The notes below the pieces were generated by a model, which did not search any database, had not been told where the DNA came from, and saw nothing but the letters and a program-made list of their open reading frames with translations. The translations under genes were made by a program, and so were the position numbers. This document shows positions 1-64,000 of a DNA stretch of 64,000 nt, one piece after another (positions within the stretch are counted from its first letter, which is position 1; each line of letters begins with the position of its first letter). The DNA comes from Bacteroidia bacterium (GTDB lineage Bacteria > Bacteroidota > Bacteroidia > Chitinophagales > Chitinophagaceae): contig JAUIBA010000003.1 of NCBI GenBank assembly GCA_030427635.1, forward strand, positions 124,001-188,000, written 5' to 3'.

Positions 1-284
1 TCATACTGAATATTGGTATTAGACAGCCTGATTACATGCCAGCAGATAACATCTTTCACCAACGATGAGAGGTACTCATCGGTAAAGGTGGCGGCGATAT
101 CTTCTGTCTGGTCGCCAAACAACTGGGTGAGATCATAACGGGATAGGTATATTTTAACCTCAGATATGCCATTAGCTATAGCTGTATTCAGTATGCTGTC
201 ATTGCTCCTGCTGATTTCATCAAGTATCTCAGGATAAATGTTTGTGTGCAGGTCCTCTATAGATATTATGGGAGTGTAGGCCAT
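1..284 (-). CDS. Phage Gp36-like (DUF1320) head-tail protein, 3' end outside window
   Basis: The first 94 codons are visible; the C-terminus lies beyond the left edge. The segment at residues 35-52 (AIANGISEVKIYLSRYDL) matches the usual DUF1320/Mu Gp36 pattern of a helix followed by YLS.RYD, and residues 68-86 continue with the typical helical 'YLSSLVKDVICWHVIRL' stretch. Mu Gp36-like proteins are small head-tail joining components. The ATG lies 2 nt after the stop of the large terminase gene, so it belongs to the same leftward operon. Family assignment rests on pattern recognition only. Confidence 0.7.
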   Translation of the reverse strand, partial: MAYTPIISIEDLHTNIYPEILDEISRSNDSILNTAIANGISEVKIYLSRYDLTQLFGDQTEDIAATFTDEYLSSLVKDVICWHVIRLSNTNIQY

Positions 285-286
285 AA

Positions 287-1897
287 TTAGTATGATTTTG
301 ATTTTGAGCGTGAACGTTTAATTGTGCGGATAGAATTGGGAGAAATTTCCCCTGCTTTCTGATCCACTATGAAAACTGCACCTTCTATACAGTCGGGGCC
401 GTCCATTTCTCTGCTTGTAGGCTTTGCCCCTTTAAACTGGGCTTCTAACCGCTGCATGTGAGGGTTGCCCTTTTCCTCTTCATTAAATATGAGATCGCCC
501 CGGGCATTAATGGGTTGCAGACAGGCTTCAATACGGAACCATTTCTCAGGTTTCTTACGTGTGTCAGGTACTACACCCAGCACATTGCCGCCCCGTTCAT
601 TACCTCTCTCCAGTATGAGTGGCCGATATACCTGGTCATAAAAAGGGTCCTGAAGGGAGTTGTTTTCTATGTATGTGTATATGATGGTGCGCTGCGCCAC
701 ATAGTCACTGCAGGAGTAAAGTGCGGTGATGAATGTGTCGCTGCCCATGACATCAAGAAAGCCGGTGTATATATAATAACGGGTGCCTTTTCGGCCAACA
801 ATAAATACAGCCTTACGGGAATTGCCCTGAGTAGACCTTGCCCCGGGCTTGTCTTTATTGCTGGGTGCGGGGTCGGCATAGATGACAACAAAAGGAAGCT
901 CATCTAAAGGGGGGCATTTGCCCCATGTTACTTCGGGGAATGTCTTTCCGGTGGAAATGGGGTTATTGAAGTATTCTTTCTGCTGTGATGCGTAAGATAT
1001 TTTGCTTAGTACCCGGTCAATGTCTGCTTCAGAATTCTTTTCCGGCCATGTGCTTTTGCCGTTTTCATCCCGAATATTGATAATGTCAACATGATCGGCA
1101 CGCTCCTGCGCACGCACAACACAGCAATCTTCTGCAATAATGTTGCCACAATAGATAACCAACAAGTGGCCTGAAATAGAACGTGTAGGCATCAGCGCCT
1201 GCTCTACCCACTCCCAGCGTTTATCTATTATGTCCTTGTTGCGGCAGTCCTCATCAGTATCCATATCGTCAATGAGGATGCAGTCTGGTCGTATGGCTTC
1301 ATTTCGGGTGCCTCGTGGAGACTGCCCAGCGCCTACGGCCCGGTAGGCTACCCCTTTTTTTGTGATAAACTCACCGGTGGTCCATGAGCCGATATTATAC
1401 TGCTCGCCATAGTCGTTAATTATGCGGGCATTCTTTTCCAGATTGGACTGGTAAGGTGCAAGTAGGCGGTCTGCATTATCCTTACTGTTGCTGACCATGA
1501 GAATGTTCCGCTTGCGGAGCTTGCCACCTCCTTTCAGGTCTGCGGCATATTTATCTTCCATCTCTGGTGTGATGCGGGGATAACCAGCCAGTGACAGGTA
1601 TAATACTTCCATCATGGTGCGGGTGCTTTTGGCCAGCTCCCGGCTCCAGCTGCGTACCTCATACCATTCAGGGTTTGAGATAATCCTGCGAGTAGCTTTT
1701 ATATGAAATGTAGCCGGTGTAGATCTGGCGTAAGCTGAAAAGTAGTATTTAAACCATGCTTCAGGGTCTGCCTCCAGCATGGCAATGCGTTTGCGCTTTT
1801 GCGCCGGTGTCTCGGATAAGTTAACCGGTGCGGCAGATGCAAGGGCATCATGCTGCGCCTTGAACTTATCGTATAAAATTTTTGTTTGCCTATCCAT
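287..1897 (-). CDS. Phage terminase large subunit (Mu Gp28-like)
   Basis: The 536-residue product fits a DNA-packaging ATPase/nuclease. A Walker A-like segment SRELAKST lies at about residues 85-92, a Walker B segment ILIDDMD at 207-213, and an RNase H-type nuclease start VVIYADPAPS around 337-346, with the acidic residue at about 342. The protein would cut and pump phage DNA into proheads together with the small subunit. The start codon overlaps the stop of the small terminase gene by one base (TAATG), showing tight coupling. The length is normal for Mu-like terminases of Bacteroidota. No frameshift or lost motif is seen. Confidence 0.9.
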   Translation of the reverse strand: MDRQTKILYDKFKAQHDALASAAPVNLSETPAQKRKRIAMLEADPEAWFKYYFSAYARSTPATFHIKATRRIISNPEWYEVRSWSRELAKSTRTMMEVLYLSLAGYPRITPEMEDKYAADLKGGGKLRKRNILMVSNSKDNADRLLAPYQSNLEKNARIINDYGEQYNIGSWTTGEFITKKGVAYRAVGAGQSPRGTRNEAIRPDCILIDDMDTDEDCRNKDIIDKRWEWVEQALMPTRSISGHLLVIYCGNIIAEDCCVVRAQERADHVDIINIRDENGKSTWPEKNSEADIDRVLSKISYASQQKEYFNNPISTGKTFPEVTWGKCPPLDELPFVVIYADPAPSNKDKPGARSTQGNSRKAVFIVGRKGTRYYIYTGFLDVMGSDTFITALYSCSDYVAQRTIIYTYIENNSLQDPFYDQVYRPLILERGNERGGNVLGVVPDTRKKPEKWFRIEACLQPINARGDLIFNEEEKGNPHMQRLEAQFKGAKPTSREMDGPDCIEGAVFIVDQKAGEISPNSIRTIKRSRSKSKSY

Positions 1898-2358
1898 TAC
1901 TTAGATTTTGCAATCTGCTCGTCAATGAACAGTTTGAACCAGTGAGAGAATTGTTTTGCAAAAACAGGGTCTTCTGAGGTCATGAAATTGATAAACAGCA
2001 TGCCGGTCTGGAGCATTTCGCCGATGTTGGTTTCCTTTTCCAACCGCTCAAGGATTTTGGCAACTTTGGACAAGCCGTCATAATCCGGATTGGTGGTGGG
2101 GTCGTCATCCTCCAGCGCTGCTTTGGCCTCTGCCGTCATTTTTGCGAAAATCTCGTAGGTAATGGCGATCTGCTCTGACTTAGTGGTTGTGATGGACTTG
2201 CGAAGAACTTCCCACTTTTCTTCTTTTACCCACTTACACATGCTCTGCTCTGATACGCCTACCTGCTCTGCGATCTCCTTTTGAGTTAAGGCAGTGCGGA
2301 TATAGAGTGTTTTTGCGAGTTCCTTTTTTTGTGCGTTGGATAGCTTCTTTCCTGCCAT
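1897..2358 (-). CDS. Phage terminase small subunit, helix-turn-helix
   Basis: The 153-residue product starts MAGKKLSNAQKKELAK and carries a helix-turn-helix at about residues 24-45 (TQKEIAEQVGVSEQSMCKWV), as expected for the DNA-recognition part of a small terminase. The rest is acidic and helical. A longer reading frame extends upstream, but that part is Pro/Gly/Arg-rich, crosses a strong hairpin and precedes a -7-like element, so the ATG at 2358 is preferred. It directly precedes and overlaps the large terminase. Small subunit is inferred from context plus the HTH; a transcriptional regulator is the alternative. Confidence 0.75.
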   Translation of the reverse strand: MAGKKLSNAQKKELAKTLYIRTALTQKEIAEQVGVSEQSMCKWVKEEKWEVLRKSITTTKSEQIAITYEIFAKMTAEAKAALEDDDPTTNPDYDGLSKVAKILERLEKETNIGEMLQTGMLFINFMTSEDPVFAKQFSHWFKLFIDEQIAKSK

Positions 2359-2378
2359 AGTATATGCTTTAAGCCCTA

Positions 2379-2397
2379 CCCCCGCCGTTGGCGGGGG
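2379..2397 (-). other. GC-rich hairpin in terminase leader
   Basis: CCCCCGCC-GTT-GGCGGGGG forms a perfect 8-bp stem with a 3-nt loop. It lies between the putative leftward -7 element and the small terminase start, so it would sit in the 5' untranslated region of the packaging operon. There is no T-run on either strand, so it is not a normal intrinsic terminator. Confidence 0.6.
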
Positions 2398-2409
2398 CCG
2401 CGTGAGAGA

Positions 2410-2417
2410 CAAAGGTC
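2410..2417 (-). promoter_or_regulatory. Putative -7 element for packaging operon
   Basis: The minus strand reads GACCTTTG, a 7/8 match to the Bacteroidota -7 consensus TAnnTTTG, about 50 nt upstream of the small terminase ATG. No convincing -33 box was seen. Confidence 0.35.
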
Positions 2418-2469
2418 GGGCGGCGGCGGGGCTATAGCCGGAGTAAAAAAGTATGATGCCGCGCACTTT

Positions 2470-2484
2470 GCGGCATGGTGCCGC
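2470..2484. other. Hairpin in divergent head-gene promoter region
   Basis: GCGGCA-TGG-TGCCGC forms a 6-bp stem. It is flanked by partly complementary ACTTTG and CAAAGT arms about 40 bp apart. It lies between the two divergent phage operons and could be an operator or leader structure; no function can be read from the sequence. Confidence 0.4.
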
Positions 2485-2536
2485 CCGGTGCGTGGTATGG
2501 TGCCAAAGTCAAGCCTGATAAGACATTCGCGCGATG

Positions 2537-2544
2537 CAACTTTG
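2537..2544 (+). promoter_or_regulatory. Putative -7 element for protease/capsid operon
   Basis: CAACTTTG matches TAnnTTTG at 7 of 8 positions and lies 31 nt before the chosen ATG at 2576. It argues against the in-frame upstream ATG at 2534, which would lie upstream of the inferred transcription start. Confidence 0.35.
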
Positions 2545-2575
2545 TATTCAACAACGGGAAATCACTAAAAATTTC

Positions 2576-3571
2576 ATGCCATCGAAGAAGATAAATAAGG
2601 ACTTTGTACTGAGCGACAGCAGTGTGAATGTGTACGGCTTTCGGCTGCTGACTGAGGGGTGTATGCTGGATGAGGTTATGAAAAACCCCATCGGCTACTA
2701 TGGGCATGATAAAGAGGATGGTGTGCTGCTGAAATGGGAAGACATAAGGCTGGATGGCGACAGGATACTGGGAAAGCCAGTAATAAACATGGAGCATCCG
2801 CGTGCAGAAAGGACGGTGCAGGAAATAGAAGAAGGTTTCCTGAATGCAGCGAGTGTAGGCAACATTCATCTGGAGGAGTATCATCTGGAGGATAACCCGA
2901 ATGATAGCGAAAACCCGATACTGGTAGGCACGAAATGGTACTATAAAGAGTGCAGCCTGGTAGACAGCCCCGGGAACCGTAATGCCTTTAAGCTCTATGA
3001 TGCCAATGAGCAGCCAATTAACCTGAGTGATCTGACAACAAATTTTATCAATAAATCAAAATCTCCTGACATGAGGGAACTACAACTGAAAATCACACCG
3101 GCATTGGTGAGCATGCTGGGACTGAGCGACAATGCCGATGGTACAGAACTGGCACAAAAGATAAGCGATCTGAATGATCGCGCTAAGGCCGGTGATAAGG
3201 CCGTGAATGAAAACAAAAAGCTCACAACAGAGCTAAAAGACCTGAAGGAAGCACAAACTGCAAAAGCAGTATCTGATCTGCTGGATAAAGGCATGACAGA
3301 TAAAAAGCTGACCGTGGCTATGAAAAACAAGCTGGCCACAGACTATGCAACAAACCCCGAAGGACTGAAAGACCTGATGGACACACTTCCGGTCCACAAG
3401 AGCATCATGGATGATATGAACAGCGGCAGTAAAACGGAGCTGGGCGATATGGCCAATAAGTCATGGGATGAGCTGGATAAGGAAGATCGCCTTCAGGACC
3501 TGAAAGATGCTGATATGGATGCATTCAAAAAGAAGTTCAAAGAGAAATTCGGTAAGGAGTACAGAGCATAA
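2576..3571 (+). CDS. Phage prohead protease with C-terminal scaffold domain
   Basis: The 331-residue product has a protease half (residues 1-150) with GHD at about 43-45 and ECSLVDSPGN at 125-134, the recognisable E.SLVD.P.N signature of HK97/Mu-type prohead proteases. From about residue 166 the protein is highly charged and helical (K/E/D-rich), as in scaffolds. An in-frame ATG at 3071 (MRELQLK) could start a separate scaffold product, as with Mu I and Z; that is inference. The capsid gene follows 61 nt later. Serine catalysis is expected for the family, but the exact triad cannot be fixed here. Confidence 0.8.
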   Translation: MPSKKINKDFVLSDSSVNVYGFRLLTEGCMLDEVMKNPIGYYGHDKEDGVLLKWEDIRLDGDRILGKPVINMEHPRAERTVQEIEEGFLNAASVGNIHLEEYHLEDNPNDSENPILVGTKWYYKECSLVDSPGNRNAFKLYDANEQPINLSDLTTNFINKSKSPDMRELQLKITPALVSMLGLSDNADGTELAQKISDLNDRAKAGDKAVNENKKLTTELKDLKEAQTAKAVSDLLDKGMTDKKLTVAMKNKLATDYATNPEGLKDLMDTLPVHKSIMDDMNSGSKTELGDMANKSWDELDKEDRLQDLKDADMDAFKKKFKEKFGKEYRA

Positions 3572-3632
3572 CCTGCACTGAGCGCATCAATATAAAAACA
3601 ACTTAAAAACGACTTTAAAGGCCAAGTAATAT

Positions 3633-4742
3633 ATGAAATACAAACTCTCGATTATCGGACTTATGGCAGCTTTTGTAATGGCTGCATTTATAGGCGGTGT
3701 GACCGCTGAAATAGCTGGCAATGCCGGTGCAGGAATTACTGCATTTCTCATTGCGTTTGGTGTGCCTGTATTAAAACCATTTTTCCCAGCGAAGTGGTAT
3801 GGTAAAGATGCCGGTGTGGCATTAATGGCGATACAGGTGGAGGTGTGGCAGAATCACATAGAAGGTAACCTTTTTAAAGACAATACGTTTCTACTGGCCT
3901 CTACTGATGCCAGCATGTATGTGGAACAGGGTAAAATAGTACATATACCGCAGGCAGGAGTTGTAGCAAATGTGGAAAAAAGCAGGAGCTCACTACCGGC
4001 ATCGGTATCGCAAAGGACAGATACTGATGTGACCTATGAACTGTCACCTTTTACAACTGACCCCATTCTGCTGCCCAATGCAGAGAAATATGAATTGAGC
4101 TATGCCAAGCGGGAAAGTGTACTGGCAGAGCACGAGACAGCACTTAATGAGCGTGTGGCTGAGGACTTCCTGAGAATATGGGCACCCACAGCAGTGGGTA
4201 GTATCCTGAGAACAACAGGAGAGGGAACGGAAGCACATGTGGATGGCACAACGGGTATGCGTAAGAAGTTTGTACCTGCCGATCTGAAACGTGCAGGGAC
4301 GGCAATGGATAAGCAGAATGTAGCCAAAACAGGCAGGTACTGCATTATGAGTGCAGATATGTACAGCCAGTTTACGGATGCGCTGGAGGCTACTGAATAT
4401 CGCGACTTTTCCAAGACGTTTGATCCTGTAACTGGTGTGATGGGTATGATGTACGGCTTCAAGGTATATGTAAGAAGCTCTGTAGTGGTATATAATGAAG
4501 ATGCAAGTGCAATTAATGCATATGGCGCTGCAGCTTCTGCAACAGATAATGATGCTGTGCTGTGCTGGCAGGTAAGCGCAGTAGAGCGTGCTGTAGGCTC
4601 CGTGACATTCTTTGACAAGACCAATGACCCTACCTACTATGGCGATGTGTACTCATTTGAGGTGCGTGCCGGTGGCCGTAAGCGCAGGGCAGATGGCAAG
4701 GGTGTAATTGCCATTGTTCAGGAGGCTGCATCTGGTGTGTAG
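3633..4742 (+). CDS. Phage major capsid protein with hydrophobic N-terminal extension
   Basis: The 369-residue product sits directly after the protease/scaffold gene, where the coat protein is expected, and its body (from about residue 65, MAIQVEVWQNHIEG) looks like a Bacteroidota phage coat protein. Unusually, residues 5-25 and 34-50 are strongly hydrophobic and look like two membrane helices. An in-frame ATG at 3825 could start the coat protein proper, so the extension may be a separate product, a translational fusion, or removed by the protease. No clear ribosome-binding site decides between the starts. The capsid assignment is by position and general character. Confidence 0.75.
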   Translation: MKYKLSIIGLMAAFVMAAFIGGVTAEIAGNAGAGITAFLIAFGVPVLKPFFPAKWYGKDAGVALMAIQVEVWQNHIEGNLFKDNTFLLASTDASMYVEQGKIVHIPQAGVVANVEKSRSSLPASVSQRTDTDVTYELSPFTTDPILLPNAEKYELSYAKRESVLAEHETALNERVAEDFLRIWAPTAVGSILRTTGEGTEAHVDGTTGMRKKFVPADLKRAGTAMDKQNVAKTGRYCIMSADMYSQFTDALEATEYRDFSKTFDPVTGVMGMMYGFKVYVRSSVVVYNEDASAINAYGAAASATDNDAVLCWQVSAVERAVGSVTFFDKTNDPTYYGDVYSFEVRAGGRKRRADGKGVIAIVQEAASGV

Positions 4743-4797
4743 TAGCGTAAAGCCAAAAGGGTAATACAATTCATCACAAACCAACAATAAACAAAGC

Positions 4798-5313
4798 ATG
4801 AAAAAGTTTCTTCTGGTAGCAGTTGCCTTAATCTGCACAATAGTAATACCTGCAAAAGCACAGCAGGCAGTTTGCAAGGGACAGAGTCCGAAGTTTACCG
4901 CGAAGGGTGATTTTAACAATGAGCTCACCAACTCAACAACTACGTACAATTATAAGAGCTCACAGCTGCCTCTGTATACAACACAGGACTCAGTAGAAGG
5001 CGCAGGAGGTGTAGACACCTTTCGCTTTCAACTGATAGGCGAGGTAAACAGCCTGACCTTCCAGTGGAACTTAACAAAAGTTGGGGGGCGTGTGGACTCT
5101 TTTACAGTAACGTACTGGGCCAGCATAGATGGTGTAAACTACTTTACCCTATCCTCAACGACAGCTGCAAATACAACCGGAACGGCTGCATATAGCTACC
5201 TGGTAAACAGTGGCAGCGGTAATGTATATGCATACTATATGCTGACGGCATCCTGTACAAATGCTGCTACTGGCAGTGCCGGGGTCTGGCAGGGGTATGC
5301 GCTGGTAAGATAA
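4798..5313 (+). CDS. Secreted phage-encoded protein of unknown function
   Basis: The 171-residue product starts with a clear signal peptide (MKKFLLVAVALICTIVIPAKA, then QQ). The mature part is rich in Thr/Ser/Tyr/Asn and predicted to be beta-rich (VDTFRFQLIGEVNSLTFQW, YFTLSSTTAAN). It begins 55 nt after the capsid stop and is followed by two strong hairpins. A signal peptide is odd for a virion protein, so a role at the lysogen surface (for example superinfection exclusion or phage conversion) is possible, but nothing in the sequence proves it. I do not recognise a family. Confidence 0.75.
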   Translation: MKKFLLVAVALICTIVIPAKAQQAVCKGQSPKFTAKGDFNNELTNSTTTYNYKSSQLPLYTTQDSVEGAGGVDTFRFQLIGEVNSLTFQWNLTKVGGRVDSFTVTYWASIDGVNYFTLSSTTAANTTGTAAYSYLVNSGSGNVYAYYMLTASCTNAATGSAGVWQGYALVR

Positions 5314-5324
5314 TGTGCTGCAAT

Positions 5325-5349
5325 CCCCCGGCGCTCATGGTGCCGGGGG
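5325..5349 (+). terminator. Hairpin after the secreted-protein gene
   Basis: CCCCCGGC and GCCGGGGG form an 8-bp stem with a 9-nt loop, starting 11 nt after the stop codon. It lacks a T-run but lies just ahead of a full intrinsic terminator. Confidence 0.6.
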
Positions 5350-5376
5350 AGCAGACAAGCCGTGAGTACGGATAAT

Positions 5377-5401
5377 GGCCCGGGTGGCCGGGCCTTTTTT
5401 T
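5377..5401 (+). terminator. Intrinsic terminator after head genes
   Basis: GGCCCGG-GTGG-CCGGGCC is a perfect 7-bp stem followed by seven T residues. It separates the capsid-side genes from the lysis cassette; the next gene begins 17 nt later. Confidence 0.85.
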
Positions 5402-5418
5402 ACACTCTATATAAGTAC

Positions 5419-5664
5419 ATGCAACATCACCACTACATATGGCCTGACCTGAATGGCCTTTTTCTGATAGCCGGTAGCTGGGGGCCACTGTTGGCCATAT
5501 CGCTGAATGCGGCAACGATAGCACTGGTAATGAGTATAGCGGTATCAATACTGGCAGTGATAGACTACTGTATGAAGATCCACTGGAAATTCAAGCAGAT
5601 AAGGAAGGACAGGCGCGAAAAACGAGAGAAAAATGAGGACACTACGGGAGCTGATAGGGGGTAA
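5419..5664 (+). CDS. Small phage membrane protein, holin candidate
   Basis: The 81-residue product starts MQHHHYIWPDLNG. A long hydrophobic stretch (LFLIAGSWGPLLAISLNAAT, then IALVMSIAVSILAVI) can form two membrane helices. It ends in a strongly charged tail rich in K/R/E (RKDRREKREKNED). An upstream ATG at 5362 lies within the terminator stem region and is not used here. Position two genes before a spanin-like lipoprotein and three before a CHAP endolysin suggests a holin or related lysis function; this is inference from size, topology and context. Confidence 0.65.
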   Translation: MQHHHYIWPDLNGLFLIAGSWGPLLAISLNAATIALVMSIAVSILAVIDYCMKIHWKFKQIRKDRREKREKNEDTTGADRG

Positions 5665-5872
5665 AGATATATGGTGGGGCATAGCCCTGCTGATGCTGCT
5701 GGGTAATGTGATAGGGCTGGCATGGTACAGCCTTATAACGGGAAAAGACCTGAAGCTGATAGAGGCGGTAGTGTTACAGATGATCACATTTATAGCCCTG
5801 CTACTAAACTTCCGCTACGGGAGCAGCAAGGGGAGCAAAGACAAAGACAAACCAACCAATACAGGCCAATGA
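5633..5872 (+). CDS. Small phage membrane protein, holin-like
   Basis: The 79-residue product has two hydrophobic helices (about residues 14-34, WWGIALLMLLGNVIGLAWYS, and 45-62) and a Lys/Ser-rich polar C-terminus. It overlaps the preceding gene by 32 nt and the next gene by an ATGA, so translation is coupled. Size, two membrane segments and a charged tail fit class II holins. The exact lysis partner among the adjacent membrane proteins cannot be decided from sequence alone. Confidence 0.65.
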   Translation: MRTLRELIGGKDIWWGIALLMLLGNVIGLAWYSLITGKDLKLIEAVVLQMITFIALLLNFRYGSSKGSKDKDKPTNTGQ

Positions 5873-6501
5873 AATATTTTCTATTCATATCAAAATTTTT
5901 GATTGCACTGCTTACTACGCTGATCATCGTGCTGATCATAGTGTTTATGACGGGATGTGGCGCGGTTAAAAAGGCGCAGAAAAAGCAGGAGGTGCAAACT
6001 GCTGTGCGCCGTATAGACTCCTTAGAGGCAGCTGCCAAAGCGCTGCACCGCCGGGAGGATAGCCTGCTGGAGTGGGTAACGCATACAAACACAGAGGTGC
6101 AGGAGGCTGTGCCTGGTGATGTAGTGACACTGGAGCTGGATGATACGGATCTGACCAAGCCGGGTGTGCTGCATGAATCTGCCAGTGGCCGTACCTCTGT
6201 GACCGCACGGGTCACGGAGAAAGGTAAGGTAAAGATCACCTGTAAGGCTGACAGCCTGCTGCGCCTAGTGCGCAGGTACCAGACTGACAGTGGCAGAATG
6301 GCTAAAGGGTACCAGCTGTATGACTCGCTTGCAAAATCTATCAGCTACCACCATGTGGCAGATACCAGCCGCAAAACTGTGGATGCCAGCCGGAAAGCAG
6401 GATGTAGCTCTATAAAGCTATTAGTGGTGTCATTAGTAGCAGGTGTAGCTATTGGTATGTGGCTGCGCAGCTATCTGAAAAACAGGGGGCTATGGAGATA
6501 G
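5869..6501 (+). CDS. Membrane lipoprotein with C-terminal anchor, unimolecular spanin candidate
   Basis: The 210-residue product has an N-terminal hydrophobic segment ending in a lipobox-like MTGC with Cys at residue 30, a periplasmic helical/beta middle (about 35-180), and a second membrane helix near residues 181-200 (LLVVSLVAGVAIGMWL). Outer-membrane lipid anchor plus inner-membrane anchor in one chain is the topology of u-spanins such as T1 gp11, which fuse inner and outer membranes during lysis. The ATG overlaps the previous stop (ATGA). Family membership is by topology and lysis-cassette context, not by a known signature. Confidence 0.6.
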   Translation: MKYFLFISKFLIALLTTLIIVLIIVFMTGCGAVKKAQKKQEVQTAVRRIDSLEAAAKALHRREDSLLEWVTHTNTEVQEAVPGDVVTLELDDTDLTKPGVLHESASGRTSVTARVTEKGKVKITCKADSLLRLVRRYQTDSGRMAKGYQLYDSLAKSISYHHVADTSRKTVDASRKAGCSSIKLLVVSLVAGVAIGMWLRSYLKNRGLWR

Positions 6502-6767
6502 TGGGTTATGTTATAGTGGGGCTGGTAATGTTCTCAGCCGGATGGATGGCGTGCAGCCATACATCCAAGCTACAGCAGCTGGCTGATGAGGATTACCAAC
6601 AATGTGTGCGCAGCATCATCTCTCAATGCAGCACGGCGCAGGCGCTGACCTACATAGATGATCTGAACCGGTACATGAATGATATGACGGTGACGCTGGT
6701 ATCGCTACCAACCGAACTGGAAATGATAATACGGCAGGTAACAGGAGACTGGGACTTGTATGAATAA
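6492..6767 (+). CDS. Small phage protein with one N-terminal membrane helix
   Basis: The 91-residue product starts MEIVGYVIVGLVMFSAGWMAC, one membrane helix, then a polar helical region with several Cys (CVRSIISQC). It overlaps the spanin-like gene by 10 nt and the endolysin gene by 8 nt. Such one-helix proteins between spanin and endolysin genes may be antiholins or Rz1-like accessories, but no signature supports a choice. Confidence 0.6.
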   Translation: MEIVGYVIVGLVMFSAGWMACSHTSKLQQLADEDYQQCVRSIISQCSTAQALTYIDDLNRYMNDMTVTLVSLPTELEMIIRQVTGDWDLYE

Positions 6768-7305
6768 CAAACAGATGGAAAAGACGAAGCTATACAGGGA
6801 ACCCTCGCCAATGGCCATCATATCGCTGGACATGGCAAAGAGCCAGCTGGGGCAGGAAGAACATCCTAAGCGGAACAACCGTGGCCCGATGGTAGATAAA
6901 TATCTGGCGGCTGTTGGGCTCAATCCGGGGTATCCGTGGTGTCAGGCATTTGTGAACTGGTGTTATGAGCAGGCTGCAAAGCAGCTCATGGAGCCGGAGC
7001 CGGTAATCAATACCGGTGGCGTGCATGACTGCTGGAACCGAACCAGCATGAACAGGAAGCTGATGCGCAGCGAGATACTGGCGCGGCCACAACTGATACT
7101 GCCGGGTGATCAGTTCATCATGCTGATGAGCAAAGGGACAGGCCACACAGGTATAGTGGAGTATGCAGAGCGGGTAAGCAGTACATGGTGGCTGCATACT
7201 ATAGACGGCAATACCGACGAGCACGGTGGCCGTGAGGGCTATGAAGTGGCCCGGAAAAAGAGAAAACTGGTGACGGCTACTATAGCCGGTATCATCAGGT
7301 ATTGA
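6760..7305 (+). CDS. CHAP-domain endolysin
   Basis: The 181-residue product has the CHAP cysteine peptidase/amidase pattern: PWCQAFVNWC with catalytic Cys at about residue 61, GHTGIVEY with catalytic His at about 129, and TIDGNT further on. It would cleave peptidoglycan crosslinks or amide bonds during lysis. No signal peptide is present, so a holin is needed for release, which agrees with the small membrane proteins encoded just upstream. The first ATG overlaps the preceding gene; a second ATG at residue 6 is also possible. Confidence 0.85.
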   Translation: MNNKQMEKTKLYREPSPMAIISLDMAKSQLGQEEHPKRNNRGPMVDKYLAAVGLNPGYPWCQAFVNWCYEQAAKQLMEPEPVINTGGVHDCWNRTSMNRKLMRSEILARPQLILPGDQFIMLMSKGTGHTGIVEYAERVSSTWWLHTIDGNTDEHGGREGYEVARKKRKLVTATIAGIIRY

Positions 7306-7339
7306 TACAAATAATACGTAAACAATAAAACTCAATGTT

Positions 7340-7816
7340 ATGTCTAAAATGACAGCCAGCAGGGCCGGTTACTTTGCCCGGCACAAAAATGTAAATGAGT
7401 TCTGGTTCTGCAGTAACGGGACTGCATTTTTTACAGCATCAACAGCTAAAGCAAATGCACGAAATCTGAAGATTGCAGGCAAAAGTGACCTTGTGGACCA
7501 TGTGACCCGGAGTGATTATGAGGCGTGGGAAGCAGCACAGAATGGTGGTACGCAAACTGAAGAAGCACAGCCTGTTGTAAGTGCCGGAGGTGATGCCGGT
7601 GCGAGCGAGGAGCAGGAACCGAATAGTGCAGCACCTGAAAGTGAGGATGCAAAGGGTGAGGAACAGCCATCAAGTGAACTGGAGGCTGCAACGGCTGAGC
7701 TGGAAGCTGCCAAAGCAGCACAGGCATCACTGGCAAAGAATGCATCCAAAGCGAAAAAGGATGCGGCTGCAGCTGCAGTAGCGGCTGCACAGAAAAAGGT
7801 GGATGAGCTGAGCTAA
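7340..7816 (+). CDS. Phage protein with Ala/Glu-rich coiled-coil tail
   Basis: The 158-residue product has a folded N-terminal part (residues 1-65, FARHKNVNEFWFCSNGTAFF) followed by an acidic low-complexity linker (about 70-110) and an Ala/Lys/Glu-rich helix (112-158) that looks like a coiled coil. It lies just before the tail sheath gene. Similar small proteins occur at this position in Bacteroidota Mu-like phages and are uncharacterised. A head-tail connector or capsid decoration role is possible. The Ala-rich tail also gives long spurious frames on the other strand. Confidence 0.7.
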   Translation: MSKMTASRAGYFARHKNVNEFWFCSNGTAFFTASTAKANARNLKIAGKSDLVDHVTRSDYEAWEAAQNGGTQTEEAQPVVSAGGDAGASEEQEPNSAAPESEDAKGEEQPSSELEAATAELEAAKAAQASLAKNASKAKKDAAAAAVAAAQKKVDELS

Positions 7817-7861
7817 GCGCGACTGCTGCAACAATAACATTAACAACAAAAAACACTTAAA

Positions 7862-9040
7862 ATGGGTGTAAACATAACGCTGGCCAACGGGCAACTGGGC
7901 CAGAGCTTACAAACGGAAGATGGCGTAGTGGGCATGGTGCTGACCGGCGCAATAGACGGCACTGGCTCTTACGCTCTGGGCACTCCGATTCTCATAACCA
8001 GCCTGAATGGTCTTACTGAGGCAGGCATTACCGATGACGGCAATGAATTTGCTGTAAGGCAGGTGACTAACTTCTATAAAGAGGCAGGAACCGGAGCAAA
8101 GCTATACCTGCTGCTGGTGGCCAATACGCTGACTGTGGCGGATATGGCAGACTATGACAATGATGCGGGGGCTAAAGCGCTGCTGGACTATGCCCAGGGC
8201 GAAATACGTGTGCTGGGCATTATGAGTGATGATACGGCAGTGGGTACGATAACGGTAACCGATGGCCTGAATGAGGATGTGTACACTGCACTGGAAAACA
8301 TGGAGGTGATGGCTGCCAACTACTTTGCGCAGCAGTGGCCCTTCCGGTGTGTAGTGGGTGGTACCAGCTATAGCGGTGTGCCCGCTGAGCTTGCGAACCT
8401 GAAGACGTTTTCCTACAGCCGATCTGCGGTGCTGGTAGGTGATACTACCGATGATGTGCCGGGTGCAGCCATTGGGCTGTTGCTGGGACGTATAGCAGCA
8501 ATACCTGTACAGCGGAAAGTGAGCAGGGTGAAGGATGGGCCAGCGGCAACCACCACCGCATTTCTGGGCGATTCCCCAATAGAAAATGTGCCTTATGATG
8601 CGCCACTGATAGCCGGTAAGGGTTATATAACATGGCAGCAGTATCCCCGCGAGGCGGGATACTACTGGAGCGGGGACAGGACTGCGGTAATCAATACTGA
8701 TGACTATGCTTATCTGAGCCGTGGACGAATAATAGACAAGGCGCATATAATAGCGTATGCTACGCTATTGCAGGAGGTAGATGATGAGGTGCCGGTGGAC
8801 CCTGATAGTGGAAAGATGGATGTTGGTTATTGCCGGACACTGGAGCAGATGATTGAAAATGCGATTAACCTCGCAATGACCAGTAATGGTGAAGTGGTAA
8901 GTATAACTGTATTTGTCGACCCTGATCAGAATGTATTGAGTACGGGTGAGATAAGCGTAAATATGGGCATAGTGCCTTATGGATATTCAAGTGTCATCAA
9001 TGTTACTCTTGGATACAGTAACCCCGCTTTGACTTCGTAG
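7862..9040 (+). CDS. Phage tail sheath protein (DUF2586-like)
   Basis: The 392-residue product fits the contractile tail sheath of Bacteroidota myophages: an N-terminal GVNITLANGQLGQ start, glycine-rich beta domains, and a C-terminal part with YLSRGRIIDKAHIIAYATLLQEVDDEV, typical of DUF2586. The sheath surrounds the tube and shortens on injection. It is followed 36 nt later by a tube-like gene, the usual sheath-tube order. This assignment shows the phage has a contractile (myovirus-type) tail. Confidence 0.85.
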   Translation: MGVNITLANGQLGQSLQTEDGVVGMVLTGAIDGTGSYALGTPILITSLNGLTEAGITDDGNEFAVRQVTNFYKEAGTGAKLYLLLVANTLTVADMADYDNDAGAKALLDYAQGEIRVLGIMSDDTAVGTITVTDGLNEDVYTALENMEVMAANYFAQQWPFRCVVGGTSYSGVPAELANLKTFSYSRSAVLVGDTTDDVPGAAIGLLLGRIAAIPVQRKVSRVKDGPAATTTAFLGDSPIENVPYDAPLIAGKGYITWQQYPREAGYYWSGDRTAVINTDDYAYLSRGRIIDKAHIIAYATLLQEVDDEVPVDPDSGKMDVGYCRTLEQMIENAINLAMTSNGEVVSITVFVDPDQNVLSTGEISVNMGIVPYGYSSVINVTLGYSNPALTS

Positions 9041-9076
9041 AAACCTAATTAAAAGACTTTTAAAACATCATTTTTT

Positions 9077-9511
9077 ATGGCTACCATACAATTTTTTGAT
9101 AGCAAAGAGGCTGAATGGGCGGATATGGAGGTGTTCATCGCCGGAGCAAGAGTAGCAAAGATCAGAGGTATGCGGTTTAAACCAGCACAGGATCAGGAAC
9201 CACTGCATGCGGCTGGAAACAAGCCTATTAGTATTCAGAGCGGCAATATTACCTATGAAGGTGAAATAAAGCTTTTGAAAGGCGCTGTTGATGCTATGGA
9301 TAAGGCTGCATTAGCTGCCGGTGGAGATAGTATACTGGATTTGGAATTTGATATCGTGATTACATTCAGACCTGCAGGTAGTAGAAAACTCTCAACTCAT
9401 ACCTGTGTAGGAGTACGGGTAAAAGAGTATGAGCGGGGATTTGATCAGGGTGCGAAGTTCATGGAGGTAACATTGCCATTCTCCTGCCTGAGAATAAAAA
9501 CAGTTTCATAA
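9077..9511 (+). CDS. Phage tail tube protein
   Basis: The 144-residue product is a compact beta-rich protein (SGNITYEGEIKLLKGAVDAM, LDLEFDIVITFRP, KEYERGFDQGAKFMEVTLPF). Size and place, directly after the sheath and before the tail chaperone, are those of a tail tube protein. The GAKFMEVTLPF ending is typical of tube subunits. Confidence 0.8.
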   Translation: MATIQFFDSKEAEWADMEVFIAGARVAKIRGMRFKPAQDQEPLHAAGNKPISIQSGNITYEGEIKLLKGAVDAMDKAALAAGGDSILDLEFDIVITFRPAGSRKLSTHTCVGVRVKEYERGFDQGAKFMEVTLPFSCLRIKTVS

Positions 9512-9544
9512 ACACTCATTTTAACCATTTAGTTTATACAACAA

Positions 9545-9865
9545 ATGAATAAGCAGCCTATAGGTGCGGCTACACCTGAACAAATAGCCGAATGGAAGAA
9601 GGCGCATACATCTGGTATATATATGCTAACAAGTGACGATGGTAAGTATGTTGCCTACTTTAAAAACCCTTCCCGGCAGGAGGTGAATGCCTCACTGGCG
9701 AGTATCACAGCGGGGAACCCATTGTCTGCATCCGAAGAGCTTGCAAACCTCACATTCATAGGGGGCGCAAAAGAAATGCTTCAGGAAGATGCTTACATGC
9801 TAGGCATTGTGCCTGACATGGAACGCAAAATGAATGGTATCAGGGCTCATCTGGTAAACTTGTAG
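9545..9865 (+). CDS. Phage tail assembly chaperone, G-like
   Basis: The 106-residue product sits between tube and tape measure genes, the standard place of the tail assembly chaperone. Residues 15-60 (AEWKKAHTSGIYMLTSDDGKY then FKNPSRQEVNASLA) fit the Bacteroidota family. Near its end (9817-9865) the -1 frame is open and continues without a stop to 10026, so a G/GT-type -1 frameshift could make a 160-residue form. The candidate slip site is GGTAAAC at 9853-9859, just before the TTG TAG end. Confidence 0.75.
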   Translation: MNKQPIGAATPEQIAEWKKAHTSGIYMLTSDDGKYVAYFKNPSRQEVNASLASITAGNPLSASEELANLTFIGGAKEMLQEDAYMLGIVPDMERKMNGIRAHLVNL

Positions 9866-9924
9866 GGAGAGCAGGGAAAGCCCTGGACACTGACTCTCCT
9901 GTTTTTACAGAAAGCCTGTTCTTA

Positions 9925-10026
9925 ATGTTTATGCCGGGATTTGACTATAAGAACGCAAGTGATAACGAATGGGCTGTGCGTGCAGCCCATTTGGATTATA
10001 TAAGAAGTAAGATGGCCCAATTATGA
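9925..10026 (+). CDS. Tail chaperone extension (T-like) or small separate protein
   Basis: This short frame encodes 33 residues from the ATG at 9925 (MFMPGFDYKN then EWAVRAAHLDYIRSKMAQL). The same frame is open back to 9817, inside the end of the chaperone gene, where the -1 frame carries 55 codons after the candidate slip site. It overlaps the tape measure ATG by ATGA. The region most likely is the T-like extension added by frameshift, as in lambda G/GT; an independent small protein started at 9925 or 9931 is the alternative. Confidence 0.6.
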   Translation: MFMPGFDYKNASDNEWAVRAAHLDYIRSKMAQL

Positions 10027-11660
10027 GCAGCGTAGTGGAAATAGTGCTTAGAATGAAAGATATGCTGAGTGGCGGTGTTAAAGCCGCCGCTCAGCGTAGC
10101 GGACGTTCTATTGACGACCTGAATACGAGGCTGGATCATCTGAAGAAGGAGCGGAGAACGATGGTAAATTCCGACTCTATCATCAGGGCTAACCGTGAGA
10201 TAGACTCACTGGAAAGAAAAATGCGCGGTATTGAGCGGATGGGCATAAGTGCCACTGCTCATGGCGCAACGAGTATGTGGAGCATGGCAAAGGGGACCGC
10301 AATAGGTGCCGCAATATCAACCGGGCTCTCACAGGTAGTGGGTGGTATCAGCGGTTTTGTAAGAGATTCAATACAGGCAGCTATGGATGCTGCCAGCCGG
10401 GCCAAGAGCTTTGAAGTACTGACCGGTAGTGAGGCAAGGGGAAAGCAGCTCTTTAACGAACTGCGCCATCTGAAGCAATCAACTATAATGGGTGCCAGTG
10501 TATATAGTAATGCACAGACACTTATGGGATTTGGCATACCTGACAGTAATGTAATTCGTGTATTGAAGCAGATAGGTGATGTGGCGATGGGGGATACCGA
10601 AAGGATGCGCAGCTTATCACTAGCTTATGCACAAACAGGGGCCAGTGGTAAACTAATGGGGCAGGATTTACTTCAATACATAAATGCGGGATTTAACCCG
10701 CTGAGTGTGATGGCTGAAAAGTGGAAGCAATTTGGCTTTCGCCAAAAGGTGACTGTGGGGCAGCTGAAGGAGCTAATGAGTCAAGGTAAAATATCAGCGA
10801 TACAGGTTGCAAAAGCATTTGAGGTTGCAACATCAGAGGGTGGGCAGTTTTACCGGATGATGGAAAAGACAGGCCAAACCCCGGGCGGCAAACTGCTGAA
10901 GCTGGAGGGTAATCTTGCTGCCCTGAAGATAGATGTGGGAAACCAGTTGATGCCTATAGCTGTGGCGGCGATGGATAGAATTAATCAGCTACTGCATTGG
11001 ATGGAGCGGAACAATATTGTATCAAAAATGCAGCCTTATGTTGATGGTACGATAAACGCTTTCAAGTTCCTTACTGAAAATATTGCTAAGAGTGCCTCAA
11101 TGTTCAAGGAGGCTTCTACTTCTTTTGGTGGATTTCTGGATATGTTGGGTATAGGAAAAGGAAAGAAAAGCATTGTAGTCCCTTCTGACTATGATCCCAA
11201 CCCACCCTTTTTTGAATGGGACTCCGATCGGAAGGAACGATTGAGGCGCAGAAATATGAAAATTGCTGGTACGCCCTATATATCCCTACCCGTGCCTTTT
11301 ATTGAGTCGAACGCTCAGGCAGCCGCGAGAAAGGAGAAAGAGCGGAAGGCAAATTTGTGGGCGATAGGGTTTGATGGCCGATTTAAAGCGTCACCGCAGC
11401 GCGGAGATTTATATGCGTCAGTCCCGAAATCATCTGACTCAGTTCAGAAAACGAAGGCGCAAAAACAAGAAGCCGGAATCGGATTGTCTCCAGTTAATGA
11501 CAGCATTGTAGGTGGTGGCGGGAAGAAGATTGAAATAAGGATTGGCAATGTTGTGGGTCAGATGCATATTACCGGTGCTACACCTGAAGAAAGAGGGCAT
11601 AACATGGAGGTGAAACTGAAAGAAACTATATACAGAATATTTGCCGGGCTTCCGGCGTAA
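10023..11660 (+). CDS. Phage tail tape measure protein
   Basis: The 545-residue product has an N-terminal helical, charged region (LNTRLDHLKKERRTM, EIDSLERKMRGIERM), a hydrophobic Gly/Ala stretch at about residues 91-112 (GTAIGAAISTGLSQVVGGIS), a conserved tape-measure block (SFEVLTGSEARGKQLFNEL, then QTLMGFGIPDSNV) and a polar C-terminus. It sets tail length and leaves the tube during injection. The short length suggests a tail of roughly 80 nm if about 1.5 angstrom per residue holds. The ATG overlaps the stop of the preceding small frame. Confidence 0.85.
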   Translation: MSSVVEIVLRMKDMLSGGVKAAAQRSGRSIDDLNTRLDHLKKERRTMVNSDSIIRANREIDSLERKMRGIERMGISATAHGATSMWSMAKGTAIGAAISTGLSQVVGGISGFVRDSIQAAMDAASRAKSFEVLTGSEARGKQLFNELRHLKQSTIMGASVYSNAQTLMGFGIPDSNVIRVLKQIGDVAMGDTERMRSLSLAYAQTGASGKLMGQDLLQYINAGFNPLSVMAEKWKQFGFRQKVTVGQLKELMSQGKISAIQVAKAFEVATSEGGQFYRMMEKTGQTPGGKLLKLEGNLAALKIDVGNQLMPIAVAAMDRINQLLHWMERNNIVSKMQPYVDGTINAFKFLTENIAKSASMFKEASTSFGGFLDMLGIGKGKKSIVVPSDYDPNPPFFEWDSDRKERLRRRNMKIAGTPYISLPVPFIESNAQAAARKEKERKANLWAIGFDGRFKASPQRGDLYASVPKSSDSVQKTKAQKQEAGIGLSPVNDSIVGGGGKKIEIRIGNVVGQMHITGATPEERGHNMEVKLKETIYRIFAGLPA

Positions 11661-11671
11661 ATGCCAATACT

Positions 11672-12298
11672 ATGTCAACTGTCAACTTATCTATAGCCGG
11701 GTTGTTTGAGCGGGTTTTTGGCTACAAAAGCAGTGCATTTGAGCCGAAATTTCAAAAGCTGCCTCAAAAGAAAGAAACCGGAGAGTACGGCTCACCATAC
11801 TGGGGCATTGGAGAAAACGGGCTGGAGTACTACATGCCAGTGGAAATAAATGTTGGCAGCGACAGGGCTGCGCAGCTAGGGCTGACAAATGCTGATGGTA
11901 GTACTACCGGAAGGTGGCAATTGCCATACCCTGTAGTAAGTGTAAGTAATGAGGCCAGAATTATTGATACTGTGCTAACGGAAAGAAGGGGGTTTGTAAG
12001 TGAATTTATCAATACAGCAGGCTGGAGGATAAGTGTAAAAGGGTTTTTGATTGGCACGAATAATGAGTTTCCTGAAAGAGACTTTAAAATAATGAGCAAG
12101 GTGTTTACAGTAGGAGCTGTGATGCAAATGAGGAGCGCACTTACTGACATACTGCTCTTAGATAAAAGCAGGCTGGGTAGCGATGAGGTGGTAGTAAGAA
12201 GTGTAGATATGCCTGGTGTACCCGGTGTGCAAAATGTGCGTGCTTATACGCTGGAGTTTACAGCCAATGAACCATTTAACCTGATAGATATAAGCTGA
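11672..12298 (+). CDS. Tail/baseplate protein, DUF6046-like
   Basis: The 208-residue product lies between the tape measure and the baseplate hub genes. It contains a PYPVVSVSNEARIIDTVLTERRG segment and an ISVKGFLIG beta region; this looks like the DUF6046 family of Bacteroidota phages. Its place corresponds to the Mu N / P2 D-adjacent region, so a tail-to-baseplate connector is likely. Its stop overlaps the hub ATG (TGATG). The DUF name is from memory and needs a profile check. Confidence 0.65.
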   Translation: MSTVNLSIAGLFERVFGYKSSAFEPKFQKLPQKKETGEYGSPYWGIGENGLEYYMPVEINVGSDRAAQLGLTNADGSTTGRWQLPYPVVSVSNEARIIDTVLTERRGFVSEFINTAGWRISVKGFLIGTNNEFPERDFKIMSKVFTVGAVMQMRSALTDILLLDKSRLGSDEVVVRSVDMPGVPGVQNVRAYTLEFTANEPFNLIDIS

Positions 12299-13308
12299 TG
12301 CCGCTACTTCAACTAAATAGCGAAATTTCCATTGGCCAGTATACGTTTACCGGCGTACATGAATTACGAATTAGAAAGGGGCTACATGGGTACATGGAAA
12401 TGGCAATCATGCAATTGCCAACTAAGGCTTATGTAATAAAGGGGAGCCGTGTAAGCGAGGAGCAGACAACGGGTACAATCATAACTGAGGGTGATCCGGT
12501 GATCATTAAGCTTGGTTATAACGGTGAGCTGGTAACAGAATTTGAAGGTTTTGTGCGCCGGAGAAACCTTGCGATACCGCTAGAGATAGAATGTGAGGGC
12601 TATGTACGTAAGCTGCGACTGAAGTATATGGATGCTGACCTGACTAAGGGGATAAGCCTGAAGAGCCTGCTGGAAAAAGTGTGTGAGGGTACCGACATAA
12701 GTGTTGATTGTAAAGTAGCATATACAATATATGGTAGAAATCTGGTGAATGCCAGTGGCACTAAAGTGCTGGATGAAATACGGAGAGCCAGCGAAGGCGC
12801 AATTTCCATCTTCTTCATTGAGCCTAAAAAGCTATGGGCGGGGCTAGTATATACCCCTTATCTGGACGGGAAAGCGCCATTTAATCTACCAACAGTCAAG
12901 TATAGATTAGGGTGGAACTGCATAATGGATAATAATCTAAAAGAACGGATACCCATCGAGCAGGTGCAAATAATAATCAACGGCATGCTGGTGACAGGTG
13001 ACAGTGTACGAACATCCAGTGATGAGAAAGTGGCAAAGCGGCGGTTGCAATATCAGCTGAATAACTGGCATGATGAAAGTACACTGAAGGCAATAGCCAA
13101 TGAAAAGCAACGCCAACTGAATTATACGGGATACGAAGGTTATGTAACTGGTTTGTTGCAGCCTTACTGCGCCCCGGGATGGGATGCGTATATAAAAGAT
13201 AGCCGTTACCCTGAACGCGATGGGCTGTACCTGGTAGAAAGTACAGAGGTGCTTTTCGGGATTAACGGTTCCAGAAGAATAGTAGGAATTGGTCCAAAAT
13301 TGTCATAG
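12298..13308 (+). CDS. Baseplate hub protein (Mu Gp44 / gp27-like)
   Basis: The 336-residue product has the hub layout: an N-terminal beta barrel (GQYTFTGVHELRIRKGLHGY), a VIIKLGYNGELVTEFEGFV segment typical of gp27/gpD-type hubs, and a C-terminal VTGLLQPYCAPGWDAYIKDSRYPERDGLYLVESTEV ring part. It would hold the spike encoded next, 2 nt after this gene. The assignment is supported by fold-like sequence patterns and gene order. Confidence 0.8.
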   Translation: MPLLQLNSEISIGQYTFTGVHELRIRKGLHGYMEMAIMQLPTKAYVIKGSRVSEEQTTGTIITEGDPVIIKLGYNGELVTEFEGFVRRRNLAIPLEIECEGYVRKLRLKYMDADLTKGISLKSLLEKVCEGTDISVDCKVAYTIYGRNLVNASGTKVLDEIRRASEGAISIFFIEPKKLWAGLVYTPYLDGKAPFNLPTVKYRLGWNCIMDNNLKERIPIEQVQIIINGMLVTGDSVRTSSDEKVAKRRLQYQLNNWHDESTLKAIANEKQRQLNYTGYEGYVTGLLQPYCAPGWDAYIKDSRYPERDGLYLVESTEVLFGINGSRRIVGIGPKLS

Positions 13309-13310
13309 AA

Positions 13311-13901
13311 ATGGATAAGATCGATCAGCTTTTGAGTGATGAAGTAAAGCGTGTAGCCGGAACGGGAGCGAAAGACCACTTCCCGGTGATGAGCGGAATT
13401 GTGACAGCGGTAGATGAAGCTGCGGCTACATGCACCGTAAAACTAACTGTAGATGGAGATGCAGAGACCAGCGGTGTAATGATAAATGGCATTGCAGGTA
13501 GCATTAAAGGACTATTAATAGTGCCAGCGGAAAACAGTATTGTCTGGGTAGCAGAGATAGACGGGCCGGGCAAGTGGGGCGTAGTAAAATATAGCACTGT
13601 TACAAAGATTGCCATACAAATGGCTGACACTCCTGAATTGGTCGTGGAGGCGGGGAAGGTGGTAATGAATGGCGGCGCTCATGGGGGGCTGGTAAAGGCT
13701 CAGGAAACCGCTGAGCGAATAAAGCGGCTGGAAGACAAGGTAAATGACCTGATAGATAAGTTTCAATCGTGGGCACCAATAGCAAACGATGGGGGTGCCT
13801 CACTAAGGTTGCACCTAACTACTACTCCCCCAATATGGACTGTACCGATAACCCCACTGACAACGGCTGATTACCTTAAAAATGATGATGTAAAACACTA
13901 G
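13311..13901 (+). CDS. Baseplate spike protein (gpV/Mu Gp45-like)
   Basis: The 196-residue product has an OB-fold-like N-terminus (residues 24-80, SGIVTAVDEAAATCTVKL to PGKWGVVKY) followed by a beta-helix region and an MNGGAHGGLVK motif, then a short coiled coil (ERIKRLEDKVNDLIDKF). This order is that of membrane-piercing spikes. No HxH iron-binding tip is visible, so the tip could differ from P2 gpV. It lies between hub and gp25-like genes. Confidence 0.75.
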   Translation: MDKIDQLLSDEVKRVAGTGAKDHFPVMSGIVTAVDEAAATCTVKLTVDGDAETSGVMINGIAGSIKGLLIVPAENSIVWVAEIDGPGKWGVVKYSTVTKIAIQMADTPELVVEAGKVVMNGGAHGGLVKAQETAERIKRLEDKVNDLIDKFQSWAPIANDGGASLRLHLTTTPPIWTVPITPLTTADYLKNDDVKH

Positions 13902-13903
13902 CG

Positions 13904-14221
13904 ATGGCACAGGCAATGAACGACTATCTGCTGGATGCAGATAATGATCTTAAAATAACGGGTGGTGACTGGGAGGCAGGTGAAAGTACTTACCAGCATC
14001 AGCGCCGTATACTGATGAGCGCCCCCGGGGAATATAAGGCGCGACCTACGGTAGGCGTAGGCATAGAGCGATTTCAGGATGATGAGGATAGCGGGGATGT
14101 GAAGCGCACTATTGCACAGCAGTTTATGCAGGACGGCATGACGGTGAATGATCTGCGGCCTAACCCGGAGAGCCTGACAGATAATGAGGTAAATGTGTTT
14201 AATAACTCATACTACGAATAA
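13904..14221 (+). CDS. Baseplate wedge protein (gp25/Mu Gp46-like)
   Basis: The 105-residue product fits the gp25-like wedge family: LDADNDLKITGGDW near the start and LMSAPGEYKARPTVGVGIERF in the middle. gp25-like proteins join tube, sheath start and wedges in contractile tails. Its stop overlaps the next ATG (TAATG). Confidence 0.8.
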   Translation: MAQAMNDYLLDADNDLKITGGDWEAGESTYQHQRRILMSAPGEYKARPTVGVGIERFQDDEDSGDVKRTIAQQFMQDGMTVNDLRPNPESLTDNEVNVFNNSYYE

Positions 14222-15453
14222 TGGCAACTATAACAGCACAGGCGAATCAGACAATGATAGATGTTGTCATCAATGGGATGGGTACGCTGGAGGGGGCATC
14301 GGCTTTTTGTGAGCTGAATGATGTGGGACTGAGCGACAGACCTGTGCCGGGCACTGTATATGAGCTGCCAGTGCCTGTGGCACAAGGGGGTAATGGCATC
14401 TATGACTATGCTGTGCTGCGTGAGCTGGCGAACAGGAAGGCAATAGTGGGTACGCTGAATGCGGAGCCGCCGGAACCACCCGGGCCAACACCTGACCCTG
14501 TGACGCTGTGGACAATAGCGGAAAGTGAGGGTGATTTTGATACTTATGCCATAACACCGTGGAGACTGACAGTTAATGGGACTACTGCACACGAAGGTGA
14601 CCCGCAGGCAATATGGGACTGGGCTACTGAGGTGAGCTATATGGCTACGCTGAGTGGGCTACTGGATGGCACAGTAAGCAGGGTGGATGATACGGTCATA
14701 TACACACCGGCACCGGGTGAGGAAGTAGAAGTGCTGGCTCCTGATGTGCTAACGAAGTCATTTAACTTAAAAGTGAGTGGCTCAGCGTCTGAGGTAACGG
14801 ACTTTCATTTTCAACATGCCGGAGGTAGCCAGGCTGAAAGTGGCGATCTCTACAAGATGGTGATATCACTGGCCAGTGGCGCTGCTGAATATGTGGAAGG
14901 TGATGCAACCAGTGAAACACTGGAGCTCTATGAGAAAACCTTCCCTATAGGTGGCGGCATAAGGGTTGTAACTATATGGCATAATGATAATGTAGGAGCG
15001 CTGGTATGGGATGGGCTGTATGCTACTACACACACTGCAACTACACTGCTGGATGCCGCCGGTACACTGCCCGCATTGCTGGAGCATATACAGTTTTCTG
15101 ACCACCCGCTACTAAGCAGTGAGTCTGTAGGGCCGGGAACGATATTCCTCCCGCTAACGCCATGTACAGGGATACAAACTATACGAGTATTTAACTGTAC
15201 TACAATAACAAACCTTAATTATATGATGCAAATGCTGATGCCCGCTCTGACCACAATAGACTTTTCAGGCAACGTATATACTTCAGTATTTGTTGATCTC
15301 TTTTTCGCAAGGCTCTGGGCGCACAACTGGGACCATGTATCTCCGCTGGTGATAGATATTAGTGGGCATACGCCACCGGCACCACCTACCAGTGCTTCTC
15401 TAACAACACGTAATGCAATACTGGCCGCAGGGGGCAGTATAACAACTGATTAA
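14221..15453 (+). CDS. Baseplate-associated protein with LysM-like N-terminus
   Basis: The 410-residue product starts with a LysM-like segment (residues 1-50: ANQTMIDVVINGMGTLEGAS, then ending GTVYELP), a pattern seen in tail proteins at this position. A Pro-rich linker (about 82-95, EPPEPPGPTPDP) leads to a beta-rich middle and a C-terminus with LRR/BspA-like wording (LTTIDFSGNVY). The N-terminal part would bind the baseplate and the rest could point outward and contact the host. It lies between the gp25-like and gpJ-like genes. Confidence 0.65.
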   Translation: MATITAQANQTMIDVVINGMGTLEGASAFCELNDVGLSDRPVPGTVYELPVPVAQGGNGIYDYAVLRELANRKAIVGTLNAEPPEPPGPTPDPVTLWTIAESEGDFDTYAITPWRLTVNGTTAHEGDPQAIWDWATEVSYMATLSGLLDGTVSRVDDTVIYTPAPGEEVEVLAPDVLTKSFNLKVSGSASEVTDFHFQHAGGSQAESGDLYKMVISLASGAAEYVEGDATSETLELYEKTFPIGGGIRVVTIWHNDNVGALVWDGLYATTHTATTLLDAAGTLPALLEHIQFSDHPLLSSESVGPGTIFLPLTPCTGIQTIRVFNCTTITNLNYMMQMLMPALTTIDFSGNVYTSVFVDLFFARLWAHNWDHVSPLVIDISGHTPPAPPTSASLTTRNAILAAGGSITTD

Positions 15454-15455
15454 TT

Positions 15456-16280
15456 ATGGCAAGGACTTTAGCGCAGTGGCGCACGATAATTATAGACAAA
15501 AAGAACTCTGAGAGCAATCTGGCAGGTGTAGATAGCAGCAGCGCCGTGGCTGAGTGGAGCCTGTGGGTAGATGTTGTGGCATTCTGTGCCTTCTTTCTGG
15601 ATGGGCTTTTTGATTCCTTTAAAAGCGCTGTTAATGCTCTTTTAGCAGCGGATAAAAGCCACACTTTAGGATGGTATGTCACGAAAGCAAAGGCATTTCA
15701 GTACGGGGTTTCTCTTCCTGCGGATACAGATGTATATGCGGTGGTGCCTCCGGCAGACGATAGTGTGCTGATAGTGAGCAGCGCTGCGGCTATAGAGCTG
15801 CCGGAGACCTCAAAAGTTAGGCTGAAGGTAGCGAAGGGTGAACCGGGCGATCTGAGTGCATTGGGTACCGATCAGCTGAATGCGCTACGCACCTACATGG
15901 GACGCATTAAGGATGCCGGTGTGCGGCTGGAGGTGACGAGCAGCGCGGCAGATACACTAAAGCTGGGTGTGGAACTATTCTATGACCCGCTGATAATAGC
16001 AGCTGACGGTAGCAGGATAGATGGCACGGCATCTACTCCGGCGCTGGACGCGATCAATGCATTTCTTGCTGATATGCCGTTTAACGGTGTGTTTGTCCTC
16101 AATGACCTGATAGATGCCGTGGAGGCTGTAGAAGGGCTGGTTATATGCCGGGTAATTACTGCAACCGGCATCTATGCAACATTTGAAACTACCATAACTG
16201 CCAAGTATACACCTGATGCCGGATACATGGCCGTGGATGAGGTATACTTTGCCGCAAACGTAATTTATACACCTAATTAA
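15456..16280 (+). CDS. Baseplate J-like protein (Mu Gp47-like)
   Basis: The 274-residue product has the gpJ-type pattern: an N-terminal helical region with ADKSHTLGWYVTKAKAFQYG, a beta domain (SSAAAIELPETSKVRLKVAKG) and LRTYMGRIKDAGVRLEVTSS, followed by ALDAINAFLADMPFNGVFVLNDLIDAV. gpJ-like proteins form the baseplate wedge ring. Order after the gp25-like protein agrees. The protein is shorter than Mu Gp47, as usual in this phage group. Confidence 0.75.
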   Translation: MARTLAQWRTIIIDKKNSESNLAGVDSSSAVAEWSLWVDVVAFCAFFLDGLFDSFKSAVNALLAADKSHTLGWYVTKAKAFQYGVSLPADTDVYAVVPPADDSVLIVSSAAAIELPETSKVRLKVAKGEPGDLSALGTDQLNALRTYMGRIKDAGVRLEVTSSAADTLKLGVELFYDPLIIAADGSRIDGTASTPALDAINAFLADMPFNGVFVLNDLIDAVEAVEGLVICRVITATGIYATFETTITAKYTPDAGYMAVDEVYFAANVIYTPN

Positions 16281-16287
16281 TACTGAT

Positions 16288-16803
16288 ATGGGATACTGGG
16301 ATATTGACTGGGATATAGTGGTGCGTGATGAAACGCCGGTGGATTTGCGGAAGCCGAAAAGGCTGGCATGGCTGCGTGTGCTGGTGTGGCCGGTGAAGTT
16401 TATCTATAACCTGCTGCTACAGTTCAGGCTCAATACTATCTACTATCTGACGCATAGCTCGCAGGTGTGCTATATGGAAGCAGCGCTGAATGATGTGTTT
16501 GATAATGATGAGCGCCGTATTTATATAGCAGACGGTCCATTTAAAGATCCAGTGCCTTTGTATCTGGATGCGGAAGCAGATAAAGAAGTGCCTCTGGCTG
16601 AAGATAGTGAGCTGCCGGTGAGTGAGTATGATGCGCCAGTGTATTTGTATACAGACGCAGAGACCGCTGAGCTGGGGGCGCAATTCATAGTTTATTACCC
16701 AGCAGTGCTGGCGCTGGATGCGGGGCAACTCATACGCATGAGGGCACTTGTAGACCGGTATCGACTGCCGAGCAAACACAATTATCAACTTATAGCATTC
16801 TAA
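16288..16803 (+). CDS. Phage tail protein of unknown family (gpI position)
   Basis: The 171-residue product is rich in aromatic residues and Asp near the start (MGYWDIDWDIVVRDETP) and has a VLVWPVKFIYNLLLQFRLNTIYYLTH helix and a beta-rich acidic C-terminal half. It occupies the place of P2 gpI/Mu Gp48 between gpJ and tail fibre, so a baseplate-fibre connector is likely. I see no motif proving it. Confidence 0.6.
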   Translation: MGYWDIDWDIVVRDETPVDLRKPKRLAWLRVLVWPVKFIYNLLLQFRLNTIYYLTHSSQVCYMEAALNDVFDNDERRIYIADGPFKDPVPLYLDAEADKEVPLAEDSELPVSEYDAPVYLYTDAETAELGAQFIVYYPAVLALDAGQLIRMRALVDRYRLPSKHNYQLIAF

Positions 16804-16822
16804 ACAAAATCAACTATATAAT

Positions 16823-17647
16823 ATGAAGTACACAGACTTTAGCCAACCGGGCGGGTTTCCGCTGACACAAAACAGATTAGAGGAACTGGTAAGTAACCTG
16901 ACCGAGGGCATACTGGCAGTAGCCAGCAGAGGGGGAAATATTGCAGGCCCGATGGTAATGAGCGGTATGGATATAAGTGAAGATACCCCGGGTACAATAG
17001 TAGTTACTGATGGATGGTTCGTTTATGATGGCAAGCTGATACGGTTTGTAGGCGACTCAGTAACGCCGGGTGTGGGTGAGGTAGCTCTTGTGGAGATAAC
17101 CACAACATCAACCACATTGCCTCTTCCATACAACAATGCTACCACTCCCAACGTGGTGAATGAGGATGTGGCTACGTTGATAGCTGACGCAACAGTAACA
17201 GATGATACACACTTCCCGCTCAGCGACCTGAAACCGTGGGGACGGGAAAAGAACTGGACTACTGTAACATTTCCACCGGACACGCCGGGTACGCCGGGTA
17301 ACTTTTCCGGCAGCATTAAATATAAAAAGGACTGGCTGAACAATACGCTCCGGCTACAGGGTGAGATCAATGTATTTACCACTACCGACTTAGGTAGTAG
17401 TTATGATGTGACACCAGTACTGCTAACAACACTTCCATCCGGATACAGGCCGTTAGATAGCTCAGTGGGTCCAATTGAATTTATAGCACATTCCGGATCA
17501 GGTGAGATTGTGCTACTGGCCGACGAGGCCGCAACCGTGACCTGTTTTACCGGCTCACTACTTGATGATGGGAGATTATATATTAATCTCGTGAAAGCGG
17601 CAGCAGCATACACGGTGCGCTGGGAGACAATGTTCATACTGGATTAG
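16823..17647 (+). CDS. Phage tail fibre/appendage protein
   Basis: The 274-residue product starts MKYTDFSQPGGFPLTQNRL, as in Bacteroidota phage fibres, and is rich in Thr, Gly and Pro (TTTSTTLPLP, PPDTPGTPGNFSG). It has a C-terminal beta region (TLRLQGEINVFTTTDLG). It follows the baseplate genes and is the last virion gene, so it is the likely host receptor-binding part. No second fibre or chaperone gene is visible in the window. Confidence 0.7.
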   Translation: MKYTDFSQPGGFPLTQNRLEELVSNLTEGILAVASRGGNIAGPMVMSGMDISEDTPGTIVVTDGWFVYDGKLIRFVGDSVTPGVGEVALVEITTTSTTLPLPYNNATTPNVVNEDVATLIADATVTDDTHFPLSDLKPWGREKNWTTVTFPPDTPGTPGNFSGSIKYKKDWLNNTLRLQGEINVFTTTDLGSSYDVTPVLLTTLPSGYRPLDSSVGPIEFIAHSGSGEIVLLADEAATVTCFTGSLLDDGRLYINLVKAAAAYTVRWETMFILD

Positions 17648-17716
17648 TAGCGTAGTTTTTTAAATGGATGGAGAGGGCAGGCAAGCGAAAACGAAACCAT
17701 TTAAAAAAAAACAATA

Positions 17717-18343
17717 ATGAAAACACCAATGACCTATTATGGTGGCAAACAGAAGTTAGTTTCTACCATCCTTCCGCTCTTTCCTGAGCATGACCTTTAC
17801 ACAGAGCCGTTTGCCGGTGGCGCGGCTCTGTTTTTTGCAAAAGAGCCATCAGATATTGAGGTGCTGAACGACCTGAATGCAGAGCTCATTAACTTCTACA
17901 AGGTGATGCAGCAGGATTTTATAAGCCTGCAAAAGAAAATTAATATCACATTACACAGCCGGAAACAGCATGAAGATGCGAGGGTGATGTTTACGGAGGA
18001 GTACGCCATCCGGCTTCAGAATGTGCAGCTGGAGTGTGCTGATGCGTTATATATTATCAAGAGCAGGGACCATGCCCGGGCATTCCACTATCAAGACCCG
18101 CCATATTATAATAGCGACTGTGGGCATTATGGCGGGTATACAGAACAGCATTTTGAGTCATTATTGCAATTGAATGCTGAAATAAAGGGAAAGTTCCTGC
18201 TGTCGTCATATCCGAGCGATATTCTGACCGAATATGTAAATAGTAATGGCTGGTATCAGAAGTTTATAGAGCAGCGGGTGAGTGTCAACAAGGGGAGTGG
18301 AAAGAAGAAGGTAGAAGTATTGACAGCCAATTATCCGATATAA
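17717..18343 (+). CDS. D12-class adenine DNA methyltransferase, internally deleted
   Basis: The 208-residue product keeps the D12/Dam motifs: MTYYGGKQKL at residues 5-14 (SAM side), EPFAGGAA at 30-37 and the catalytic DPPY at 127-130. Compared with the Bacteroidota phage relatives I know (about 260 residues), about 50 residues are missing between SRKQHEDARVM and FTEEYAIRL (junction near residues 91-92), the region with the helical and target-contacting part. The reading frame is intact. It may be inactive or altered in specificity. Its place at the right end resembles that of Mu mom, which protects phage DNA by modification. Confidence 0.8.
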   Translation: MKTPMTYYGGKQKLVSTILPLFPEHDLYTEPFAGGAALFFAKEPSDIEVLNDLNAELINFYKVMQQDFISLQKKINITLHSRKQHEDARVMFTEEYAIRLQNVQLECADALYIIKSRDHARAFHYQDPPYYNSDCGHYGGYTEQHFESLLQLNAEIKGKFLLSSYPSDILTEYVNSNGWYQKFIEQRVSVNKGSGKKKVEVLTANYPI

Positions 18344-18349
18344 GGGAGT

Positions 18350-18485
18350 AATGTCGCCCGGACTGAACCATCAGATGGTGCGACCCAATACCAACAGCCC
18401 ATGTGGATTTAACCACTGTCCGGGCGGTTTCCTCTATAAATGGAGAAAAACAGGCCGGGATAACCGGCTGTTGGTATTAGGTCGC
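18350..18485 (-). ncRNA. Candidate structured small RNA at prophage right end
   Basis: Two 20-nt arms (18466-18485 and 18380-18399) are complementary; on the minus strand the only non-Watson-Crick pair is a G-U wobble, on the plus strand a C-A mismatch. Further stems are 18418-18426 with 18355-18363 (9 bp, crossing the first stem as a pseudoknot) and local hairpins at 18454-18468, 18403-18416 and 18367-18379. A perfect minus-strand -7 element ends 5 nt before the first arm. The RNA family is not recognised, and no T-run marks its 3' end. Confidence 0.45.
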
Positions 18486-18489
18486 AGGG

Positions 18490-18497
18490 CAAAGATA
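18490..18497 (-). promoter_or_regulatory. -7 element for candidate small RNA
   Basis: The minus strand reads TATCTTTG, a full match to TAnnTTTG. Transcription would start about 5-7 nt on, at 18483-18485, exactly where the long stem begins. No coding sequence is served in this direction before the convergent methylase gene. Confidence 0.5.
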
Positions 18498-18565
18498 TGC
18501 TATTGAAAGGGCTTTGAAAAGAGCGTAAAAAGGGGATTAAAGTGTAATTTTCAAATGGTTTAAAA

Positions 18566-18601
18566 AGTAAACGGTCTGTATTTTGTTAGTAAACGGTCTG
18601 T
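18566..18601. repeat. Two 14-bp direct repeats, 22-bp period; possible phage end sites
   Basis: AGTAAACGGTCTGT occurs at 18566-18579 and 18588-18601. The 22-bp period equals that of the Mu R1-R2 transposase sites, and the repeats lie just beyond the last phage gene. They may mark the right end of the prophage; the exact junction cannot be fixed without an empty-site comparison. Repressor operators are the alternative. Confidence 0.45.
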
Positions 18602-18667
18602 TTTCGCGTTTATAAATTTTTGTAACCTTTTTGCGCACTTTTCTATACGTGAAAGATATGAATCGAA

Positions 18668-18678
18668 TTGATTATCAA
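18668..18678. promoter_or_regulatory. TTGATNATCAA palindrome
   Basis: TTGATTATCAA; the same 14-mer AATTGATTATCAAC recurs 226 bp downstream, nearer the DUF4402 gene. Candidate binding site of an unknown dimeric regulator. Confidence 0.3.
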
Positions 18679-18893
18679 CGTATTAAATCAAATCTGCCCA
18701 TTCTGTAAAAAATAAAAAACAACTGCGCAGTTTGCCCCCGCACACTGTTTTAATTCTACTGCCTGGCTCGTATAGATAATAGCAGCAGCTCTTGCGTCCG
18801 TATAATCTCTCCATTAATTATTGTGTTTATCCATAAAATGGAAATTACGTCCACCGTGCGGACAATTGGCACACCATGCCAGAAATTAAATAA

Positions 18894-18904
18894 TTGATTA
18901 TCAA
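18894..18904. promoter_or_regulatory. TTGATNATCAA palindrome upstream of DUF4402 copy 1
   Basis: TTGATTATCAA ends 85 nt before the start codon, at the same relative position as TTGATAATCAA before copy 2 (90 nt). Confidence 0.35.
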
Positions 18905-18918
18905 CTACTTGAAATTCC

Positions 18919-18957
18919 GGCACGCCGTTGGTAATACTACTGGCATAACACAAACAA
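18919..18957 (+). promoter_or_regulatory. Conserved promoter/leader block, copy 1
   Basis: GGCACG, four variable bases, then TGGTAATA, one variable base, and TACTGGCATAACACAAACAA is shared with the block at 21730-21768. Conservation around a variable 4-nt spacer suggests a real promoter. It resembles a sigma-54 layout, but the -12 GC is GT. Confidence 0.5.
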
Positions 18958-18989
18958 CAACAAACACAAACAAATAAAAAACAACTACA

Positions 18990-19514
18990 ATGAAAAACTT
19001 CTTCAAATCAATCGCAATCGCAACTGTAGCAACTTTCGGTTTCGCAACTGCTTCTCACGCTCAGGCTACTGCTACCGCTTCTGCCTCTGCTAACATCATC
19101 ACTCCTATCTCTATCGTTAAGACGGTAGATATGAACTTCGGTAACGTAGCCGTTTCTGCTACCATCGCTGGTACTGCCGTTCTGGACCCTGCAGGTACAC
19201 GTACCACAGGCGGTGCAGGTGGTGTAACCCTTCCTGCTACTACAGGTACTGTTTCTGCTGCAAGCTTCACAGTTTCTGGTCAGGCTTCTTACACATACGC
19301 TATTACACTTCCTACTTCATGCACTATCTCTGACGGTGCTTCACATAACATGACTGTTGACAACTTTACTTCTGTACCATCTGCTACAGGCACGCTGAGC
19401 GCATCAGGTACTGAAACCCTGAATGTAGGTGCAACCCTCAACGTAGCTGCTGCACAGGCAAGCGGTCTGTACACTAACGCAACTGGTGTTCCTGTAACAG
19501 TTAACTACAACTAA
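18990..19514 (+). CDS. DUF4402 secreted protein, copy 1
   Basis: The 174-residue product has a signal peptide (MKNFFKSIAIATVATFGFAT, cut after SHAQ) and a beta-sandwich DUF4402 domain (KTVDMNFGNVAVSATIAGTAV to VGATLNVAAAQ, ending PVTVNYN). DUF4402 proteins are surface or secreted and resemble pilin/coat-like folds; function is not known. Codon choice (GGT, GCT, AAC, TTC) is strongly biased compared with neighbours, which suggests high expression. It is a near-identical paralog of the gene at 21806. Confidence 0.85.
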   Translation: MKNFFKSIAIATVATFGFATASHAQATATASASANIITPISIVKTVDMNFGNVAVSATIAGTAVLDPAGTRTTGGAGGVTLPATTGTVSAASFTVSGQASYTYAITLPTSCTISDGASHNMTVDNFTSVPSATGTLSASGTETLNVGATLNVAAAQASGLYTNATGVPVTVNYN

Positions 19515-19581
19515 TCAGTAGATAGTAATTAGTAGATGGTAGATAGTCGGTTTATCTGATACTACAAATAGAACATAACTG

Positions 19582-19606
19582 AGCGCCTCCTGACGGGGGC
19601 GCTTTT
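19582..19606 (+). terminator. Intrinsic terminator after DUF4402 copy 1
   Basis: AGCGCCTCC-TGAC-GGGGGCGCT forms a 9-bp stem (one G-U) followed by TTTT. Confidence 0.75.
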
Positions 19607-19704
19607 GTGGTGGAATGGGTGTTAGGTACGAACGCTAAGTGCTGGTCCGGAGGAAGTATGCCGGGCATTGATAAAGTGGTTTCCGGTTACTGATGTATGG
19701 TTCT

Positions 19705-21564
19705 TTATTTATCCCGGTACAGTTCCAGGCATATATCATCCATATATAACGGCTGCCTGCCTATGTTCCATACATCCAGCCTTACCTGATCTCCTTTTTG
19801 TATGTCATCAGGTATTTTTATGAAGCAGTACACATAACCCCATGTGCCTGTTTCCATATGGTCCAGCGTGTACTCCTGAGGTGGAAGGTGCTTATCTGTC
19901 AGCCCTATCTTATTGTCTATTTTCAGACCATACCAGTATGCCGACTTACCATCTCTGAGAATGTCCAGTGTCAGTAAGTGTTTAAAGTACTGATATGCCT
20001 GCGGACACATAAACCTGCCACTGCATTTAAGCCACCGGGCACCTTTAAACTTCTTTTCATCATAATCCACTATCAGCTTACCAGGATGATACTCTTCATC
20101 TGCAGCCATATGATATACAAAGCCGGTATGCCCTGTACTGTCGGGTTCAAAGTGAGGGGATGCCGCATCATCATAGTTGTTACAGGCAAGTGTAGCGACC
20201 TTCTCTATCCTGTCACTTTTGGGTTGCACCTGTTGGATGTCCCATGTTACTATATCGCTGTAGGTGGCACGCAGCCTGAAGAGCATATTCATATTATATA
20301 CTGCATCGGCCTCTTCACTTGTTAATAGTCCTCTGGCCCGCTGCAGACTGTAGGAAATATTGAGCGAGATGAAGAAAAAGAATAATGACAGCACCAGGGC
20401 GCGAACAGCAATGCTACGCGCTGACAGAAAGCGGATAAAAGCTGCCAGAGGTATGGCCAGCAGAGGGTAGAGGTGTATCATAGGGCGTGACCCCAGTCCG
20501 TTAATGTAGTTATATACATGCCAGCTGTAAATGATATAGATATATACAGGCACGAGTGTGAGCATAAGCCAGAATACAGGTCTTACGCGCCGGTAAAAAA
20601 CAATACCTATGAGCGAAAAAATCATGACCGGGGAGTAAATGAGCCAGCCATTGCCAAAGGAGAATAAACCTTCCAGTATTCTGGGGTGTGTCCAGTGAAA
20701 AGATTCATTGCCATAGCTATAATAGAGAAATGAGCCCGATAGCATTTTCCAGTACAGCAGTTGCGGCAGCACCGGAATCAGGAACATGATACCGGCCAGT
20801 AGTATCCCCAGGATGTGCGCTTTCATAAATGCCAGTTTTTCCCGGAAACTGTTTCTGTCATATACGTTATACAGCAGGGGTATGAGTATGGCTATAATAT
20901 CTGTGGGGCGTATTACTGTAATGAGGCCCAGGCACATACCTGTAACCGCAAATACAGCCCATGACGGACGCTCATGTATGCGTATGGTAAGCCACAGCAG
21001 CAGCGCGTACAGGAAAAACAGCGGTATATGCGCCATCCCTGCCTGATGTAGTGCAAACCAGAAGAAGTTGGTACCTACAAGCAGCACAAGCAATGTCCTT
21101 ACGGCAGTATCCTTATCGGTAAACCGGATGAGCACATGGTATAATACCAGTAACCCCATAAGGGCATAGAAAAGAGAGGAGACCTTTACCATATTACGGT
21201 AACTGGTACTGTACCCATTGGCTTCGCCACCGGTGAGCTTTTCATAGGCATGTGCTATCGCAAAGAATGGTAGCTCCATAGCTGCCACGCCATAGGTGTA
21301 CTTATTGATAAGGTATCCTTTGGGTGTCCATACATTTTCCTCCTTTATACTCTTCAGATAGTTTCTGATGCTGTTGTCAAAATGCTTGTCTTCCGGCAGC
21401 CAGTCAAGGGCTTTGTGGGTGTGGTATATAAATGTAGTGGGCAGATACATGTAGTATCCCATGCCGTCACCATAAAAGTTGAATGAGTCCTTTCCGTCAG
21501 AAACAAAGAACCATGTGCAGATAAAAATGGACAGGATTGTCAGGATTCTGGTGGTTGTATTCAT
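19705..21564 (-). CDS. Multispanning membrane protein, GT-C-type glycosyltransferase candidate
   Basis: The 619-residue product has about ten membrane helices in residues 1-400 and a soluble C-terminal domain of about 200 residues. The first loop has YGDGMGYYMYLP at about 32-43, an acidic motif at the site of the GT-C catalytic Asp. The C-terminal part looks like a beta-sandwich (YMDDICLELY near the end). It would transfer sugar from a lipid-linked donor at the membrane. It lies inverted between two DUF4402 copies, whose product could be a target, but that is speculation. No close family is proven. Confidence 0.65.
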   Translation of the reverse strand: MNTTTRILTILSIFICTWFFVSDGKDSFNFYGDGMGYYMYLPTTFIYHTHKALDWLPEDKHFDNSIRNYLKSIKEENVWTPKGYLINKYTYGVAAMELPFFAIAHAYEKLTGGEANGYSTSYRNMVKVSSLFYALMGLLVLYHVLIRFTDKDTAVRTLLVLLVGTNFFWFALHQAGMAHIPLFFLYALLLWLTIRIHERPSWAVFAVTGMCLGLITVIRPTDIIAILIPLLYNVYDRNSFREKLAFMKAHILGILLAGIMFLIPVLPQLLYWKMLSGSFLYYSYGNESFHWTHPRILEGLFSFGNGWLIYSPVMIFSLIGIVFYRRVRPVFWLMLTLVPVYIYIIYSWHVYNYINGLGSRPMIHLYPLLAIPLAAFIRFLSARSIAVRALVLSLFFFFISLNISYSLQRARGLLTSEEADAVYNMNMLFRLRATYSDIVTWDIQQVQPKSDRIEKVATLACNNYDDAASPHFEPDSTGHTGFVYHMAADEEYHPGKLIVDYDEKKFKGARWLKCSGRFMCPQAYQYFKHLLTLDILRDGKSAYWYGLKIDNKIGLTDKHLPPQEYTLDHMETGTWGYVYCFIKIPDDIQKGDQVRLDVWNIGRQPLYMDDICLELYRDK

Positions 21565-21704
21565 AAGACCGCGGGCTTTTAATATATGACCCTGTGCATG
21601 CTGCTGCTAAAGTACAGATAATAGTGTAGATGAAAGGTTGTCCGCTTTGCGGAAAAACCTTCCGTGCTATGGATTGGCATTGACATTCTGAACTTTGCAA
21701 GTAA

Positions 21705-21715
21705 TTGATAATCAA
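21705..21715. promoter_or_regulatory. TTGATNATCAA palindrome upstream of DUF4402 copy 2
   Basis: TTGATAATCAA at the position equivalent to that before copy 1. Confidence 0.35.
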
Positions 21716-21729
21716 TAGATTTTAATTGT

Positions 21730-21768
21730 GGCACGTGCCTGGTAATAGTACTGGCATAACACAAACAA
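21730..21768 (+). promoter_or_regulatory. Conserved promoter/leader block, copy 2
   Basis: Matches the block at 18919-18957 except for the four-base spacer and one position, and lies the same distance from its start codon. Confidence 0.5.
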
Positions 21769-21805
21769 AACAACACAAACAAAAACAATAAAACACAGAT
21801 AGAAA

Positions 21806-22330
21806 ATGAAAAGCATCATCAAATTTTTCGCAATCGCTGCTGTAGCAACTTTCGGTTTTGCAACTGCATCTCATGCTCAGGCTACCGCTACTGCTACTGC
21901 CTCTGCTACTATCATTACTCCCATCACCATTGTTAAGACAGTGGACCTGAATTTTGGTAATGTAGCTGTTTCTGCTACCATCGCAGGTACTGCCGTTCTG
22001 GACCCTGCCGGTACACGTACCACTGGTGGTGCAGGTGGTGTAACCCTTCCTGCTACTACAGGTACTGTATCTGCTGCAAGCTTCACAGTTTCAGGTCAGG
22101 CTTCTTACACTTACGCTATTACACTGCCTGCATCATGCACTATCTCTGATGGTGCTTCACATAACATGACTGTTGACAACTTCACCAGTTCTCCATCATC
22201 TACCGGCACACTGAGCGCTTCAGGTACTGAAACTCTGAACGTAGGTGCAACGCTGAACGTAGCTGCTGCACAGGCTGCTGGTCTGTACACAAATGCAACT
22301 GGTGTTCCTGTAACAGTGAACTATAATTAG
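21806..22330 (+). CDS. DUF4402 secreted protein, copy 2
   Basis: The 174-residue product differs from copy 1 at few positions, mostly conservative and in the signal peptide (MKSIIKFFAIAAVATFGFAT). It has the same DUF4402 domain and the same VTVNYN end. Synonymous differences are spread through the gene, so the duplication is not from the most recent past or is under strong protein-level selection. The flanking repeats AGTAGATAGT/AGTAGATGGTAGATAGT after the stop are also shared with copy 1. Confidence 0.85.
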   Translation: MKSIIKFFAIAAVATFGFATASHAQATATATASATIITPITIVKTVDLNFGNVAVSATIAGTAVLDPAGTRTTGGAGGVTLPATTGTVSAASFTVSGQASYTYAITLPASCTISDGASHNMTVDNFTSSPSSTGTLSASGTETLNVGATLNVAAAQAAGLYTNATGVPVTVNYN

Positions 22331-22837
22331 TAGATAGTTTTTAGTAGATGGTAGATAGTAATAGTCTGTATTATATAGACTGTTGTAAATAACAAGGAGT
22401 AGGGGGATGGGGTTACAGACGGGATATCTGTAGTGTGATGTGGAACTTGAAAGGTGAAAGTGAATAGGAAAAGACGTAGAAAGAAAAACAGATTAAGATA
22501 TATTACCCCCCGAAACGAGTACCTGCGGAGCGCTTCAACTGAGGCGCTTCGCTCCGTTTGCTGCTACCGGATAGTACTGGTAAAAGGCATATGAGCATTG
22601 TTTTTCTGATAATCGTAGAAAGTACTATGTGCATTGCCCGGTGTAGCAGTGGTATTAACTAAAGTGTGCGGTCATATCCTCTTATAAAGCTATGATATTT
22701 TTTTTCTTTATGAGTTTGTGCCTATTATCTACAGGTTCCCGGCAATATGCAGAGAATTGTTAATTTTTCCTGAAGGGCGCTAAAACGGCCTATAAAAATA
22801 TGGTTGCCTTACTTTTGCACCTCAATTCCCCCAATCC
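22331..22837. other. Gene-less region before the TonB receptor
   Basis: No coding sequence seen. It holds the downstream repeats of DUF4402 copy 2, a hairpin CGGAGCG/CGCTCCG at 22526-22556 (7 bp, followed by TTTG, perhaps a weak terminator) and a -7 element close to the next gene. Confidence 0.55.
22810..22817 (+). promoter_or_regulatory. -7 element of TonB receptor gene
   Basis: TACTTTTG, full TAnnTTTG match, 20 nt before the ATG, followed by CACC as is common at Bacteroidota start sites. Confidence 0.6.
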
Positions 22838-25180
22838 ATGCGTACCTTATTCGCTATTCTGTTCTTTTTTTCGTTTGTTATCACCGCTGCAGCTCAGCAG
22901 AAGGTGTCATTGAGTGGTTATATGCGTGATGCTGCTACCGGAGAGTCACTGATAGCAGGCACTGTATATGTAAAAGGTGCCGACCAGGGCGCTACAACCA
23001 ATACCTATGGTTTTTATTCGCTCACTGTACCGGCAGGTAAGTATACCGTTATATATTCCTATGTAGGCTATACTACACTTACTATGGAGATGGACCTCTC
23101 TGCCAATACAACTTATAATGCTGACCTTTCCAGCGGCACTACGATGAAAGAGGTAACCGTAACTACCGGTCGTAAAGATGAGAATGTTAGCAAGGCAGAG
23201 ATGGGTACAGTCAGTCTCTCCATAGCGCGTATCAAACAGATGCCGGTACTCTTTGGTGAGGTAGATATCTTAAAGACATTGCAGTTGCTGCCAGGGGTAC
23301 AGTCGGCAGGTGAGGGTAACTCAGGCTTTTATGTGCGTGGCGGTGGCCCCGACCAGAATCTGGTACTGCTGGACGATGCCGTTGTATATAATACCGGCCA
23401 CCTTTTTGGCTTCTTCTCTGTATTTAACGGAGATGCCATAAAAGATGTAACATTGATAAAGGGCGCTGCCCCGGCCAACTACGGTGGCAGGCTATCATCG
23501 GTAGTGGATGTATCCATGAAAGAGGGGAATCTGAAAGAGTACCATGCCGAAGGTGGTATAGGATTGATAGCATCCAGGCTGACATTTGAGGGGCCTATTA
23601 AAAAAGAAAGGGGCTCATTTATGGTATCGGCACGCCGTACCTATGCCGATGTGATAGCACGGCCTTTTACCAAAGCACTGGAAAATACGGGCTACTACTT
23701 TTATGATGCCAATCTGAAAGCAAACTATAAGCTAGGCGACCATGACCGTCTGTATCTGAGTGGCTATACAGGGGTAGATAAGTTTAAGTTTGCCAACTCC
23801 CGTGGTAGCTTCAGGGCCGATATCCCGTGGGGTAATAATACTGCAACACTGAGGTGGAATCACCAGTTCAATACCCGCCTGTTTGCCAATACCACACTGG
23901 TGTATAATGATTATGACTTCGCGTCCAACTTTAATCAGAGCACCTTTGCTGTAAAGCTGTCATCGGGCATCAAGGACTATAATGCCAAAACAGACTTTGA
24001 TTACTATACTTCATTCAACCATCATATAAAGGCAGGACTGGCCTATACCTATCATACGTTCATACCTAATCAGGTGTCGGGTAAGGTAGATACTATAGTG
24101 CTGGAGCCGGATAACGCCTATACCAAGTATGCACACGAGGGCGGCGCATATATACTGGACGATTTTGACCCCACCGATTGGCTGAAGGTTAATGTAGGAC
24201 TGCGTTACTCCGTGTTTGGGCAGATAGGACCATATACCCGCCAGTCATTTGATGCAGCAGGAAATATAACCGACTCGCAGACTTATAGAAAGGGTGAATT
24301 GGTGAAAACATATGGCGGATGGGAGCCTCGTATCAATCTGCGTTTTGCACTCAATGATGCCTCCTCAATAAAGGCTTCATTTGCGCAGACATATCAGTAC
24401 ATACACCTGGTTACCAATAATGGCTCCACACTGCCTACCGATGTATGGGCACCCAGTACGTACCGGGTAAGACCACAGATGGCACGGCAGTATTCGGCAG
24501 GTTACTTCCATAACTTCCTGGACAATAAGCTGGAGACATCAGTAGAGCTATATTACAAGCAGATGGAAAATCAGCTGCAGTACCGTGAGGGCTATACGCC
24601 CAATACACTGCGAGACCCAGAGCTGGAGTATGTGTTTGGTAAAGGCGAAAGCTATGGTGCGGAGTTCTTCATTAATAAGACACAGGGCAGATTCACAGGC
24701 TGGATAGGCTATACACTGGCATGGACCAACCAGATATTTGCTCAGCTGAACAATGGTGAGCGTTTCCCGCTCAAGTATGATCGCAGGCACAATATATCTG
24801 TTACCAGCAGCTATAATGTCAATAAGAAGTGGACTGTATCAGCAGTTTTTGTATTCGGGTCGGGTAATGCTATTACACTGCCTACCGGCTATTATTTTGT
24901 AGATGACGAGCTGGTGCAGCTATACAGTAAGATAAATGCCTACCGTGTGCCTTCTTATCACCGTCTGGACCTGTCGGCTACTTATACGCCACAGCACAGC
25001 AAGCCACGTCGCTGGCAGGGAAGCTGGGCATTCTCAGTATATAATGCCTATAACAGAAAGAACCCTTACTTCCTGTATGTGGACAACTCAGGCAGTGTAA
25101 CACAGGGTATAGATGTGAAGGTATATCAGGTATACATTCTCCCTATTATCCCGGCTGTTACCTACAACTTTAAATTCTAA
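22838..25180 (+). CDS. TonB-dependent outer-membrane receptor with CarboxypepD_reg domain
   Basis: The 780-residue product has a signal peptide (cut after TAAAQ), a CarboxypepD_reg-like domain at about 22-105 (VSLSGYMRDAATGESLIAG to YTVIYSYVGY), a plug at about 110-230 (VRGGGPDQNLVLLDDAVVYN, GGRLSSVVDV) and a 22-strand barrel ending in an aromatic YNFKF. It imports a substrate in a TonB/ExbBD-dependent way. The substrate cannot be told; no SusD partner is adjacent, so a polysaccharide is less likely than a metal chelate or vitamin. It converges on a Cys/His-rich metal operon. Confidence 0.9.
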   Translation: MRTLFAILFFFSFVITAAAQQKVSLSGYMRDAATGESLIAGTVYVKGADQGATTNTYGFYSLTVPAGKYTVIYSYVGYTTLTMEMDLSANTTYNADLSSGTTMKEVTVTTGRKDENVSKAEMGTVSLSIARIKQMPVLFGEVDILKTLQLLPGVQSAGEGNSGFYVRGGGPDQNLVLLDDAVVYNTGHLFGFFSVFNGDAIKDVTLIKGAAPANYGGRLSSVVDVSMKEGNLKEYHAEGGIGLIASRLTFEGPIKKERGSFMVSARRTYADVIARPFTKALENTGYYFYDANLKANYKLGDHDRLYLSGYTGVDKFKFANSRGSFRADIPWGNNTATLRWNHQFNTRLFANTTLVYNDYDFASNFNQSTFAVKLSSGIKDYNAKTDFDYYTSFNHHIKAGLAYTYHTFIPNQVSGKVDTIVLEPDNAYTKYAHEGGAYILDDFDPTDWLKVNVGLRYSVFGQIGPYTRQSFDAAGNITDSQTYRKGELVKTYGGWEPRINLRFALNDASSIKASFAQTYQYIHLVTNNGSTLPTDVWAPSTYRVRPQMARQYSAGYFHNFLDNKLETSVELYYKQMENQLQYREGYTPNTLRDPELEYVFGKGESYGAEFFINKTQGRFTGWIGYTLAWTNQIFAQLNNGERFPLKYDRRHNISVTSSYNVNKKWTVSAVFVFGSGNAITLPTGYYFVDDELVQLYSKINAYRVPSYHRLDLSATYTPQHSKPRRWQGSWAFSVYNAYNRKNPYFLYVDNSGSVTQGIDVKVYQVYILPIIPAVTYNFKF

Positions 25181-25210
25181 CGGATTGCCTTATAGCAACC
25201 CTGCTATATG

Positions 25211-25244
25211 ACATAAAGGCTGAACTACTGTTCAGCCTTTATGT
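25211..25244. terminator. Bidirectional terminator between convergent genes
   Basis: ACATAAAGGCTGAAC-TACT-GTTCAGCCTTTATGT is a perfect 15-bp stem. It includes the stop codon and last codons of the YHS lipoprotein gene. Confidence 0.8.
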
Positions 25245-25533
25245 ATTTCTCTGGTCGTGCGGTAAATGCTGTTTTGCAACCCTCACTACAGAAGTGTATG
25301 GTGCTTCCCATATATTCGGCAGACTCTGTCCACTCTGCGTCATAGTCCATTTCGCATACCGGGTCCATTTTCCCGGCCAGTATAGCAGCTTTCTTATCGG
25401 CGGCAGATAATTCGGGTGCCCCCGCATTTTCCTGCATTTCCGGTTGTGCTGTAGTCTGTTCGGTTCCTGCTTCACTGTTGCCACATGATGTAAGTAATGC
25501 CATCGCAGCTATTATCAGTAAGTTCCTTTTCAT
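25225..25533 (-). CDS. YHS-domain lipoprotein, metal-binding
   Basis: The 102-residue product starts MKRNLLIIAAMALLTSCGNS with a lipobox at the Cys. The C-terminal half is a YHS domain: MDPVCEMDY and FCSEGCKTAF supply three Cys plus nearby His, as in copper/heavy-metal-binding YHS and TRASH-like domains. A longer frame upstream was rejected because the signal sequence starts at this ATG. It is the last gene of a leftward cluster of Cys/His-containing envelope proteins, so a periplasmic metal-chaperone role is likely. Confidence 0.85.
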   Translation of the reverse strand: MKRNLLIIAAMALLTSCGNSEAGTEQTTAQPEMQENAGAPELSAADKKAAILAGKMDPVCEMDYDAEWTESAEYMGSTIHFCSEGCKTAFTARPEKYIKAEQ

Positions 25534-25579
25534 GTCTGTTGATGTTTTATTGAGTGTAAAAATACGTGATGCTGTATTA

Positions 25580-25975
25580 TCAGGGCTGATAGATGCAGAT
25601 GACCTGCTTTTCTGCCTCAGTGCCATTGTGGTCTATCTCTGTACGCAGGGTTATTTTCATTACTACTGTGCTGCTGCCTTGTGGCACAAACACCTGCGAT
25701 ACAGTGAATGAGTCGCTATGCACATGCTCAGCATAGTCAAACAATACCTGATTAGTAGCAGTATCTACAACACTTAGTTCATAGCCATGCATAATGTTGT
25801 TGTAAGTCATTTGGCAGTTGATATTCATTGTATCGCCTTTATGAAAAGTGCGTCCGTCTTCGGGCGATATGATATCTATTCCAATCTGTGCTTTAGTAGA
25901 AGGTTCGGTTTGTTTTTTGCTGCATGCCATCAGTGAAACAGATGCGGCAAGCAGGAGTGTTATCTTGTTTTTCAA
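25580..25975 (-). CDS. Small lipoprotein of unknown function in metal cluster
   Basis: The 131-residue product has a lipoprotein signal (MKNKITLLLAASVSLMAC, Cys at 18) and a beta-rich domain with ISPEDGRTFHKGDTMNI and a YAEHVHSDSF segment with two His and acidic residues. Related small lipoproteins occur near copper genes in Bacteroidota, to my memory; no family name is certain. Gap to the preceding barrel gene is 12 nt, so they are co-transcribed. Confidence 0.7.
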   Translation of the reverse strand: MKNKITLLLAASVSLMACSKKQTEPSTKAQIGIDIISPEDGRTFHKGDTMNINCQMTYNNIMHGYELSVVDTATNQVLFDYAEHVHSDSFTVSQVFVPQGSSTVVMKITLRTEIDHNGTEAEKQVICIYQP

Positions 25976-25987
25976 TGTCTGTGTGTT

Positions 25988-26899
25988 TTAAAAGAGAAAG
26001 AAGAGCCCGGTTTCTGTTTTATAGTTGGGCGTGAGTGTACCGTCAGCATAGCTGTAATGAACGGGCAGCAGCAGTGATGCCCGTAATCCTATCCGCTTGC
26101 GGGTGGCCTGTACTCCCGCGGTGGCATAGAGTATGTTGCCCCCGCTGGCATCATTGATATACTGTTTCTGATAATCGAAAAAATCGGTCATGGCATACTC
26201 ATATCTGCTACCTGCCTGGGGGGTAATGCGTATGCCTGCTACCTGCCATGAGTGGAATACAGATACACCGGCACTAAGCCTGCTGCCATAGCGGTATGCA
26301 TCGGGCGATGTAGTGGTGATGAGTGCTGATGCATCTGTATTGATACCGGAATTACCCTTTTGCAGGGTATAGTTTGCATTGAGCATCATGTCCCATGAGC
26401 CGGTACCGGTAGAAAGGGATTGTGACTGGCTGGTGCCGGATTCGCTGAGCGGCGTATAATGACCCGTGGGTAGCTTTACACCACCTCCACCGAAAAAGGT
26501 ATGCCGGTATGTCCCCTCACTCGACTGTATGAAGATGCGGTTCAGCAGCAGGGTCATGTCTCCTATACCACTGCGTTTCAGGTTGGTGCCATTATCGCCG
26601 GTGCGGGCATTATGCTGCCAGGGAACAAACGCAAATATCTGATAGCGGCCTATGCTGTGCCGGCCCCAGAGTTGCAGGGTATTGTATGTGTCGGTAGTGC
26701 TTTCTGCCGGCCGCCCTTTGTAAGGCGATGCGAATAGCCCGGTGAGGTGGTTATGATTGTACTGTATCCTCACAAAGCTTCTGCTGAATGCAGGTAAAAG
26801 TCCTATATACTGGCTACCGCCACCACCACCACACATATCGCATGCATGTGCGTAATTGCCTGCTGCCAGCAAGGCAACGGCAATGATGAATTGCTTCAT
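25988..26899 (-). CDS. Outer-membrane beta-barrel with CDMCGGGG motif
   Basis: The 303-residue product has a signal peptide ending at AHA, then CDMCGGGGGSQYIGLLP at the mature N-terminus, a CxxC-Gly motif suited to metal binding. The rest has alternating beta strands (FVRIQYNHNHLTGLF, GVKLPTGHYTP, TETGLFFLF) and an aromatic final residue typical of outer-membrane barrels. It may be a porin/transporter-like protein for a metal or its complex. It is the second gene of the cluster. Confidence 0.75.
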   Translation of the reverse strand: MKQFIIAVALLAAGNYAHACDMCGGGGGSQYIGLLPAFSRSFVRIQYNHNHLTGLFASPYKGRPAESTTDTYNTLQLWGRHSIGRYQIFAFVPWQHNARTGDNGTNLKRSGIGDMTLLLNRIFIQSSEGTYRHTFFGGGGVKLPTGHYTPLSESGTSQSQSLSTGTGSWDMMLNANYTLQKGNSGINTDASALITTTSPDAYRYGSRLSAGVSVFHSWQVAGIRITPQAGSRYEYAMTDFFDYQKQYINDASGGNILYATAGVQATRKRIGLRASLLLPVHYSYADGTLTPNYKTETGLFFLF

Positions 26900-26979
26900 T
26901 ATTATAAGTACTGAATAAGTGAGAAAATAAACAGCGCAGGCACGCTGCCTGTATGCTGCTGTTATGTGTTATAACTCAC

Positions 26980-27360
26980 TCAGCAGGAAGGTGGGTGAAA
27001 TATACTGTCAGGTATATGCAGCGGATGAAAGTGATGATTGTGCGGGCGTATACGTGCTGTATATGCTGCATACCTTATGGGTACTTCTATAGATGTAGGA
27101 ATTGTGTAGAGGACTACCTCGCCTGTATTCCACTTGGCAGGTAATGTGGTTTTGCCTGTTTCGCCCTGATCAGCTTTTTTCAACTGCTTGTTGAGGTAGC
27201 ATTTACCGCAGCATTTCTTTTCGGGCTGAGCGCGGTTTTCACATAGGTTCTGTGCTATATAGTCCTTATTGTATTCGTACCATACCACAATTCCCAGTTT
27301 CAGGAAACACTGGTAAGACAGGCTCAGTATAAGCAGTATGGCAATAAATACCCGCGGCAC
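26980..27360 (-). CDS. Small Cys/His-rich protein, first gene of putative metal operon
   Basis: The 126-residue product starts at a GTG (VPRVFIAILLILSLSYQCF), one membrane/signal segment, followed by LCENRAQPEKKCCGKCYLNKQLKK with CCGKC and a C-terminal tail rich in His (HNHHFHPLH, FHPPSC). This tail suggests metal binding. The GTG is preferred because a perfect -7 element (TAACTTTG) ends 5 nt upstream; a longer frame to 27591 crosses that promoter and the divergent gene. It is separated by 80 nt from the barrel gene. Confidence 0.75.
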   Translation of the reverse strand: MPRVFIAILLILSLSYQCFLKLGIVVWYEYNKDYIAQNLCENRAQPEKKCCGKCYLNKQLKKADQGETGKTTLPAKWNTGEVVLYTIPTSIEVPIRYAAYTARIRPHNHHFHPLHIPDSIFHPPSC

Positions 27361-27365
27361 AGCTG

Positions 27366-27373
27366 CAAAGTTA
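27366..27373 (-). promoter_or_regulatory. -7 element of metal operon, near-leaderless
   Basis: Minus strand TAACTTTG, full match to TAnnTTTG; its last base is 5 nt from the GTG start, so the mRNA probably begins at or next to the start codon. Confidence 0.6.
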
Positions 27374-27434
27374 GTACCGCATGGGTAGTCAGCCAAAAGG
27401 AAATATTTTAACAGTTGGGAAATGTAGGCATGGT

Positions 27435-27442
27435 TATTTTTG
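27435..27442 (+). promoter_or_regulatory. -7 element of first DUF4190-like gene
   Basis: TATTTTTG, full match to TAnnTTTG, 18 nt before the ATG and followed by CAT. Confidence 0.55.
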
Positions 27443-27460
27443 CATAAATAACACACATAT

Positions 27461-27928
27461 ATGAGAACAAGGATTATTTTACTACTTATCATGCTGCTTT
27501 CGCTTACTACTGTCTCCACACAGGTACAGGCAGGATTTCTTGTGAGAAAGCATGCACCAACAGCTGCAACCGACAGCATTGCAACCAGCACTGAAGCAAC
27601 TCATACCCGTAACAGTGAATGGAAGGAAAACAGCAGACAGGCGCTGCACATGGTAAAGAACTATGTAAAGGCCAGACATGATGGTAATAATGGCAAAGGG
27701 CATCGCGATGATTCCGGATGGGAGGGTATAGTGGCGCTTATTTGTGGTATTCTTGGATTCTTTACCGGCTGGCTATGTATTCCTGCAATAGTATTTGGTG
27801 CACTGGGCTTGCATAAGCGGCATAGTGGCATGGCAAAGGCTGGCCTCATACTGGGTATCATAGTCGCAGCACTGATAGTGCTATGGTTTGTATTTGTTGG
27901 GGTAATGTTCGGTTTACTTTTCGCTTAA
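27461..27928 (+). CDS. DUF4190-like membrane protein, tandem copy 1
   Basis: The 155-residue product has a signal peptide, then AGFLVRKHAPT, a polar linker with His/Asn, and two C-terminal membrane helices in the pattern GILGFFTGWLCIPAIVFGALGLHKR (loop KRHSGMAKAGLILGIIVAAL) of DUF4190. It is the first of three tandem relatives that share the post-signal motif A-(F/I)-(L/Y)-V-x-K. Such proteins are common in Bacteroidota and uncharacterised. It is terminated by its own hairpin, so it is transcribed apart from copy 2. Confidence 0.75.
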   Translation: MRTRIILLLIMLLSLTTVSTQVQAGFLVRKHAPTAATDSIATSTEATHTRNSEWKENSRQALHMVKNYVKARHDGNNGKGHRDDSGWEGIVALICGILGFFTGWLCIPAIVFGALGLHKRHSGMAKAGLILGIIVAALIVLWFVFVGVMFGLLFA

Positions 27929-27948
27929 GTCAACGCAAGCCCCACCTG

Positions 27949-27994
27949 CAATAGCTGCATTGCGTTTTTACCGCAGTGCAGCTATTGTTTTTTT
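27949..27994 (+). terminator. Intrinsic terminator after DUF4190 copy 1
   Basis: CAATAGCTGCA and TGCAGCTATTG form an 11-bp stem with a 17-nt loop, followed by seven T. Confidence 0.8.
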
Positions 27995-28083
27995 AAGCCT
28001 GATAGCTTTGTAATTGTGGCCCCTGTTAGTGGGTACAGTATATAACATGTCCAGCGCATAATTTGTTGTGCACCGGTTTTTTA

Positions 28084-28091
28084 TATATTTG
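28084..28091 (+). promoter_or_regulatory. -7 element of second DUF4190-like gene
   Basis: TATATTTG, full match to TAnnTTTG, 31 nt before the ATG. Confidence 0.55.
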
Positions 28092-28122
28092 TGCGCCTGG
28101 TTATAAAATAGCCTGAGTCCTT

Positions 28123-28560
28123 ATGAAGAAATTGTTGATTATACCCTTTCTGTTCCTGTCTTTTTATAACAGCCATGCTGCTATATTGGTACATAAATCT
28201 GTAGCTGGTAAGAGTTGGATTGTTGACGCAGTGTCTGATGAAGTGGCAGGGCATACAGTAACTACGGGTAATATTCAGCCTGAAGGCAATTTGCAACAGG
28301 CCGAAGAAGAAGAAACGCAACAGCCTGCCAAACGCAGACGCAAAGGCGGATGGCCCGGAGTAATATCGCTAATAACCGGAATTCTGTCTCTTGTATTATG
28401 GCCGGCACTGATTCCTGCCATTGTTTTCGGGATTATTGGTATAAAGCCTGACAGAAAGCATCGTAATCGTGCTGAAACTGGTCTGATATTTGCAGGTATT
28501 GCCGTGATACTGGCAATTGTATTTCTGGTAATAGGCGCTTTCCCTGTTTTGGCTTTCTGA
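28123..28560 (+). CDS. DUF4190-like membrane protein, tandem copy 2
   Basis: The 145-residue product has a signal peptide, the AAILVHKSV motif, a basic KRRRKGG stretch, and two C-terminal helices (LITGILSLVLWPALIPAIVF, then TGLIFAGIAVILAIVFLVIG). It is homologous to the genes before and after it, with about half of the membrane part conserved and a diverged linker. It has its own promoter. Confidence 0.7.
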   Translation: MKKLLIIPFLFLSFYNSHAAILVHKSVAGKSWIVDAVSDEVAGHTVTTGNIQPEGNLQQAEEEETQQPAKRRRKGGWPGVISLITGILSLVLWPALIPAIVFGIIGIKPDRKHRNRAETGLIFAGIAVILAIVFLVIGAFPVLAF

Positions 28561-28685
28561 TCACTGGCCGGAATGGTGGCACAATAAATAATGCTGTAAT
28601 CAGTTATATGACAATGTGAGATACGCAAGATATCTGTATGTCTTATCTTGTTTTTTATTATTTTAGATAGCTGAAATGTATTCTT

Positions 28686-29141
28686 ATGAAGAAGTCTTCC
28701 TGCATACTGTTGTTTGTTTTTCTGTTCTCCATGATACATGGCAATAGTTATGGGGCATTTTATGTGAAGCGCAAAACTGCAACAGCACATGAAACAACTG
28801 CTACCATACCTGCTGAGCAGCAAAAAAAGGAAAGCAGCATTGTACGGTTGCAGGAGCAGGTAGCGGCAATAACCTCTTTTCTATCCCCGGAAGGCTGCCT
28901 GCATCCTGAAAGAAGGCATCGTGGCAGTGCCAGCGGGTGGGAAGGAACCGTTGCCATGTGGTGCGGTATAGGCGGAATAATATATTTTCCTCCGGCACTC
29001 ATATGTGCACTCATTTTTGGTGGTCTGGGTATGGGGCCAGGACACAGGCATCACCGCCGGGCTGTAGCTGGTGTGGTACTTGGAATAGTAGGTATGTTCC
29101 TGTGGTCTATAATTATACTGATAGCCAGCGGCGCTATATAG
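28686..29141 (+). CDS. DUF4190-like membrane protein, tandem copy 3
   Basis: The 151-residue product has a signal peptide (cut near NSYG), the AFYVKRKTA motif, a helical linker (EQQKKESSIVRLQEQVAAI) and two C-terminal helices (GGIIYFPPALICALIFGGLG and AGVVLGIVGMFLWSIIILIA). The loop GPGHRHHRRA is His/Arg-rich. It converges on nadB with 3 nt between stops. Confidence 0.7.
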   Translation: MKKSSCILLFVFLFSMIHGNSYGAFYVKRKTATAHETTATIPAEQQKKESSIVRLQEQVAAITSFLSPEGCLHPERRHRGSASGWEGTVAMWCGIGGIIYFPPALICALIFGGLGMGPGHRHHRRAVAGVVLGIVGMFLWSIIILIASGAI

Positions 29142-29144
29142 CGG

Positions 29145-30743
29145 TTACAGAACTATCTGCTGCAGCAGATCACTTTTCTCCGGATAATCAGTATTGTAAT
29201 GCAGGCCGCGGCTTTCCTTACGGAAATGTGCGCTTTTTATCACCAGATAACCAATTGTAATCAGATTGCGCAGCTCGCACAGCTGTGGAGAAAGGGTAGT
29301 GGATTTGTACAAATTTTCTGTTTCCCGGTGCAGCAGATCTACCCTGCTCATAGCCCTGTGCAGACGCACATCATTGCGCACAATACCTACATAGTCGCTC
29401 ATTACCTGCTGGGTTTCCTTCAGGCTCTGGGTAATTAATATCATTTCCTTAGGGTCGCTGGTGCCCGATGCGTTCCAGTCCGGTACATCTTCATTAAACG
29501 TGGTTTTTTCTATGATTGCTGCCATATCTGTAGCGCAGCGGTGGGCAAAAACGATAGCTTCCAGCAGTGAGTTAGATGCCAGACGGTTAGCGCCATGCAG
29601 GCCTGTACTGCTGCATTCGCCACAGGCATACAAATGTCTTATAGATGAGCGTCCATACTCATCTACCTTGATGCCGCCACAGCAGTAGTGGGCTGCCGGG
29701 GCTACAGGTATCATATGGCGTGCCACATCTATGCCACTGCTCAGGCAGCGTGCATATATATTGGGGAAGTGGCCGCGAAACTGTTCCATATCCATATGGC
29801 GGCAGTCCAGGTACACATGTTCTGTACCTGTGCGCTTCATTTCATTATCTATAGCCCGGGCTACTACATCGCGGGGAGCAAGGTCGCCACGGCTGTCATA
29901 GCGCTGCATGAATGCTTCCCCCTCCTTATTGCGCAGTATGCCGCCATCGCCCCGCACAGCTTCTGTAACAAGGAATGATGGACTCACCCCGGGCTCATAC
30001 AGGGCTGTAGGGTGAAACTGGATAAACTCCATATTCTCTATACGCCCTTTGGCACGGTACACCATTGCTATGCCATCGCCGGTAGCTATACGCGGGTTGG
30101 TAGTGGTACGGTATGCCTGGCCCGCCCCGCCCGATGCCATAAGGGTGCAGCGCGATAGTATCTTTTCTACATTATTATTCTGCAGATTGAGCGCATAAAC
30201 GCCATAGCAGGTAATATCGGGAGTTGACTTTGTGACAAGATAACCCAGGTGGTGCTGTGTGATAATGTCCAGTACAAACCAGTGGTTGTGAATGTGAATG
30301 TTGGGGTATTTCTGTGCTTCCTCTACCAGTGCCCGCTCTATTTCAAAACCGGTAATGTCTTTGTGATGCAGGATGCGGTATTCTGAGTGGCCACCTTCCT
30401 TGCCCCGTTTGTAGTCGCCCTGTACATCTTTATCAAACCGGGTGCCCCATTCTATTATCTCATTTACGCGGTCGGGCCCCTCTGTCACAACCACATTTAC
30501 AATATGCTCATTGCATAGTCCATCGCCAGCCACCAGTGTATCTTCTATATGCTTGCGGAAGCTATCGCGCACGGCATCGTTTACCACTGCTATTCCACCC
30601 TGCGCATACTTGGTGTTGGTCTCGTCTGTATTGGCCTTGGTGAGTATGGTAATACTCTTGTCGGGAAAGCGTTTTGCTGTTTTTACGGCAAATGCAAGCC
30701 CCGCAATACCGGAGCCTATTACAAGGAAGTCTGTTTTAAGCAC
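29145..30743 (-). CDS. nadB: L-aspartate oxidase
   Basis: The 532-residue product has the FAD-binding GSGIAGLAFAVKTA at its start, the central TKYAQGGIAVV and the nadB hallmark GLHGANRLASNSLLEAIVFAH near residue 370, then a helical C-terminal domain. It oxidises L-aspartate to iminoaspartate in de novo NAD synthesis, to be used by quinolinate synthase. Length is normal. It lies 20 nt after a GlmU-like gene and is likely co-transcribed with it. nadA and nadC are not in the window. Confidence 0.95.
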   Translation of the reverse strand: MLKTDFLVIGSGIAGLAFAVKTAKRFPDKSITILTKANTDETNTKYAQGGIAVVNDAVRDSFRKHIEDTLVAGDGLCNEHIVNVVVTEGPDRVNEIIEWGTRFDKDVQGDYKRGKEGGHSEYRILHHKDITGFEIERALVEEAQKYPNIHIHNHWFVLDIITQHHLGYLVTKSTPDITCYGVYALNLQNNNVEKILSRCTLMASGGAGQAYRTTTNPRIATGDGIAMVYRAKGRIENMEFIQFHPTALYEPGVSPSFLVTEAVRGDGGILRNKEGEAFMQRYDSRGDLAPRDVVARAIDNEMKRTGTEHVYLDCRHMDMEQFRGHFPNIYARCLSSGIDVARHMIPVAPAAHYCCGGIKVDEYGRSSIRHLYACGECSSTGLHGANRLASNSLLEAIVFAHRCATDMAAIIEKTTFNEDVPDWNASGTSDPKEMILITQSLKETQQVMSDYVGIVRNDVRLHRAMSRVDLLHRETENLYKSTTLSPQLCELRNLITIGYLVIKSAHFRKESRGLHYNTDYPEKSDLLQQIVL

Positions 30744-30763
30744 GTTGTCCTGTTATTGGGTTA

Positions 30764-31966
30764 TCAGTGAGCTATCGGATATATGCCGGGTGTTTCGTCA
30801 TACAGGTAGCGGTACATTTCAAATTCAGCATTTGAGAGGGTTTTATTGCGGCGTGCATATACCTGCTCGGCTGTAGCCATCGCCTTCTCAAAGTTGTAGG
30901 TAACAAAACCATCACTGCCACCCCATGAGAACGAGGGGATGAACTTGTCAGGAAATCCGCCACCATATATATTACAGGAAACACCCACTACTGTGCCGGT
31001 ATTGAACATGGTGTTGATGCCACATTTAGAGTGGTCGCCCATCATAAGCCCGCAGAATATAAGACCTGTAGATACATCCTTGCCTGAAGCCTCGTGACGT
31101 ATTTTCACAATGCCATAGTTATTCTTGAGGTTAGAGCAGTTGGTATCAGCACCCAGGTTACACCATTCACCTATTACCGCATTACCCAGATAGCCATCAT
31201 GAGACTTGTTACTGTTGGCAAAGAAGACAGCATTGTTTATTTCCCCGCCTACTTTACAGCCGGGCCCCAGCGTAGTAGCACCATATATCTTAGCACCCAT
31301 TTTAGTAACTGCCTGGTCGCAGATAGCAAGAGGGCCACGCATAAGGGTGCCTTCCAGTATTTGTGTGTCCTTACCTATGTATACAGGGCCGGTGGTGGCA
31401 TTAATAATACAGCCTGCATAAATATTGGCGCCAGGCTCTATGAACAGCTGATGTGCACCGGATACAGTAACACCTTCCGGCACCGGTGCGCCTTCCCGCC
31501 CCGCAGTGATAATCGGGAAGTCAATGGCTATTGCCTTTTCGTTCAATGAGAATATATCCCACACATTGGCCAGTGTCATAATGCTGCCGCTGTACTCAGT
31601 AGCCGGGAGTGCATGTACATGTTCTGCAAACTGTGCCGGGCTGCCGCTAAAGAAAGGGAGTACCGCAGCAATAACTATACCTGCGCAGGAGAGTACCTGT
31701 CCGCTGCCCATTGCTGTGATAGCATTGCACAGGTCCTGGGTGCCAAATATTGCTCCGTTTATGTACAGTATCTCGCCCTCTGCCGCATGAGCAGGGTAGA
31801 GGGGGCTCAGATAATATTCTGTGAGTGAGCCGGTACTGCAATTCAGTAATTGTTGCCAGCGCTCACGCATGGTAAATATGCCGCAGCGTATATCTGCTAC
31901 AGGACGTGTATGTGTAAACGGAAGCAGGTTTTCTCTTGCCTCACTGTCAAAAAGTATGTGTTTCAT
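30764..31966 (-). CDS. GlmU-like putative sugar nucleotidyltransferase
   Basis: The 400-residue product has an N-terminal nucleotidyltransferase-like domain beginning LLPFTHTRPVADIRCGIFTMRERW (a motif of the Bacteroidota GlmU-like family) and a C-terminal left-handed beta-helix with hexapeptide-type repeats (about residues 175-330: IYAGCIINATTGPVYIG, GAKIYGATTLGPGCKVGGEI). Activity on a sugar-1-phosphate is inferred; the classic GlmU signature is only partly seen. An in-frame upstream ATG is excluded because a -7 element lies between it and the chosen start. Confidence 0.8.
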   Translation of the reverse strand: MKHILFDSEARENLLPFTHTRPVADIRCGIFTMRERWQQLLNCSTGSLTEYYLSPLYPAHAAEGEILYINGAIFGTQDLCNAITAMGSGQVLSCAGIVIAAVLPFFSGSPAQFAEHVHALPATEYSGSIMTLANVWDIFSLNEKAIAIDFPIITAGREGAPVPEGVTVSGAHQLFIEPGANIYAGCIINATTGPVYIGKDTQILEGTLMRGPLAICDQAVTKMGAKIYGATTLGPGCKVGGEINNAVFFANSNKSHDGYLGNAVIGEWCNLGADTNCSNLKNNYGIVKIRHEASGKDVSTGLIFCGLMMGDHSKCGINTMFNTGTVVGVSCNIYGGGFPDKFIPSFSWGGSDGFVTYNFEKAMATAEQVYARRNKTLSNAEFEMYRYLYDETPGIYPIAH

Positions 31967-31986
31967 CTTACTGGAAATGACTACAT

Positions 31987-31994
31987 CAAAAGTA
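31987..31994 (-). promoter_or_regulatory. -7 element of GlmU-like/nadB operon
   Basis: Minus strand TACTTTTG, full match to TAnnTTTG, 20 nt before the chosen ATG. Confidence 0.6.
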
Positions 31995-32042
31995 AGCCAA
32001 CTGAATGACACATACGTACAGCCTGCGCATGGTAGAAATAAG

Positions 32043-32066
32043 AAAGCCGCACAATTGTGCGGCTTT
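32043..32066. terminator. Palindromic terminator after L31 gene
   Basis: AAAGCCGCACAA/TTGTGCGGCTTT is a perfect 24-bp palindrome; on the minus strand it is followed by CTTATTTCT. It separates the L31 gene from the GlmU-like promoter. Confidence 0.8.
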
Positions 32067-32088
32067 AAAATATTTGCAGTTAGAATTA

Positions 32089-32340
32089 TTATGCTTTTTT
32101 CGCGTAACGCTTCTTGAACTTCTCGATACGACCGGCAGTATCCACGAATACAGATTTACCAGTGTAGAAAGGATGTGAAGTGTTTGAAATTTCGACCTTT
32201 ACTACGGGATATTCATTACCGTCTTCCCAGATGATTGTTTCCCTTGTAGGTGCTGTAGAGCGTGTGATGAAGGTAGTCTCATTAGACATGTCTTTGAACA
32301 CTACGAGACGATAAGCTTCCGGATGAATTCCTTTTTTCAT
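32089..32340 (-). CDS. rpmE2: 50S ribosomal protein L31, type B
   Basis: The 83-residue product fits L31 type [41 protein letters not shown] and the basic [11 protein letters not shown] end. No CxxC zinc motif is present, so it is the zinc-independent form. It binds the 50S/30S bridge. Its leader contains a hairpin that could be regulatory. Confidence 0.95.
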
Positions 32341-32356
32341 ATTGTTATGTTTTAAA

Positions 32357-32374
32357 GCATGGATTTTGCCATGC
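32357..32374 (-). promoter_or_regulatory. Leader hairpin of L31 mRNA
   Basis: GCATGG-ATTTTG-CCATGC gives a 6-bp stem between the promoter and the start codon of the L31 gene. Autoregulation by a ribosomal protein is possible; no known L31 leader motif is recognised. Confidence 0.35.
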
Positions 32375-32388
32375 GGTCATTAAGGGTG

Positions 32389-32396
32389 CAAAGGTA
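32389..32396 (-). promoter_or_regulatory. -7 element of L31 gene
   Basis: Minus strand TACCTTTG followed by CACC, a canonical Bacteroidota -7 element about 50 nt before the ATG. Confidence 0.7.
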
Positions 32397-32446
32397 GGAG
32401 ATTTTATTTAAAAAAGAACAATTTTATGTGAGTATCCAGGTGCGGC

Positions 32447-33055
32447 TCATTTTACCACTCCGGCAGGTGCCAGCCCTGTATTGTTCATAAACATTTTTAC
32501 CGCTATGGCCAGCAGTATAACCCCAAAGAATTTACGTACCACCAGAATGCCGGATGGCCCCAGCAGTTTTTCTATGAAATTTACAGAACGTAGTATATAA
32601 TATATAATGACAAGGTTAATGAGGATAGCAAGCAATATATTGACAAACTGATAGGTAGCCTTGAGCGACATAATTGTAGTGAGTGTGCCGGAGCCTGCAA
32701 TGAGCGGAAACGCAATCGGTACCAGTGTACTGGACTTGGTATCGGCATCGGGCTTGAAAAATTCCAACCCCAGTATCATCTCCAGTCCCAGAATGAAGAT
32801 TACTATAGAGCCCGCTATGGCAAATGAGTTTACATCAACACCCATGAACTGCAGCATCTGCTCCCCTACAAGAAGGAACAGCACCATAAGCCCACCCGAT
32901 ACCAGGGTAGCCTGCATGGCATTAATATCGCCTGTTTTTTTCTTGATGCTGATGATAATAGGTATGGAGCCCAGCATATCTATCACCGCAAAGAGCGTAA
33001 ATGTGACAGTGACCATCTGCGAAATATCAAGAAAGCCGGAACCTATACCTTGCAT
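32447..33055 (-). CDS. MarC-family integral membrane protein
   Basis: The 202-residue product has six membrane helices and MarC features: TLFAVIDMLGSIPIIISI near the start, LEMILGLEFF, and LVPIAFPLIAGSGTLTTIM around residues 110-130. The family is of uncertain transport function; the old link to multiple antibiotic resistance has not been upheld. The start is set at MQGIGSGF; an upstream ATG in frame gives 7 more residues. Confidence 0.85.
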   Translation of the reverse strand: MQGIGSGFLDISQMVTVTFTLFAVIDMLGSIPIIISIKKKTGDINAMQATLVSGGLMVLFLLVGEQMLQFMGVDVNSFAIAGSIVIFILGLEMILGLEFFKPDADTKSSTLVPIAFPLIAGSGTLTTIMSLKATYQFVNILLAILINLVIIYYILRSVNFIEKLLGPSGILVVRKFFGVILLAIAVKMFMNNTGLAPAGVVK

Positions 33056-33132
33056 AGCGGTGCAATATACTATCAATTAACGGTCTTTATTGGCTATCTT
33101 CTATTACTTTTACTGTTCAAAATCATTATCAA

Positions 33133-34380
33133 ATGTCTATAGCAGATTATACACATACAGTTGCAGAAAGATTCATGCATTACGTACAGTTTGATACCCA
33201 GAGCGACCCTGAATCGCCTACCCAGCCTTCTACCGAAAAGCAGAAGGTACTGGGGCTGTTGCTGCTGCGCGAACTTCATGACATGGGCCTGGAGGCAGAG
33301 CTGGATGTACACGGATATGTGTATGCTACTATACCTGCTAATACAGAAAAGGAAAATGTACCTGTTATCTGTTTCTGCTCACACGTGGACACTGCACCTG
33401 ACTGTAGTGGTGCCGATGTGAAACCCATACTGCATAAAGCATATAATGGCAGCGATATAGTATTGCCCGATGATAACTCTGTGGTGATAAGCACAAGGGA
33501 GCATCCGTACCTGAGGGAGCGTATAGGAGACGATATCATTACCGCATCAGGCAAAACCCTGCTGGGTGCAGATGATAAGGCTGGTGTAGCCATTATTATG
33601 GACCTGGCCGCCTATCTGAATGACCATCCGGAGGTGAAGCATGGTAAGATAAGAATACTCTTTACCCCTGACGAGGAGATAGGTCGTGGTGTGGCTGCTG
33701 TGGATATGGAAAAGCTGGGAGCAGACTTTGGTTATACACTGGATGGTGGTGAGCGCGGCCATCTGGAGGGAGAAACTTTCTCGGCCGATGCCGCAACTGT
33801 TACTTTCAACGGTATCAGCGCTCATCCCGGCTATGCCAAGGATAAGCTGGTACATGCCATTAAGGTAGCATCGGCATTTGTAAATAAACTGCCGCGCAGC
33901 GAATGGAATCCGGAAACTACTGAGGGTATGCAGGGGTTTGTGCATCCTGTAGCTATACAGGGCGGCCTGGAGCAGGCTACTGTACAGTTTATAGTACGTG
34001 ATTTTGATACCGCAAAACTGGCAGAGCATGAGCAGCGCCTGATGAAAATAGCAGAAGAAGCTGTGGCAGAGTTCCCGGGCTCGTCCATGACATTCACAGT
34101 AAAGGAGCAGTATCGTAATATGAAAGAGATACTGGATACCTGCCCGCATGTAATGGATAATGCAGAAGAGGCATATGTGAGAGCCGGCCTTAGAGTACAG
34201 CGCATGAGCATAAGAGGTGGCACTGATGGCTCACGTCTTTCTTTTATGGGATTGCCATGTCCTAACATATTTACCGGAGAGATGGGCATACACTCAAAGC
34301 AGGAGTATGTGAGTGTACAGGATATGGAGAAGGCGGTAGAGGTACTGGTGCATCTGGCACGTGTATGGGAAGAAAAATAA
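33133..34380 (+). CDS. pepT: Peptidase T (tripeptide aminopeptidase)
   Basis: The 415-residue product has the M20B layout: FCSHVDTAPD around residue 80 (first metal His and Asp), LLGADDKAGVA near 144 (bridging Asp), PDEEIGRG near 180 (catalytic Glu) and a central dimerisation/lid domain, ending in FTGEMGIHSKQEY with the last metal His. It releases the N-terminal residue of tripeptides in the cytoplasm. Length is normal. A 7/8 -7 element TACTTTTA lies at 33105-33112. Confidence 0.93.
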   Translation: MSIADYTHTVAERFMHYVQFDTQSDPESPTQPSTEKQKVLGLLLLRELHDMGLEAELDVHGYVYATIPANTEKENVPVICFCSHVDTAPDCSGADVKPILHKAYNGSDIVLPDDNSVVISTREHPYLRERIGDDIITASGKTLLGADDKAGVAIIMDLAAYLNDHPEVKHGKIRILFTPDEEIGRGVAAVDMEKLGADFGYTLDGGERGHLEGETFSADAATVTFNGISAHPGYAKDKLVHAIKVASAFVNKLPRSEWNPETTEGMQGFVHPVAIQGGLEQATVQFIVRDFDTAKLAEHEQRLMKIAEEAVAEFPGSSMTFTVKEQYRNMKEILDTCPHVMDNAEEAYVRAGLRVQRMSIRGGTDGSRLSFMGLPCPNIFTGEMGIHSKQEYVSVQDMEKAVEVLVHLARVWEEK

Positions 34381-34432
34381 TAATATGGCAATATGCGTTT
34401 ATTACATTTAGGTGTACGCAAAACTTATCTCC

Positions 34433-35008
34433 ATGAAAAAACTACAGTCAATCTATCTGGGGCTGTTATTGCTCCTGGTTGCTGGTTGTGTAAAAGAAAA
34501 TGTACATGACGGCGGGCCTGATCCCGGGCCCCCAGCATATTATTTTTCTTTTGGGCTCAATGGCAACAGTTATAATCTGAATTCAGAGATTCCGCAGTAT
34601 GTCTCCATGTACACCGATGAGGCCGGAGGGTATCAGGTAGGTGGTGCTACCCTTGAGCCTTCTATGGGGTTAAGGCTCCGTTGGCCAGCTGGTCATGTTG
34701 TGTCCGAATCTGATGTTTTAGGGCTGAGAGGGAAGGTGCTTTACTTTAATGATACAGATATTCACCCATCACTGATATTTGACCTTTCTGTTACGTCACC
34801 TACCTGGTATTCCGCAGATACGGGCTCCGCAGCCTATAGTGTAAATATTACTGATGTTACACGTTTGGGGGCTGATACTACTATTTATGGAACTGTAGCT
34901 ACCTATATAATTACTGGTTCCTGTACGGCGCTCATGTATCAGGGAGGGAGTAAAGCGCCTCTTAATGATGGACGGTTCCGTTTCGTTATTTCCCGCAGAG
35001 ATGATTAG
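34433..35008 (+). CDS. Lipoprotein of unknown function
   Basis: The 191-residue product has a lipoprotein signal (MKKLQSIYLGLLLLLVAGC, Cys at 19), a Gly/Pro/Asp linker and a beta-rich domain (YYFSFGLNGNSYNLNSEI, GLRLRWPAGH). I do not recognise a family. The stop overlaps the convergent folP stop codon by 3 nt, so there is no space for a terminator between them. A longer frame upstream adds only 7 residues before the signal. Confidence 0.75.
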   Translation: MKKLQSIYLGLLLLLVAGCVKENVHDGGPDPGPPAYYFSFGLNGNSYNLNSEIPQYVSMYTDEAGGYQVGGATLEPSMGLRLRWPAGHVVSESDVLGLRGKVLYFNDTDIHPSLIFDLSVTSPTWYSADTGSAAYSVNITDVTRLGADTTIYGTVATYIITGSCTALMYQGGSKAPLNDGRFRFVISRRDD

Positions 35009-35829
35009 TGCAGGTAGCTATGTAGTTTTATTACTTCCATTGCTTCTTTTACATCATGCACCCGCAGTATAGATGCACCCTGCTGCAGTGCCACCATATT
35101 GAGTGCTGTAGTCCCGTTCAGTGCATGCTCTGGTGATACATGAAGCGGACGGCATATCATGGACTTTCGGGAGAGCCCGGCCAGTATGGGGCATTTGAGC
35201 GATGCCAGCAGGCTCATATGCCCCAGCAGCTCGTAGTTATGCGCCACAGTTTTGCCAAATCCGAACCCCGGGTCTATGATGATGTCTTTGATGCCTGCTT
35301 CCCGGCACTTCTTTACTTTGCAGGTAAGATATCTTTTTACTTCTGCCGTTACATTGTGGTAGGAGGGGGCTGCCTGCATGGTTTCCGGTGTACCCTGCAT
35401 ATGCATTAATATATATGGCACATCCATAGCTGCCACAGCGGCTATCATATCTTTGTCTATATCGCCTGCGCTTATATCATTTACTATGTCAGCACCGGTA
35501 GCTATTGCTTCCCGTGCGGTAATGGCATTATAAGTGTCTATAGACAGCCATGCATTGGGAAATCTGTTTCTGATGGCTGCAATAACGGGTATAATACGTC
35601 TTAGCTCTTCTTCCGGCGATATAAGCTGCTGGCCGGGACGTGTACTGGCACCGCCAATATCCAGTATGGCAGCGCCCTGTTCCAGCATTTTCTCTGCTAT
35701 ATGTAGCAGGCCGTCGGCATCACTGCTGCGTCCTTTATTGTAGAAGCTATCGGGGGTAGCATTAAGAATACCCATTACTACGGGAGTATCCAGTGCCAGT
35801 ATGCGGTTTTTGCTATTTAATGTATTCAA
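35005..35829 (-). CDS. folP: Dihydropteroate synthase
   Basis: The 274-residue product has the DHPS signatures: VMGILNATPDSFYNKGR at 18-34, GAAILDIGGASTRPG near 53, and the pterin-site DPGFGFGKT around 187-195, with a final RVHDV. It joins 6-hydroxymethyl-dihydropterin diphosphate with p-aminobenzoate in folate synthesis and is the sulfonamide target. Length is normal and no motif is missing. Confidence 0.95.
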   Translation of the reverse strand: MNTLNSKNRILALDTPVVMGILNATPDSFYNKGRSSDADGLLHIAEKMLEQGAAILDIGGASTRPGQQLISPEEELRRIIPVIAAIRNRFPNAWLSIDTYNAITAREAIATGADIVNDISAGDIDKDMIAAVAAMDVPYILMHMQGTPETMQAAPSYHNVTAEVKRYLTCKVKKCREAGIKDIIIDPGFGFGKTVAHNYELLGHMSLLASLKCPILAGLSRKSMICRPLHVSPEHALNGTTALNMVALQQGASILRVHDVKEAMEVIKLHSYLH

Positions 35830-36029
35830 GGTATGGTAGGTATTGAGTTATTTTTATGTGTAAGATGCAAACTGCCCGGCATATTGCTTCGTAAATCAAT
35901 GTTAAAAAAGGGCCTTCAAATGTAAGCAGAAGCAACTTTATGACGCTATGCGGCATTTATTAACCATCAATAACTATAGTGCTTTCGGATAAATCGTTAA
36001 TTTCACGCATCGTTTTTTAGCTTACTACA

Positions 36030-37142
36030 ATGAAAATTATCATCTGGATTCTTCGGGTAGCAGTAGGTCTGCTTTTTATATTCTCTGGTGTGGTAAAGGC
36101 CAATGATCCTTTGGGCCTTACTTACAAAATGAATGAGTTTTTTGAGGTGTGGAACATGGGCTTCATGACCAAATACACACTGGGTATGTCGGTAATGATG
36201 ATTGCGTTTGAAATCATTTCCGGTGTAGCAATGATAGTAGGTAATGTGTTCCGGCTGTATGTGACCCTGCTGTTGTTACTCAATATTTTCTTCACTTTCC
36301 TTACCTGGTATGCACTTACCTCCGGAAAAATAAAGGAATGCGGTTGCTTTGGCGATTGTATCAAGATTTCCAATACAGCAACTTTTTATAAAGATGTGAT
36401 ACTTACCGCTATTGTCCTTTTCCTGTTTATATTCCGCTATCGTGTTTTCCCGCTGTTTAACCGTAGCGCTATCAATGCGGTAATAGTAGGTTTAGCTGCG
36501 GTATTTGCATTCGGGTTTCAGTGGTGGACATTGAACCACCTGCCGGTAAAGGATTGTCTGCCTTACAAAGTAGGTAATAACATAGCTGAAAAAATGAAGC
36601 CCGGCCCTGATTATAAAGAGGCAGTGTTCACTACCATGTTTGTTTATGAGAAGAATGGTGTGAAGCAGGAGTTTACCCAGGAAAATTATCCATGGAAAGA
36701 CCCCAGCTGGAAGTTTGTATCCAGCAACACTGTGGAGATAGAGCCTGCAGTAGGGCTACCAGAGATACATGACTTTGTACTCACTGATGCAAATGAGAAT
36801 GATGTTACAGACAAGATACTTTCAGATAAGGGCTACACTTACATATGGTTCCTGCGTGAGCCGGAAAAGGCTAATACAAAAAAGCTGGATGACTTGAAGG
36901 CACTGATACTGAAAGCACAGGAGCAGAAGATACCTTTCTATGTAGCCTGCTCGGCAGGAAGAGATATATGTGAAACATATCAGGAAGCATGGGGCATGAC
37001 ACATGTACCATTCCTGATACTGGATGGCACAGCCAGCAAAACGGCTATGCGTACCAACCCAGGTCTGATGCTGATAAAAGAAGGAACTGTAATACAGAAA
37101 TGGGGCTTCCTGGACTATCCTAAAGAGCTGGTAGCCCAGTAA
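36030..37142 (+). CDS. DoxX/MauE-like membrane protein with thioredoxin-like C-terminal domain (BT_3928 type)
   Basis: The 370-residue product has four N-terminal membrane helices of the DoxX/MauE kind (VGLLFIFSGVVKANDPLGLTYK) with a KECGCFGDCI motif at about 107-116, then a fifth helix and a soluble thioredoxin-like domain from about 230 (FVLTDANENDVTDKILS, FLREPEKANTK). The C-terminal domain lacks CxxC; its cysteines (ACSAGRDIC) are spaced differently. The family (BT_3928-like) is conserved in Bacteroidota; a redox role is inferred. Confidence 0.8.
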   Translation: MKIIIWILRVAVGLLFIFSGVVKANDPLGLTYKMNEFFEVWNMGFMTKYTLGMSVMMIAFEIISGVAMIVGNVFRLYVTLLLLLNIFFTFLTWYALTSGKIKECGCFGDCIKISNTATFYKDVILTAIVLFLFIFRYRVFPLFNRSAINAVIVGLAAVFAFGFQWWTLNHLPVKDCLPYKVGNNIAEKMKPGPDYKEAVFTTMFVYEKNGVKQEFTQENYPWKDPSWKFVSSNTVEIEPAVGLPEIHDFVLTDANENDVTDKILSDKGYTYIWFLREPEKANTKKLDDLKALILKAQEQKIPFYVACSAGRDICETYQEAWGMTHVPFLILDGTASKTAMRTNPGLMLIKEGTVIQKWGFLDYPKELVAQ

Positions 37143-37168
37143 GTACGTAAAACAGCTTTGTTTATATG

Positions 37169-37196
37169 ACGCACTCCCGTTCGGGAGTGCGTTTTT
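37169..37196 (+). terminator. Intrinsic terminator after DoxX-like gene
   Basis: ACGCACTCCCG-TT-CGGGAGTGCGT, an 11-bp perfect inverted repeat followed by TTTT. Confidence 0.85.
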
Positions 37197-37198
37197 CG

Positions 37199-37209
37199 TT
37201 GATAATCAA
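37199..37209. promoter_or_regulatory. TTGATNATCAA palindrome upstream of metal efflux operon
   Basis: TTGATAATCAA, the same palindrome as near the DUF4402 genes, lies about 32 bp before the -7 element, a position used by activators. Confidence 0.3.
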
Positions 37210-37240
37210 TTAATTAACATTCTGTTTTGAGACAGATAGT

Positions 37241-37248
37241 TAGGTTTG
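37241..37248 (+). promoter_or_regulatory. -7 element of metal efflux operon
   Basis: TAGGTTTG, full match to TAnnTTTG; 10 nt before the GTG start of the first gene. Confidence 0.6.
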
Positions 37249-37258
37249 TATCCTGTCT

Positions 37259-37633
37259 GTGCGCCGTTTAATGGTATATATCGTCCTGTTTATGCATGTA
37301 AATACTTACATGTTCTTCCCCATGATAGATGAGCAGGATGTGTATGAGGCATCAGGTGTGCAGAAGGATGATATCAACAGTCTTATAGAGTATATAGACC
37401 AGGTAGTACTGGGACATCATGACGATACGCCGGAAGATGAGGATGATGACCAGGCTCATTTCTATCATCTCAAAGCACCTGTAAGTTATGTAGTGAATAC
37501 AGAGGCTCAAATGCCTGTCATAAATGGTGCGCCATTTGAAATACCCGTTGTCGTAAAATATGGTACAGATGCTGTACCTCAGATACGCGATGGTGTACAT
37601 GACATTATTACCCCTCCTCCTGACAATTGTTGA
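37259..37633 (+). CDS. Small acidic protein at head of metal efflux operon
   Basis: The 124-residue product starts at GTG (MRRLMVYIVLFMHVNTYMFF) with one hydrophobic segment; an ATG at 37271 is an alternative. The middle is very acidic (HHDDTPEDEDDDQAHFYH) with several His, suited to cation binding. Similar small proteins precede CzcCBA-type genes in other Bacteroidota, to my memory. Role unknown; a periplasmic metal buffer is possible. Confidence 0.7.
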   Translation: MRRLMVYIVLFMHVNTYMFFPMIDEQDVYEASGVQKDDINSLIEYIDQVVLGHHDDTPEDEDDDQAHFYHLKAPVSYVVNTEAQMPVINGAPFEIPVVVKYGTDAVPQIRDGVHDIITPPPDNC

Positions 37634-37727
37634 TTACTTCTTCAATAGCGATATGTCTGTGATGTAACGCTGATTTCTTATGCTGGCCCATTACAGGGCT
37701 GATTTTTCACGTCACAATTCAACTTTT

Positions 37728-38993
37728 ATGAATAGCTATGTTCGCATAGCAGGCATACTGTGTCTGCTGGTGCGTATATATGTGCTTCCTGCCTGTGCGC
37801 AGGAGCGGGTACCGCTTACCATAGCGGCTGCCGACCAGCTTTTTCTCAGTAATAATCTGGATATACTGGCGGCACAATTAAACATTTCTGCACAAAAGGC
37901 TGCCGAAATACAGGCCCGGCTCTACCCTAATCCAGTGATAAGCGGAGAGCTGAATGCATGGGATCCGGAAAACCGGCGTGTATTTAATACCGGCAGTGCC
38001 GGTGAGAAGATACTGACGGCAGAGCAGCTGATAATATTAGGTAGTAAACGCCGCAATGAGATAGAGCTGGCAAAACAGAGTACAGCTGTTGCAGCGTTGG
38101 AACTGGAAGATTTGCTGCGGGGGCTAAGGCAGCAACTGCACAGCAGTATGTACTCCGTATATTTTGATGAGATAACTCTCACACGGTATGATATACAATT
38201 ACAGATGCTGGATACTCTTATAGCGGGTTATACCACACAGGTACAGAAGGGTAATATTTCGCCACGGGAGTTGGTACGCCTTAAGGCTGTGTATCTGAAC
38301 CTGAATAATGAAAAGACAGAGTTACTGCAGGCGCTTGCAGCAGAGCAGCAGACATTGAGATTGCTGCTGCGGCAGGGCAGTGACATTATGCCCGTGGTAA
38401 CGGCCGATAGTATCGCTCACTTTCGCAGGTTGCCGGCATCAGACTCCTTGCTGGAAGAGGCGCTGCAGCACCGGCCCGATCTGAAAATAGCAGCACTGAA
38501 TACAGACATAGCAGCGCTGAATCTGAAATATCAGAAAAGCCTTGCCATACCTGATCTTACTATTGGTGGTGGTTACGACCAGGCCGGTGGTGCATTTGCC
38601 AATCAGGTGAACCTGACGCTGGGAATGCCGCTACCGCTATGGCATCGTAATCAGGGCAATGTAAGGGCTGCGCGCACACAGATAGAGCTGGCAGGCATCA
38701 GACAGGAAATGAGCCGTAATATGATAACTGCAGAGGTAACCACGGCATATAGCAATATGGCACGCTCACTGGCAGAGTACAGAAAGTCTCAGCAGATGTA
38801 TAATGCCGACTTCAGAGAAGTATTCAGTGGTATTGCCGACAATTTCCGTAAACGCAATATTTCCATCGTAGAGTTTGTGGACTTCTTTGAATCCTACGTG
38901 AGCAGTGTGGCAGCTATTAACCGTATACGTAAGCAGGTGGCGCTATGTGGCGAGCAGCTGAATTATGTAACCGGAATAGCGGTATATGAGTAA
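37728..38993 (+). CDS. TolC-like outer-membrane efflux channel (CzcC-type)
   Basis: The 421-residue product has a signal peptide (cut near CAQ) and the OEP repeat pattern of TolC/CzcC: two helical hairpins with LNISAQKAAEIQARLYPNP and LNTDIAALNLKYQKSLAIPD as equivalent repeats. It forms the outer-membrane exit duct of the efflux pump encoded next. The ATG at 37728 is chosen because the signal sequence begins there. Confidence 0.85.
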   Translation: MNSYVRIAGILCLLVRIYVLPACAQERVPLTIAAADQLFLSNNLDILAAQLNISAQKAAEIQARLYPNPVISGELNAWDPENRRVFNTGSAGEKILTAEQLIILGSKRRNEIELAKQSTAVAALELEDLLRGLRQQLHSSMYSVYFDEITLTRYDIQLQMLDTLIAGYTTQVQKGNISPRELVRLKAVYLNLNNEKTELLQALAAEQQTLRLLLRQGSDIMPVVTADSIAHFRRLPASDSLLEEALQHRPDLKIAALNTDIAALNLKYQKSLAIPDLTIGGGYDQAGGAFANQVNLTLGMPLPLWHRNQGNVRAARTQIELAGIRQEMSRNMITAEVTTAYSNMARSLAEYRKSQQMYNADFREVFSGIADNFRKRNISIVEFVDFFESYVSSVAAINRIRKQVALCGEQLNYVTGIAVYE

Positions 38994-39041
38994 TGCATCG
39001 CAAAGTCAATTCAGATTATAAAAAAACAAAAAGACGATAAA

Positions 39042-40124
39042 ATGAACAGATATTTCATGATAATATGCCTTACCGCAATCGTGCTGGTACAGGCTTGTAA
39101 GCCACGGCCTGTAGCCGTTGCAGAGCAGCATTTTGCATTGACAGATACAATGCTGGCACATACTGATTTTGCAAAGGCAGGTCTGCAGCAGGTTACTGGT
39201 AGCCTGAAACTGTATGGTAAAATTACTGCCGATAACAGCCGGCAGGCGCAGGTGTTTCCTGTGGTGGGAGGCAGCATTACCTCTGTAACAGCAGAGCTGG
39301 GCGATTATGTAAAACAGGGGCAGATACTGGCAGTGATACGCAGCGGAGAGATAGCCGAGTATGAGCGCCAGCGGCAGGATGCTGTAAATGATGTGGCCAT
39401 TGCAGAAAAGAACCTGCAGGTAGCTGAGGATATGTATAAAGGCAAGCTCACATCAGAGAAAGATTTGCTGACAGCACAGAAGGAGCTGGAAAAGGCAAAA
39501 GCATCTTTGCAGCGCATCAATGAAGTGTATAGCATATACAGCATAGGCAAAGGCGCTACCTATAATGTGGTAGCACCTATAAGCGGCTTTATTATAGACA
39601 GGAATATTACACAGAACATGCAACTGCGAAGTGATAAGGGAGAGAGTATGTTCTCAATAGCTCAGATAGATGAAGTATGGGTGGTGGCAAATGTGAATGA
39701 GTCTGACATAAGCCGTATCAGTCAGGGAATGGAGGCAGAGGTACGCACCATCAGTTATCCCGGTAAGGTATTCAGGGGAAAGGTAGACCGGATATTCAAT
39801 GTGCTGGATGATAACACACGCACTATGAAAATACGCATCAGTATTCCCAACGCCGACTTGCTGCTGAAGCCTGAAATGAGTGCAGTTGTATCATTGAAAA
39901 TACGGGAGCAAAAGGAACTGGTAGCTATACCATCATCGGCAGTGATATTTGATAAGAGCCGAAACTGGGTAATGGTATATCAGGACCGTGAACATATTGA
40001 GACCAGGGCTGTAGAGGTATATAGCCAGAATGGGGATACCGCCTATATAGAAACCGGTCTGCAGCCGGGAGAAACAGTGATTTCAGAAAACCAGATGCTC
40101 ATATATGATGCTCTGAATGATTAA
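39042..40124 (+). CDS. Periplasmic adaptor (membrane fusion) lipoprotein, CzcB-type
   Basis: The 360-residue product has a lipoprotein signal (MNRYFMIICLTAIVLVQAC), a lipoyl-like hairpin (about 75-95, VTAELGDYVKQGQILAVI), an alpha-helical hairpin (100-160), a second lipoyl part (YNVVAPISGFIIDRN) and a beta-barrel. It bridges the inner-membrane RND pump and the outer-membrane channel. It is 48 nt after the channel gene and 18 nt before the pump gene, in one operon. Confidence 0.88.
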   Translation: MNRYFMIICLTAIVLVQACKPRPVAVAEQHFALTDTMLAHTDFAKAGLQQVTGSLKLYGKITADNSRQAQVFPVVGGSITSVTAELGDYVKQGQILAVIRSGEIAEYERQRQDAVNDVAIAEKNLQVAEDMYKGKLTSEKDLLTAQKELEKAKASLQRINEVYSIYSIGKGATYNVVAPISGFIIDRNITQNMQLRSDKGESMFSIAQIDEVWVVANVNESDISRISQGMEAEVRTISYPGKVFRGKVDRIFNVLDDNTRTMKIRISIPNADLLLKPEMSAVVSLKIREQKELVAIPSSAVIFDKSRNWVMVYQDREHIETRAVEVYSQNGDTAYIETGLQPGETVISENQMLIYDALND

Positions 40125-40142
40125 CCCTAAAACCTGAGATAC

Positions 40143-43100
40143 ATGAATAAGTTCATAAAATCCATTATTTCGTTCTCGCTCAGGAACAGGTTCTTTACCT
40201 TTTTCTGGGTTATACTGCTGGTTATAGCAGGTATATTCAGTTATATCAATATTCCACTGGAGGCTTTTCCCGATGTTACCAATACGCAGATAATTATTGT
40301 TACCGAGTGGAAGGGGCGTAGTGCCGAGGAGGTGGAGCGCTTTGTAACCACTCCGGTGGAGATAGCCATGAATGCCGTACAGCGCAAAACCAATGTACGC
40401 TCCATTACCATGTTTGGGCTGTCTGTTATCAAGATTATTTTTGATGATGATGTAGATGATTTCTTTGCACGGCAGCAGGTCAATAATCAGCTGCGCAATG
40501 TGTCGTTGCCAGATGATGTGCGGCCCGATGTGCAGCCGCCATATGGTCCCACCGGCGAGATATTCCGATACACGTTGCAGAGCAAAAGCCGGGATACGCG
40601 CGATTTGCTTACGCTGCAGAACTGGGTCATTGACCGTCAGCTGCGTGCAGTCCCCGGTGTGGCTGATGTTGTGGCTTTTGGTGGGCAGGAAAAAATATAT
40701 GAGATCAATGTAGACCCGGTGAGACTGCAAAAGTATGGGCTCACTCCGGCAGAGGTATTTGATGCCGTATCAAAAAGCAATCTGAATGTAGGTGGCGATA
40801 TCATAGAAAAGAATGGGCAGGCTTATGTGGTGCGTGGCATAGGGCTGCTCAACTCTGAAGATGATATCCGCAATACTATTATTACCAGCTATAATGGTAA
40901 TCCCGTTTTGGTAAATAATGTAGCATCAGTAACTGTAGGCAGTGCGCCACGTGTAGGGCAGGCAGGGCTGAATGGGAATGATGATGTAGTAGAAGGGATA
41001 GTGGTAATGCGTAAGGGGGAAAACCCTGCCGATGTACTGGCAAGATTGAAGGATAAGGTAGCAGAGCTGAATGAGCATACACTACCTGCCGATGTGAAAA
41101 TGGTGACATTCTATGATCGGGACAACCTTATACAGTTCTGTACAAAAACGGTGTTGCATAACTTGCTGGAAGGCATTATTCTGGTTACGGTAATAGTGTT
41201 CCTTTTCATGGCCGACTGGCGCACTACAGTTATTGTTTCCGTCATCATACCACTGGCTTTACTTTTTGCATTCTTTTGCCTGCGGCTCAAAGGAATGAGT
41301 GTGAATCTGCTCTCACTGGGGGCCGTGGACTTTGGCATTATCATAGATGGTGCAGTGGTAATGGTAGAGGGGCTATTTGTAGCGCTGGACCATATGGCCC
41401 ATAAAAACGGGATGGAGCGGTTCAATAAGCTGTCTAAGCTGGGATTGATAAAAAAGGCCGGTGGAGAAATGGGAAAGGCTGTGTTCTTTTCCAAGCTTAT
41501 TATTATTACTGCGTTGCTACCCATATTCTCTTTTCAGAAGGTAGAGGGCAAGATGTTTGCACCATTGGCATGGACATTGGGTTTTGCACTGCTTGGGGCT
41601 TTACTTTTTACGCTCACGCTGGTACCTCTGCTGTGTTCATTGCTGCTGCGCAGAAATGTAAAAGAGAAGCACAATGGTTTCGTACGCTTTATCAATAAGA
41701 TAGTGGAAAGTGGTTTCCGGTTCACATTTGCACATAAGAAGGCGAGTGTGGGAGCAGCAGTATTGTTACTGGCAGGTACATTGTTTTCTGCCCGGTGGCT
41801 GGGTACAGAGTTTCTGCCACCGCTTAATGAGGGGGCACTGTGGGTAGAAGCAAAGCTACCCATGAGCAACTCGCTGACAGAAACAGTGAAGATGGTAAGT
41901 ACATTACGTACAGAGTTGATGACCTTCCCTGAGGTGAATGGCGTGCTAAGCCAAACGGGGCGCTCTAATGACGGGACAGACCCAAGTGGCTTTTATTATG
42001 TACAGATGCAGGTAAATCTTAAACCCAAAGATGAATGGAAACGGCATATAACTATGGATGGTCTGGTGGAGGAAATGGATAAGCGGCTGAAAAACTATCA
42101 GGGTATTGTATACAATTATTCCCAGCCTATTATAGATAATGTGGCTGAAGCAGTAGCTGGCATCAATGCATCGAACGCGGTGAAGATATATGGCGATGAC
42201 CTGGAGGTACTGGACAGGATAGCCAACAGTGTCATAGAACAGATAAAAGATGTACCAGGTATAAAGGATGTAGGAATACTACGTAATATAGGACAGCCTG
42301 AGATAAGTGTACTGTTGGATGAGGAAAAAATGGCCATATACGGCATTACCAAGGCCGATGCACAGGCCGTTATAGAAATGGCCATAGGCGGTAAGACAGC
42401 TACAGAAAAGTATGAGGGAGAGCGGAAGTTTGATGTTCGTATCCGTTATCCTAAAGATTACCGCAAGGATGAGCAGGATATTGGTAACCTTATGGTACCT
42501 ACCATAAGAGGGGAGAAGGTGCCATTAAGGGAAATCTGTACTATTCATAAAGTAACGGGGCCAGCCTTTATATACCGTGATAATACCAAACGCTTCATTG
42601 GTGTAAAGTTCTCTATCAGGGAGCGCGATTTGGGAAGTACTATAGCCGATGCGCAGGCGCGTGTGCAGCGGACAGTAAAAATGCCTGCCGGCTACAGCAT
42701 TGGCTGGACAGGGGAGTTTGAAAATCAGGTACGTGCTACCAAAAGACTGGGGCAGGTAGTGCCGGTAAGTCTGGTTATGATATTCGTGCTGCTGTTTATT
42801 ATGTTTGGCAATGTGAAAGATGCGGCGCTGGTATTGGTTAATGTTCCTTTTGCACTCATAGGAGGTATACTGGCACTGGAGTTTACGGGCATCAACTTCG
42901 GTATATCTGCCGGGGTAGGCTTTATTGCTCTGTTTGGTATCTGTGTTCAGAATGGGGTCATCCTCATTTCTGAGTTTGCAGGTGGCTTACGCAGGAGGTT
43001 ATCACTGGAGGAGGCTATTCTTACAGCAGTAAAGGTGCGTACCCGCCCTGTGGTAATGACTGCTATGATGGCAATGCTGGGCCTTTTCCCGGCCGCACTA

Positions 43101-43241
43101 TCTACAGGTATAGGCTCCGAATCGCAGAAACCCCTGGCTGTAGTTATTATAGGAGGGCTGGTAACGGCTACCATACTTACGCTGCTAATATTCCCACTTG
43201 TGTACTGGTTTTTCAACCGGCGCTCACATGCCCACAGGTAA
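40143..43241 (+). CDS. Heavy-metal efflux RND pump, CzcA/HME1-like
   Basis: The 1032-residue product has 12 membrane helices with the usual two large periplasmic loops and RND hallmarks. The helix-4 motif at about residues 395-408 reads DFGIIIDGAVVMVE, close to the HME1 pattern (DFGxxxDGAxxxVEN), typical for Co/Zn/Cd export, not the AxGxxxDAA form of Cu/Ag pumps; the final Asn is Gly here. Proton-driven export from the periplasm is expected. Metal range is inferred. Confidence 0.92.
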   Translation: MNKFIKSIISFSLRNRFFTFFWVILLVIAGIFSYINIPLEAFPDVTNTQIIIVTEWKGRSAEEVERFVTTPVEIAMNAVQRKTNVRSITMFGLSVIKIIFDDDVDDFFARQQVNNQLRNVSLPDDVRPDVQPPYGPTGEIFRYTLQSKSRDTRDLLTLQNWVIDRQLRAVPGVADVVAFGGQEKIYEINVDPVRLQKYGLTPAEVFDAVSKSNLNVGGDIIEKNGQAYVVRGIGLLNSEDDIRNTIITSYNGNPVLVNNVASVTVGSAPRVGQAGLNGNDDVVEGIVVMRKGENPADVLARLKDKVAELNEHTLPADVKMVTFYDRDNLIQFCTKTVLHNLLEGIILVTVIVFLFMADWRTTVIVSVIIPLALLFAFFCLRLKGMSVNLLSLGAVDFGIIIDGAVVMVEGLFVALDHMAHKNGMERFNKLSKLGLIKKAGGEMGKAVFFSKLIIITALLPIFSFQKVEGKMFAPLAWTLGFALLGALLFTLTLVPLLCSLLLRRNVKEKHNGFVRFINKIVESGFRFTFAHKKASVGAAVLLLAGTLFSARWLGTEFLPPLNEGALWVEAKLPMSNSLTETVKMVSTLRTELMTFPEVNGVLSQTGRSNDGTDPSGFYYVQMQVNLKPKDEWKRHITMDGLVEEMDKRLKNYQGIVYNYSQPIIDNVAEAVAGINASNAVKIYGDDLEVLDRIANSVIEQIKDVPGIKDVGILRNIGQPEISVLLDEEKMAIYGITKADAQAVIEMAIGGKTATEKYEGERKFDVRIRYPKDYRKDEQDIGNLMVPTIRGEKVPLREICTIHKVTGPAFIYRDNTKRFIGVKFSIRERDLGSTIADAQARVQRTVKMPAGYSIGWTGEFENQVRATKRLGQVVPVSLVMIFVLLFIMFGNVKDAALVLVNVPFALIGGILALEFTGINFGISAGVGFIALFGICVQNGVILISEFAGGLRRRLSLEEAILTAVKVRTRPVVMTAMMAMLGLFPAALSTGIGSESQKPLAVVIIGGLVTATILTLLIFPLVYWFFNRRSHAHR

Positions 43242-43397
43242 AATTCCTGTGCGTAAAATAAATATATGATTTGTAGCGAGGGATTGCCTGTTAAACGTCG
43301 TCATAAGGTTGCAGCCATTGTGCTGCATTGCGATTTCAGGATTTTATCCCTTGTTGCTCCCGTCCAACCCCAAAAGGGGAGCGAGATTCGAAAAAAG

Positions 43398-43418
43398 AGT
43401 GCCCGCAAGGGCACTTTT
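43398..43418. terminator. Bidirectional terminator between pump and SRPBCC genes
   Basis: AGTGCCC-GCAA-GGGCACT with A-run before and T-run after, serving both convergent genes. Confidence 0.85.
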
Positions 43419-43434
43419 CTTTTATATACATGGC

Positions 43435-44433
43435 TTACTGCAGCAGATAGTATATGTGGGTTTCCCATTTATTACTATCCAGCTCATTTCCCGGATAGGT
43501 GAGATATTCCTCCAGTACCAGCCAGCTGTTTTGTCCGCTGTATTGCATGTATCGTTTTATGCCGTTATGTGTGTACTGCATAGAGCCATAGCCACCTTTA
43601 TGTACCGCCATAAGTGCTTTACCGGCAGGAAGCTGTGAGAAAATGATTCCGTTTACAGGGATGTCAGTACTGTCTACAACCACGCCTGCCATCAGGTCGG
43701 TACGCTGGTGTACCGTATCCCATAGATAGTACAGGCCTACGTGCGGTCCCTTTATTTTCTCTGCCGGTGTTCCGTTAAACAGGCTATATGTATCGCCAAA
43801 GAACCCTTCCAGGTCGTCCCATGCCACAGTATCCCTGATACCTGCAATAGTATAACCCGCTATTTCTGTTTCCGTTATAGCCACTACAGGTTCTGCAGTT
43901 TGCTCCATGTATGTTTTCAGGTTTGTAAGGCTGCTCTCCATATCGCCACCCATATAGCGGTCAAGGTCTACCATCAGCAGACTGGCGTTTGCCAGAAACT
44001 TAAAGTGTTTGTGAAAGGTCCATGTAACTATACTGTACAGGCCAGAGTCTTTTACGGCTATAGTTCCATCAGCCAGCATTTCACCGGGAGCCGTTACCTG
44101 AAATGTATACCGCATTACAGTTCCTTCGCTGCCATCATTCCTTATACTGCCAGAGCCTATCCGGCCCTCGTCACCTACCCATGCCACAGTATTGCCCTGT
44201 GCTCCGGGCGTACCAGACACGGTAATATTTGCTGTGCTGTCTGCCAGTAATATGGAGCTCCATTCTTTCCAGTAGCTCATATCTGATATATGAGCAAAGA
44301 CAGATGATGCCGGGGCCTGGATTACCGTTTTCCTTGTTACGGTCACATCATCGGGTTCTATCAGTGCTATTGCTACCAGCAGTGATGCTATAACCAGTAT
44401 GAAAATGACAGCCGCACGCAAAAATTTATTCAT
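43435..44433 (-). CDS. SRPBCC plus GyrI-like protein with N-terminal membrane anchor
   Basis: The 332-residue product has one membrane helix (residues 6-26), an SRPBCC/polyketide-cyclase-like domain (about 35-160, VIQAPASSVFAHISDMSYWKEW) and a GyrI-like/AraC effector-binding domain (about 180-330, ETEIAGYTIAGIRDTVAW to WETHIYYLLQ). Both are small-molecule-binding folds; the ligand is unknown. It is a known two-domain arrangement in Bacteroidota. Confidence 0.8.
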   Translation of the reverse strand: MNKFLRAAVIFILVIASLLVAIALIEPDDVTVTRKTVIQAPASSVFAHISDMSYWKEWSSILLADSTANITVSGTPGAQGNTVAWVGDEGRIGSGSIRNDGSEGTVMRYTFQVTAPGEMLADGTIAVKDSGLYSIVTWTFHKHFKFLANASLLMVDLDRYMGGDMESSLTNLKTYMEQTAEPVVAITETEIAGYTIAGIRDTVAWDDLEGFFGDTYSLFNGTPAEKIKGPHVGLYYLWDTVHQRTDLMAGVVVDSTDIPVNGIIFSQLPAGKALMAVHKGGYGSMQYTHNGIKRYMQYSGQNSWLVLEEYLTYPGNELDSNKWETHIYYLLQ

Positions 44434-44523
44434 GGTGTAAAATTAGAAACCGTAAGGCGATTTCCTGCTATACATAGCCTGAATTATATAGTGTGTGGCT
44501 ATTATTTGACCGCAGACACAATC

Positions 44524-44554
44524 ATTTGCACCGTTTTTTCGTTATTTGCACCGT
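44524..44554. repeat. Two 11-bp direct repeats upstream of GT2 gene
   Basis: ATTTGCACCGT occurs at 44524-44534 and 44544-44554, a 20-bp period, 66 nt or more before the glycosyltransferase ATG. TTTGCACC also looks like the end of Bacteroidota -7 regions, so both could be promoter or operator elements. Confidence 0.4.
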
Positions 44555-44619
44555 GATTATATAAGTGGCATGGTCATTGTTCATATTCTGACTGTGCCAT
44601 TGCTGCCAGGCGTGCTGCT

Positions 44620-46575
44620 ATGAAGTTATCTGTAATTGTTGTCAACTATAATGTCCGCTACTTTCTTGAGGTGTGCCTGCACTCAGTGCTGCGCGCTGCA
44701 CAGGATTTTGATACAGAGGTCATAGTAGTGGATAATAACTCTACCGATGACAGTTGTGAAATGGTCAGGCGCAGTTTCCCGTCGGTAGTACTTATAGAGA
44801 ATAAGGATAATAAAGGCTTCTCCAAAGCAAATAACCAGGCTGTAGCAGTGGCAAAAGGGGAGTACATTCTCTTTCTGAACCCTGATACGGTAATGCCCGA
44901 AGACTTCTTTAAGAAGACAGTGGCATATATGGATGCCCACCCTGAAGCCGGAGCTTTGGGGCCACGGCTTATAGATGGTAAGGGGCAGTTTGCCCCTGAT
45001 TCCAAGAAGTCTTTCCCTTCTCTTTCGGTAGCTATATTCAAGACCACAGGTATCAATAAATTGTTCAGCAGGTCGCCATACATTAATAAGTATTATGCGG
45101 TGCATATAGCTGAGCGGGAAACCGCAGGTGTAGATGTGCTCTCCGGTTGCTGTATGCTGGTGCGCCGTAGTGCTATGGACAAAGCCGGTGGTCCGTTCGA
45201 TGAAGATTATTTTATGTATTGCGAGGATGTGGACCTCTCATGGCGCATACATAAGGCCGGATATAGTAATGTCTATTTCCCGGAGGCTGACCTCATACAT
45301 TATAAAGGAGAGAGTACCCGTAAAATGACGCTCTCCTATGTGCGTATCTTTAATGAGGCGCTCATCACTTTTGTAAAAAAGCACTACACAAAGCAGCAGG
45401 CGGGACTGTTCATATTGTTTATAAATGCGGGCATCGTGTTGCGGGCCATACTGGGCACGGTAAAGCGGGCATTGAAAGTGCTGCATATGCCTTTGTTCGA
45501 TGCGCTCATACTGTTACTTACGCTATGGGGTATAAAGGAGTTCTGGGTAAATGAGGTAAAGAATATGTCTCCCATTACCGGTACTATTGTCTATGCTACT
45601 TTCCCTGCCTATATATTGCTTTGGTTGCTGTCGCTTTACTTCAATGGTGCTTACGATCAGCCCTACCGTGCACTGAAGGTGGCTAGAGGTATGCTCTTCG
45701 GTACCATTGTGATACTCGCTTATTATGGTCTGTTGCCGCCGGAGTATCGCTATTCACGCGCTATTATCATATTCTCTGGTTTTGTAGGTACGGGCGTGCT
45801 GCTGGGGCTGCACGAGTTGCTGTATCGTATGGGTGTGCTGCGTTTTATACCCTATGATGCACTGCCGCGCAAGGCGGTAATAGTAGCTGATGAAAAAGCT
45901 TACCAGCAAACGGCAGAAGTACTGCGTCAGGTACATTATGCACCTGAGCTATCGGGGCGTATTAGTCCATCAGCAACTACCGGCGATGATGCATTGGCTT
46001 CTATAGCCGATATGAAGCAGCTGTTGTATGTGACCAATGTAAATGAGGTGATTTTCTGTATCAACGGACTTACTTATAATGAGGTTTTCCGGCAGATGCA
46101 GCAGTGTGGAGGCGATTATGAGTATAAAATTCACCTGCCTGGTGGGCGTAGCTTCGTAGGTAGTAATTCCAGTGCCACTTCCGGTGATTTGTACACAGTA
46201 GACCGCAGGTTTAATCTTGCCAGTTTTGCACAGCTGCGAAACAAGCGTATGACAGATATTGCTTTGTCGCTTGCATTTCTGTTGTTTTTTCCAGTATTAC
46301 TTTTTCTGGTAAAACAGCCATTTGTATTTCTGGGGCGTTGCTTTAGGGTGTTGTCTGGCCATCTTACATGGGTAGGCTATGCTTCCGGGCCCTCAGTCTC
46401 GCATCTCCCGCCGCTCAGGCACGGTATTCTACCGCCTTATAATATACTTCCAGGTTATGAGCCGGTGACTGCTGTAAAAGAGGGGCTGAATATGGTGTAT
46501 GCGCAGCAGTACAATGCTGGTACAGATCTGAACATCGTTCTGAAAAACTATCGCTATCTGGGTAGTGATATATAA
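44620..46575 (+). CDS. GT2 glycosyltransferase fused to sugar-phosphate-transferase-like membrane domain
   Basis: The 651-residue product starts with a GT-A GT2 domain (residues 1-240: VIVVNYNVRYFL, VVDNNSTDDS, LFLNPDTVMPED, EDVDLSWR). Membrane helices follow (about 260-400), then a Rossmann-like part (about 410-520, RKAVIVADEKAYQQTAEVLR) and a C-terminal part starting RMTDIALSLAFLLFFPVLLF, reminiscent of WbaP/PglC-type transferases. Their catalytic core (the FFRQxRVG segment and the Asp-Glu pair) is not seen, so this half is probably inactive or altered. Likely role: cell-surface polysaccharide. Confidence 0.75.
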   Translation: MKLSVIVVNYNVRYFLEVCLHSVLRAAQDFDTEVIVVDNNSTDDSCEMVRRSFPSVVLIENKDNKGFSKANNQAVAVAKGEYILFLNPDTVMPEDFFKKTVAYMDAHPEAGALGPRLIDGKGQFAPDSKKSFPSLSVAIFKTTGINKLFSRSPYINKYYAVHIAERETAGVDVLSGCCMLVRRSAMDKAGGPFDEDYFMYCEDVDLSWRIHKAGYSNVYFPEADLIHYKGESTRKMTLSYVRIFNEALITFVKKHYTKQQAGLFILFINAGIVLRAILGTVKRALKVLHMPLFDALILLLTLWGIKEFWVNEVKNMSPITGTIVYATFPAYILLWLLSLYFNGAYDQPYRALKVARGMLFGTIVILAYYGLLPPEYRYSRAIIIFSGFVGTGVLLGLHELLYRMGVLRFIPYDALPRKAVIVADEKAYQQTAEVLRQVHYAPELSGRISPSATTGDDALASIADMKQLLYVTNVNEVIFCINGLTYNEVFRQMQQCGGDYEYKIHLPGGRSFVGSNSSATSGDLYTVDRRFNLASFAQLRNKRMTDIALSLAFLLFFPVLLFLVKQPFVFLGRCFRVLSGHLTWVGYASGPSVSHLPPLRHGILPPYNILPGYEPVTAVKEGLNMVYAQQYNAGTDLNIVLKNYRYLGSDI

Positions 46576-46677
46576 GTACATATATGTGCCCCTGTTAGGG
46601 TATACAGGTGCATAGGCTGCTAAAATTTTGAATTGTAAACTACCCGTGTTAACTTCACCCTAAATATCTATATATAC

Positions 46678-46923
46678 ATGAGAATCATTGGCTCTTTACT
46701 GTTGGTGGCTGCCTGTGGGATGGTATTAATGAGTTCCTGTACCAAAAAATATACCTGCCAGTGTAAGGTTACTTATTCCGGTGCGCCCGGCCTGCCCGAT
46801 AGCTCAGTAAGAGAATATGAGATATATAACTCAAAATCAGGTGCTGAGTCGGAATGTGAAGAGGCTTCTTATGAGCATGAAGAAGACGGTATAAAAGTAA
46901 AAGAGGAGTGTGCATTGTATTAG
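46678..46923 (+). CDS. Small lipoprotein of unknown function
   Basis: The 81-residue product has a lipoprotein signal ending MSSC (Cys at about 21), then KKYTCQCKVTYSG with two Cys, and an acidic C-terminal helix (ESECEEASYEHEEDG). No family is recognised. It has its own terminator, so it is a small independent unit. Confidence 0.7.
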   Translation: MRIIGSLLLVAACGMVLMSSCTKKYTCQCKVTYSGAPGLPDSSVREYEIYNSKSGAESECEEASYEHEEDGIKVKEECALY

Positions 46924-46950
46924 TACAATTTTCCTCCAATAAACTATAAA

Positions 46951-46980
46951 AGAAAATCCCGGGCATGCCCGGGATTTTCT
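46951..46980. terminator. Perfect palindromic bidirectional terminator
   Basis: AGAAAATCCCGGGCA and TGCCCGGGATTTTCT make a perfect 30-bp palindrome between two convergent genes. Confidence 0.85.
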
Positions 46981-47007
46981 TTTATATATCGTGTGAAACG
47001 GTCAATA

Positions 47008-47769
47008 TTAGTTTCTTCTGTTGCCAAACAGGCGCAGCAGCATAATGAACAGGTTTACAAAATCCAGATACAGATTCAGTGCCCCCATGAGCGCCAGCTT
47101 ACGGGTATCATTGGCAGTGCCATCATACTCTATACCGGCACCTATACGTTTCAGCTTCTGCACATCATAAGCTGTAAGGCCTGTAAATACAGCTACACCT
47201 ACCAGACTTATAATGTAGCCCAGCGCATCGCTGTGCAGGAACCAGTTAACCATACTGGCTATAATGATGCCCACAAGTGCCATCATCAGTATAGATCCAA
47301 AAGAAGTAAGGTCTTTATCTGTTGTGTAGCCCATTACTGCCATTACGCCAAACATAAGTGAGGCTGTAATAAAGCAGCCTATCACAGAGCTGGCTGTATA
47401 GGCCAGTAGTATAAAACTAAAGCTGATACCATTGATAGCTGCATAAGTAACAAAAAGTCCGGTGAGGGCAACGGGTGAAAGGCGATGATAGCCAAACGAC
47501 ATCAGCATCACAAACCCCAGCGGCGCCAGCATCACAATCCAGCCAAGAGGACCCAGCTTAGCTCCGGCAGATGTGACCGTGAACAGATACTGCAACAAGG
47601 AATCGTTACTGGCAAACAACAATGCAAACAGGGCAGACACTCCCAATGCCACAAACATCCAGGTGAAGACACCTGACATGAATTTCTTCGATACCGATCC
47701 GGTAGCACGTGTCTGAGATGAGTTCACTACTGTATAATCGGAGAACTCTTGTTGATTAAAACTGCTCAT
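47008..47769 (-). CDS. Bax inhibitor-1/YccA-family membrane protein
   Basis: The 253-residue product has seven membrane helices and BI-1 features: VFTWMFVALGVSALFALLFA near the start, AAINGISFSFILLAY in the middle and FTGLTAYDVQKLKRIG near residue 200 with the conserved Asp. The family includes Ca2+-leak channels such as BsYetJ; the bacterial role is not clear. Confidence 0.88.
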   Translation of the reverse strand: MSSFNQQEFSDYTVVNSSQTRATGSVSKKFMSGVFTWMFVALGVSALFALLFASNDSLLQYLFTVTSAGAKLGPLGWIVMLAPLGFVMLMSFGYHRLSPVALTGLFVTYAAINGISFSFILLAYTASSVIGCFITASLMFGVMAVMGYTTDKDLTSFGSILMMALVGIIIASMVNWFLHSDALGYIISLVGVAVFTGLTAYDVQKLKRIGAGIEYDGTANDTRKLALMGALNLYLDFVNLFIMLLRLFGNRRN

Positions 47770-47839
47770 TTTCCTGCGTGAATGAATTATGATGTAAAGG
47801 TAAAGATATAAAATGCGCCTTAGTGTGCAAGCTGGTACT

Positions 47840-47871
47840 TTTAACGTTCCGGATGAAGCACTTTAACGTTC
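47840..47871. repeat. Two TTTAACGTTC repeats 22 bp apart
   Basis: TTTAACGTTC at 47840-47849 and 47862-47871, each with an AACGTT palindrome, 70-100 nt upstream of the BI-1 gene and directly before the preceding gene's stop. A paired operator is possible. Confidence 0.3.
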
Positions 47872-47872
47872 T

Positions 47873-48802
47873 TTAATATGTAAGCAACACATCAAATATG
47901 ACATGCTCTCTTTTGCGGGAAAATATGTGCCAGTTGCCATTATAGTTTATGTGTACAGGGTACAGCTTACCATCTTTCTCCGTAGTGCGTACCTGCATTT
48001 TTACATCAAAGTCATATAATAATGTATGATAAGATAAGGCATAGTTGCGTGCCAGTAGGGCGTAGTCACTCTGTCTGAACCAGGTAGTAAGTTCATTATA
48101 TATCACTTTGCGAGTGTTTTCATTTTTTGGCGTGATGGTGAATTTATAACAGTCTGTACCGGCATATTCGTCTACCGATATGCGAAAGTCATACTTCCAT
48201 GCCTCATCAGGGTCAAAGATAGATGCCCTGTCGGCCATGAAGGGGATACCACTCACCCTGCTGCCGGGGTTAAATATGAGTTGCTTTAGCTGGTATTTAC
48301 TTTTTTCTATTCTTCCGGCTCCTTTTACATCCATCATACCGGCTACTATATCATCTTCATTACATACCGTATCCCGGGTCAGAAACAGGTATTCAAAAAG
48401 GGTAGTAGTATAATAGTTAGGCTCACCTTTTCGGTTATAATAGTTTCCTGTAGTGCGCTCTTCCGGGAAAGTCATTGTCCGGCAGTTATTATATATTTCC
48501 TGTCTTACCCTGCTGTGCTGTGCCGCTATTTCCTGTTGCTTGTTGTCATATATCTTTATATCATTTACTGAGGAGTAGGGCACAAGGTGCATGCTGCGGA
48601 ATGCCTTGTAGAAAGTAGTGTCGGCTTTTACCCTGCGTATAAACGCCTGTACATCAAATGAGCTTCTGATTACAAAAGTATCCAGCGTTATGGGCTGTGT
48701 AAATATGCTCAGTGAGTCGGGTACAGGCTGAGACTGACTGTAGCCCGGTAGCAGGCGCAACAGACATACAGTCGTCAGCAGGTAAAGTACCCGTCGGTTC
48801 AT
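47873..48802 (-). CDS. Secreted protein of unknown function
   Basis: The 309-residue product has a signal peptide (cut near GYSQS) and a beta-rich body with DVQAFIRRVKADTTFYKAFR, FRISVDEYAGTDCYKFTITPK and VHINYNGNWHIFSRKREHVIFDVLL at the end. It resembles uncharacterised Bacteroidota outer-membrane-associated proteins. Its ATG overlaps the stop of ispD by one base, so the two are coupled. Confidence 0.7.
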   Translation of the reverse strand: MNRRVLYLLTTVCLLRLLPGYSQSQPVPDSLSIFTQPITLDTFVIRSSFDVQAFIRRVKADTTFYKAFRSMHLVPYSSVNDIKIYDNKQQEIAAQHSRVRQEIYNNCRTMTFPEERTTGNYYNRKGEPNYYTTTLFEYLFLTRDTVCNEDDIVAGMMDVKGAGRIEKSKYQLKQLIFNPGSRVSGIPFMADRASIFDPDEAWKYDFRISVDEYAGTDCYKFTITPKNENTRKVIYNELTTWFRQSDYALLARNYALSYHTLLYDFDVKMQVRTTEKDGKLYPVHINYNGNWHIFSRKREHVIFDVLLTY

Positions 48803-49488
48803 CAGTCGCTCGTTTTCAGTAATGTTTCTGCTATAATCATATCACCAGGCGTGGTGATTTTTATGTTGTTCCGGTCGCCCTCTACCAGCTGCACTTTTTT
48901 ACCACTGGCTTCTACTACCGTAGCCTCATCTGTAAATATTGGTTCCCAGGTACGGTTAAATGCAGGTAATATTACCTCGGTCATGAATGTTTGGGGCGTT
49001 TGTACCGAGCGCAGGTTATCCCGGTTCAGCGGTTGTGAGTCGCCGCTTTCCATTATCACCCTCACACTGTCATTCACTGGTATCACAGGCACTGCGCTGC
49101 CATGATCCATAGCCGTTTCATAACATCTGTATATAAGCTCCTGCGATATAAGAGGTCTTACCCCGTCATGGATAAATACAATGCCATTGCCCTTTACAGC
49201 CTTGAGGCCGTTCTGTACACTGTGAAACCGGGTTTCCCCGCCAGCCACAGTAGTTACTTTCTGCCCGCCAATGTATGATTTGAGTATCGTATGTACTCCG
49301 TTTACCTGGTCGGCAGGTGTTACAAGTATTATCTCTATATCTGGTATAGCGTGTGAGAATGCCAGAATAGAATGGCATAACACAGGTACACCCATAAGTG
49401 GCAGAAACTGTTTGGGTACTGTACTACCCATGCGGGTTCCCTTGCCCCCGGCCACAATTATGGCATATTTTTTGAAATTGCTGGTCAT
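48802..49488 (-). CDS. ispD: 2-C-methyl-D-erythritol 4-phosphate cytidylyltransferase
   Basis: The 228-residue product has the IspD signature IIVAGGKGTRMGSTVPKQFLPL near the start, FIHDGVRPLIS in the middle and VEGDRNNIKITTPGDMIIAE near the end. It makes CDP-ME in the MEP isoprenoid pathway. Length is normal. It is followed with a one-base overlap by a secreted-protein gene. Confidence 0.94.
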   Translation of the reverse strand: MTSNFKKYAIIVAGGKGTRMGSTVPKQFLPLMGVPVLCHSILAFSHAIPDIEIILVTPADQVNGVHTILKSYIGGQKVTTVAGGETRFHSVQNGLKAVKGNGIVFIHDGVRPLISQELIYRCYETAMDHGSAVPVIPVNDSVRVIMESGDSQPLNRDNLRSVQTPQTFMTEVILPAFNRTWEPIFTDEATVVEASGKKVQLVEGDRNNIKITTPGDMIIAETLLKTSD

Positions 49489-49735
49489 AAAATAAGTTTA
49501 GTTTTCATCGGATCTATGCTGCAAAAAAAGCACCTTTCCGCCGCTTTACAAACACATTTGCAGGCGTTGTATGTAGTCAGGCAGCTAACAATTATCTCTT
49601 TATTATATGTTATTGATGTTTTTACTGCTTACGGGTACGGGCTAAAAACCGGCTGCGGTCCCTGCATTTTTGCATTTTACAATTTGTTGCGGAATCGGTA
49701 ACTTCGCAACCACAAAAAAGAAGCTCCCAAACGGT

Positions 49736-52006
49736 ATGGCATTTGATATTGAACTCATCCGGAAGATTTACAGCGAATATCCGGGAAAAGTAGCAGCCGC
49801 CCGCACATTGCTGGGCCGCCCGCTCACGCTGGCAGAAAAAGTATTGTACGCACACTCGTATGACACACCTACACAGGCATACGTTCGCGGGAAAGATTAT
49901 GTGAATTTCTCCCCCGACCGTGTAGCTATGCAGGATGCCACGGCGCAGATGGCGCTGCTCCAGTTCAGTACGTGTGGCCGCAGCAAGGTAGCAGTACCCA
50001 GTACTGTGCATTGCGACCACCTCATACAGGCTAAGGTAGGCGCAGTAGCCGATCTTGCTACGGCTGTGGACACTAACAAAGAAGTTTACGACTTCCTCGC
50101 TTCCATATCTGATAAATATGGTATAGGTTTCTGGCGTGCAGGTGCAGGTATCATACACCAGGTAGTGCTGGAAAACTACGCATTCCCCGGTGGTATGATG
50201 ATAGGTACCGATAGCCATACGCCTAATGCCGGTGGCCTGGGTATGATAGCGATAGGTGTAGGTGGTGCCGATGCGGTAGACGTAATGGCAGGCCTCCCAT
50301 GGGAGCTGAAAATGCCTAAACTCATAGGTGTAAAGCTTACCGGTCGTATGAATGGCTGGACATCGGCCAAGGATGTAATTCTTAAAGTAGCAGGTATCCT
50401 TACCGTAAAAGGTGGTACCGGTGCTATCGTAGAATACTTTGGCGAAGGTGCTGACTCTCTGAGCTGCACAGGTAAAGCTACTATCTGTAACATGGGTGCT
50501 GAAATAGGTGCTACCTGCTCCATGTTTGCTTACGACAGCAAAATGGGCGACTATCTGCGTGGCACCAGCCGTGCCGATGTGGCTGAGCTGGCTGATGCCG
50601 TAGCTGAGCACCTGCGTCCCGATGCTGATGTTTATAACGAACCTCAGAAATATTACGATCAGGTAATAGAAATCAATCTGGATGAGCTGGAGCCATATGT
50701 AAATGGTCCTTTCACACCCGATTTGGCTACACCTATCAGCCAGATGGCTGAAGCGGTAAAGGCAAATGGCTGGCCTGATGCGGTAGAAGTAGCCCTGATA
50801 GGTTCTTGTACCAACTCTTCTTACGAAGATATTTCCCGCTCTGCATTTATAGCTGAGAACGCTATGAGCAAAGGCCTCAAGGCTAAGAGCGAGTTTACAA
50901 TAACACCGGGCTCTGAAATGGTACGTTTTACCATAGAGCGCGATGGCTTCCTGGGTACATTTGATAAGATGGGTGGGGTAGTGCTGGCAAATGCCTGCGG
51001 TCCCTGCATAGGCCAGTGGGCGCGTCACGTCAATGACCCTGCTAAGAAGAACACAATCGTTACTTCTTTCAACCGCAACTTTGCCAAGCGTAATGACGGT
51101 CTTTCCTCTACACATGCATTCGTTGCCTCTCCCGAAATCGTTACTGCTTTCGCTATATCAGGCAGTCTGTCATTCAATCCTCTGAAAGACAAACTGAAGA
51201 ATGCTAATGGTGAAGAAGTAATGCTGGATGAGCCTAAGGGTTACGAAATGCCTCCAAAGGGCTTTGATGTGGAAGATGCTGGTTATGTAGCTCCCGCTGA
51301 AGATGGCTCTGGTGTGCAGGTTATAGTAAGCCCTACCAGTGCCCGTCTGCAGTTGTTGTCTCCGTTTGCTGCATGGAATGGTCAGGATTATAAAGGGCTG
51401 AAACTGTTGATTAAGGCATTCGGCAAGTGTACTACAGACCATATATCTATGGCTGGTCCATGGTTGAAGTTCCGTGGTCACCTGGATAATATCTCTAACA
51501 ATATGCTCATAGGTGCGGTAAACGCATACAATATGGATACCAACAAGGTAAAGAACCAACTCACTGGTGAGTATGGCGAAGTACCTGCAGTGCAGCGCGC
51601 TTACAAGGCAGCAGGCATAGGTAGCATAGTGGTAGGTGATGAAAACTATGGTGAAGGCAGCAGCCGCGAGCACGCAGCTATGGAGCCTCGTCATCTGGGT
51701 GTAAACGTGATACTGGTGAAGAGCTTTGCCCGTATTCATGAAACCAACCTGAAGAAGCAGGGTATGCTGGCTATCACATTTGTTGATAAGGCCGACTATG
51801 ACAAAATTCAGGAAGATGATACAGTAGATGTACTGGGTCTTACCTCATTTGCTCCGGGCGTACAGCTTACAGTGGTACTGAACCACAAAGATGGTACTAC
51901 CGACGAGTTTAAAGTAAACCATACTTACAACGAGCAGCAGATAGACTGGTTCAAATCAGGTGGTGCGCTGAACGTAATCCGTGCTGAGTTTGCAGCAGGA
52001 AAGTAA
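49736..52006 (+). CDS. Aconitate hydratase, mitochondrial-type
   Basis: The 756-residue product has the aconitase cluster-binding motifs: the [12 protein letters not shown] stretch and the [11 protein letters not shown] stretch supply three Cys for the 4Fe-4S cluster, and the C-terminal swivel domain has [10 protein letters not shown]. Length and sequence agree with the mitochondrial-type aconitases of Bacteroidota. It isomerises citrate to isocitrate for the downstream icd product. The ATG ([10 protein letters not shown]) is used; an upstream frame gives 22 unlikely residues. Confidence 0.95.
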
Positions 52007-52038
52007 GTTATAGCACATAGTATTTAATTTAGTAATAT

Positions 52039-52070
52039 GGCCCGTCTTCGTGACGGGCCTTATTGTTTTA
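52039..52070 (+). terminator. Intrinsic terminator after aconitase gene
   Basis: GGCCCGTC-TTCGT-GACGGGCC, 8-bp stem, followed by TTATTGTTTT. Confidence 0.75.
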
Positions 52071-52111
52071 TTGGAAATATAGTTTTGGAGAATCCGTTCC
52101 GTATTATCCTG

Positions 52112-52792
52112 TCAATCCTTCTTTAACTTCAGCTTAAAGTCAGGCAGCTCACGGGTGGCACATTCGGGGCAGATGGCTGTAATGTTCGTGAAACGCAGGT
52201 ATGAGCTGTCAGGTACAGCCTCATTGATGGCTTTCATAACAGCAGTAACCATTTTGTAGGTTCTTACGGTAAGTGGCTTTTTAACACGTTTTACCGTAGA
52301 GTCTGTTAGTGTGTAGCCGGTTACTATATATGGGTAGGCATACAGGGAGTTGGGGAATATGACTTTAAGGCTGGTATGTTTCATCAGCACCTTCTTCGTT
52401 ACTTCAGGGCCTTCTATATTACCTACACGGGCTATTGGCTGCGGGATATCGTCTGCCGAAAAGTCCAATGTCTTAATTGTCTTATGTGTTTTGGTACTTA
52501 CTATAGCCAGCCGCATCTGCCGGCTTTTACCCGGGTAGGGCATAGCCAGTACTGACATGGTATCGCCCTTTATGGTAGGGGTGCCTATACGCAGGCTTCG
52601 GTCCAGGCTTCTTAGTTTATACTCTCTGGGTTTCATGCTCCGGCAGTACACCTTTATCATATTATTCCCGGAGTTGAACAATAGTAGGGTATCCTTACGT
52701 GCGCACCATTTATTCCAGACATATATGCTGTCGTTCTGTCCGTAGGCCGTAATTACAGCCAGCAGCAGAAAAACGATAAGTCCTGCTCTCAT
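52112..52792 (-). CDS. Secreted GldM-C-terminal-domain-like protein
   Basis: The 226-residue product has a signal peptide (cut near AYGQ) and two beta-sandwich parts. The C-terminal part has DDIPQPIARVGNIEG, and VPDSSYLRFTNITAICPECATRELPDF, resembling the end of GldM, a T9SS/gliding motor protein, but without the membrane anchor and large N-terminal part. Stand-alone relatives are common in Bacteroidota; function unknown. Cys residues ICPEC and NKWCARK may bind metal or pair. Confidence 0.65.
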   Translation of the reverse strand: MRAGLIVFLLLAVITAYGQNDSIYVWNKWCARKDTLLLFNSGNNMIKVYCRSMKPREYKLRSLDRSLRIGTPTIKGDTMSVLAMPYPGKSRQMRLAIVSTKTHKTIKTLDFSADDIPQPIARVGNIEGPEVTKKVLMKHTSLKVIFPNSLYAYPYIVTGYTLTDSTVKRVKKPLTVRTYKMVTAVMKAINEAVPDSSYLRFTNITAICPECATRELPDFKLKLKKD

Positions 52793-52896
52793 TCCGGCGA
52801 ATATAGTAAAATATCAGTGGGAGGAGGGGCGATGCCTGTTAATCTTTCAGGAACATATTTGTAAGGGTAAGAGAATAGCCGGTGGTTGTACCAATA

Positions 52897-52922
52897 AAAA
52901 CGCCACCGGTATCGGTGGCGTT
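52897..52922 (-). terminator. Intrinsic terminator of 2TM gene
   Basis: AACGCCACCG and CGGTGGCGTT form a 10-bp stem; on the minus strand it is followed by TTTATT. Confidence 0.75.
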
Positions 52923-52953
52923 CAATATATCTATAATCTGGTATCGCAATAAA

Positions 52954-53202
52954 TTATGCCTTTCCCTGCTGCTGGCGGTAAGTATTATAGCCCGCATCTT
53001 CTATGCTGGCATATACAATACACCAGTGACCCAGAAGACAAAGCCCCCACGCTGCTATCGTCCATGCATGCCATGGATAAGCCCATCCTTTTACACCCTT
53101 GTCATAGAACATGCATGACAGTATAGTAGCAATAGTGAATATTACTGTGTGTATCATGAACATAGACTTCTGAGAAGACGTTGGCTTTATTTTTTTAGGC
53201 AT
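52954..53202 (-). CDS. 2TM-domain membrane protein
   Basis: The 82-residue product has a polar start, then two membrane helices (about 17-33 and 46-66) in the pattern of the 2TM domain family (W.WTIAAWGLCLLGHWCIVYA). Such small proteins are often fused to or near LytTR regulators or are stand-alone; the function is unknown. It has its own promoter and terminator. Confidence 0.75.
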   Translation of the reverse strand: MPKKIKPTSSQKSMFMIHTVIFTIATILSCMFYDKGVKGWAYPWHAWTIAAWGLCLLGHWCIVYASIEDAGYNTYRQQQGKA

Positions 53203-53230
53203 TGTTGCTTGTTTTTATAATTGATACAGG

Positions 53231-53238
53231 CAAAGATA
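53231..53238 (-). promoter_or_regulatory. -7 element of 2TM gene
   Basis: Minus strand TATCTTTG, full match to TAnnTTTG, 28 nt before the ATG. Confidence 0.6.
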
Positions 53239-53347
53239 TATCTGCTGCTCCGTAAATTCAAAAAAGGCATCCGCTTTTTTTCACCGTCTGTTCACAGTCC
53301 GTTCTCTCAATTAGGTATATATTTACAGCACAAACCTCACACACTTC

Positions 53348-54538
53348 ATGCACCCACACAGTTCACGTATCTTCTGCATGCTCCGGCTGGGCTTAATACT
53401 GATAGCTGTCGCCGGTATGCAGTTAGTTGCTCCGGTCACTGCCTCAGCTCAGTATGAGGAGGAATATCTCTCTTATAAAGACTTTTATGAAACACTGGCA
53501 CCCTATGGGCAGTGGATAGAAGATAAGGAAATGGGCTACGTGTGGATGCCCGGTGAGGATATCAATTTTCGCCCTTATTATACCAATGGTCACTGGTCTA
53601 TGACAGAATATGGCAATACATGGATATCTGACTATCCCTGGGGATGGGCATGTTTTCATTATGGCCGCTGGACTTATGATGATTATTATGGTTGGCTTTG
53701 GATTCCCGATGGTAACTGGGGCCCTGCATGGGTAAGCTGGCGATATGGAGATGGCTTTTATGGCTGGGCGCCACTGGCACCGGGGCATGATGCTGCCACA
53801 TCACTTACCCGCTATCGTTGCCCGGATGACTGGTGGGTATTTATCCCTCCCCGCTATCTTTATACCGGCACATACTACAGATTCTGGTATGGTCCCCGCG
53901 ATAACAAGCACCTTATAGAGAACAGCGCCATCATAGTAAATACTATGGAGCATGGGGGCACACAATATATTACAGGTCCGGCAGCAGCACAGGTAAAACA
54001 GGCATCGGGAAAAACCGTACCGCTGTTTAAAGTGCGTAACTCACGCAATCGCAATACACGGATACAGCATGACGAGATACGTATGTTCCGTCCGCCACAT
54101 ATACCACAGGTTTCCGCTGGCGGTGGTGGTAATCCTCCTAAGAATGTGATGGCAGCACCCCAACCGGTGCGTAAACCCCAGGCTGTAGTTAAGAATTCCG
54201 GTTCTGTACCACCTTTCAGGGAAACTGTGATAAGCCGCAATAATGCAGGTGCCATTACGCCAGGTACTGATATTAACCGTACTGCAGAGCCGCAGCACAA
54301 TCAAACGAAAGAGGTTAATCCTTATGAGTGGGATGTGTCCCGCTCAGTAAAACAGGATTATACACCGCCACCTAAAAAGCCTGCGCCGCCTAAACCAGCT
54401 CCGAAGCCGGTAGTAAGGCGTAAGCCCAGCCGCCCGGCCACAAAACCGGCTGCAGTAAGGATTGACTCCGCCTCCCGTGTACATAAACCAATGAAGGTGC
54501 AGACTGTGACTGCTACACCGCCGGCACCCCGGCACTGA
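53348..54538 (+). CDS. DUF6600-type secreted protein with Pro-rich tail
   Basis: The 396-residue product has a signal peptide (cut near ASAQ) and a Trp/Tyr/Gly-rich domain (about 38-170) with repeats like LAPYGQWIEDKEMGYVWMP, YPWGWACFHYGRWTYDD and GWLWIPDGNWGPAWVSW, the DUF6600 pattern. A low-complexity basic, Pro-rich tail (PPKKPAPPKPAPKPVVRR) follows. It is probably exported to the envelope; role unknown. A 7/8 -7 element TATATTTA lies at 53318-53325. Confidence 0.75.
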   Translation: MHPHSSRIFCMLRLGLILIAVAGMQLVAPVTASAQYEEEYLSYKDFYETLAPYGQWIEDKEMGYVWMPGEDINFRPYYTNGHWSMTEYGNTWISDYPWGWACFHYGRWTYDDYYGWLWIPDGNWGPAWVSWRYGDGFYGWAPLAPGHDAATSLTRYRCPDDWWVFIPPRYLYTGTYYRFWYGPRDNKHLIENSAIIVNTMEHGGTQYITGPAAAQVKQASGKTVPLFKVRNSRNRNTRIQHDEIRMFRPPHIPQVSAGGGGNPPKNVMAAPQPVRKPQAVVKNSGSVPPFRETVISRNNAGAITPGTDINRTAEPQHNQTKEVNPYEWDVSRSVKQDYTPPPKKPAPPKPAPKPVVRRKPSRPATKPAAVRIDSASRVHKPMKVQTVTATPPAPRH

Positions 54539-54567
54539 TGTATTCCCGGTTTGTCCTTTACTTACTG

Positions 54568-54575
54568 TAATTTTG
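54568..54575 (+). promoter_or_regulatory. -7 element, near-leaderless start
   Basis: TAATTTTG, full match to TAnnTTTG, 8 nt before the ATG at 54584. It excludes the in-frame upstream ATG at 54551. Confidence 0.6.
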
Positions 54576-54583
54576 CCCACTCA

Positions 54584-56080
54584 ATGAGAAAGCGGGTTTT
54601 TCGTTCATTCATCCCGGCATGCCTGCTACTGTTAAGCGGCTGTGCCAATATTTCTACACCATCAGGGGGCAAGCGGGATACCGTACCACCAAAGTTGCTG
54701 CGTGTAGAGCCTGCCGACTCTATATTGAACACGCGTGTATCACGGCTGTATTTGCAGTTTGATGAGTATGTAAATACTGCCGATGTATCGAAAGAGGTAG
54801 AGGTATCGCCTGTATTACCGGTGCCACCGGTGGTTACTGCTATTAATAAGCATGTGACCGTGAAAATACCGGATTCATTACTGGACCCTAATACTACTTA
54901 CCGCATTTCGCTGGGTAAGGCCATACGGGATGTGCATGAGGGTAATGCTTTTACCGGATACACATACACATTCAGCACAGGCAGTTATTTTGATTCTTTA
55001 GAGTTGTCGGGCAGTATTCTGGAGGCAGTTACCGGCCTGCCCGATACTGCAGGCATAACCGTAGTGCTGCATGAAGTGGGTACTGGCGACAGTGCGGTGG
55101 TGAAAGAAAAGCCCCGTTACAAAACCCGTCCCGATAACAAGGGTAATTTTACTTTTCGTGGCTTGCCGGCGCGCCCGTTCAGGATATATGCTATAGGAGA
55201 TGAGAATGGGAATATGATATATGATGGCGGTACAGAAACCATTGGTTTCTGTGATAGTGTACTGCATCCTGCCGACTCTTTTGAGCATCCTGTTATCATA
55301 AGAGTATTTGCAGAAAAGCAGGATTCGTCTGTTTCAGCAGATACTGCAGCTAAAAAGAAAGGGCTGACAGACCGGGGCAAAATGCGTGGCAATAAGCCCG
55401 CCATGGTTGATACAAACTTTACCTGTAATACGAATATTGATACATCGGCTATAGCCCGCCGCACATTTGATGTTACCGATTCAATAAAGCTTGTTTACAA
55501 TCATCTGCCCGTTATTGATGCTGACAGCATATCCCTCACCCGCGATAGTGCTGGTGTGGCATTGTCCATCCCTATACGCCTTACCAGAGATGTAAAAGAT
55601 AGTGCTACAGTATATATACATGCACCTTTTGAAGAGAATACGGTATATGCGCTCACCCTAAGGCAGGGCTTTGCGCACGATACCAGCGGCAGGGAATTGC
55701 CCACCATAGTGTACCGCTTCCGCACCTTCAGTGCTGAAGATTATGGCACTATCATGCTCAATGTTCCTGTACGCTACACACCTGCCGGCAGTGATACATC
55801 GCATCTCATTACAATGCTGGCCGATGATAAGATAATAGGTACGGTACCTGTAACTGACTCTGTTATCACCCTTAAGAGGTTACGCCCGGCCAGTTATAGT
55901 TTTCGTATCATTGTTGATGCAAATGGCAATGGGGTATGGGATCCCGGCGATTTGTTCAGTAAAATACAGCCAGAGCTGGTGATACCCGGCGGTACACCCT
56001 CGCCTTTGAAAGCCGGATGGAATAATACCATTGACCTGGATACTAAGCCAGCAGTCAAGAACATAAAACGGACAAAGTAA
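54584..56080 (+). CDS. Lipoprotein with Ig-like (Big_5) domain
   Basis: The 498-residue product has a lipoprotein signal (IPACLLLLSGC, Cys at about 20) followed by STPSGGKRDTVPPKLLRVEPAD and an Ig-like Big_5 domain (FDEYVNTADVSKEVEVSPVL, YTFSTGSYFD). A prealbumin-like part (FTFRGLPARPFRIYAIGDEN) occurs twice, also near the end (YSFRIIVDANGNGVWDPGD). It is likely a surface-exposed structural lipoprotein. The S9 peptidase gene starts 11 nt later, in one operon. Confidence 0.8.
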   Translation: MRKRVFRSFIPACLLLLSGCANISTPSGGKRDTVPPKLLRVEPADSILNTRVSRLYLQFDEYVNTADVSKEVEVSPVLPVPPVVTAINKHVTVKIPDSLLDPNTTYRISLGKAIRDVHEGNAFTGYTYTFSTGSYFDSLELSGSILEAVTGLPDTAGITVVLHEVGTGDSAVVKEKPRYKTRPDNKGNFTFRGLPARPFRIYAIGDENGNMIYDGGTETIGFCDSVLHPADSFEHPVIIRVFAEKQDSSVSADTAAKKKGLTDRGKMRGNKPAMVDTNFTCNTNIDTSAIARRTFDVTDSIKLVYNHLPVIDADSISLTRDSAGVALSIPIRLTRDVKDSATVYIHAPFEENTVYALTLRQGFAHDTSGRELPTIVYRFRTFSAEDYGTIMLNVPVRYTPAGSDTSHLITMLADDKIIGTVPVTDSVITLKRLRPASYSFRIIVDANGNGVWDPGDLFSKIQPELVIPGGTPSPLKAGWNNTIDLDTKPAVKNIKRTK

Positions 56081-56091
56081 ATACCATAGAT

Positions 56092-58101
56092 ATGAAAAAG
56101 ATATTTATTGTAATCGCATCCATAGGTGCCATTACTGCCTGGGGACAGAAAAATATGACTCCTGAAACATTGTGGAGTCTGCACAGGGTAGGTGGTACCG
56201 GCATAAGCCAGAATGGACGTTATGTATACTACAGCTCTCGCTCTGTGGACTGGAAGACAGAAAAAAGCACGGTACACCATTACCGCCTGGACCTTAATGA
56301 CGACAGCCGGCGTGAGGTAACTACCGAAGGCCGTACCGTTACCCAGCGCTACGGAGATGTATGGTATGCTGTTAATGACAATGTACTGTATCAGAGTACA
56401 GATGCAGGGAGTACATGGAAGGAAATGTTCAAAGGCCTGCAGCATGCCGGTGAGGTATGGGTATCACCTAACGGAAAATATGCAGCTTTCTCCCGCGATG
56501 TAATGATAAAGGCGGCTAACGGCAGTGATATATACAGTGATCTGCCCAACACTACTGCCAAAGTCTATACCGACCTTAACTACCGTCACTGGGATACATG
56601 GGAAGATGGTAAGTACTCCCACATTTTTGTAGTGGACATTGCTACCGGCAGTGTAAAGGATATTATGGAAGACGAGCCATACGACTGTCCGCAGAAACCA
56701 TTTGGCGGAGCAGAAGATCTGGCATGGTCTCCCGATAGTAAGGGGTTTGTGTATGTATGCAAAAAGAAAGCCGGTGCCGAGTATGCGGTAAGTACTAATA
56801 CCGACCTGTATCATTACAACGTTGCATCAGGTAAAACCACTAACTGGACTGAGGGGCGCATGGGGTATGATATGAATCCTGTATTCAGTCCTGATGGTAA
56901 GCGTCTGGCATGGCTCAGCATGGGGCGCGATGGTTACGAGGCCGACAAGAATGATGTGCTGATGATGGAAGTGGCTTCAAAGAAGGTATTTAACCTTACA
57001 GCCCATTGGGATGGTACTGTTAATGGGTTCATATGGGACAATGGCGGCGAAAAGATATATTTCAACGCTCCGTTTGAGGGCACCGTACAGTTGTTTGATG
57101 TAGGTATCGCCAAAACAGACCGCGATAAGCCTGCGGTGAACAATCTTACCAAAGGTAAGTATGACGTAAATGGTATAGTAGGCCAGGCCGGTAATGAAAT
57201 CATTGTTTCCCGCTGCGATATGAACCATGCCAGTGAACTCTACTCCGTAAAGCCTAAATATGGCGACATGCGCCAGATAACTCATGAAAACGATGTCATT
57301 TATAAAGACATAAACATGAGTAAAACAGAGCTGCGCACTATTCGCACTGCTGATGGTGCCAGCCTGCGTGCCTGGGTCATTTATCCACCCGACTTTGACC
57401 CTGCAAAGAAATATCCTACTCTGTTGTACTGCCAGGGTGGTCCACAGTCGGCATTGTCACAGTTTTACAGCATCCGCTGGAACTTTCAGCTTATGGCAGC
57501 TCAGGGCTATATAGTTGTAGCGCCCAACCGCAGAGGTATGCCAGGCTGGGGAGTACAGTGGAATGAGGCTATTTCCAAAGACTGGGGTGGCCTGCCTATG
57601 CAGGACTATCTTACGGCTATAGACGCTATGACAAAAGAGTCTTATGTAGATAAGAACCGTCTGGGTTGTGTAGGTGCCAGTTATGGCGGCTACAGTGTGT
57701 TTATGCTGGCCGGTATGCACAACAATCGCTTTAAATCATTCATTGCTCATGATGGCCTTTTTGATCTTAAGAGCTGGTATGGCACTACCGAGGAACTCTG
57801 GTTTGCCAACTGGGATATAGGTGGCCCATACTGGAAGCAGCCGGTACCACCCAGCTATGAAAAATTCAATCCCAGCAACTTTGTAAACAAATGGACAGCA
57901 CCAATAATGATAGTGCAGGGCGGGCTGGATTACCGGGTGCCTATAGAGCAGGGGCTGGAAGCGTTTCAGGCAACAAGGTTGCACAACATAAAATCAAAAC
58001 TGCTGTATCTGCCCAATGAAAATCACTGGGTACTGCATCCGCAGAATGGTATAGCATGGCAGCGCGAGTTTTTCCGCTGGCTGGATGAAACACTGAGATA
58101 G
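56092..58101 (+). CDS. S9 family serine peptidase (prolyl oligopeptidase/DPP type)
   Basis: The 669-residue product has a signal peptide (cut near AWGQ), a beta-propeller with a WD40-like PD40 segment (AWSPDSKGFVYV, FSPDGKRLAWLS), and a C-terminal alpha/beta-hydrolase domain with nucleophile in GASYGGYS (about residue 530), Asp in QGGLDYRVP (about 612) and His in NENHWV (about 643). It would cleave peptides in the periplasm or at the surface. Length is normal. Confidence 0.92.
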   Translation: MKKIFIVIASIGAITAWGQKNMTPETLWSLHRVGGTGISQNGRYVYYSSRSVDWKTEKSTVHHYRLDLNDDSRREVTTEGRTVTQRYGDVWYAVNDNVLYQSTDAGSTWKEMFKGLQHAGEVWVSPNGKYAAFSRDVMIKAANGSDIYSDLPNTTAKVYTDLNYRHWDTWEDGKYSHIFVVDIATGSVKDIMEDEPYDCPQKPFGGAEDLAWSPDSKGFVYVCKKKAGAEYAVSTNTDLYHYNVASGKTTNWTEGRMGYDMNPVFSPDGKRLAWLSMGRDGYEADKNDVLMMEVASKKVFNLTAHWDGTVNGFIWDNGGEKIYFNAPFEGTVQLFDVGIAKTDRDKPAVNNLTKGKYDVNGIVGQAGNEIIVSRCDMNHASELYSVKPKYGDMRQITHENDVIYKDINMSKTELRTIRTADGASLRAWVIYPPDFDPAKKYPTLLYCQGGPQSALSQFYSIRWNFQLMAAQGYIVVAPNRRGMPGWGVQWNEAISKDWGGLPMQDYLTAIDAMTKESYVDKNRLGCVGASYGGYSVFMLAGMHNNRFKSFIAHDGLFDLKSWYGTTEELWFANWDIGGPYWKQPVPPSYEKFNPSNFVNKWTAPIMIVQGGLDYRVPIEQGLEAFQATRLHNIKSKLLYLPNENHWVLHPQNGIAWQREFFRWLDETLR

Positions 58102-58134
58102 GCATACAATCAGTGTCAGGTTAATGTTATTTTT

Positions 58135-58165
58135 CAGGGCTGCACCATATGTGCAGCCCTGTTTG
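58135..58165 (+). terminator. Intrinsic terminator after S9 peptidase gene
   Basis: CAGGGCTGCAC-CATAT-GTGCAGCCCTG, an 11-bp perfect stem, then TTTG. Confidence 0.75.
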
Positions 58166-58211
58166 CATATCACGGGTGACCTCCGTCATCGTCCATATTT
58201 GGATTATGCGT

Positions 58212-58219
58212 TACCTTTG
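58212..58219 (+). promoter_or_regulatory. -7 element of fatty acid desaturase gene
   Basis: TACCTTTG followed by CACC, a canonical Bacteroidota -7. It lies 19 nt before a GTG and excludes the ATGs at 58149 and 58206, which precede it. Confidence 0.65.
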
Positions 58220-58238
58220 CACCATTAATTTTTATAGG

Positions 58239-59351
58239 GTGGCAGAAGTAGTAAAAAAACAATTAGTGAAGTTTGCTCACAAGGGCAAAGAAGATTTTTA
58301 CACAGCCGTAAGAGGCAGGGTAAACGAGTATTTTGCCGCCAACAATATCTCCACTTACTCCAATTCTGCTATGTACCTGAAGACGGTAGTAATGCTATCG
58401 CTCTACTTCGTACCCTATCTCCTGGTAGTAACAGGTGTAGCATCTGTAAGCCTGTGGATGTTTTATGCTATGTGGCTGCTTATGGGTGTAGGTATTGTAG
58501 GCATAGGCACCAGTGTCATGCACGACTCTAATCATGGCGCATATACACACAACAAGCAGGTGAATATGCTGCTGGGCAGCGTGCTGAATTTACTGGGTGG
58601 CTATGCCCGCAACTGGCGCATACAGCACAACATTCTGCATCATACCTATACTAACATTCAGGGGCTGGATGAAGATATTGAAGCAGGTGCTGCCATTCGC
58701 ATGTCGCCCGAAAAACCACTGCTGCGTATGCACCGCTACCAGCATATATATGCATGGTTCATTTATTGTATTATGAACCTGTACTGGATTACGGTTAAGG
58801 ATTACATCATGCTCTTCCGTTACAGGCGCACAGGTTTACTGGCCAAAGAGAAGGTGTCATTTCAGCGTGCCATACTGGAGCTTACCCTGCTTAAAATATT
58901 GTATGTAGCATACATTATAGTACTTCCCATAATGTTTGGAGGGGTGGCCTGGTATCATGTCATATTTGGCCTGCTGGGTATGCATGTTATCGCAGGTTTT
59001 TCGCTGGCATGTATATTTCAGCCCGCCCATGTTGTTGAGACATCCGATTTTGCACGCCCCGATGAAGACCATAAAATGGAGAATAACTGGGCGGTACACC
59101 AGATACGGAATACTGCCAATTTTGCCCCCAATAACAAGCTGGTATGCTGGTTCATCGGCGGGCTTAACTTTCAGATAGAGCATCATCTCTTCCCCCATAT
59201 CTGTCACATACACTATCCGCATCTGTCAAAGATTGTGGCTACAGTAGCACAGGAGTACGGTGTGCCCTATCAGGTGATGCCTACATTTCGCAGTGCTCTT
59301 ATAGCACACGGCCGTATGCTGCATAAGCTGGGTACTACTGAGCGCCCTTAG
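58239..59351 (+). CDS. Membrane fatty acid desaturase
   Basis: The 370-residue product (GTG start, VAEVVKKQLVKFAHKGKEDFY) has the three desaturase His boxes: MHDSNHGAY, HNILHHTYTN and QIEHHLFPHI, with two or three pairs of membrane helices between. These boxes bind the diiron centre, and the last Q-x-x-HH type is typical of front-end or acyl-lipid desaturases. It inserts a double bond into membrane-lipid acyl chains. The start is set by the promoter; upstream in-frame ATGs lie before the transcription start. Confidence 0.9.
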   Translation: MAEVVKKQLVKFAHKGKEDFYTAVRGRVNEYFAANNISTYSNSAMYLKTVVMLSLYFVPYLLVVTGVASVSLWMFYAMWLLMGVGIVGIGTSVMHDSNHGAYTHNKQVNMLLGSVLNLLGGYARNWRIQHNILHHTYTNIQGLDEDIEAGAAIRMSPEKPLLRMHRYQHIYAWFIYCIMNLYWITVKDYIMLFRYRRTGLLAKEKVSFQRAILELTLLKILYVAYIIVLPIMFGGVAWYHVIFGLLGMHVIAGFSLACIFQPAHVVETSDFARPDEDHKMENNWAVHQIRNTANFAPNNKLVCWFIGGLNFQIEHHLFPHICHIHYPHLSKIVATVAQEYGVPYQVMPTFRSALIAHGRMLHKLGTTERP

Positions 59352-59425
59352 AAACTGACTCTGTTGGTACCACTCCACTTGGTAACGATGTGTCAGTCCC
59401 GTATATTTACCATAAATCTGAATTT

Positions 59426-59899
59426 ATGGCTATTACTACAGGACAGCAGGCTCCGGACTTCACGCTCCGCGATACAGAGAAGAACAAAGTAACACTTAGC
59501 GAATGTGCAGGCAGTAATGTGCTGCTGCTCTTTTTCCCGCTCGCTTTTACCAGCGTTTGCACAAAAGAACTGTGCATGACACGCGACAATCTTACCGCAT
59601 ATAATAATCTCAACACTAAAGTATTTGGCATTTCTGTAGACTCCCTTTTCTCACTGGGTAAGTTTAAAGAAGAGCAGCAGCTGAACTTTTCATTGCTCAG
59701 CGACTTCAATAAGACGGCATCACGGGATTATGGGTGTCTTTATGAGCACTTTTTCAATGATATGGATGGCGTATCCAAGCGCTCAGCATTTGTTATAGAC
59801 AAGGAAGGTATTGTGCGCTATGCCGAGGTATTGGAAAGTGCAGGCGATATTCCCGATTTTGATGCTATTGTAGCATGCCTGAATCAGTTAAATGCTTAA
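59426..59899 (+). CDS. Peroxiredoxin (AhpC/TSA, AhpE/Prx5-like)
   Basis: The 157-residue product has the thioredoxin-like Prx fold and the catalytic PLAFTSVCTKELC, with peroxidatic Cys at 45 and a second Cys at 50, as in AhpE-like enzymes. It reduces peroxides with thiols from thioredoxin or similar. A 7/8 -7 element TATATTTA is at 59402-59409, supporting the ATG at 59426. Confidence 0.9.
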   Translation: MAITTGQQAPDFTLRDTEKNKVTLSECAGSNVLLLFFPLAFTSVCTKELCMTRDNLTAYNNLNTKVFGISVDSLFSLGKFKEEQQLNFSLLSDFNKTASRDYGCLYEHFFNDMDGVSKRSAFVIDKEGIVRYAEVLESAGDIPDFDAIVACLNQLNA

Positions 59900-59948
59900 T
59901 TTACATTACTTTACATTATTATTCACATCAATTCTATATAATACTATA

Positions 59949-60944
59949 ATGAAGAAGTTACTCATACTCACATCCGCATTACTGTCAGGTGCGGTTACTT
60001 TCGCACAGTCTGTAGGAAATGCAGGAATGGAATCGTGGCGCACAGGCACCGCTGGCTCAGCACCGGCTGTTTCCATAGCATCACCCACATTATGGTGGGG
60101 TTTTGATTCCCTCGCTATCAGTGCCGGTCAGACATTCAGTATGGGGATTGACAAGCAGCAGGTATTTCATGAAACTTCTTTTGTGCATTCCGGCTCCTCA
60201 GCTGCAAAGCTGGTTTCTGTAGAGCAGGGTACCATGGGTATATTGCCCGGCCTGCTGGCTAATGCACAGCCCAGCCTTGACCTTGCTGTCATAATAGGTG
60301 GTGGTGACCCTATGAGCGCTATCATTTTTGATGGTGGTACTGCTACTACTATGCGTCCCACCACTGTTAGTGCATGGGTCGCTTATTTCGCCGGTAAAGA
60401 TGCTACTACAGGTGCCTTTGGTGGTGATGATGCTGCCGTTATCAGTGCACAGGCCATTGCTACTGTAGCCGGAAACGACTCTGTTGTGGGTATGGGCTTC
60501 GTTCCCATTGGCCCGTCAGCTACGTATACAGAAGTGACTACTCCGCTTACCTATACTACTACCGACTATCCTGTGCATACATTGCGTATCATATTTTCCA
60601 GCGGTGGCGGCTCTACGTCCGGCACACCACTGGATAGCAGTATGCTGTATGTAGATGATGTCTCCATGACTGCTGAGCCTCAGTCGGTAAGTAATGTTTA
60701 TAATGCTAAGCTGGTATCTGTGTTCCCCAATCCTGCTTCCGGTACTTTGTACCTGACAGCGCCAGCCGGCAAGTCTTATAATTGTACACTGGCCGATGTA
60801 GCAGGTAAGGTTGTTGCCACTGCGCCGGTTAAGGGGCGTACAGTGCTGAACGTAAGTCAGCAGCCATCGGGTATTTATATTTATACCATCAGTGATGCAG
60901 ATGGTACAGTTGTACAGCGGGGCAAAGTCAGCATCAGCAATTAA
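59949..60944 (+). CDS. Type IX secretion cargo with putative carbohydrate-binding domain
   Basis: The 331-residue product has a signal peptide (cut near TFAQS), a beta-rich domain (NAGMESWRTG, FVHSGSSAAKLVSVEQG, MLYVDDVSMTAE) of the PCMD/carbohydrate-binding kind, and a C-terminal T9SS type A sorting signal (VFPNPASGTLYL, DVAGKVVATAPV, QPSGIYIYTI, QRGKVSI). It should be exported across the outer membrane and anchored or released. Its substrate is unknown. Confidence 0.85.
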   Translation: MKKLLILTSALLSGAVTFAQSVGNAGMESWRTGTAGSAPAVSIASPTLWWGFDSLAISAGQTFSMGIDKQQVFHETSFVHSGSSAAKLVSVEQGTMGILPGLLANAQPSLDLAVIIGGGDPMSAIIFDGGTATTMRPTTVSAWVAYFAGKDATTGAFGGDDAAVISAQAIATVAGNDSVVGMGFVPIGPSATYTEVTTPLTYTTTDYPVHTLRIIFSSGGGSTSGTPLDSSMLYVDDVSMTAEPQSVSNVYNAKLVSVFPNPASGTLYLTAPAGKSYNCTLADVAGKVVATAPVKGRTVLNVSQQPSGIYIYTISDADGTVVQRGKVSISN

Positions 60945-60972
60945 TAATTTCGGTATTAATTTTATCTTATAC

Positions 60973-61006
60973 GATACCCGTATGCAAAAGCATGCGGGTA
61001 TCTTCA
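60973..61006 (+). terminator. Intrinsic terminator after T9SS cargo gene
   Basis: GATACCCGTATGC-AAAA-GCATGCGGGTATC, a 13-bp stem with one wobble. Confidence 0.75.
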
Positions 61007-61016
61007 TTATAAATAT

Positions 61017-61024
61017 TATTTTTG
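61017..61024 (+). promoter_or_regulatory. -7 element, near-leaderless start of GT2 gene
   Basis: TATTTTTG, full TAnnTTTG match, 9 nt before the ATG at 61034. Confidence 0.6.
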
Positions 61025-61033
61025 CCGCCAACT

Positions 61034-61780
61034 ATGCTGAACGGTAAAAAAATAGTTGTTGTACTTCCGGCTTACAACGCAGCGCGCACCCTTGAACGCA
61101 CTTATAACGAAATTCCTTTCGAAATCGTTGATGACGTAGTACTTGTCGATGATAACAGCCGCGACGATACGGTGGCCGAAGGCCAGCGCCTGGGTATAAA
61201 ACATATTATCAAGCACGAGGTTAATAAGGGCTACGGTGGCAACCAGAAAAGCTGCTACAGGAAAGCGCTGGAGCTCAATGCTGATATCGTCATCATGCTG
61301 CACCCCGATTATCAGTACACGCCTAAGCTCATAGTGGCCATATCTTCCATCATTGCCAATGAGTTATATCCGGTAGTGCTGGCCTCTCGTATTCTGGGTA
61401 AAGGTGCCCTCAGAGGGGGAATGCCTATGTATAAATATGTAGCAAACAGGATGCTTACCCTGTTTGAAAATATTATGCTGGGACAGAAACTCAGTGAATA
61501 TCATACAGGTTACCGTGCTTTCTCTGCCGATGTTATCCGTTCCATTGACTTCACGCATAACAGTGATGACTTTGTGTTTGACAATGAAATGATATCTCAG
61601 ATATTCATGAATGGTTTCGAGATAGCAGAAGTTACCTGCCCTACCAAGTATTTTGAGGAGGCTTCCAGTATCAACTTCAGTCGTAGTATGAAGTATGGCC
61701 GTGGTGTATTGCGCGTGTCTCTTACGCACCGCTTCCATAAGTGGGGCCTTATCAGCAGTAAGCTATACAAGAAGCAGTAA
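61034..61780 (+). CDS. GT2 glycosyltransferase (dolichyl-phosphate-mannose-synthase-like)
   Basis: The 248-residue product has a GT-A domain with VVVLPAYNAARTLERTY, VDDNSRDDTV and MLHPDYQYTP (DxD-like acidic site), and GYRAFSADV near residue 160. It has no membrane helix of its own, unlike DPMS fusions. It would make a polyprenyl-linked sugar or act in surface glycan synthesis. The ATG is set at 61034; a TTG at 61022 lies inside the -7 element. Confidence 0.85.
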   Translation: MLNGKKIVVVLPAYNAARTLERTYNEIPFEIVDDVVLVDDNSRDDTVAEGQRLGIKHIIKHEVNKGYGGNQKSCYRKALELNADIVIMLHPDYQYTPKLIVAISSIIANELYPVVLASRILGKGALRGGMPMYKYVANRMLTLFENIMLGQKLSEYHTGYRAFSADVIRSIDFTHNSDDFVFDNEMISQIFMNGFEIAEVTCPTKYFEEASSINFSRSMKYGRGVLRVSLTHRFHKWGLISSKLYKKQ

Positions 61781-61805
61781 TAGCACTTATATATTATATT
61801 ATCGG

Positions 61806-61836
61806 GTCGGGGTGTTTTCAGCCCCGGCTTTTTTTA
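61806..61836 (+). terminator. Intrinsic terminator after GT2 gene
   Basis: GTCGGGG pairs with CCCCGGC (one wobble), 9-nt loop, followed by seven T. Confidence 0.75.
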
Positions 61837-61860
61837 TTTAAGTGCTCAGTACTGCGGCTT

Positions 61861-62376
61861 TTAATATGTACTTATTGATACTTCGTCGGGTACTATCATT
61901 GATGGGCTAAACATAGAGTTAGCCTCCCGCAGCATACCTTCTGCATCATTTCTGTTGCGGTAGTTACCCACTCTTACTCTGAAACTGGGAGCCTGGTATA
62001 TGAGATATGCCCGTACCCCGGGGTTGTGTCTCATAAATTCAGCTTTCACTTTCATCGCTTTTGCTCTGTCAGGGCCATAATATATCTGTACCCGGTATCC
62101 ACGGCCGTTAAATACGGTTTTTATATCCCTGTGTACTACTCCGGCATTGCTGGTATAGCTGTCAGGGCCCGATGCCGGCGGTGGTGTTAATGGTGGCGGT
62201 GGTGTTTTTACCGGCTCTGGTCTTGTGAGGCGTACATAGGTATGATATTTACGTACCAGCACTGCCAGTCGGGGGTCAGTATGTATCTGTACATCGCCGG
62301 TATTGCTGTCCTGAGCCCTTGCATTGAGGTGCAGGCATACTGCTATTGTTATGTATATAAGTTTTCCCGGCTTCAC
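61861..62376 (-). CDS. Secreted SPOR-domain protein
   Basis: The 171-residue product starts at GTG (MKPGKLIYITIAVCLHLNARA), with a signal peptide, a Pro-rich linker (KTPPPPLTPPPASGP) and a C-terminal SPOR domain (about 92-170: YRVQIYYGPDRAKAMKVKAE, FRVRVGNYRNRNDAEGMLRE). SPOR domains bind denuded glycan strands at division sites. The GTG start is supported by a -7 element whose last base is 7 nt upstream. Confidence 0.8.
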   Translation of the reverse strand: MKPGKLIYITIAVCLHLNARAQDSNTGDVQIHTDPRLAVLVRKYHTYVRLTRPEPVKTPPPPLTPPPASGPDSYTSNAGVVHRDIKTVFNGRGYRVQIYYGPDRAKAMKVKAEFMRHNPGVRAYLIYQAPSFRVRVGNYRNRNDAEGMLREANSMFSPSMIVPDEVSISTY

Positions 62377-62383
62377 GAGGCCG

Positions 62384-62391
62384 CAAAAATA
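62384..62391 (-). promoter_or_regulatory. -7 element of SPOR gene, near-leaderless
   Basis: Minus strand TATTTTTG, full TAnnTTTG match, 7 nt before the GTG start. Confidence 0.6.
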
Positions 62392-62458
62392 GCATAATGA
62401 GCCCGCAATCGTATTTAATGGTATGTTATGTGGCTGATTCAGTTGCCGGATGGCAGAT

Positions 62459-63130
62459 TTATTTCAGTGCAGCATTATATTCCTTTATCAGCTGTACGCT
62501 TGATGAGCAACCCAGCCGGGATGCGCCGGCCTCTATCAGCTCCAGGGCAAAGTCGTATGTGCGTATGCCGCCCGATGCCTTAATGCCTATGTTTGCAGGC
62601 AAAAATTCACGCATCATACTCACTGCATGCACTGTAGCGCCTGTGCCGGAAAAACCGGTAGAGGTTTTCATATAGTCTATATCATGCTGTGCATACAGCT
62701 GGCAGCAGCTTATCAGTTCACTGTCAGTAAGCATGCCGCTTTCCACTATTACTTTCAGTATTTTATCTGCTGCTTTTACGGGCTGCAGGCAGGCTTCTAT
62801 TTCCCGTTGCAGATGCCCCCAGTCGCCACTTTTCAGGGCGCATAGGTCTATTACCATATCCAGCTCGTCGGCGCCGGCGGCAATAGCTTCTTCTATTTCA
62901 CGCACTTTTACGTCGGTAGCATTATATCCCAGAGGAAAACCTATTACAGTAGCTACTTTTACTTTGGAGCCATCCAGCAGTTTTTTTGCTCCGGCCACAT
63001 ATCGGGGGGGGATACATACAGAAACAAAACCGGACATAGAAGCTTCTACGCATACCTTATCCACTTCAGCAATAGTTGTTGTCTGCTTTAGAATGGTATG
63101 ATCTATATATGATGCAAGATTCAATGACAT
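62459..63130 (-). CDS. deoC: Deoxyribose-phosphate aldolase
   Basis: The 223-residue product has the DeoC landmarks: ASYIDHTILKQTTT near the start, VCIPPRYV and the Schiff-base Lys in DYMKTSTGFSGTGATV (about 155-167), then IKASGGIRTYDFALELI. It cleaves deoxyribose 5-phosphate to acetaldehyde and glyceraldehyde 3-phosphate in nucleoside salvage. Length is normal. Confidence 0.94.
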   Translation of the reverse strand: MSLNLASYIDHTILKQTTTIAEVDKVCVEASMSGFVSVCIPPRYVAGAKKLLDGSKVKVATVIGFPLGYNATDVKVREIEEAIAAGADELDMVIDLCALKSGDWGHLQREIEACLQPVKAADKILKVIVESGMLTDSELISCCQLYAQHDIDYMKTSTGFSGTGATVHAVSMMREFLPANIGIKASGGIRTYDFALELIEAGASRLGCSSSVQLIKEYNAALK

Positions 63131-63161
63131 GTCAAGAGCGTGGGGTAAATATCAGAGATTG

Positions 63162-63169
63162 CAAATTTA
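63162..63169 (-). promoter_or_regulatory. -7 element of deoC
   Basis: Minus strand TAAATTTG, full TAnnTTTG match, 31 nt before the ATG. Confidence 0.55.
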
Positions 63170-63340
63170 AAATTAATTTTAAAATGACATTCGGTTTTGT
63201 TCTAAAAACGTGTCATTTTTTCATCCGGATATTGAACAAAAAACATGCTATTAACAGTTTCTGTTAACACACTGTATTTTTTAGCATACACAAATATGCT
63301 GTCAGTTATTATTTTTTGAGTTGATACAGGTAGTTTTCAT

Positions 63341-63373
63341 AAAAAAAGAGGTTGCGCATAGCACAACCTCTTT
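63341..63373 (-). terminator. Intrinsic terminator of icd
   Basis: AAAGAGGTTG and CAACCTCTTT form a 10-bp stem; on the minus strand it is followed by a run of T. Confidence 0.8.
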
Positions 63374-63408
63374 AGTAAATGTATAGGCAACAATCCCCGG
63401 TATGGGTA

Positions 63409-64000
63409 TTACATGCCGCCGTTGTTAATGATATCATCAGCAAATTCGCTCGTTTTCAGCAGCGTAGCATCAGACATCAGATTGTAAAAGTCTATAGTTA
63501 CACGCTTACTCTGTATTGTTTTTGCCAGTGCTTCTTCTATCAGATTTGCAGCCTCTGTCCAGCCCATGTACTCCAGCATCATCACGCCGCTCAGCAGTAG
63601 TGACGATGGGTTCATGGTGTCTGTATTGGCAAAGCGTGGTGCTGTACCGTGTGTAGCTTCAAATACTGCATGGCCGCTGCTGTAGTTGATGTTTGCACCC
63701 GGCGATATACCTATGCCACCTACTGCTGCTGCTGCTGCATCTGATATATAGTCACCATTCAGATTCAGTGTAGCTACTACCGAGTAGTCCTGTGGTGCCA
63801 GAAGTATCTGCTGCAGGAAGTTATCGGCTATCACATCCTTTATTATCAGCTTGCCTGCTGCCTGCTCGTTCTTCATCTGGGCATTGGCAGCATCTTCACC
63901 CTGCGTTTTCTTTGCATTTTCCCACTGTCCCCATGTGTACACGCTGTCGCCAAATTCACGCTCGGCAAGTTCATAGCCCCATGTTTTAAAGCCACCTTCG
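63409..64000 (-). CDS. icd: Isocitrate dehydrogenase (NADP-type), 5' end outside window
   Basis: The C-terminal 197 residues are visible, with the start beyond the right edge. They align by eye with the end of E. coli-type Icd: [74 protein letters not shown] and [20 protein letters not shown]. The enzyme decarboxylates isocitrate to 2-oxoglutarate. It has its own terminator. Confidence 0.93.

Follow-up and report, generated by a model that had tools for sequence, protein, structure and literature searches.

An RNA-like element between a methylase gene and a putative prophage end

The window analysed here, the whole 64-kb stretch of DNA, lies on contig C37, in a genome of 4.25 Mb. At positions 17717 to 18343 of its forward strand lies a gene for a D12-class N6-adenine DNA methyltransferase of 208 amino acids (PF02086, 3.3e-21), which is about 51 residues shorter through an internal gap; the residues concerned are present in all five aligned homologs. 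Farther right, two direct repeats (AGTAAACGGTCTGT, 18566 to 18604, forward strand), putative transposase sites by the role inferred for them at a prophage right end, are followed by what appears by eye to be the right terminus of a Mu-like prophage (CGCGTTTATA, 18605 to 18614, forward strand). Its left end was placed near contig position 107440, beyond the window, AATT adjoins both ends (by eye), and the Mu-like prophage would span contig positions ~107440 to 142614. An HTH/S24 repressor gene is found at the left of the prophage, and transposase A- and B-like genes were named by position only. The early region (contig ~114043 to 116561, or 4043 to 6561 of locus L009) contains a diversity-generating retroelement (DGR), in which a reverse transcriptase (PF00078, 1.9e-17) is accompanied by a template repeat of 67 nt and by three genes in tandem whose matching variable repeats, by eye, deviate from the template mostly at template A positions. 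Five near-identical 174-amino-acid proteins, secreted-looking by eye, are encoded on both sides of the prophage (window 18990 to 19514 and 21806 to 22330; contig 97750, 103503 and 106618), as if it had inserted within a dispersed cluster of paralogs.

Between the methylase stop codon and the putative prophage right end lies a predicted RNA gene on the reverse strand (18345 to 18486), recognised from the sequence and from a match to model R2, described below (18497 to 18345, minus strand, 113.6 bits, E 2.8e-21). The positions that an earlier note on this DNA had given for the two 20-nt arms, for the 9-bp stem that crosses them and for the promoter-like octamer proved exact. Read along the minus strand, the octamer TATCTTTG (18490 to 18497), which we take to be a Bacteroidota-type -7 promoter element (consensus TAnnTTTG), ends 5 nt before the first arm of the long helix P1, whose 5' arm (18466 to 18485) and 3' arm (18380 to 18399) rest on both sequence and covariation. 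P1 comprises 20 bp, 19 of them Watson-Crick and one G-U, which reads C-A on the plus strand and is, as had been stated, the sole non-canonical pair of the long stem; a repeat finder lengthens the arms to 21 nt. The three local hairpins that had been claimed were read by eye, with support from covariation, as hairpin A (CAG.CCGG/CCGG.CUG, 18451 to 18470), whose first bases could prolong P1 instead, hairpin B with the loop AUUUAUA (18428 to 18449) and hairpin C (18403 to 18416). The 5' strand of the pseudoknot helix (CGCCCGGAC, 18418 to 18426) was assigned by pairing and covariation. A linker (18364 to 18379), with a small additional hairpin (18379 to 18367) that by eye is not evident in most printed homolog sequences, leads from the 3' arm of P1 to the 3' strand of the pseudoknot helix (GUCCGGGCG, 18355 to 18363, assigned by pairing). 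All nine pairs between 18355-18363 and 18418-18426 can form, in crossing order relative to P1.

The 5' end of the RNA would fall at 18483 to 18486, and the 3' end is uncertain; the window copy has no U-run after 18355. The earlier note had offered an antisense relation to the 3' region of the methylase gene as one possible role. This is literally true of the arrangement, but the crossing strand starts 12 nt past the stop codon (18343 to 18355) and the methylase gene would therefore be overlapped at most by the 3' tail of the RNA. Since the window copy lacks a U-run and its methylase lacks about 51 residues, the prophage may be decaying.

We scanned the window for inverted repeats of at least 16 bp with a span of 60 to 150 nt, G-U pairs being allowed. 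The minus reading contains a single one, which carries the crossing 9-bp stem, the plus reading contains none because of the C-A in P1, and none was found in 20 dinucleotide shuffles of the window, one strand each. RNA folding energies (z of -6.0 for the minus and -5.7 for the plus strand) are so alike that energy alone cannot choose the strand.

Consistent with the earlier note, whose author had recognised no family in the element, Rfam 15 gave no match in the window at gathering scores and no family match in homologs: for the element at E<=10 only MIR5635 (21.6 bits, gathering 149) and LhrC (20.3 bits, gathering 110) were returned, for nine homolog loci nothing at E<=0.1, for the copy in phage TCUEAP3 (see below) only MIR1862 on the opposite strand (22.2 bits, gathering 84), and for the hankyphage and phage007a records only RT-3 and tRNA, both elsewhere. 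One likeness to a known RNA, that to the core of bacterial RNase P, was considered as an explanation. RNase P RNA (RF00010) has a conserved GAGGAAA before P4 and crossing long-range helices P2 and P4; the window RNA has crossing long-range helices likewise and, together with its near relatives, a GAGGAAA stretch before the long-range helix (host RNase P, GAGGAAAGUCCGGACAG; window RNA, GAGGAAACCGCCCGGACAG). However, this stretch is GGAGAAA in L005, AAGGAAA in L112 and unseen in most of the printed homolog sequences, and no RNase P was among the Rfam results for the window and nine loci. A mimic of the RNase P core was thus rejected and is, in our judgement, extremely improbable.

Homologs, covariation and the choice of strand

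A 156-base query against 294 genomes of the family returned four non-self matches, of which three (L003, L004 and L005) are true relatives with TATATTTG and four bases ahead of P1, and the fourth (L006) was rejected by eye as a single arm-like stretch. Just upstream of the RNA promoter, L003 and L004 have a symmetric terminator-like hairpin (GGGCTTTAAAC..GTTTAAAGCCC), which perhaps keeps outside transcription from entering the RNA gene. When the window, L003 and L004 are aligned, both-sided changes occur in 12 of 43 pairs, eight of them within P1, and 96.9% of cells are paired, compared to 28-49% in slid registers. Model R1, made from the window and these two nearest relatives, found one non-self match in 396 genomes of the order (L021), in which the crossing stem GCCCCGAC/GUCGGGGU replaces GCCCGGAC/GUCCGGGC; its only match in 395 genomes of the phylum (L022) has no crossing stem and was rejected by eye. 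Further loci were fetched with an alignment of six methylases (80 of 508 viral and 80 of at least 561 genome relatives, among the matches listed), and at E<=0.02 R1 matched opposite to the methylase in 17 of the 80 viral loci and, with 11 matches, in 10 of the 80 genome loci. Viral contigs searched with the window methylase alone gave no match, and a DNA similarity search in phages gave only a 33-nt match in Bacillus phage G.

The alignment A7 contains 24 homologs. They come from the 26 matches available besides L103 and L104, L044 (a duplicate of L041) and L080 being left out, and the window and its two nearest relatives are not among them. Both-sided changes are found in 36 of its 43 pairs, 93.9% of cells pair (31-44% in slid registers), and the covariation score is 0.507 compared to 0.138 (sd 0.011) in shuffled and 0.04-0.07 in slid alignments. 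Homologs that alter the stem without compensating changes had been named in the earlier note as evidence that would speak against the RNA; the search of related prophages with the minus-strand structure instead yielded homologs in which both helices covary, with both-sided changes in 11 of 11 pairs of the main P1 helix (99.2% of cells paired) and five of nine pairs of the crossing helix (96.2%). As A7 was fitted to R1, a model that contains P1 and not the crossing stem, the counts for P1 lean towards structure. Hairpins A, B and C show both-sided changes in five of seven, six of seven and five of five pairs, respectively, with gaps at hairpin A in 8-12 and at hairpin B (84.8% of cells paired) in 6-14 of the 24 sequences.

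Model R2, built from the 24 sequences of A7, revealed a second subtype located directly upstream of the methylase gene and also antisense to it, and at L105 one copy of the RNA lies on each side of the methylase; across 296 genomes of the phylum, R2 listed a match only in the genome of the window itself. When 37 upstream-type RNAs were aligned by sequence alone (alignment A8, its members picked by a descriptor that demands both helices), the crossing helix displayed both-sided changes in eight of ten pairs, 95.3% paired cells (41-51% in slid registers) and 56 both-sided cells compared to 15.3 in shuffles. P1 and the crossing helix, both backed by compensatory changes, together make up an H-type pseudoknot. 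Several loci hold the same or nearly the same element (L005/L007/L027, L003/L103/L010, L004/L104, L021/L112, L041/L044, L028/L109, L056/L116, L070/L121, L083/L086, L094/L096 and L102/L139). A divergent member at L080 (5767 to 5926) has a crossing helix of 14 bp (AGGGAACCGGGAAA/TTTCCCGGTTCCCT). The loop of hairpin C reads UUCGG in eight copies by eye, and UUCGG occurs in 11 of 80 copies; a short GRCWU element is present in 45 of 80 copies (16.3 expected), and support is weak for a strand-exchange hairpin that might form at the 5' strand of the crossing helix (19 of 86 compared to 9.1% in controls).

The earlier note had chosen the minus strand as the RNA, and the non-Watson-Crick cells of P1 support that choice. 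Among 710 cells in 43 sequences, whose P1 arms were located with scoring equal for both strands, there are 20 G-U, one C-A and ten other such cells (one-sided binomial 1e-5, kinship ignored, in a set of related sequences most of which were first found by a minus-strand model). Because G-U exceeds C-A by 20:1, the minus-strand RNA is most likely the folded molecule under selection. At the place of the promoter, TATATTTG is the commonest octamer in 43 sequences (22) and TATCTTTG the second (4), three of the 43 rows being cut three bases off register, and this recurrence favours the earlier proposal that the RNA has a promoter of its own, for which the octamer is the candidate.

Recurrence beside phage modification genes

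To count the element by its form, a first descriptor (promoter, P1 of at least 10 and crossing helix of at least 7) was applied; it matched 32 of the 132 regions that follow the methylase gene and none of 131 control regions within that gene. A strict descriptor (P1 of at least 12 bp, crossing helix of at least 8 bp with at least five G-C pairs, then at least four T), run over both strands of 160 loci (1.45 Mb), matched in 78 of them, in every case on the strand opposite to the methylase and no more than ~700 nt from it, so that the place beside the methylase noted in the window recurs in homologs. These 80 matches represent 78 RNAs, as two promoters were counted twice (L077 and L091), and one dinucleotide shuffle per locus gave four matches. 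Many of the copies are sited upstream of the methylase. Copies missed by the strict descriptor were found by the models or the first descriptor in L104, L106, L112, L027, L058, L081 and L167 and downstream in L105; a version that demands at least five T leaves the window's own RNA unlisted and adds matches that look like chance, at window positions 62034 and 33045 and in L206-L208, L009 and L015. With a relaxed descriptor, the upstream flank of the methylase gave matches in 68 of 160 cases and the downstream flank in 33 of 132 (100 of 160 loci overall), compared to 6.2% and 4.8% of shuffled flanks, and the sense strand gave 10 and 12 matches. The remaining 60 of 160 loci have nothing beside the methylase by this descriptor, several of these contigs ending there, and in seven of them (L027, L104, L106, L112, L143, L155 and L167) other model or descriptor searches do find the RNA.

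These counts bear on a reading of the element at the DNA level, as an inverted repeat, read on both strands, at which late transcription would stop short of the right end. It would fit the convergent position past the methylase in the window and the U-rich tails of 50 of 80 copies (at least six T within 12 nt after the crossing 3' strand, the window copy not among them), a figure that owes something to selection since most copies had been chosen with at least four T. The strand bias of 20:1, the kept promoter, the covarying crossing helix and the many copies upstream of the methylase argue against such a terminator, which we regard as improbable.

As the loci above were fetched through the methylase, searches without this anchor were also considered. 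They led us to keep three of four non-self matches in the 294 genomes, the one in the 396 genomes, 13 of 13 viral contigs and one of three in the 395 genomes, and all homologs kept adjoin a D12-methylase-like gene with the exception of L005/L007, where it is 1.4 kb off. In L007 (470 to 1739), the stretch between the RNA and the D12-like methylase contains, by eye, a small ORF for a Cys-rich, secreted-looking product and a gene resembling cytosine methylases. The viral contigs were found by a pattern of promoter and crossing stem; ten were already in the anchored set and three (L185-L187) are new. The match kept from the 395 genomes (L209) lies ahead of a methylase-like gene, by tail-completion-like genes (by eye). 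The pair of RNA and methylase is found together in another setting in L185, L186 and L209. Position or inspection by eye gave the names used here for the transposases, for the tail completion genes and for the L185-L187 and L209 methylases. L210 was rejected by eye as a plain terminator and L195 lacks the fold of the family; L211, which has a crossing stem without a long P1, is doubtful as a member.

A packaging or virion RNA comparable to the pRNA of phi29 would be in keeping with the phage-borne state of the element and with its position, which in the window and several relatives is close to the end of the phage. It is difficult to reconcile with the mid-contig pairs of L185 and L186 (17872 of 39043 and 18399 of 38182, contig ends that may not be phage ends) and with the 60 loci in which the relaxed descriptor found no match, and we consider it very improbable.

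Among 36 phage records with a related transposase, four were read. All of them contain a copy close to the right end of the record, and it appears to be unannotated there. Hankyphage p00 (BK010646.1) is matched by R2 at 40693 to 40547 on the minus strand (42.9 bits, E 2.7e-6), ~1 kb before an N6 methyltransferase gene and with a thymidylate synthase gene in between, and Porphyromonas phage007a_Bg4 is matched weakly at 33071 to 32936 (minus strand, 26.5 bits, E 0.009), where no methylase is annotated and the RNA overlaps a small annotated ORF in part. Model R3, which includes the hankyphage copy and excludes those of phage007a, TCUEAP3 and Peternella_1, gives matches in phage007a (48.1 bits, E 2.4e-7), in Elizabethkingia phage TCUEAP3, where the copy lies directly upstream of a gene annotated as mom (61.6 bits, E 3.3e-10), and in Winogradskyella phage Peternella_1, where it lies directly upstream of a methyltransferase gene (29.0 bits, E 0.0024); R3 does not find the window's own RNA. 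The TCUEAP3 copy and the methylase-side copy of Peternella_1 rest on R3 and the descriptor and were not found by R2 at E<=1. Peternella_1 (L018) may have a second copy at 12500 to 12652 (plus strand), flanked by gp23 and the KilA-N gene gp24 and oriented like its neighbours (27.6 bits with R2; E 5e-4 in the whole-record search), and among 47 whole records, nine of which were matched by R2, this copy is the only one away from a modification gene. The carriers are transposable phages of Porphyromonas and of gut Bacteroides (hankyphage) and, by record title, phages or prophages of Flavobacteria, Chitinophagaceae and Sphingobacteria.

Both the window prophage and hankyphage encode a reverse transcriptase, and the RNA could on that account be a template of the retron or DGR kind. 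Each of the two enzymes, however, has a template of its own, that of the prophage serving a DGR with three variable repeats and that of hankyphage annotated elsewhere, where Rfam finds RT-3, and the RNA-bearing loci L015-L017 and L018 hold no relative of the prophage enzyme at E<=1e-3. On this search, which covered relatives of the one prophage enzyme, a partnership with a reverse transcriptase was dropped, its probability being judged close to negligible.

A methylase tree was drawn up with 84 tips, namely Peternella, hankyphage, the window and 81 of the 160 loci, most of these chosen because they carry the RNA. On it the RNA changes sides at least 10 times compared to a mean of 26.7 in shuffles, two tips without the RNA being scored as upstream. 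Judged from these sequences, the RNA appears to swap sides rarely but repeatedly while staying adjacent to the methylase. The stretch of mRNA with which it could pair is therefore not conserved.

A candidate role and known systems compared

We are highly confident that the element represents a real RNA family. The best explanation of the locus is an autonomous small RNA gene of the Mu-like prophage, predicted at 18355 to 18486 on the minus strand, and comparative sequence evidence supports its strand, P1, its crossing helix, its kept promoter and its recurrent antisense place beside a modification gene. What the RNA does can be read in two ways.

The first reading is that of a cis-encoded counter-transcript, which would pair with the late polycistronic mRNA at the modification gene and, by cleavage or block, prevent DNA modification in the lysogen. 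Its strongest fact is the strict antisense orientation, which this role predicts better than trans action does: all strict matches, in 78 of the 160 loci, are opposite to the methylase and so have the position of a cis-encoded antisense RNA, with a promoter-like site as the presumed start. As late mRNA that runs past the methylase crosses the element in the opposite direction, it would be, by position, the full complement of the RNA; arm sequences drift and structure stays, as expected if target and RNA share the same DNA, and the TCUEAP3 site adjoins Mom, a modification gene annotated as another kind. Against this role, the RNA either heads away from the methylase gene or ends close to the stop codon of that gene, leaving start site and coding region uncovered, and it changes sides; a covarying pseudoknot with capped loops offers poor kissing sites, and the G-U strand bias means that the RNA's own fold is selected. 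Moreover, L007 has a gene on the strand of the RNA in between, and the weak copy at 12500 in Peternella runs in the direction of its neighbours. On our weighing, a counter-transcript is the main rival and less likely than not.

The second reading, which we rank above the counter-transcript because the RNA's own fold is selected, its loop strand is locked and the facing mRNA is not conserved, is a stable, trans-acting small RNA expressed in the lysogen as part of a phage modification module; we give it an even chance. The UUCGG loop that hairpin C has in some copies also counts in favour of action in trans. Against this reading stand the strict antisense orientation, the 60 loci with no relaxed match beside the methylase, the missing U-run of the window copy, the phage007a record with no annotated methylase and the distance of ~1 kb in hankyphage. 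The promoter would be read by the host housekeeping sigma factor in the lysogen, P1 would seal the 5' end, and the crossing strand would close the 3' end and could in many relatives form a terminator stem. With its 5' end in P1 and its 3' end in the crossing helix, the RNA would be stable and, in many relatives, self-terminating, the product being a compact molecule of ~100-140 nt. This product would most likely act in trans, with a protein or RNA of the host or the phage as its binding partner. It would be the RNA component of a module for modification/anti-defence or for lysogeny, and when late genes are switched on, the complementary late mRNA would titrate it. Taken as a whole, the picture of an undescribed RNA class of Bacteroidota transposable phages, made in the lysogen as the pseudoknot-sealed partner of a modification locus (D12 methylase or Mom), silenced by its own complementary late transcript and acting in trans as an anti-defence or lysogeny factor, is one that we put forward tentatively.

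A structured RNA gene of this kind provides a defined, testable RNA in phages with poorly known lysogeny control, and one that is linked to phage DNA-modification loci. No title or abstract opening listed by searches of an open-access library, which takes in few subscription journals, describes it. The novelty lies in the RNA class; phage small RNAs as such are old. Stranded RNA-seq of a hankyphage lysogen (jmh43, reads E-MTAB-14274) has been published (PMC12135933), and such data could test the predicted transcript directly.

Several known systems share single features with the RNA. HDV-like ribozymes form a nested double pseudoknot and cleave 5' of P1; the crossing order is alike and P1 lies at the presumed 5' end here, and the RNA has no Rfam match. 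Lambda OOP and P22 sar are phage counter-transcript small RNAs, to which the RNA would be similar in short length, own promoter, orientation antisense to a phage operon and termination. Those are known as RNAs of single phages; the family described here is widespread, has a covarying pseudoknot and hardly overlaps any gene. GOLLD and ROOL are phage-associated structured RNA classes without known function (PMC12286853). The present RNA is likewise a structured non-coding RNA found by comparison. It differs from them in being ~120 nt long, compared to several hundred nucleotides for GOLLD and ROOL, in having no Rfam match and in being paired with a modification gene. Finally, we know of no such RNA at the mom locus of phage Mu, which lies at the phage right end under the control of Com and Dam, but the setting is alike: a right-end DNA-modification gene likewise, and in TCUEAP3 this gene is annotated as Mom, with the RNA directly upstream.
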